DNA of 23,430 nt. Source: a virus. Made by a program: the position numbers and the translations under genes. Below the pieces are notes generated by a model. That model made no database searches, had not been told where the DNA came from, and worked only from the letters and a program-made list of their open reading frames with translations. Every line of letters starts with the position of its first letter. Within the stretch, counting starts at the first letter, position 1. Positions 1 through 23,430 of the stretch are shown in pieces. The stretch spans positions 1 through 23,430 of IMG/VR virus record IMGVR_UViG_3300025941_000096; one strand, 5' to 3'.

Positions 1-1673
1 GGTTCCCTGGCCCGCGAGCACCACGCTGGCGGCGGCGCGCAACAGCGGGGCAGGGGCGGTGAGCGTCCCGGCGCCGGCCAAGGTCGCGGCGCCCGGAGCG
101 TAATGGATCCCCGAAGCAGCGAGCGTGCCGAGACCGGCCAGTGCTGCGGTAGCCGGGCGCTGTGGCCCGCCAGCCGCCGCGAGTGTGCCGATACCCGCCA
201 GCGATGCAGACGCACGGCGCAGCACAGCAGCGTCCGCGAGCAGCGTTCCGCTGCCGTCCATCCTGGCGCTTGCGAGGGCGCTCAGCGCCGCCGATGCGGC
301 CAGGGCACCCAGACCATTGAGGGCGATCCCGACCGAGCCGGCCTGCCGATCGCCGGAGGCGAACAACGCCCCGGTGCCTGCCAGGGCAGCGGTGGCGAAG
401 GTCGTCTTGACCGGGCCGGCGACGAGGACGCCAAGGCCGGCGAGCGTCGTGGAGGCGAGCAGCTTCGCGGCGAACGTCGCCGATAGCGCACCAGCACCGT
501 CAAGCTGCGCTGCGGTCGGCAAGCGAAGCGCGGCAGTGACATCGAGCACCGTGCCCGCGCCGTCGAGCTGTGTGCTCGCCAGCGCACGCTGGCTCGGCAC
601 AGCCAGGAGCGAGCCGAGGCCGTCGAGCTGTGCGGCGACAAACCACCGCGAGACGCCGGCCGCCTGTCCCTGCACCGCGCCGAGACCCGCCAGTGTTGCG
701 CTGACCTGCCCGCGCAGGATCAATCCGCCGACAACCGTGCCGACGCCGGCCAGCGTGGCGATGCCCGGCTTGAACCCGGTCGCATCACCCGCGCAGGTTC
801 CGACACCCGCCAGCACCGCCGACGCCGCAACCGCGCGACCGCCGTTGGCCGCGAGCGTGCCTGTCCCTGCCAGCGTTCCGGACACCACATCGCGCAGCAC
901 GACGGCACCAGCAGCGGTGCCCGCCCCGTCCATCTGCGCCGAACCGAACGGCATGACGAACGGCGCAGCGGAGAGCGTCCCTGTGCCAGCGAGCAACGCC
1001 GTGGCGGGCTTCTGCGGCAATCCGCCGGCGAGCGAGGTCGAGCCCAGGCCGGCGAGAGTGGCGCTGGCGCGCGCGACCACCACGCCGCTTGAGGTCACCG
1101 CACCAGAGCCGGCGAGAGTCGCGGAGGTACGTCGGAGGATCCGTGAATCGGCCGCGAGCGTGCCCGCGCCGGATAGCGTCGCCTGTATCGTCCAGAGCTG
1201 CACCGCGGCCGCGGCGACAGTGCCGAGACCTGCCAGCGTTGCGCTGCCGATGGGATTGCCGACGGCATCGGCGGCGATCGTGCCAAGGCCCGCGAGTGCT
1301 GCTGTGACGCGCTGATTGGCGACCAGCGCCGCGTCGATCTCGCCGTCGCCATCCAGCTCGGCGTCGGTCGGTCGGAACACCGAAACATCGCCGCTGAGTT
1401 CGCCGTCGCCGTCGAGTTCGGCGGCGGTCGGATGGACGATCGGCGCCGCGTCGGCCGTGAAGCTGCTGCTTCCCGCCATCGGCACGAAGCACAGCAGACG
1501 CGCGATCGGCGAAGCGGCGAGCGTGCCGGCGCCATCGAGGCGCGCGCTGGCGAACACCAGACGACGCAAGGTCGCGTTGAGCGTCCCCGTGCCGGCGAGC
1601 TGTGCGGCGAGCAACTGCCGCTGCCGCGCGGTGCCGATCAATGTGCCAAGCCCGTCCGCTTCGCCCGCAGCGG
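1..1673 (-). repeat. C-terminal repeat array of the giant protein, continuing past the edge
   Basis: About 28 cores follow module D, from ADGLGTL to LAGQGT at base 1, so the array is still running where the window ends. Two neighbouring units (1333-1359 and 1393-1419) read LDGDGE instead of LDGxGT. Confidence 0.8.
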
Positions 1674-4600
1674 CGAGCAACAGGGTCGGCGCGAAGTCAG
1701 CCGCGCGGTTCGAGATAGCGAGCGTGCCGGCTGGCGGCAGTATCAGCGAGGTCGCGCTGTCACCCGGCTCGAGCTGCCATCCCGCGACCCGCACCGTGAA
1801 GTCGATCGTCTGGTTCGCGCCCGCCGTTATCTGCCAGAGGGTGAAGATCTTGGCGGTGCTCGCATTGAGCAGCGTCCGCGACATCTGGATCCGATTGTTG
1901 CGCAGTGCTCCCTGCTCGGGGAACCCGACCGTGGCCGAGAAGTTGTCGAGGACCGCGTTGGCCGATGACAGGCCTTGGATGTAGAGCCGGACGAGCGTTA
2001 TGCCATCGAGGTTACCGCCGACCAGAGCGATAAAAGCCGAGGTCGCCCACTGCTGTCCGGCCGCCGCCGCGGGCGCGTTGGTCGCCGCGACCGGATAGAT
2101 ATTCATGTTGGTGTTGGTCGCGGCGGCGGTGCCGAAGAAGCGGATATCGACGTACGAAAAGCCGTTCTGGCTTCCGGTCTCGACGATTTGCCGTTGGATC
2201 GACACGCTCGCCGACTGCGTGGTTGTCCAATACGTCGGCATCGTGCCGGTGGTGCCCACGATCGCATTCTCGCCGCGCGGGTTCGGCAGCCCATTGGTCG
2301 AGGCGCGCTCGATCAGCAGGTAGGGACCAGCCAGCGTGTCGGGGTCGTAGCCGAAGCGCGGTTCGTTGATCGCGGCACTGTCGACCAGCATCCCGTCGCT
2401 ATCGAAGTATGTGGCTGTGCTCGCGCGCGAGAACGGCAGCACGCCGCCCAGGCCGTCGAGGTTGTTGCGCTCGGCCACCCGGTTGATCTGCGACGCATCG
2501 GCGGTCAGCGTGCCGGCGCCCGCCAGCACCGCGTTTCCGTTCGGCCGGTGCAGCGCGTTCGCGGTCAGCGTATGCGTGCCGGTGAGCGTGGCGGCGACGC
2601 CGGCCAGCAGGTTCGGGCTGTAGCTTTCCGGCGCGCGGATCGAGGCCACGCGCTGGCCGATGGGTGGCAGGATGAGCGTGGACGGCTTCGGAAGCTGTTC
2701 GAGCTGTGGGCACGAAATGCGCAGCGTGTAGTCCTCGGCCTGCCCCGATGGCGCGGAGCGTCCCGGCTGCAATCCGCCACGGATGAAGGTGGCGCCTGAC
2801 AGGCTGGGGATCTGGTAGCTGACCGTGATGCGGGTCAGCCGGTCGGTCCGGATGCTGGCGCCGGCGTTGAGGTTGTGCAGCGCGGTCAGCCCGGTCGCGC
2901 CGTTGAACGGCTGGAGATAGATCGACGTGCTCGCTGTCGGCATCGCGCCGGCGATCAGCTGGATGTCGAGCGAGAACGACCAGAACTGCCCATCCGCGGC
3001 GAGACAGACGCTGTTGGTCTCGAAGTTCCAGGTCGGCGTGCCGGTGGCCGATGTGGTGCCGCTGACGCGGATATCGACGTAGGGCTGGCCGTTCTCCTGA
3101 TAGCCGAAACCGACGACGTTCCGTGCGGTGCCGGCGATCAGCGCGATGGTCCAGTTAGTCGGCAAGGTGCCCGGTGAGCCAACGACCGCGGCCTCCGCGC
3201 GCGGGTTGCGGATGACGTTGGTGGCGCCGTTCTCGATGATCAGGTTGAGCGGCGCATGGGTATCGCGGTCGAAGCCGATACGCGGCACGCCTGCGCCGAC
3301 CGTGACCAACATGCCGGTCTGGTCGTAGTACGTTGCCGAGGATTCGCGGACGAACGTCGCGACCGCACCGAGACCGTCGCCCTCGAAAGTGCCGAGCGGG
3401 TTGGCGGTGCCGTCGGCGCTGATCGTGCCAAGCCCGGTCAGCGAGGCACCGAGCGGGGCGTAGTGCACGGCGTCGATCGCGACCGTGCCAGCGCCGTCCA
3501 TCTCGGCTGTGATCGGATAGCGCCCGCCGCCGTCGCCCAGGACAGCGCCAATGCCAGCGAGTGCCGCCGCGATCGTCGGCGTGTGCGCGCCCGATGGCGT
3601 GATGGTGCCCAGGCCCGCGAGCGTTGCCGAGGCGAACTTGCGATTGTCAGCGGTGGCGACGCAGGTGCCGAGACCGTCGAGTTCCGCTGCCGCCTGTTGC
3701 CGCTGTCGTGCGGTGCCGACCAGTGTGCCCAGCCCGTCGAGTTCGGTGCTGACGGCGGCGAGCAGCACCGGGGCGAATTCCTGCGCGCGGGTCGAGGCCA
3801 CACGCGCATTGATCAAAGGCAGTGTCGGAGAAGTGGCAAGCGGTCCGCGCTCGAATTGCGGCATCGCGATCCGCAGAGTGATGTCAACGGTCGCGGCAGC
3901 GGATGAGAAGGTAAAAGTGCCACATGGAGAGATCGACGAGGTGCCGGAGGTGACGGCGCCCGTCAGGGAGTAGCGTGTCAGCGTCGCTGTTGGGACGAAA
4001 ATGAGGGACGGTAGCGCTGCGCCACCGTTCATCCGCGTGTTGATGCTGTATGAATTGATCTGCGACAGCGAACCGCCGACGATCGCGCAGTAGAAGCTCT
4101 GGGTCCAAACCTCGCCGACCTGGGCCACGCCGGGCACGGCGATATTGCCAGCGTCGAACGACAGCACGTTGAAGTTGCCGGTGCTGGTGCCCTGCCAACG
4201 GATGTCAACGTAGGGGATCCCATTAATGGTACCAGCGCCGACCGGCGTGATGGTCAGGCCGTTCTGCCCGCCGACGTTGTTCCAGAACTGCGGATAGGCA
4301 AGCGGCGTGCCGACAGTCGCGCCCTCGGCGCGTGGGTTGCGGATGTAGTTGGTCGTCGCGCCTTCCAGCAGCATCCCGAGCGGCGCGAGGGTGATCGGGT
4401 TATAGGTGAACCGCGGGACGTTCGAACCGACCTCGACGAAATTGCCGTCCTGGTCGAAATACGTCGCATTCGAGGCGCGCGAGAACGTCGCGGTCGTGCC
4501 CAGCCCGTCAAGCTCGCCGCCGATCTGCGAGGCGCTGGTGAGCGTCCCGGCAATCGTCCCCACGCCATTGATCTGCGTCGTGCCGGCGAAGGTGAATCGC

Positions 4601-7155
4601 GTGCCGGTGGGGGTAATCGTGCCTATACCGGCGAGCGTCGCCGAGATCGTATGGGTGATCGCGCGCGAGTTGCCGGCGAACGTGCCGATGCCATCGAGTT
4701 CGCTGGCGACAACATCGAGCAGCACCGGCGCCAGCTCTTGCGCGCGGGTCGAGACTGCCACCTGACCGACCGGTGGCAGGATCAGCGTGGTGGCGCGGGC
4801 GACGTTCTTCTCGAATTGCGGCCCGCCCCAGGCCAGCGTGAAGTCTGCTGCGAATCCCCCGGCGCTGCCGCGCGCAGCACCCATGAACACGCGCAACAGT
4901 GCGGCCGTCGCGTCGTTGACGGTGAAGGTCCAGGAGAACCGCTGTGGCGTCGAACTCAACTGGCTGAAGATATTCGGTCCGGCATAGGTGGTGAGCGCCA
5001 CGGAGCCCGAGGTCAGCGTCGCCGCTTCCATGGTGAATGTCGCGGTCGGATGGACGCCGGCAATGATCGCCAGATCCACCGAGATCGTCACCGTGTCGCC
5101 TTGCACCACCGGCATCAGCGTGGCGCCGGTGCTGTTGTCGATGTAGAGAATCATGCCGCCGGAACCGATGGTTCCGTACATGCGGGCGACACCGAACGTC
5201 TCGCCGTTAATGACCTGACTGCTCAGATCACGGTTCAGCCCGAGCATCGACCATGCGGCGTAGCCGGTCGGCAGCGTGCCGATCGTGCCCGGCACCAACC
5301 CCACCATGCGCGGATTGCGACTGTAGTTCGTCCCGGCCGCCTCGAGCAGCATCCCCTGAGGCGCGTGCGTCACCTGATCGTAGCCGAAGCGCGGCACGTT
5401 GGCCGCGACCTCGATCAGATTGCCGGATTGGTCGTAGTACGTCGCGGTCGAGGCGCGCACGAACGGCAGCACCGCTCCGATGCCGTTCAACGTCGCCGAC
5501 GAGAACCAGATCGAGAAGCCCTGCGCTTGTCCGGAGAAGGTGCCGAGGCCGGCGAGCTGCGCGGCCATCGTCAGAGTGCCGAGCGAGACCGCGGCGCTCT
5601 GCGTGCCAAGCCCGGCCAGCGAGGCTGCGGCGCTGGCGATGACCTGGGCGTTCGCGGTCAGCGTATGGCTGCCCGACAGCGTGGCACTGGCGACGAAGGC
5701 GATCTGCCCGGCACCCGTGACGGTGCCGAGCGCGGCGAGCGTGGTCGTGCCGCTTTGCGTCGCTCGTGCCCCGTCGGCGGCAATCGTGCCGATACCGGAG
5801 AGGGGCGCGCTTGCCGCCAGCCGCATCCGCACCGACTGATCGGGCGTCAGCGTGCCGAGACCATCGAGTTCCGCGCTCGCCGCGCGCCGGGGCGCCTGCG
5901 CCGCTGCGCTGAACGTGCCCAGCCCGTCCAGCTCGATCGCGCTGTTCCCGCTCGTGCCGCCGCCGCTTAACCCCACGGTGCCAAGGCCCGCCAGCGTCGC
6001 GGCCAGCAGCGGCGTGTGCGTTGCGTTGGCGGTCAGGCTGTGCGTGCCGCGCAGCGTCGCCGAGGCCGACAGGACCAGCCGGTTCGCCGAGCCGGTGAAC
6101 GTGCCCGCACCCGCCAATGCACCGGCAGCCAGCGGGTTATGTGTGACATTGCCGATGACGGCGCCAAGGCCCGGAAGTGTGCGACTCGCCAGCAGCCGCG
6201 CGATCGGCGTCGCGATGACGGCGCCCAGGCCGTCGAGATCGGCCGTCGTCAGGCCGGTGGAGGTGGCACCCGCGCTGAGCGTGCCGAGACCGTCGCATCG
6301 GCCGCTGATAGTCCAGCGCTGATCGGCGTCAGGTGCCACAGCGCCGAGGCCGTTGAGCTGCGCCGAAGCATAGGTCCGCCGCCCGATGCTGCCGCTGACC
6401 GTGCCGGCGCCGCTGAATGTGCCGGCGTTGGTCACCCATCGCTGCCGCGCGGTCGCATTGATCGCGCCGAGGCCGGCGAAGATGCCCGCGCCGAATGCGG
6501 TATGCGAGGCATCGGCATCGAACGTGCCGGCGCCATCGGCCTCCCAGGCAGCGACCAGCCGCAGCACCGCGCTCGCAATGAGGCTGTGCGATCCGCTGAG
6601 CGTGGCGCTCGTGGGCAGCAGCAGGCGGCTCGTGACAGTGAGCGCGCTGGTTCCTGCCAGCGCAGCCGAAAGCCTCGGCGTGTGCGACCCTGCACCGGTG
6701 ATCGTGCCAAGCCCGGCAAGCGCGCCGGAGACTGACATCCTCTGCCGGGCGGTCGCGGCGATCGTGCCCGCGCCGCTGATCGTCGCGGCAAGCAGCGGCG
6801 TATGTGTGCCGGAGCCTCTGACAGTGCCGACGCCTGCCAGGGTGGCGCTACCGAACTTCGTGACGACGCCGTTGGCGGTGAGGGTGCCCGCGCCCCGGAG
6901 GATTAGCTGGTCGGCAAACTGAAGGCCGATAGCAGCGAGCGGTCCGGCGCCGAGCGGAGCAAAGCCCAGCACCGGCTGCTGCGCGGGCGGCGGCGGTCCC
7001 CACGCAGCATACAGCGTCGCCTGACCGACGAGTGTCGCTCGGCCGAGGGGATTGTGGATGCCGTTGGCGGTGAGGGTGCCACGACCGTCAAGGGATCTGA
7101 TCGTGTCGCCGCCAGAGGCGATCGGAAAGCCGGCAATCGGGACGAGGCCGGCCAT
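1..7155 (-). CDS. Giant repeat-and-CBM tail-associated protein, 3' end beyond window
   Basis: Reading the minus strand from ATG at 7155 gives 2,385 codons with no stop to base 1, so the C-terminus lies outside the window. I translated the frame through and checked the phase at several points (7155-5472, 7155-4485, 7155-3354, 7155-2442 and 7155-1419 are all divisible by 3). The protein alternates arrays of a ~20-residue repeat (consensus LAGxGTLxA or LDGxGTxxA, about 70 copies by eye) with four ~250-residue modules near residues 562-815, 889-1133, 1266-1521 and 1572-1828. The modules have the phage carbohydrate-binding-module pattern: RASxATYxDxxG, PRFxYD, LIExxxTN, then QLExG...LILPP...RA. 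No signal peptide or membrane segment is evident. The start lies 6 nt after the upstream tailspike stop, with only a weak TAGGT ribosome site. Likely role (inference): very long fibre, adhesin or receptor-binding protein of the virion. Enzymatic activity is not apparent. Confidence 0.88.
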   Translation of the reverse strand, partial: MAGLVPIAGFPIASGGDTIRSLDGRGTLTANGIHNPLGRATLVGQATLYAAWGPPPPAQQPVLGFAPLGAGPLAAIGLQFADQLILRGAGTLTANGVVTKFGSATLAGVGTVRGSGTHTPLLAATISGAGTIAATARQRMSVSGALAGLGTITGAGSHTPRLSAALAGTSALTVTSRLLLPTSATLSGSHSLIASAVLRLVAAWEADGAGTFDADASHTAFGAGIFAGLGAINATARQRWVTNAGTFSGAGTVSGSIGRRTYASAQLNGLGAVAPDADQRWTISGRCDGLGTLSAGATSTGLTTADLDGLGAVIATPIARLLASRTLPGLGAVIGNVTHNPLAAGALAGAGTFTGSANRLVLSASATLRGTHSLTANATHTPLLAATLAGLGTVGLSGGGTSGNSAIELDGLGTFSAAAQAPRRAASAELDGLGTLTPDQSVRMRLAASAPLSGIGTIAADGARATQSGTTTLAALGTVTGAGQIAFVASATLSGSHTLTANAQVIASAAASLAGLGTQSAAVSLGTLTMAAQLAGLGTFSGQAQGFSIWFSSATLNGIGAVLPFVRASTATYYDQSGNLIEVAANVPRFGYDQVTHAPQGMLLEAAGTNYSRNPRMVGLVPGTIGTLPTGYAAWSMLGLNRDLSSQVINGETFGVARMYGTIGSGGMILYIDNSTGATLMPVVQGDTVTISVDLAIIAGVHPTATFTMEAATLTSGSVALTTYAGPNIFSQLSSTPQRFSWTFTVNDATAALLRVFMGAARGSAGGFAADFTLAWGGPQFEKNVARATTLILPPVGQVAVSTRAQELAPVLLDVVASELDGIGTFAGNSRAITHTISATLAGIGTITPTGTRFTFAGTTQINGVGTIAGTLTSASQIGGELDGLGTTATFSRASNATYFDQDGNFVEVGSNVPRFTYNPITLAPLGMLLEGATTNYIRNPRAEGATVGTPLAYPQFWNNVGGQNGLTITPVGAGTINGIPYVDIRWQGTSTGNFNVLSFDAGNIAVPGVAQVGEVWTQSFYCAIVGGSLSQINSYSINTRMNGGAALPSLIFVPTATLTRYSLTGAVTSGTSSISPCGTFTFSSAAATVDITLRIAMPQFERGPLATSPTLPLINARVASTRAQEFAPVLLAAVSTELDGLGTLVGTARQRQQAAAELDGLGTCVATADNRKFASATLAGLGTITPSGAHTPTIAAALAGIGAVLGDGGGRYPITAEMDGAGTVAIDAVHYAPLGASLTGLGTISADGTANPLGTFEGDGLGAVATFVRESSATYYDQTGMLVTVGAGVPRIGFDRDTHAPLNLIIENGATNVIRNPRAEAAVVGSPGTLPTNWTIALIAGTARNVVGFGYQENGQPYVDIRVSGTTSATGTPTWNFETNSVCLAADGQFWSFSLDIQLIAGAMPTASTSIYLQPFNGATGLTALHNLNAGASIRTDRLTRITVSYQIPSLSGATFIRGGLQPGRSAPSGQAEDYTLRISCPQLEQLPKPSTLILPPIGQRVASIRAPESYSPNLLAGVAATLTGTHTLTANALHRPNGNAVLAGAGTLTADASQINRVAERNNLDGLGGVLPFSRASTATYFDSDGMLVDSAAINEPRFGYDPDTLAGPYLLIERASTNGLPNPRGENAIVGTTGTMPTYWTTTQSASVSIQRQIVETGSQNGFSYVDIRFFGTAAATNTNMNIYPVAATNAPAAAAGQQWATSAFIALVGGNLDGITLVRLYIQGLSSANAVLDNFSATVGFPEQGALRNNRIQMSRTLLNASTAKIFTLWQITAGANQTIDFTVRVAGWQLEPGDSATSLILPPAGTLAISNRAADFAPTLLLAAAGEADGLGTLIGTARQRQLLAAQLAGTGTLNATLRRLVFASARLDGAGTLAASPIARLLCFVPMAGSSSFTADAAPIVHPTAAELDGDGELSGDVSVFRPTDAELDGDGEIDAALVANQRVTAALAGLGTIAADAVGNPIGSATLAGLGTVAAAAVQLWTIQATLSGAGTLAADSRILRRTSATLAGSGAVTSSGVVVARASATLAGLGSTSLAGGLPQKPATALLAGTGTLSAAPFVMPFGSAQMDGAGTAAGAVVLRDVVSGTLAGTGTLAANGGRAVAASAVLAGVGTCAGDATGFKPGIATLAGVGTVVGGLILRGQVSATLAGLGAVQGQAAGVSRWFVAAQLDGLGSLLAVPSQRALASTQLDGAGTVLDVTAALRLPTAAQLDGAGALSATFAAKLLASTTLAGLGVLVAGPVKTTFATAALAGTGALFASGDRQAGSVGIALNGLGALAASAALSALASARMDGSGTLLADAAVLRRASASLAGIGTLAAAGGPQRPATAALAGLGTLAASGIHYAPGAATLAGAGTLTAPAPLLRAAASVVLAGQGT
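1674..2444 (-). repeat. CBM-like module copy D (residues ~1572-1828)
   Basis: It opens VLPFSRASTATYFDSDG, continues EPRFGYD, LLIERASTNGLPNPRGEN and YVDIRFFGTAA, and closes GWQLEPGDSATSLILPP and ISNRAADFAPTLL. This is the copy closest to the classic phage form, in which QLExGxxATSxIxP is followed by TRAAD. Confidence 0.78.
2445..2593 (-). repeat. Repeat array between modules C and D
   Basis: A short linker holds about three cores (LTGTHTL, LAGAGTL, LDGLGGV). It is the shortest of the internal arrays. Confidence 0.65.
2594..3364 (-). repeat. CBM-like module copy C (residues ~1266-1521)
   Basis: It opens ATFVRESSATYYDQTG, continues VPRIGFD, LIIENGATNVIRNPRAEA, PYVDIRVSGTT and FWSFSLDIQLIAG, and closes CPQLEQLPKPSTLILPP and VASIRAPESYSPNLL. 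The PxVDIR segment is shared with copies B and D. Confidence 0.75.
3365..3756 (-). repeat. Repeat array between modules B and C
   Basis: About seven cores (LDGLGTL, LDGLGTC, LAGLGTI, LAGIGAV, MDGAGTV, LTGLGTI, GDGLGAV) are spaced at roughly 20 residues. Confidence 0.7.
3757..4494 (-). repeat. CBM-like module copy B (residues ~889-1133)
   Basis: It opens ATFSRASNATYFDQDG, continues VPRFTYN, MLLEGATTNYIRNPRAEG and VDIRWQGTSTGN, and closes MPQFERGPLATSPTLPL and VASTRAQEFAPVLL. The ends match copy A closely. The centre is diverged and includes a YCAIVGGSL stretch similar to the FIALVGGNL stretch in copy D. Confidence 0.75.
4495..4710 (-). repeat. Repeat array between modules A and B
   Basis: About four repeat cores (LDGIGTF, LAGIGTI, INGVGTI, LDGLGTT) separate the two modules, with the same ~20-residue spacing as the terminal arrays. 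Confidence 0.7.
4711..5472 (-). repeat. CBM-like module copy A (residues ~562-815)
   Basis: It begins VLPFVRASTATYYDQSG right after an LNGIGA repeat core. It continues with VPRFGYD and LLEAAGTNYSRNPR, and closes with GPQFEKNVARATTLILPP and VSTRAQELAPVLL before the repeat array resumes. The opening RAS-AT-Y-D...PR...E...TN string and the closing Q(L/F)E...LP...RA string are those that bracket jelly-roll carbohydrate-binding modules in many phage tail proteins. Confidence 0.75.
5476..7095 (-). repeat. N-terminal LAGxGTL repeat array of the giant protein
   Basis: Roughly residues 20-560 consist of about 26-28 degenerate copies of a ~20-residue unit. Typical cores are LAGLGTI, FSGAGTV, LDGLGAV and LSGSHTL, often followed by an (A/S)A(D/N)(A/G) stretch and a short variable piece such as RQR or HTP before the next core. 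On the DNA this gives a ~60 bp periodicity of GCCGGC-like and GGCACG-like words. The alternating small and hydrophobic residues suggest a beta-strand-per-turn solenoid or stacked beta-hairpins (inference). Confidence 0.8.
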
Positions 7156-7161
7156 GTGAAC

Positions 7162-8883
7162 CTACCCGCTGACGGGGCCAGGACCCGCGTCGATCACCGC
7201 ACCGCTGTTGATCTGGCACGCACGCAGATAGTGGACCGGACCGTTCAGGTTGTAGTTGCCCTGGGCGTTCGCCTGGAACTGCATCCCGGTCACGAGCAGC
7301 GCAAAATTGCCGCTCGTATTGACGCCCCATCCCGTGTTGTTTGCCACCCGCCCGCCGGTGATATTGATCGGCGCGTCCTGCGTCGGCAGATTGATGCCGT
7401 CGCCATACACGCCGTCAACGGTCAGATTCGAGAACGACACATACCCGCAATGCGACAGCAGCGAGAGACCATGCGCTATCGGCGCTCCAGAGATGCCGTT
7501 GATGGATCGGCCCCACACCCGGATATTCGATCCCTCTACGTACAGGCACGTATCGAACGTAAATGCCGGTCCGTTGGATAGTCCCGCAAGGCAGTTTTCG
7601 ATCTGAATGTGGTTGATGTTCGAGAACACGAAGCCATAGCCGTCCACCGAGTCGGACATGCAATCGGTCATCCAGATCGAGCTCGTGTTCCTGAAGGAGA
7701 ATCCCCAATTCGCCGTGATGGCCGCGCCGCGCGAGTTGCCGTTCGCAAAGCACCGGGTAAATTGCGCGCCGCCGACCGGCCCCGAGGTCGCGATGACCGC
7801 GTTGTCGATAACGAAACCCGGATGGTCCGACAGGCCCACCGGCTGCTGCAAAAAATCAGCCAAGCAATCCACGAACTGCAAGAAGGCGAAACCACGCAGG
7901 ATATTGAAAGCGGGCGCGCCCCTGGTTGAACGTGAGCGCACGCGAGTCGCATATAGCGAGACGTAGGCTGTGTTGCCGGAGCCAGTGTCGTCCAGACACC
8001 CCCAAGGACTAAAGCTCTCGATGTCCTCTAAATAGATGCGATCCAGCCCAAACCCGGGGCCCGCTCCGCAGTTGAGCAGAATGTCGACCCCGCCCGTCTT
8101 AGCGGCGTTTTGCAGGGTCAATCGCTTGAGGCTGACGTCGGTGCCATTGAGGGTGAACGTCGGGAAGGACGCCGCCGCCGTGACAACGGTCGCTTTGCTC
8201 TCCGGCCCGATGACGGCGCCCCCATCCGGCACATTGAGTGTACCGCTGACCAGGAACTGCGCCGGTCGGCCCGGCAGAAACGCCACGCGCCCTGCCGCGA
8301 GCGTGGCGTTGATCGCTGCGGTGTCATCGGTCGTGCCGTCGCCTTTGGCGCCGAACCACCGCGCCGAGAACTCTTTCTTGTCGCCAACATCACGATACCA
8401 GCGCCGCCCAGCGGCATCGACGATGATCGTCCCGCCATTGTCTGCCGACGTGGTATCGGCGTCGATCAGGGTGAACCGGCCTTCGCCGCCGTCCCCTGGC
8501 GCGTAGTAGCCCATCAGCTGCACGACGTTGGTCATAAAGGTCGTGTTGGCGCGGAGCGCGGCTATGTTGGCGATCCCAGCGACAGCATTCATCGAGCCGG
8601 CAGCGACGGTGAGGAACACCGACGCACTGCCGGTCAGGCTGATCTTTCCACCACCAATCGAGGAGCTCTCGACGAAATCGCGGGTGATCGTCGTGGCGCC
8701 CAACGTGCCGGTGCCGAGTTCCCACGAGACCCCGTCGATCAGGGTGTAGGAGACATCGGTCCCGACCGCGAGGCCGGCCGCACTCGGCGTGCGATAGCTG
8801 AGGACCGCCGCGCCGAGCGTGATCGTGCCGGTCCCGACGGTTGGCGTGTAGCACCAGACCCTGTCAGCAAAGGCATAAGCCAT
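7162..8883 (-). CDS. Beta-helix tailspike 2, putative polysaccharide depolymerase
   Basis: This 573-residue protein is a paralogue of the gene just upstream. Residues 1-95 form the tail-anchor domain common on phage fibres and spikes (FADRVW, GTGTITLG, YTLIDGVSWELGTGTL, FLTV). Residues ~99-172 are an insertion absent from the paralogue, containing YYAPGDGGEGRFTL and GTIIVDAAGRRWYR, a segment familiar from other spikes. FGAKGDGTTDDTAAIN at 177-192 is the pectate-lyase-3 type entry into a right-handed beta-helix that fills the rest, ending GPGPVSG. Such spikes trimerise and usually bind or cleave surface polysaccharide. I cannot assign catalytic residues or the sugar. It starts 9 nt after the upstream stop. 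The stop and following bases (TAGG) may serve as a weak ribosome site for the giant gene. Confidence 0.88.
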   Translation of the reverse strand: MAYAFADRVWCYTPTVGTGTITLGAAVLSYRTPSAAGLAVGTDVSYTLIDGVSWELGTGTLGATTITRDFVESSSIGGGKISLTGSASVFLTVAAGSMNAVAGIANIAALRANTTFMTNVVQLMGYYAPGDGGEGRFTLIDADTTSADNGGTIIVDAAGRRWYRDVGDKKEFSARWFGAKGDGTTDDTAAINATLAAGRVAFLPGRPAQFLVSGTLNVPDGGAVIGPESKATVVTAAASFPTFTLNGTDVSLKRLTLQNAAKTGGVDILLNCGAGPGFGLDRIYLEDIESFSPWGCLDDTGSGNTAYVSLYATRVRSRSTRGAPAFNILRGFAFLQFVDCLADFLQQPVGLSDHPGFVIDNAVIATSGPVGGAQFTRCFANGNSRGAAITANWGFSFRNTSSIWMTDCMSDSVDGYGFVFSNINHIQIENCLAGLSNGPAFTFDTCLYVEGSNIRVWGRSINGISGAPIAHGLSLLSHCGYVSFSNLTVDGVYGDGINLPTQDAPINITGGRVANNTGWGVNTSGNFALLVTGMQFQANAQGNYNLNGPVHYLRACQINSGAVIDAGPGPVSG

Positions 8884-8892
8884 GACTGTCGC

Positions 8893-10416
8893 CTATCCGC
8901 TGACGGGACCGGGTCCCACGTCCACGACCGCGCCGCTGTTGATCTGCGTGTCACGGAGGTAATGGATCGGCCCGAGAATGTTGTAGTTGCCCGCGCTGTT
9001 CGTCGAAAGCTGCAGGCCGACGCCGAGCAGCGCGTAGCTGCCCGAGGTCTCGATCCCCCACCCGGTGCAACCGATGACCCGACCGCCTGTGATGTTGATC
9101 GGCCCGATCTGTCCAGGGATGTTGATGCCGTCGCCGAATACCCCGTAGATCACGGGATTGACGAACGACATGATGCCGCAGTTGGTCAGGAGCGAGATGC
9201 CGGGAGCGTTGGCCGCGCCGGGAATACCGCCAGCGTTCCTGCCATACACCCGCAGATTGGACGCCTCTAAATACAAGACGGTGTCGAACGTCCAGCCGGG
9301 TCCGTTGACCAAGGTGCAGCCGCAGTTGTCGATGTGGACTTGATTGACGTTGGCGAACACAAAGCCATAGCCGCCGACCGAGTCCGCACGACAGTCGGTC
9401 AGCCATACCTCGCCCGTATTGTTGAAGTGAAACGCGTTATTCCCGGTGATCGTGGTGCCGCTGTAGTTTCCGACCGAGAAGCACCGCGTGAGGAAGGCTC
9501 GTCCCGGCGGATTGGCGCCCGCCCCCCCGATCAAGGCATTGTCGATCGCGAAACCATTGAAGTCGGAGAGCGGCGACGACACGCTGATGAAATCGGCGTA
9601 GCAGTCCTCCATCACGAGGTAGCCAAAGATCCTTGTTAGACGGAAGGCGTCCGCCCCACGGCAGGAAAGCGAACGCACGCGGCGCACGAACGTCGAGACA
9701 TAGAAGTTCGTGCCCGAACCGGTATCCGCGATGCAGCCCCACGATGAAGTTGCCTCGACATCCTCGATGATGATCCGCTGCAGCGGTGTCGTCGGCCCGA
9801 CATCGATCAGGATATCGGCGCCGCCGGTCTTGTTGGCGTTGAAGATCTTCAGGTTCTTGACGGTGGTGTCGAGCCCGGTGATGCGGATCAGCGGAAAGTT
9901 TGCCGCCGCGGTGACGATGGTGGCCTTGCCCTCTGTACCGATGATTGCGCCATTGGACGGAAGCGTTAGCGTGCCGCTGACCAGGAATTGCCGGCCGCCG
10001 CCCGGTATATACACCACGCCCGCCGCCGCGATCGCATCATTGATCGCCCCGGTATCATCATGCACGCCATCGCCCTTGGCGCCGAACGCCATCACCGAGA
10101 TGGGCTGACCGGCCAACATCGCGGCGGTCACGGTCAGGAAGCACGAGGCATTGCCGCTCAGCGACAGCTTCGCACCTCCCGCCGATGAAGCCTCGACCGT
10201 ATCGCGGGAGAGCGTCCATGGCGTGCCGCTCGTGAGGACGCCTTTGCCGACCTCCCAGCCTACGCCGTCAACGATGGTATAGTTGACCGCTGATCCGCTC
10301 GGGATGCCGGCGGTCGCCGGCACCTGATACGAGATGAGCGGCGTCCCGACAGTGAGCGTGCCAGTACCGAGCGTCGTGGTGTTGAACCAGACGCGATCGG
10401 CGAAGGTGTACGGCAT
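8893..10416 (-). CDS. Beta-helix tailspike 1, putative polysaccharide depolymerase
   Basis: This 507-residue protein has the anchor domain at 1-100 (FADRVW, GTGTLTVG, YTIVDGVGWEVGKGVL, TLSRDTVEASS). It passes directly into the FGAKGDGVHDDTGAIND signature (111-127) and a right-handed beta-helix with repeated N-x-x-I/V-x-G/N turns, ending GPGPVSG. The whole helix aligns with the neighbouring tailspike, including CxADF, GYGFVF(A/S)N(V/I)N, ITGGRV and INSGAVxD(A/V)GPGPVSG, so the pair arose by duplication. Family knowledge suggests a trimeric virion spike that recognises or degrades capsule or O-antigen. Enzymatic activity is inferred, not shown. It starts 6 nt after the upstream stop with a poor ribosome site (AAGG only 2 nt from the ATG), so translation may depend on coupling. 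Confidence 0.88.
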   Translation of the reverse strand: MPYTFADRVWFNTTTLGTGTLTVGTPLISYQVPATAGIPSGSAVNYTIVDGVGWEVGKGVLTSGTPWTLSRDTVEASSAGGAKLSLSGNASCFLTVTAAMLAGQPISVMAFGAKGDGVHDDTGAINDAIAAAGVVYIPGGGRQFLVSGTLTLPSNGAIIGTEGKATIVTAAANFPLIRITGLDTTVKNLKIFNANKTGGADILIDVGPTTPLQRIIIEDVEATSSWGCIADTGSGTNFYVSTFVRRVRSLSCRGADAFRLTRIFGYLVMEDCYADFISVSSPLSDFNGFAIDNALIGGAGANPPGRAFLTRCFSVGNYSGTTITGNNAFHFNNTGEVWLTDCRADSVGGYGFVFANVNQVHIDNCGCTLVNGPGWTFDTVLYLEASNLRVYGRNAGGIPGAANAPGISLLTNCGIMSFVNPVIYGVFGDGINIPGQIGPINITGGRVIGCTGWGIETSGSYALLGVGLQLSTNSAGNYNILGPIHYLRDTQINSGAVVDVGPGPVSG

Positions 10417-10422
10417 CGCCTT

Positions 10423-10818
10423 TTAGGTCAGCGTGATGACCAGCGAGGCGGCGTTGAACACCACACTGTCGCCGACGCCCAAGGTGCGCGGGGTGGCGAG
10501 CAGGCCATACCACAGCTCGTTGCCGACGGTCGCCGCCAACGTGTCCCACACCTGCATGCCCTGGATGGTGCAGGCACTGCTGAACGGTCCGAACGTCATG
10601 GCGTTGATGTTCGTGCTTGACCCGGCCGGCGAGGCCGCAGCACCGAACGTGCAGGTCTGTCGCGCGTAGCCCGAGCCGGTGCCGATCTCCGAGCCGGCAG
10701 AGGCGGCAGGCGTCGCGGTGCTGAGGCCGACGCCGATCACCGCCGGCCGCGTCGGCGTCGCGCCGAGCAGCACCCAGTCGAGCATCGCTTTCTCGGCATA
10801 ATCTGAAATCGCAGGCAT
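10423..10818 (-). CDS. Small phage tail/fibre-associated structural protein
   Basis: This 131-residue protein resembles a widespread family of small virion-type phage proteins. It has an N-terminal amphipathic start (ISDYAEKAMLDWVLLG), a PAVIGVGLSTATP strand, a conserved GYARQT segment (~50-55), an MQVWDT segment, then LWYGLLATPRTLGVGDSVVFNAASL (split as LWYGLLATP and VGDSVVFNAASL). In relatives the pattern YARV, W-G-L and GD-x-x-x-F-x-x-x-L recurs, usually beside tail fibre genes. No enzymatic motif is visible. It has a good ribosome site and begins 2 nt after the glycosyltransferase stop. The exact role (fibre component or decoration) is unknown. Confidence 0.65.
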   Translation of the reverse strand: MPAISDYAEKAMLDWVLLGATPTRPAVIGVGLSTATPAASAGSEIGTGSGYARQTCTFGAAASPAGSSTNINAMTFGPFSSACTIQGMQVWDTLAATVGNELWYGLLATPRTLGVGDSVVFNAASLVITLT

Positions 10819-10820
10819 GG

Positions 10821-11855
10821 TCAGGCTCCTTTCAGCAGGTTGCTCGCTTCAACGACGATCCGATCGACGCTGATGTCCGAGATGCAGGCGGCGCCGTTGT
10901 TGGCCGCATTCGGGGTGCAGGTGTCGGCCCGTTCCTGCAGCCGGTGGCACGGCCAGCACGGCACACGCTGCGGATCGGCGTGCAGCGTGACGGTGTTGAG
11001 CCAATGCGCGGTGATGTTCTTCGGCGAGGCGTGGCTGAGCAGGACGATCTTCGGCAGAGGTGCCATCGCCACCGCCCACATCGGCCCGGTGTCAGGTCCG
11101 ATCAGCAGATCGCAGGCGAGCGCCTGGGCGAGCGAGCGGCGGATCGGCCAGTCGGCAGCGGGTCCATCCTTCGACGCCTCGCAGGTGATCGCCGCATGAA
11201 GCCCGCGCGTGCTGCCGTTGACGCGCTCGACATGCGCCAAGATCTGCCGCGCCAGCTCCAGCTCGCGTCCAGGTGCGCCGAACAGGACAACCGGGATGTC
11301 GAGTTCCTTGATGATGCGGGCGATCGCCAGCGCGGCGCCCGGATAGAGCTTGTCGATCCGCGTGCCGGCGAGGCACCAGCCGATGACACGCTCGCCGACC
11401 TTCGCCTTGGTCTCCGCCGCCTGCGCCGTCTCGGCCGCCGTCGGGTAGAAGGCGGGGCGGAAGTCGTGATCGACGCCGCAGATGTCGTGGACGACCTCAA
11501 GGTAGTTCCGGTCGCACAGCGCGCGCCGGGCGGCGGCCGGCCAATGGAAGGCCGTCTGCCCCTCGACCAGCGCGGTCAGCGTCTCGCAGCTGTGCGAGAG
11601 GTTGACGAAGAACTCGTATTCGTGGCTGCGCTTGACGAACCAGCCTTGCCAGCCGAGCTGATCGCCGGGCAGATCGCCCTCGCGCAGATAGGTGAGCTTC
11701 GCGACGTGCGGGTTATTCTCGAACACCGCGCCCTGCGGCTCGCGGGTCAGCACCTCGACCTTGTACCGCTGCGCCAGCGTCGGCAGGACAGAGGAGGCAA
11801 TCAGATCGTCTCCGACGCCTCCGAGGCGGCAGAGCCCAGCCCAACCATTTCCCAT
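10821..11855 (-). CDS. Glycosyltransferase family 9-like (heptosyltransferase fold)
   Basis: This 344-residue protein has the GT-B layout of ADP-heptose:LPS heptosyltransferases. The N-terminal LCRLGGVGDDLIASSVLPTL (9-28) matches the GxGDxL phosphate loop. The middle has VIGWCLAGTRIDKLYP (157-172) and IPVVLFGAPGRELELA (187-202). The C-terminal half has the family signature ALACDLLIGPDTGPMWAVAM (245-264). The C-terminus is cysteine-rich (C300-W-P-C-H, C313, C324), unlike housekeeping WaaC/WaaF. It follows the methyltransferase gene by 4 nt, within the fibre cassette. It could glycosylate a virion fibre or alter host surface glycan. The donor and acceptor cannot be told from sequence. Confidence 0.8.
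   Translation of the reverse strand: MGNGWAGLCRLGGVGDDLIASSVLPTLAQRYKVEVLTREPQGAVFENNPHVAKLTYLREGDLPGDQLGWQGWFVKRSHEYEFFVNLSHSCETLTALVEGQTAFHWPAAARRALCDRNYLEVVHDICGVDHDFRPAFYPTAAETAQAAETKAKVGERVIGWCLAGTRIDKLYPGAALAIARIIKELDIPVVLFGAPGRELELARQILAHVERVNGSTRGLHAAITCEASKDGPAADWPIRRSLAQALACDLLIGPDTGPMWAVAMAPLPKIVLLSHASPKNITAHWLNTVTLHADPQRVPCWPCHRLQERADTCTPNAANNGAACISDISVDRIVVEASNLLKGA
10826..10832 (-). promoter_or_regulatory. Ribosome binding site AAAGGAG for the small structural protein
   Basis: On the minus strand AAAGGAG lies 7 nt before the ATG at 10818 and overlaps the end of the glycosyltransferase gene. It is one of the few strong sites in the left half and supports this start. Confidence 0.7.
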
Positions 11856-11859
11856 GTGA

Positions 11860-12480
11860 TCAGATGCGGGCGAGAACCGTGAAGTCGGCGACGATCTGAT
11901 ACAGCGTCTCGGGCATGGCTTCGCGATGCACGACGCGGAAGCCGCCGCCGGTCAGCAGAGTGTCGATGTGCTGCTCATCGTCGGCCCAGATGAAGGCGCC
12001 ATCCTGCCGCGCCGGGATGCAGCGATTATTCCGATTGACCACGTAGAGCACGCCGCCCTTGCGCAACGCCGCATGGAGCAGGGTGATGTCCTGCTTGGGG
12101 TGTAGGCAGTGTTGCAGGCACCACACCGACAGCGCGCCCGACGCCTGCAATCCGGCGGCGACCAGACAGCTCAGCATCGTCGGGCTGACCGCGCCGAATA
12201 TGCCACTCTGGACATACATCTCGGCCTGCGATCGCATCGACCAGGAGAGATCGACGCCGAGCACCGAGTTACTGTCGCCGATCACCTTCGACAGCCGGCC
12301 GATGCCGCAGCCGTAGTCGATGACCAGACCTTCGGGAAACGACATCCGCTCCTTGAGCCACGCGGTTTCCTGTTCCCATCGGTCCTCGGTCGATAGCCCG
12401 GCTTCGGGCGTTAGGATGATCGAACGCGCGGCCGCTTCGGTCTCGCACAGGAAGATGCGGGGGTCATAGGTCAAGGTCAT
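11860..12480 (-). CDS. Class I SAM-dependent methyltransferase
   Basis: This 206-residue protein has the Rossmann methyltransferase fold. Motif I is VIDYGCGIGRL (53-63), the acidic end of strand 2 is VLGVDLSWSM (73-82), a motif IV-like region is GALSVWCLQHCLH (115-127), and LHAALRKGGVLYVVNR (135-150) matches the typical post-motif strand of small-molecule or protein methyltransferases such as the Methyltransf_11/25 groups. No DNA-methylase motif (NPPY or PC) is present, so a restriction role is unlikely. Its ATG overlaps the upstream gp25-like stop (ATGA), and it sits directly before the GT9-like gene. A joint glycan-modifying pair is plausible (inference). Confidence 0.82.
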   Translation of the reverse strand: MTLTYDPRIFLCETEAAARSIILTPEAGLSTEDRWEQETAWLKERMSFPEGLVIDYGCGIGRLSKVIGDSNSVLGVDLSWSMRSQAEMYVQSGIFGAVSPTMLSCLVAAGLQASGALSVWCLQHCLHPKQDITLLHAALRKGGVLYVVNRNNRCIPARQDGAFIWADDEQHIDTLLTGGGFRVVHREAMPETLYQIVADFTVLARI

Positions 12481-12845
12481 GGGGTGCCCAGAGTTGTGTT
12501 GATCGCAAGCGCGGTGCCGTCGGTGGTGGCCACCTGGATCTGGCCCACGAGCTTGCGGTTCTCGAGCGAGGTGACGTAGCAGCGCGCGGTCGCGACCAGC
12601 GGCACGGTCAGCGCGGCGCTCTCGATCAGCGATTTGAACAGCGGCAGCGGCGGCGCGTGGCCTAGCACTTCCGCGAAATACGGGATGCCCTTGGTGGTGT
12701 CGTAAAATAACTCACCATCGAACAGCCGCACCGCACTCGCCACATCCTGCTCGATCGCGTAGGGCTCGGTCGCCATCGCGATGTTGCCGGCCGCATCGAC
12801 CACCAAATCCCAGGCCGAGCGATCCAGCAGCAGCGTCGTCGCCAT
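12477..12845 (-). CDS. gp25/gpW-like baseplate wedge protein
   Basis: This 122-residue protein begins MATTLLLDRSAWDLVVDAAG, then IAMATEPYAIEQDVASAVRL, GELFYDTTKGIPYFAEVLG and a C-terminal half with LIESAALTVPLVATARCYVT. The order D-x-x-GN, QDV-x-x-x-(I/V)-R, GE-x-(F/Y)-YD-x-x-x-G(I/V)-P is that of the T4 gp25 / P2 gpW baseplate family, which joins the sheath to the inner baseplate. Its start, chosen by the ATGA overlap with the previous gene, gives the normal family length. It lies after the tail fibre and its chaperone, not between the spike and gpJ genes where gpW usually sits. No other gp25 candidate exists in that interval. Confidence 0.68.
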   Translation of the reverse strand: MATTLLLDRSAWDLVVDAAGNIAMATEPYAIEQDVASAVRLFDGELFYDTTKGIPYFAEVLGHAPPLPLFKSLIESAALTVPLVATARCYVTSLENRKLVGQIQVATTDGTALAINTTLGTP

Positions 12846-13369
12846 CAGGGGATCGTCAGCGTGGTCGAGGGCAGCGTGTCGCTGTGCCCCTGCATGACCT
12901 GCGCGCAGGCATAGACGAAGTTCATCATCGCCTGCGCGTAGCCGGTGAACTGCGGTGCCGGCCACATCCGCATCGTGCCGTCGGCAGAGGGCCAGTTGAA
13001 CGTCGAGCCGCCGCCGGGCAGGCCGAGCCCGGCGTTGATCGAGGATGCGATCGAGGTGATCTGCCCGCGCACGCTTTCGTTGTTGGCGTAGTCGCCGTCG
13101 AGCTCGGGAACCGCGGTGCTCTGCACGGTCACCGGGTTGATCAGCATCAGCTGCGCCTGTTGGGCCAGTGTCGGCGGTGGCGGCAGGATCGGCACCAGCG
13201 AGGTGCCATCATAGGCCCACTGGCCGGTCATCCGCGCGTCCCATTGCGCCTCGGTCATCGCGACCAGCGCCTCGGGCAACGACGGGTAGTCGATGGCATC
13301 GGTGTCATACCAGCCGTTCACCGGATACGGCGCCTCGGCCGAAGCGTCATAGCTGGCGAACTTTCCCAT
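12845..13369 (-). CDS. Tail fibre chaperone/assembly-like protein (DUF4376-like)
   Basis: This 174-residue protein starts at the ATG overlapping the fibre stop (ATGA). The N-terminal part (YPVNGWYDTDAIDYPSLPEA, then AMTEAQWDARM at ~38-48) is the kind of segment seen in tail fibre assembly proteins. Residues ~95-165 match the DUF4376 pattern: R-G-x-I-x-x-I-A-x-x-I-N-A-G, a TFNWPSADGTMRMW segment, then a helical end (MNFVYACAQVMQ). Such proteins are encoded directly after a fibre and are thought to help it fold or attach. Confidence 0.65.
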   Translation of the reverse strand: MGKFASYDASAEAPYPVNGWYDTDAIDYPSLPEALVAMTEAQWDARMTGQWAYDGTSLVPILPPPPTLAQQAQLMLINPVTVQSTAVPELDGDYANNESVRGQITSIASSINAGLGLPGGGSTFNWPSADGTMRMWPAPQFTGYAQAMMNFVYACAQVMQGHSDTLPSTTLTIP

Positions 13370-14319
13370 CAGTACCCCACCGCGATCCACAGGATGCCGG
13401 TGCCGGTCGTGTAGATCGGCGTGCCGTTGTTCTGGAAGCCGCACCACATGCGGACCTGCGCAGCGCCGATGAAGTTGAAACCCGCGCTGGCGATCTGCGA
13501 ACCATCGTCGCAACCGACGATCATCAGCGGCCCGGTCGGGAATGCGGTAGGCCAGTTGAACACGTCGGCATTGCCGGTGACCGAGACGAAGCGTCCCCAT
13601 TGGATGATGAAACCGTTGGGCAGACGCTGATAGCCAGGACTGGCAGGGTTCCAGGCGAAATCAGAGAGGTTGGGCACCCGAATGGAATCGCCGCTGCCGA
13701 ACGCACCGATCGCCGCACGCATGCCGTTGGTCGTCGCGATGCCGGCGTCGGTCATGTCGAGTATGGCCGCGTAGGCGTTGTTGAGTATCTGGAAGTTGCC
13801 GCCCGATGCGCGGATGGTCTTGTTCGGCGCGGCGCCGGTGCCCTGCAGCCTGATATTCGATCCGTTCGGCCCGGCGCCGATGATCAGCCCGGCGGTGCTC
13901 GGATCGACGAACACCGGGACCGACCAGTTCGCGCCGCCGGTGTCGGGATTGCTCAGGTTGTTGTCGATCTGGCTTTCCCAGATCAGCCCAGCCGTGACGC
14001 CGCTCAGCACGCGCGCCTTGAACGGATAGCCGCCGATCGCCGCCTGAAACCCCGCATCGAACGGCACCACCATGCCCGCTGTCAGCGCGCGGACCCAGGC
14101 GGTGATCTGGTTCAGCAGCCCGTTGAAGTCCTGGCCGAACGGCGGCGTGCCGCCGGCTGCGACCGGTAGGAAGGTGACCGGCGGGAAACCATCGGTGAGG
14201 CTAGCCGCGCCGGGCTGGATGCCGATCTGCGACGCCTGCGGGATTGGCCGGATGTAGTTGCTGCCGGCAGCGTTGGCGAACGGGACGCCGAACTTGGATG
14301 GCAGGCCGGTGATCTGCAT
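13369..14319 (-). CDS. Tail fibre protein with gp53-like receptor tip
   Basis: This 316-residue protein has an N-terminal part typical of short phage fibres (ITGLPSKFGVPFANAAGS, then FNGLLNQITAWVRAL and IGGYPFKARVLSG), a central beta-rich stretch, and a C-terminal domain from ~228 (GYQRLPNGFIIQWGRFVSV, FNWPTAFPTGPLMIVG, ending TGILWIAVGY). The tip resembles the C-terminal domain of gp53-like fibres that contacts the receptor. It begins 1 nt after the DUF2612 gene stop and overlaps its putative chaperone. It is a separate adhesion device from the beta-helix spikes and giant protein further left. Confidence 0.82.
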   Translation of the reverse strand: MQITGLPSKFGVPFANAAGSNYIRPIPQASQIGIQPGAASLTDGFPPVTFLPVAAGGTPPFGQDFNGLLNQITAWVRALTAGMVVPFDAGFQAAIGGYPFKARVLSGVTAGLIWESQIDNNLSNPDTGGANWSVPVFVDPSTAGLIIGAGPNGSNIRLQGTGAAPNKTIRASGGNFQILNNAYAAILDMTDAGIATTNGMRAAIGAFGSGDSIRVPNLSDFAWNPASPGYQRLPNGFIIQWGRFVSVTGNADVFNWPTAFPTGPLMIVGCDDGSQIASAGFNFIGAAQVRMWCGFQNNGTPIYTTGTGILWIAVGY

Positions 14320-14320
14320 G

Positions 14321-14887
14321 TCAGGCTTGCACCACCGCCGCCTGCACGCCGGCCGGCTTCGGCAGAATACCCGACTGCTGCGCGATGGTGACCTCCAGCG
14401 GCGTCAGCGCGAATTGGAACCGATAGGTCATGGTCATGTCCCTCCCATCGGTCACGTAGCAGTTGCCCCGGCCAGGAAAGAGCAACAGCAGAACGGCGTT
14501 GATCCCGGCGATCGAGCCGTCGCTGATATTGGCCGCCGCCTTCGCCATGATCAGCTTGCGGAAGCCCTCATCGTCGAGGATCACGTTGTCGGTCAGCTTC
14601 TGTCCGCTATAGAACGGCGATTGGCCGAACGGAACCGCCGAGACGTTGGTCGCCTCGTCGAAGCCGAAATACTTGGTTCCAGCCACCGCCAGCACGCGAC
14701 CGACCCCGACGATGCGCGCCCAGACGTCGAGGCCGTAGCCGACCGCGGTATCCACGTTCCAGAGCAGGTCATAGAAGGCGTCGATGTCCGCGGCGGGATC
14801 GATCCACTGGTTGAAGGCTTCGATCAGCAGCGTGAGTGTGGGCGCCTGATTATATTGCGAAATTACAGTCTGATCGACGTTCTCCAT
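14321..14887 (-). CDS. DUF2612 baseplate/tail protein (gpI-like position)
   Basis: This 188-residue protein has the DUF2612 signature: an N-terminal SQYNQAPTLTLLIEAFNQWI, then DIDAFYDLLWNVDTAVGYGL and DVWARIVGVGR (~54-64), KYFGFDEA (~72-79), and a middle F-YSG-x-x-L-x-D-x-x-FR-K-L-I-M-A-K-A-A-A-N helix followed by INAVL. Proteins of this family sit next to gpJ-type wedge genes in contractile-tail phages, where they take the place of gpI in linking wedge to fibre. The start overlaps the gpJ stop (ATGA) and the next gene is the fibre. Confidence 0.82.
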   Translation of the reverse strand: MENVDQTVISQYNQAPTLTLLIEAFNQWIDPAADIDAFYDLLWNVDTAVGYGLDVWARIVGVGRVLAVAGTKYFGFDEATNVSAVPFGQSPFYSGQKLTDNVILDDEGFRKLIMAKAAANISDGSIAGINAVLLLLFPGRGNCYVTDGRDMTMTYRFQFALTPLEVTIAQQSGILPKPAGVQAAVVQA

Positions 14888-16320
14888 CAGGCCACCACCG
14901 AGACCTGCACGTTGGGCGCGCCGAGCACGGGCACATGCGCAATCCCGACAGCGATCAGATCGAGCGTCGCGGTCACCGCGCTCATCGCCTCCGAGGCGAT
15001 CGTCTGCGGCAGGTTGATGCTGTATGTGCCCGGACCGCCCGTTCCGGTAAGGCCGGCAGTGATCAGTACACCGTCGGGCAACCCGGCGCCGACCACCGTC
15101 TGGCCGACCGCGAGCGTCCCCGAGGCAACCGCCGAGACAGTCATCACCGTCCCCGCGATCGCGGCGGTGAACGCGGCAGCGGGTGCTCCGGTGCTGCCGA
15201 GCTTGATGCTGACGATCTCTGCCCAGGACCCCAGGCTGGCAACGCCCGCATAGAACCGCGAGGCGAATATCTGGCTGCCGATCCGCGCACGCTGCCCGCC
15301 GTCGGTGCCGTTGAACGCGGCAAGCACAGCGTTCGCCACCAGGGTCTGCACCGAGCCGGGAATGCCGGGGTTGTTCTTGAGCGTCACCAGCACGACGAAG
15401 GTCTGCGGCGCGGCGATCTGGAAGGTGATCTGGTAGCTCGGCAGCGGCGCGCTGTAGCCCGAGCGGGAGTCGACCACGGTCTCGGTGTGGTTGCCCGCCA
15501 TGCCGCAGCCCGGCGGCTTCTTGCTCCAGATCGCCTGCGCGATCGCCTGCGGGTCGCCACCGGCAACGCAGCAGTACATCGAGCGCGCCGGGATGGTCAC
15601 GCCGTCCGAGACGAGCGGGTTGGCCGTGTAGTTCTCGGTCGTGTAGGCGTCGAGCACGGCCGGCACGTTGAGCACGACCGCCTGGATCGTGCTGACCGTG
15701 GCCTGCGCATTGATCGACACCGAGGCGGCACGACGCGCCTCGAAGGCGGCACGGCTCTCTACGTCATTCCCAGCCACACCGTCGGCGTCGTTGACGACGA
15801 GATCGAGCCCAGTCACCGACTGATAGATCTGATTGAGCGTTCCGGCCGGGCAGGAGATGGGCCCCGTCACGGTGGCGGCGAAGGGCAGCACCACGGTGCC
15901 GTCCGCGCCGATCGTGCCGCCCTCGGTGCAGGCGTAGATCGTGCCGTCCTGCGCCTGCGTCAGCGCACCGGTTGGGATCGGCGTGTTCGCCAGCCCGGTG
16001 CACCGCACCTGTACCGTCGTCGGCTCGGCCGGCTGGCGCGTGAGGAAGTAGATGCGCGCGATGCCGTCCTGCATCCGCCCGGAAGCGAACGCAGGATCCA
16101 CACCGTTCGCCAGGGCGGCGAACTGCGCATCCTTGTCGCCCACGATGGCGGTGAGCGAGGACGCGAGCTGGCCCTGCGGGGTTTCGAGCGCGGTATTGAG
16201 CCGGCCGCCGAACGCCGCGTTGATGTCGGCCAGGACGCCCGCGAGGATGTCCGGCTCTGCCGGAGGGACGAAGCCCTTGTCGGTGAAACTCGGGGCCGGG
16301 ACGGAGGTGGTGCCGCTCAT
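14887..16320 (-). CDS. Baseplate J-like wedge protein
   Basis: This 477-residue protein has the gpJ/gp47 order. N-terminal helices carry DILAGVLADINAAFGG, then SSLTAIVGDKDAQFAALANG. Next comes GRMQDGIARIYFLTRQPA (81-98), a beta domain with PIPTGALTQAQDGTIYACTE, the VESRAAFEARRAASV segment (187-201), and a C-terminal GDPQAIAQAIW and RIGSQIFASRFYA part. It forms the wedge that surrounds the hub and carries the fibres. The start is preceded by a good ribosome site 7 nt away. A ~69-residue beta module is inserted just before the last strands (residues 382-450). Confidence 0.88.
   Translation of the reverse strand: MSGTTSVPAPSFTDKGFVPPAEPDILAGVLADINAAFGGRLNTALETPQGQLASSLTAIVGDKDAQFAALANGVDPAFASGRMQDGIARIYFLTRQPAEPTTVQVRCTGLANTPIPTGALTQAQDGTIYACTEGGTIGADGTVVLPFAATVTGPISCPAGTLNQIYQSVTGLDLVVNDADGVAGNDVESRAAFEARRAASVSINAQATVSTIQAVVLNVPAVLDAYTTENYTANPLVSDGVTIPARSMYCCVAGGDPQAIAQAIWSKKPPGCGMAGNHTETVVDSRSGYSAPLPSYQITFQIAAPQTFVVLVTLKNNPGIPGSVQTLVANAVLAAFNGTDGGQRARIGSQIFASRFYAGVASLGSWAEIVSIKLGSTGAPAAAFTAAIAGTVMTVSAVASGTLAVGQTVVGAGLPDGVLITAGLTGTGGPGTYSINLPQTIASEAMSAVTATLDLIAVGIAHVPVLGAPNVQVSVVA
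14971..15177 (-). other. Inserted beta module in the gpJ-like protein
   Basis: Residues ~382-450 read as a self-contained unit: FTAAIAGTVMTVSAV, SGTLAVGQTVVGAGLPDGV, TGTGGPGTYSINLPQTIAS. They fall between SIKLG and LDLIAVG, which would join smoothly in ordinary gpJ proteins. The GTLxVGQxVxGxGxPxG...GxGTYxxxxxQTxxS pattern is a mobile decoration found in many phage structural proteins (family knowledge). Confidence 0.7.
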
Positions 16321-16323
16321 GCG

Positions 16324-17040
16324 TCAGCTCCCCGGTGTCGGCGGCGCGCCGTTGGTCGGATGGTGATGCGTTTGCAGGTTCACCTGATCCGGGGTGCCTT
16401 GCCCCGCCACCACCGCTCCGGTCGCCGCGATGAGGCCCTGCGCCAGCGTGTTGCCGGTGCCGTCGATGACGAAGTTGTTCGACTGCACGGTGAAGTCGCC
16501 GTTTGTGAAGATGGTCACGTCGCCGCCCGCGTTGATCGCCACCTTGTTCGGCGTCTCGATATGCACGCCGTCGGCGGCGAAGCGCACGACCTGCGAGGGC
16601 GCGCCGTTGAGCATCCCGCCGTGATAGAGGCCGTCCGACCAGTCGAAGCGGCGGCGCGAGCCAGGATTGCTGACCTGCCGCGTGCGCTTGACCGTCGAGA
16701 TGTCGTGCGAGGCGAAGGACGCCATGCCGATGTCGCCCGGCTGCGGGTCGATGATCACCGCGTTGGCGCCGCCCTGCACGCGCAGATAGGGGATGTTGTG
16801 GATCACCCCGTGCGGCGTGGCGCGCCCGCGGCCGTCGATCTGGTTAACCATCGGCTGCACGTCCACGTAGCCTACCGGCGACAGCTCGCCCGCATTGGTC
16901 ACCTTCACGACCTTAACGAGCGTCGTCGTGGCGGCGCGGTTGAGCACCTGCCGCGCGACGAACTCGATCTGATTGAAGGTCGAGTTCCGCGAGAACGGGT
17001 TGGCCTGCCCGAACCACGCGCTGTTGTCAGGTTGCGGCAA
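16324..17040 (-). CDS. Baseplate spike protein (gpV / Gp138 N-terminal family)
   Basis: This 238-residue protein forms the tip of the tube that pierces the outer membrane. The N-terminal OB-like domain has ALVKVV-type strands (here TTLVKVVKVTNAGEL), YVDVQPMVNQIDGRG, TPHGVIHNIPYLRVQGG and IIDPQPGDIGMASFASHDI, as in the Gp138 N-terminal family. Later come NPGSRRRFDWSDGLYHGG and a C-terminal beta-helix tail ending LQTHHHPTNG, where histidines may bind a metal at the apex as in P2 gpV. No ATG fits. TTG at 17040 lies 14 nt inside the end of the hub gene, with GGA 8 nt upstream, and gives the usual family N-terminus (PQPDNSAWFGQANPF). Confidence 0.82.
   Translation of the reverse strand: MPQPDNSAWFGQANPFSRNSTFNQIEFVARQVLNRAATTTLVKVVKVTNAGELSPVGYVDVQPMVNQIDGRGRATPHGVIHNIPYLRVQGGANAVIIDPQPGDIGMASFASHDISTVKRTRQVSNPGSRRRFDWSDGLYHGGMLNGAPSQVVRFAADGVHIETPNKVAINAGGDVTIFTNGDFTVQSNNFVIDGTGNTLAQGLIAATGAVVAGQGTPDQVNLQTHHHPTNGAPPTPGS
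16328..16333 (-). promoter_or_regulatory. Ribosome binding site GGGGAG for the gpJ-like gene
   Basis: On the minus strand GGGGAG lies 7 nt upstream of the ATG at 16320, inside the last codons of the spike gene. Confidence 0.6.
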
Positions 17041-18028
17041 ACAGCTTGTCCGCGACGATCTCGGAGAACCATGCACCGTTGGGCATTTCGCTCTCCAGAT
17101 GATGCTCCAGGGATCGCACTCGCCACTCGCCGTTGGCGTTCTTGACGTCGCTCTCGACCTTGATCGTGCCGTTGAAAACGATCGCCGGATTGTAGAGCGT
17201 GCGCAGCGCGACGAATGGCGGCCCGGCGTAGCTCGGATAGCCCACCATGCCGGTGTTGCGCGAGACCACCGGCACATCGTTGGCGCGCTGGCCGTACACC
17301 GGGAAGATCGCCAGCTTCTTGTCGTCGAGCACCCACCCGATATTCGCCGCCCGCGCGCACGCCTCGGCCTGGGCGGTCGCGGTGCCTGGGAAGTACGGGT
17401 TGTCGAGCATCGTGACCGGCACGCCGTTGTTCTCGAATTCGCGGCCCATCAGCTTCGCCAGCGACTGCATGATCACTACGGCGTCGGCCGCACCCGGATA
17501 GGACGACGCAGGCACCGGCTTCATCTGCGCGTCGCCGCCGGTCTGCGCCTGGATGTTGAACACCACCTCAGGCATCCCGGCGAAGTCGGCCCACGCCTCG
17601 ATGATGTGGCCCTCAAAGACCAGCTTGGGCGCCGTCTTAACGTCGTAGGCCATGATCGCGACCTGATTGTTGCGCGTGCCGGCGACGTTCGGAATGCCGA
17701 GTGTGGACAGGCGGTTCATCAGGTCGAGCTTCATGCCGAAGATCGCGATCTGTGCGCGGTTGAAGTCGGGGAAGCCGAGCTTCTGGATGTGTGTTGAGAC
17801 GCGCAGCCCTCGCAGCGTGATTTGATCGAAGCCTTTCTCGCCGAAGTCGCCCTGGCCGATCTTGACGGTGATATCGATGGCGCGCTGCACGAAGGCGTTG
17901 GCCGGTCGTGCCGTGGAGGTCTGCTGCTGCGTTGGCGCATCGGCCGAGCCGGTGCCCGACGAGGTGGTGGTGATCGTGCCGCCCTTGACCTGGGTGACGG
18001 TCGTAGGCCCCTGGTTCGCGCCGCTCAT
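17027..18028 (-). CDS. Baseplate hub protein (gpD/gp27-like)
   Basis: This 333-residue protein is placed between plug and spike, as hub proteins are. After a Gly/Thr/Ser-rich leader (MSGANQGPTTVTQVKGGTIT) come FVQRAIDITVKIGQGD, QITLRGLRVSTHIQKLGFPD and RAQIAIFGMKLDLMNRLSTLG (~95-115), then a second half with VVIMQSLAKLMGREFENNGV and ANIGWVLDDKKLAIFPVYGQ, and the final EWRVRSLEHHLESEMPNGAW, all typical of gpD-class hubs. The ATG at 18028 overlaps the plug stop (ATGA). An in-frame start 22 codons earlier (18094) would overlap the plug gene heavily and is not favoured. Confidence 0.82.
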   Translation of the reverse strand: MSGANQGPTTVTQVKGGTITTTSSGTGSADAPTQQQTSTARPANAFVQRAIDITVKIGQGDFGEKGFDQITLRGLRVSTHIQKLGFPDFNRAQIAIFGMKLDLMNRLSTLGIPNVAGTRNNQVAIMAYDVKTAPKLVFEGHIIEAWADFAGMPEVVFNIQAQTGGDAQMKPVPASSYPGAADAVVIMQSLAKLMGREFENNGVPVTMLDNPYFPGTATAQAEACARAANIGWVLDDKKLAIFPVYGQRANDVPVVSRNTGMVGYPSYAGPPFVALRTLYNPAIVFNGTIKVESDVKNANGEWRVRSLEHHLESEMPNGAWFSEIVADKLFAAT

Positions 18029-18336
18029 AAGCGCACCAGGAACTGATCTGGCTCCATGTAGCCGAGCACCCAACGGATACCGAGACCGGTCCACACCGGA
18101 TCATCGCCGCCCTGCTGGTCGAGAAAGGCGAGGTCGCCGATGAAGCCGAGATAGGTGTCGCGCACGATCAGGTTGGTGTGCTGGCAGATGACACCGCCAA
18201 TAATCTGCGCGTCGTTCACGTAGAGATCGCAGAACAGCCCGGGTACGCGCTGATAGATGTTGATTCGGCAACGCTGTCCGCCGAGCGATGCGGTGAGCGT
18301 CTGCGACGGCACAGCGGCGATCGGGATGAGCTGCAT
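18025..18336 (-). CDS. Baseplate plug protein (Pam3 gp18-like)
   Basis: This 103-residue protein begins MQLIPIAAVPSQTLTASLGG and continues CRINIYQR, GLFCDLYVNDAQIIGGVICQ, RDTYLGFIGDLAFLDQQGGD and a final GLGIRWVLGYM. It matches the short plug family described from cyanophage Pam3, which closes the inner baseplate before injection. Its length and its place between the Dit-like and hub genes are as expected. The start abuts the preceding stop with no gap. Confidence 0.85.
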   Translation of the reverse strand: MQLIPIAAVPSQTLTASLGGQRCRINIYQRVPGLFCDLYVNDAQIIGGVICQHTNLIVRDTYLGFIGDLAFLDQQGGDDPVWTGLGIRWVLGYMEPDQFLVRL

Positions 18337-19395
18337 TCATCTCGCCCCATGCGGCGGCGCAAAGTAGCCGGGCGGCACTGGCGATCCTGGTTTGACGAAG
18401 GACCCGGTGAATGCGCCGTCCTGATCGTACAGCGGCACGGTGCCCGGGGGTGCTGCGCTGAATGGCGACGAGGCTCCCGGCGTCGTTGAAACAGGGATGG
18501 TAGCACCCGAGCCGTACTGTCCGCTTTGCGTTCCTGGCGCACCGCTGGTAGCGGCAGTCGCGCCGTTGGGGCCGGTAACCTGCTGGGGCTGCACCGTGCC
18601 GCCATCGGCGGGCGACGCACCGCTCGGTTGCGAGGGCGCATTGGCGCCGCCGTTGCCGCCGTCGCCTCCACCTGTGCCGCCTGATCCGGTTCCACCGGTT
18701 CCCTGGGTCGCCGATGGGCCAGTTCCGCCGCCCGTCCCCGGCCCGGCAATCGGATCAGTGCCGGTGAGCTGGCCTGACTTGCTGAACGCCGGCTTAGCCG
18801 AGGGACGTATCTCCTGGCACCACACATCGACCTTGATCAGTGCCGCACCGTTCCGCGCCTCGCGCCGATAGTCGTAGTGCACGATGTTGACCATCGGATA
18901 CTGCGCTTCGGGCGTCACGACGCTCACGAGGTCGGTGGTGGCGATCGCCGCGTCGAGCATCTGCAGCATGGTCCGCCGGCTGTCGGCGCCGCTGAAGCCA
19001 GGGATCAGCGAGAGCAGCGCGCCACCCGGGATCAGGCTCCCGAGCAGGCCCTGGTTGCCGCTGAACGCGAAGGTCACGCGGATATCGAACGGCTCCTTCA
19101 CCTTGTTGTAGTCGACGAAGCCGCCCAGCTCGATCGGATAGCGCGCGACGTTCCATTCCTGCCGGTAGTCGACCGCGATCACGCTGTCGGAGACGAACAC
19201 CGGCTGGCCGGTCTTGGGCGAGAAGATGCCCCAGGTCGGCCCGAGGCCGAGGAACTGCTTGACCACGTTGATCGCGTCCGAGGCGACGGCGACGACGGTG
19301 TTCTCGATGGCGCCCGCTTGCCGCATGACCGGGGGCACGCCGGGCGAGCGCGGCACGTTGGGGTAGGTCGGCGGCGTGACCGGCGTCAGCGCCAT
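18337..19395 (-). CDS. Dit-like baseplate/tail protein with Gly/Pro-rich tail
   Basis: In this 352-residue protein, residues ~52-195 carry the Dit-like N-terminal pattern: TWGIFSPKTGQPVFVSDSVI, VDYRQEWNVARYPIELGGFV, YNKVKEPFDIRVTFAFSG, then MLQMLDAAIATTDLVSVVTP and NIVHYDYRREARNGAALIKV. Such proteins join tube to baseplate. Residues ~215-315 are a low-complexity linker rich in Gly, Thr, Pro and Ser, followed by a short PPGTVPLYDQDGAFTGSFV end of unknown role. Relatives often stop near residue 200, so the tail is an addition. The ATG overlaps the tape measure stop (ATGA). Confidence 0.78.
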   Translation of the reverse strand: MALTPVTPPTYPNVPRSPGVPPVMRQAGAIENTVVAVASDAINVVKQFLGLGPTWGIFSPKTGQPVFVSDSVIAVDYRQEWNVARYPIELGGFVDYNKVKEPFDIRVTFAFSGNQGLLGSLIPGGALLSLIPGFSGADSRRTMLQMLDAAIATTDLVSVVTPEAQYPMVNIVHYDYRREARNGAALIKVDVWCQEIRPSAKPAFSKSGQLTGTDPIAGPGTGGGTGPSATQGTGGTGSGGTGGGDGGNGGANAPSQPSGASPADGGTVQPQQVTGPNGATAATSGAPGTQSGQYGSGATIPVSTTPGASSPFSAAPPGTVPLYDQDGAFTGSFVKPGSPVPPGYFAPPHGAR

Positions 19396-21272
19396 CAGGC
19401 AAGGCCGGTGTTGGCTGCGCCCACTAGCCCTCCGGCGAACTCGCTACGCAGCCCGCGTGCGAGGCCACGGGCGTCCGTCGCTGCGGTCTGCACGGTGATC
19501 GGGCCATGCACGTTCACGGTCTGGCTGCGGCTGTTGTCGTTGGAGACCTGCTGGCGTCCGGCGGTGCCGTCCTGCGCCTGTGCCGCCATTGCGGCGTGCC
19601 GCCGATAGGCGTCGAGCATCATCTGGTTGTACGAGGCTCCGCTGGTGTTGTTCGCATCTACGCCAGCACTGCCGCCGTGCAGTTGCCGCAGGGCACCGCC
19701 CACGCCCTTGAGATGTGCCGTCGCCAATGCGCCAGCCCGCTGCTCGGGCGTCATCGCCGCATATACCGGATCGCGCATCAGCTGCTGGTGATGGGCGAGC
19801 GTGTATTGCAGCATGTAGCGTTCCTGCATCTCGGGATTGGCAAGGAACTGCTCGCGGGTCGGTGGGGTTTCGCCGAGCGCCAGGGCGGTCTCTCTGATCT
19901 CCGGCCCGCCGAACTGATACTTCCCGGCGTATCCGTAGCGATTGACGATGCCGTAGCGCCCGCCCGACTCACGCTTCCCAAGGGTCGCCCGGTAGATGTC
20001 GTACTGCTCATCCGTCATGCCGAGCGTTTTCGGATCGCCGCCGCGCACGCCACCCATGTTCGGCTCTTGCGTCGTGTCGTCCGAGGCCGTCGAGCCCGGC
20101 CACATGCCGGCGACGAACGCGCCGATAGGACCGGCCCATCGCAGCGCCGTGCCCAGGCGCGACGCGGCAGCCCCAGCGCCTGTGCTCGTCGCGAACCGCC
20201 CGGCGCGCCCGGCAACGCCGCCGGCGGCGCCCGCCAATCCTCCCGCACCCAACGCACCGGCCGCGCCCATCAGCGCCGCAGCGGAGGCGTCCAGCGCAAC
20301 GGACGAGCCGGTCAGCGCAGCGGCAGAGGCGGTCAACGCCGCTCCGCCCAGGAACGATTTGAGAAAGCCGAATATCCCGAGCGCCACAGTGCCTCCGGCG
20401 CCCGCAACGCCGATCGCGGTGGCGATGTAGGGATGATCCTCGATGAACTTGGTCACCGCATCGAGGATGGCGGTGAAGGCCGGGCCGAACCGCACGATCA
20501 GGATGTTGGCAAGATTCTGCGCCGCGTTCGTCAGCTTGACCCAGGCGGTCTGCACCGCCTGCATCTGTTCGGTGCCTTCCTTCGTCGAGCCCGTGGCGCG
20601 CTTCTGCGCGTCGGCCAGATCACGCCGGACCTGCGCCTCGCCCTTCATCGCCTCGATGACCTCGGCCGGGCTGTAGCCGCCCAGCCGGCCGACCCTGCGG
20701 ACCTCCGCAGGCTGATTGCGATGTTGCTCGGCGAACCGGGCGAACCGGATCAGCGCATCGTTCGCATCGCTCGGCACCCCGCCGATCGCGGCGAAGAACG
20801 GATCCATGGGCGACGAGCCGATGGTCTTCAGATCGTCGATCGCGTTCTGCATCCGCTGCAACGAGGCGCCTGCCTCGTCGGCGCTGCCGCCCATCTCGGC
20901 GATCATGTTGCGGTAGGCCGCGAGCTGCGGCACCGACGAGCCCAGCATCGTCGCCTGTCGGCCGAGCGAGGCGAGGTTGGTGACGACGCCCTGGATCGTC
21001 TCGCCGATGCCCTTGCCGCCGATCAGCACCGCCATCAGCGACAGCGCCTGATTGCGGATCTTGTTGAAGTACTCGGCCGCGACGTTGCCCTGCGAGGACA
21101 TCTGCTGGGCGGTGCGCCGCCCCTGGTCCTCGGTTTTCTTCAGCGTGTCGCCGGTCTCGCCCGCGCTTTTCTTGATCGCCTGCAGCCCAGCCGTCGCCTG
21201 CCGCGCCGCCTGATTGAGCGCGCGCGCATCGAAGCCGAGTTGGATGACGAGGGAGTCGACGACTGTCGGCAT
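19395..21272 (-). CDS. Tape measure protein with lysozyme-like domain
   Basis: This 625-residue protein is positioned after the frameshifted chaperone, as tape measures are. Residues 1-260 are helical (VVDSLVIQLGFDARALNQAA, VAAEYFNKIRNQALSLMAVL, TKEGTEQMQAVQTAWVKL). Residues ~283-350 are Ala/Gly-rich and hydrophobic, likely membrane-active. Residues ~424-540 look like a peptidoglycan-cleaving lysozyme/transglycosylase domain: LGKRESGGRYGIVNRYGYAG with E435 as candidate catalytic acid, KYQFGGPEIRETALALG, and ERYMLQYTLAHHQQLM. At about 1.5 Angstrom per residue it would suggest a tail of roughly 90 nm (estimate). The start overlaps the chaperone fusion stop (ATGA). Confidence 0.85.
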   Translation of the reverse strand: MPTVVDSLVIQLGFDARALNQAARQATAGLQAIKKSAGETGDTLKKTEDQGRRTAQQMSSQGNVAAEYFNKIRNQALSLMAVLIGGKGIGETIQGVVTNLASLGRQATMLGSSVPQLAAYRNMIAEMGGSADEAGASLQRMQNAIDDLKTIGSSPMDPFFAAIGGVPSDANDALIRFARFAEQHRNQPAEVRRVGRLGGYSPAEVIEAMKGEAQVRRDLADAQKRATGSTKEGTEQMQAVQTAWVKLTNAAQNLANILIVRFGPAFTAILDAVTKFIEDHPYIATAIGVAGAGGTVALGIFGFLKSFLGGAALTASAAALTGSSVALDASAAALMGAAGALGAGGLAGAAGGVAGRAGRFATSTGAGAAASRLGTALRWAGPIGAFVAGMWPGSTASDDTTQEPNMGGVRGGDPKTLGMTDEQYDIYRATLGKRESGGRYGIVNRYGYAGKYQFGGPEIRETALALGETPPTREQFLANPEMQERYMLQYTLAHHQQLMRDPVYAAMTPEQRAGALATAHLKGVGGALRQLHGGSAGVDANNTSGASYNQMMLDAYRRHAAMAAQAQDGTAGRQQVSNDNSRSQTVNVHGPITVQTAATDARGLARGLRSEFAGGLVGAANTGLA

Positions 21273-21891
21273 CAGTCCTCCCGTCGCATCGCGAGCTTGC
21301 GGTTGTGCGCGTCCACCGACATCACTTCGAGCAGGTCGTACAGGTCCTCGATGCCGTACACGGTGTCGAGTTCATGCAGCGTCGCCAGCTTCACCGAGAT
21401 CACCGCGGCGACCGTCCGCGGCACGTTCGCGTAGTCTATGAAGCTCGGGCCAGCGGTGTCTCCGCCGTCGATCCCGAAGTCGATGGGTCGGCGGCCAAGG
21501 AAAAACCCGTGTGCAGCTCGACGACCTGTCGGCGCAGTTCGAGCCGTGTCGCCACTTCCTCGATATCGTCGTCCCACGGCGGCGAGCGCGTCACCATGGG
21601 CGCCGACGGATCGGGGATATAGGCGACGCAGGCCATCATCTCAGCCATCAGCAGATCGGCCTCGTCCTGCGGAATCGCCGACAACGCCTTGAGCGAGACC
21701 GCCGCGAGCCCGGCCATGCCGGCGGAAGCGAGGTTCTCGGGGATGTCCACGTCGGCGCGGATCATCGCCGACAGCGCACGCATCGCCCACCGTTCGGCGC
21801 GCGAGGCCGGCATCTCGGTGAGCAGGAAGCGCTTGCCGGCGTCGCGTCCGCCGTCCTGGCCGATCACCACCTCGCGCGTGCGTCGCGCCAT
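21272..21891 (-). CDS. Tail assembly chaperone, -1 frameshift fusion product
   Basis: A -1 slip at GGGTTTT (21502-21508) joins residues 1-130 of the chaperone to 76 residues in the other frame, giving a 206-residue fusion analogous to lambda gpGT. The added part (FLGRRPIDFGIDGGD, FIDYANVPRTVAAVISVKLA, then YGIEDLYDLLEVMSVDAHNR) is clearly protein-like and has no plausible start of its own. It ends in TGA overlapping the tape measure ATG. In lambda the T part contacts the tail tube while G binds the tape measure. The same division is inferred here. Confidence 0.8.
21436..21891 (-). CDS. Tail assembly chaperone, short (frame 0) product
   Basis: This 151-residue product starts at the ATG overlapping the tube stop (ATGA). 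It opens MARRTREVVIGQDGGRDAGK, KRFLLTEMPASRAERWAMRA, then helical segments (LAAVSLKALSAIPQDEADLL, EEVATRLELRRQVVELHTGF). The RF-L-L-TEMPA-x-x-AE-W pattern is that of tail assembly chaperones encoded before the tape measure. After the slippery GGT TTT codons (residues 129-130), 21 residues of low-complexity sequence lead to the stop. It probably coats the tape measure during tail assembly (lambda gpG role). Confidence 0.8.
   Translation of the reverse strand: MARRTREVVIGQDGGRDAGKRFLLTEMPASRAERWAMRALSAMIRADVDIPENLASAGMAGLAAVSLKALSAIPQDEADLLMAEMMACVAYIPDPSAPMVTRSPPWDDDIEEVATRLELRRQVVELHTGFSLAADPSTSGSTAETPLARAS
21462..21508 (-). other. Programmed -1 frameshift site with downstream hairpin
   Basis: On the minus strand the heptamer G GGT TTT (21508-21502) fits X XXY YYZ exactly in the chaperone frame. 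After a 7 nt spacer, CCGCCG (21494-21489) can pair with CGGCGG (21467-21462). An inner CCC (21487-21485) can pair with GGG (21475-21473). The spacing is ideal for stimulating a slip. Both sides are read out as consistent protein sequence. Confidence 0.82.
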
Positions 21892-22322
21892 CAGATCGGC
21901 ACCGGCAGAATGGACGCCCAGGTGATGCCGAAGGTGCGCGCCTGCAATATCTTCCTGCCCTCGGGGAACGGCGTGTAGGTCGAGAGGAAGCCGCGGATCA
22001 GCGTGAATTCCCGGTTGATCGCCGGCAGGATCAGGCCGCCGTTGGCGATGTAGGTCTCGCGCGCGGCCTCCTGCGCCGAATACCACGCATCGAACATCGC
22101 CGCCGATGGTGAGTCGGCCTGAATGCTGATGGTCATCTTCTTCTCGACGGGCACCCAACCGGCCGAGAGGTAGCCATCGACGCCCATCACCGTCTCGACC
22201 GGCGCGAATTGATCGGCGGTGAAAGCCGAATCCGCCGCATAGCCCTGCATCGTCTGCGGCACCGGGAACAGGTTGAGGATCGCCAGCGTGAGGACGCTGT
22301 TGGCTGCGGTAAGTGTTGCCAT
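21891..22322 (-). CDS. Tail tube protein
   Basis: This 143-residue protein is encoded directly after the sheath. It reads MATLTAANSVLTLAILNLFP, then VPQTMQGYAADSAFTADQFA, ETVMGVDGYLSAGWVPVEKK, TISIQADSPSAAMFDAWYSA and a final REFTLIRGFLSTYTPFPEGR. This is the layout of short tube proteins of DUF3383-type myophages (often labelled phage tail fibre/tube protein). The strong AAGGAGG site fits a protein needed in hundreds of copies per virion. The stop overlaps the chaperone start. Confidence 0.78.
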   Translation of the reverse strand: MATLTAANSVLTLAILNLFPVPQTMQGYAADSAFTADQFAPVETVMGVDGYLSAGWVPVEKKMTISIQADSPSAAMFDAWYSAQEAARETYIANGGLILPAINREFTLIRGFLSTYTPFPEGRKILQARTFGITWASILPVPI

Positions 22323-22328
22323 GACACG

Positions 22329-22335
22329 CCTCCTT
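22329..22335 (-). promoter_or_regulatory. Strong ribosome binding site AAGGAGG for the tube gene
   Basis: AAGGAGG lies 6 nt upstream of the ATG at 22322, in the 13 nt gap after the sheath stop. It is a full match to the 16S rRNA anti-Shine-Dalgarno core and the strongest site I see in the window. Confidence 0.85.
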
Positions 22336-23430
22336 CTACTGGATCATCACCGAGGCGAGGTTGATCCGCTGAACCGATTGCCCGTCCATGTACCAGAACG
22401 TGCATGGCGGTGAGCCGCGCGCGGCACGCACCTGCGGCAAGGCATCGCGCACCTGGAAATACCAGCCGCGCTGACCGAGGATATCGTCGATCCTCACGCC
22501 GGCGTCGGCATTCACCGAGGCCGCCTGCTGCATCGAGAGCGTCACCCCGGCCCGCACCGCGCCAAAGTCCACGGCCTGATTGATCACGTCCTGGCAGGCC
22601 GCCTTGATCTGCCCATAGCCTTGCATGTTGTAGGGGATCGACTTGCGGCTGGTCAGCAGCACCATAAGCGCGAGCTGGAACTGATTGTTCATCCAGACCT
22701 GATCGATGTAGGAGTCGATCCAGGCGAACGGGCCACCGATCGAGCCGGAGTAGGCGAAGGTGAAGCGGTCGTTCGCGGTAGACCACACCCCGTAGTAGTT
22801 GTAGCCGTTGCCCTCCAACGTCGAGGCGATCGTCGCGTTGGTGATGTCTGCGACCAAGCCGGTCTGCGAGCGGAAGGCGAGCGTCGTGCGGCCGTTCAGC
22901 TCGGTGAAGTCGATGCTGGCGATCGCGCCCATGAAGAACGAGGCGAGCGCCGCGCCCTGCGTCGGCGAGTAGAGCGCGACCGTGCCCGACAGGTTTGCCG
23001 CCTCGATCAACTGACCAAGGCAGGTCGAATTGTTCTGCTGCGTCGCGCCGATATCGGTATCCCAGGCGACATAGACGTAGCGGTTGCCCTGGCCGTTGCA
23101 CCATTGCGCCAGCGCCAGCTTCTGCGCATTGCCGCTGCCACCATCGGGATCGAAGGCGGTCGCGAACGACACCCAGTCCTGCGTCGTCGCCACCACGTTC
23201 GACATCACCCCGAGCGCGGTCGCCGGGATCGCGCCCTGGCTCAGTTGTGCGCCGCTCGCCTGGGTCAGATGGAATACGTTGGCGATCGTGCCGGTCGCAT
23301 AGTCGATCGAGGAATTGGCCCCGGTGGTCGAAGAGGTGACGACGAAGCTCGCGGTGATCGCGTCATAGGTCACCGTCGGCGTGCTGGTGCTGAGCGAGGT
23401 CGAGGCGATCGTTTGGCTGTTGAGGATGTA
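22336..23430 (-). CDS. DUF3383-type tail sheath protein, N-terminus beyond window
   Basis: The frame stays open from the right edge to TAG at 22336, giving 364 visible residues. Full-length relatives are roughly 480-500, so about a quarter is missing. The GTG at 23373 is internal and not a true start. Visible features match the DUF3383 contractile sheath family: YATGTIANVFHLTQASGAQL, NVVATTQDWVSFATAFDPDG, NRYVYVAWDTDIGATQQN, IASIDFTELNGRTTLAFRSQ, GYNYYGVWSTANDRFTFAYS, WIDSYIDQVWMNNQFQLALM and MQGYGQIKAACQDVINQAVD. It surrounds the tube and contracts on infection. The next gene is the tube. Confidence 0.85.
   Translation of the reverse strand, partial: YILNSQTIASTSLSTSTPTVTYDAITASFVVTSSTTGANSSIDYATGTIANVFHLTQASGAQLSQGAIPATALGVMSNVVATTQDWVSFATAFDPDGGSGNAQKLALAQWCNGQGNRYVYVAWDTDIGATQQNNSTCLGQLIEAANLSGTVALYSPTQGAALASFFMGAIASIDFTELNGRTTLAFRSQTGLVADITNATIASTLEGNGYNYYGVWSTANDRFTFAYSGSIGGPFAWIDSYIDQVWMNNQFQLALMVLLTSRKSIPYNMQGYGQIKAACQDVINQAVDFGAVRAGVTLSMQQAASVNADAGVRIDDILGQRGWYFQVRDALPQVRAARGSPPCTFWYMDGQSVQRINLASVMIQ

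Follow-up and report, generated by a model that had tools for sequence, protein, structure and literature searches.

The minus strand of the window, a complete linear IMG/VR record of 23,430 bases, carries a genuine gene (1..7155) that is open and under constraint. Its product is probably a giant modular adhesin of the virion, built as a stalk of repeats with CBM-like beads and belonging to a mobile cassette; it would either form a long tail fibre itself or be carried by one. We favour this reading because the frame is open and constrained, the protein holds 64 repeats, PHROG tail families match it, its predicted fold is CBM-like, and tail and spike genes lie beside it; moreover, other domains related to glycans (GH5, LamG, SPRY) are substituted in relatives. 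That the protein is located in the virion, attached to the tail and able to bind sugars is what we infer from the neighbours, the position of the gene, the PHROG filing and the fold.

The preliminary description of this DNA had reported a still-open frame of at least 2,385 codons, and the frame scan of the window agrees, with a run of 2,385 codons from an ATG at 7155 to position 1 and no stop codon before the contig edge, which falls inside the frame. The remaining five frames of 1-7155 contain 13–89 stops each, with longest open runs of 142–638 codons, and when the stretch was resampled 300 times under a Markov-1 model, the longest frame reached 684 codons. Once open-ended frames are allowed, this is the longest ORF of the window, so that the earlier remark that it is hidden from ORF callers holds for listings that omit run-off frames and for no others. 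Its GC content at codon positions 1, 2 and 3 is 0.65, 0.59 and 0.84. A syntenic orthologue of 1,595 residues, which also runs off its contig, is present in IMGVR_UViG_3300009176_000092 (hereafter L090). Between the two genes, third codon positions show an excess of change, and dN/dS is 0.36 at the N-terminus and 0.34–0.56 by segment along the rest, values that are approximate, with dS near or above 1 in places. The frame is thus under purifying selection. In the same comparison the neighbouring tailspike gives 0.19; the giant gene is therefore constrained yet changes faster than the tailspike.

A chimera or mis-joined repeats could in principle yield such a frame, and the contigs of both the window and L090 end inside the gene. 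We consider an assembly artefact of this kind highly improbable, given 7.2 kb free of stops, dN/dS well below 1 and complete relatives of 1,295–3,045 aa in other contigs; it is also no surprise that a 20-kb fragment cuts a gene of this length. The visible 7.2 kb has a longest exact repeat of 21 nt, which makes repeat collapse unlikely in this part, and on these grounds collapse was not accepted as the reason why the contig stops here. Contigs might also tend in general to break within such genes, but this was likewise dismissed, since the frequency is about that expected for long genes on short fragments.

The whole record is linear and its terminal 30-mer had no match in the other viral contigs searched, hence the 3′ end of the giant gene is unseen. 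Relatives with both ends visible measure 1,295 (L144), 2,571 (L146) and 2,959 residues (L199), and L034:7280-16414 encodes 3,045 residues from stop to stop, with four of the same modules as the window and a different repeat consensus (~GVxATGAVG) at the retained 20-residue period. The protein had been called far larger than ordinary fibres, which is true; the existence of the three longest of these relatives makes its size extreme rather than unique. In L106, L144, L146 and L199 the giant protein closes with a short tail that contains LPP motifs, and a conserved gene of ~125 aa (PPLRAGETDGRYID) follows directly on the same strand (L106:1596-1970, L144:16273-16656, L146:10391-10726 and L199:11018-11398), overlapping the giant gene by four bases in L106, L144 and L199. 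We therefore predict this tail and this gene at the end of the window's giant gene. The earlier statement that the frame closes the tail operon is not established, as these four relatives continue with a further gene.

The frame reads as repeats and modules, much as first described. Scanned with a position matrix, the protein contains 64 in-register units of a 20-residue repeat that has no name (shuffled sequences: mean 0.9, maximum 5), and the consensus is approximately xRxxASATLAGLGTLTADAx. Successive units are spaced by exactly 20 residues 43 times and by 21 residues 11 times. The units form five blocks, interleaved with four modules of ~270 residues that share 33–38% identity with one another. 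From the N-terminus, and on the minus strand throughout, comparison with L090 delimits a conserved segment of ~120 residues (6796..7155), a candidate docking part; the first 140 residues are 70% identical between the two proteins. Repeat block 1 (5455..7116), with 26 units of 20–22 residues, is followed by module 1 (4723..5490), block 2 (4537..4722; 3 units), module 2 (3766..4530), block 3 (3394..3765; 7 units), module 3 (2611..3393), block 4 (2491..2610; 2 units), module 4 (1684..2466) and block 5 (1..1683), whose 26 units reach the contig edge. All blocks were placed with the position matrix. All four modules were assigned as CBM-like, module 3 being the one that was modelled. Modules 1, 3 and 4 pair with modules 1, 2 and 3 of L090 at 47–52% identity, whereas module 2 has no partner there, which implies that modules have been gained or lost.

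No family names the repeat or the module in Pfam and NCBIfam scans, which returned a few weak Pfam matches far below cut-off. Two PHROG families of tail proteins do match the giant protein, in its modules only: PHROG 5939 over four stretches (E 2.1e-45) and PHROG 1419 over three (E 8.1e-20). The module model, with pLDDT by blocks mostly at 83–97 and one weaker stretch, is a β-sandwich. Foldseek matches it to CBM4/16/22 structures at E ~1e-5 and TM 0.6–0.7 by target, among them CBM4 1gui (TM 0.63) and CBM16 3oeb (TM 0.68, both by target length); the hyaluronan-binding module 4d0q matches with E 1.8e-6 and a tail fibre chain of Pseudomonas phage Pa193 with E 1.1e-4. Pfam CBM families had no match in the window's own modules, and the relative L144 has a weak CBM_4_9 match below cut-off. 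We predict that the four internal modules are CBM4/16/22-like sandwiches and putative sugar binders. Among the three roles offered in the preliminary description, the adhesin with many sugar-binding heads is the best supported, judging from the CBM-like modules and the stalk repeats between them, while nothing specific favours a tether to the host wall.

The repeat was predicted with medium confidence (pLDDT 73, pTM 0.66) to be all-β, with two strands per 20 residues; it was modelled as a monomer, and a single-chain solenoid and an interlocked trimer fit alike. In the alignment behind one of the structure predictions, a row from a phage record was left out. Against the PDB the repeat model gave nothing significant; the best match was CsgA, a likeness that we rejected as evidence (E 0.05, low TM). 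Significant matches in BFVD are unnamed viral proteins, several of them from uncultured tailed phages. The triple β-spiral shaft, in which a ~15-residue repeat forms an interlocked trimer, was also rejected, as the window and every relative tested have a period of 20.

Repeat proteins of this class recur in viral contigs. An exact DNA pattern of two units found 34 stretches there, and about 22 loci encode repeat proteins according to a profile search. The same pattern found 13 stretches in genome contigs, a far larger collection, and one of these, in Nocardioides (L136), reads as a real array when judged by eye. For the N-terminus of the giant protein we detected no orthologue in bacterial genomes, and for its end array no homologue among known phages (BLAST with the low-complexity filter on). 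Domains inserted in the repeat proteins include a GH5 cellulase (L139), LamG (L108 and, weakly, L097), FN3 (L101) and SPRY (L143). In L139:2088-6560, a protein of 1,491 residues carries the GH5 domain between repeat arrays and is possibly a virion-borne enzyme that cuts glycans. The arrays in L092, L097, L107, L139 and L136 finish with different short repeats, for example WxTRDxxAxW or RTYNVPAENRTV, which could be trimerisation or docking tails.

The giant gene is the last of six in the window's adhesion cassette, all on the minus strand. A class I methyltransferase (11860..12480) comes first, followed by a GT9 heptosyltransferase-like enzyme (10821..11855), a Gp80-like fibre protein (10423..10818; PF23140, podophage GP4 fiber I) that is a candidate adaptor, tailspike 1 (8893..10416) and tailspike 2 (7162..8883). 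Both tailspikes are pectate-lyase-like, and tailspike 2 is related to a PHROG of EPS depolymerases. They are tandem paralogues (7162-10416) with ~55% identity, and each has an orthologue in L090, so the duplication is older than the split of the two cassettes. Window and L090 share 75.6% nucleotide identity over 5.7 kb of the cassette, with protein identities of 53% for the methyltransferase, 66% for GT9, and 77% and 81% for the tailspikes; the high identity ends ~360 nt into the giant gene. Upstream, the baseplate genes of L090 match PHROGs 184, 177, 180 and 203, whereas a different set stands in the window (DUF3383, E217 gp32, Dit-like and others). The two have in common a baseplate-J-type protein (PHROG 6), and the residual similarity between the sets reaches E values of only ~1e-3. 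Alike cassettes beside unrelated baseplates indicate that the adhesion genes were transferred as one unit among phages whose tails differ strongly. We read the giant gene as the variable part of this cassette.

In the mechanism that we propose, the conserved N-terminus would dock on the tail, perhaps via the Gp80-like protein, and the stalk of 20-residue β repeats would reach outward. The four beads could then make many weak sugar contacts, giving avidity for a host polysaccharide that the depolymerase-type tailspikes would subsequently cut. A protein of this size and repeat architecture also resembles bacterial surface adhesins and might instead be made late and released or displayed on the infected cell as a host-surface adhesin or biofilm factor. 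We think this improbable: the gene lies directly behind the tailspikes in a tail operon, its modules fall in PHROG tail families, and Pfam scans of the giant protein found no autotransporter barrel or anchor family.

The GT9 gene, which the preliminary description did not mention, is the most informative neighbour of the giant gene. Its product scores 27.4 bits against Pfam PF01075 (gathering cut-off 22), and five of eight relatives tested also have a Pfam GT9 match. Among solved structures it matches 3tov, a GT9, with E 8e-8, and LPS heptosyltransferase II (WaaF) weakly and not significantly. The enzyme has 344 aa, starts directly at the catalytic G-x-GD region and has invariant cysteines at 300, 303, 313 and 324, a four-cysteine pattern that may be common in other GT9 enzymes.

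A first scan for this enzyme brought up nine further contigs with close relatives, and in each of these contigs GT9 is followed by genes for a Gp80-like protein and for a repeat or module protein. With a broader scan, the number of confirmed relatives in viral contigs rose to 95; the 80 that were kept form 49 clusters at 80% identity, 39 of them with at least 5 kb downstream. In this downstream DNA, a protein with 20-residue repeats or the module occurs in 35 of 39 clusters and a Gp80-like gene in 37; the two occur together in 33. To count as a repeat protein here, a protein needed either a matching peak with z≥4 at lag 20 or 21 or a profile match to the repeat or module. A stricter control of the period considered single ORFs of at least 250 aa at z≥5 over lags 12–29. 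ORFs with period 20 amounted to 35/266 downstream of GT9 and 1/297 upstream; five further downstream ORFs peaked at lag 21 and none at the remaining lags. In phage contigs fetched for the module, the same z≥5 control found 2 periodic ORFs among 731. All 14 minus-strand ORFs with period 20 near GT9 were discarded, each being the antisense shadow of a repeat gene on the plus strand.

Of the 49 clusters, 41 encode at least one of three kinds of enzyme within 6 kb of GT9: a further glycosyltransferase, a methyltransferase (FkbM or other) or an epimerase. A small number of seed proteins served to recognise these neighbours by similarity; of the seeds, FkbM (L150) and the window's methyltransferase were named by Pfam and the other glycosyltransferase and epimerase seeds by eye. 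In L157, L165, L187 and L150, further likely sugar or modification enzymes (a radical-SAM-like protein, epimerases, glycosyltransferases and an FkbM methyltransferase, most of them recognised by eye) stand between GT9 and the fibre gene. The distant contig L152 encodes two GT9 copies (5154-6194 and 9980-10876) that are 24–29% identical to the window's enzyme, with no repeat protein in its available DNA. Some repeat proteins have no GT9 in the available flanking DNA, and no GT9 homologue was found in 50,697 deposited phage records.

The GT9 enzyme and the methyltransferase may act on a glycan tied to the adhesin, most simply by decorating the fibre inside the infected cell prior to assembly. 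That the linked GT9 glycosylates the fibre is a tentative hypothesis and the least certain step of our account. A wider and similarly tentative reading is that a widespread group of uncultured phages carries a mobile cassette in which a dedicated GT9, usually accompanied by methyltransferases or other enzymes of sugar metabolism, adds glycans to the giant repeat fibre of the phage itself, as a viral counterpart of heptosylated autotransporter adhesins. The repeats linked to GT9 are not enriched in Ser and Thr and, if anything, hold less of them (9–33% Ser+Thr vs 15–34% in other arrays, a comparison biased by the pattern that found the repeats without GT9, which forces one Thr), and this speaks against O-glycosylation of the repeats, or at least fails to support it.

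The same lack of enrichment suits the main rival explanation, in which GT9, the methyltransferase and the additional sugar enzymes make up an island for modifying the host's surface polysaccharide, for example to block superinfection. The fibre would then be unglycosylated, and the giant adhesin would be linked to the island only by reading the same polysaccharide. GT9 enzymes are typically LPS heptosyltransferases, a role in keeping with 3tov and, weakly, WaaF as the nearest solved structures, and the further sugar enzymes in many clusters would also be at home in such an island. The enzyme is, however, linked specifically to the Gp80-like gene and to the repeat or module protein (37 and 35 of the 39 clusters), and it lies inside a structural operon, as do autotransporter heptosyltransferases with their adhesins (PMC4358343). 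Taken as a whole, we regard the host-surface island as rather unlikely.

Phage host range is set by the receptor-binding apparatus, most of which is nameless in uncultured phages. The stalk repeat of 20 residues, itself unnamed, is found across many phage contigs together with interchangeable domains that bind or cut sugars, in proteins of up to 3,000 residues, and a cassette beside unrelated baseplates shows adhesion genes travelling as a block. The linkage to GT9 poses a testable question, namely whether these phages glycosylate their own fibres and whether this alters how they bind or evade defence. Adhesins of phages in which sugar-binding domains are repeated have been known before. The 20-residue repeat class, its giant members and the linkage to a GT9 cassette are nameless in the libraries searched; our check of the open literature was limited, and a prior description is possible.

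Comparing the cassette with known systems reveals several partial likenesses. In AAH/TibC with AIDA-I/TibA, as in the phage cassette, a heptosyltransferase-like gene precedes the gene of a β-repeat adhesin, and in the TibC family the enzyme gene often stands ahead of the gene for its adhesin substrate (PMC4358343). Both enzymes likewise have four conserved cysteines close to the C-terminus; in TibC, the heptosyltransferase of an autotransporter adhesin, they form an iron finger (PMC4358343). However, the phage enzyme is a GT9 by Pfam, its cysteines are spaced more closely than those of TibC (339, 342, 358 and 370), it lacks the ~97-residue N-terminal β-barrel domain, and the phage adhesin is no autotransporter. 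Owing to the missing barrel and the different spacing, we do not place it in the BAHT family, and the likeness would seem to extend to gene arrangement only. Mycobacteriophages such as Che8, Corndog and Myrna use their own glycosyltransferases on their own structural proteins (PMC12363180). Their system differs in its enzymes, its capsid and tail-tube targets and its Gram-positive-type hosts, and has no repeat fibre.

For the giant protein itself, the BACON-domain tandem repeat protein of crAss-like phages offers a parallel, as a large protein with tandem carbohydrate-binding domains (PMC6949934); Pfam scans found no BACON domain in the window's protein. Modules of CBM4/16/22 resemble the window's modules in the predicted β-sandwich fold, whereas the latter have no Pfam match and an extra N-terminal RASTATYFD segment. 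The long tail fibre of Pseudomonas phages Pa193 and E217 differs in that a PDB search gave no sequence match and that the available portion of its description does not mention a 20-residue repeat array. That portion does describe a beads-on-a-string fibre on a contractile tail (PMC11042391); in addition, Foldseek matches the module to the Pa193 fibre, and the window has an E217-type tail gene. Finally, gp49 of Azospirillum phage Cd, an annotated tail protein of PHROG 5939/1419, is a protein of 915 residues with one clear module and no 20-residue repeat array, unlike the giant protein. It nevertheless shares the ~270-residue module at 35% identity (E 7e-22), and its gene occupies a late position among the tail genes, as does the giant gene.
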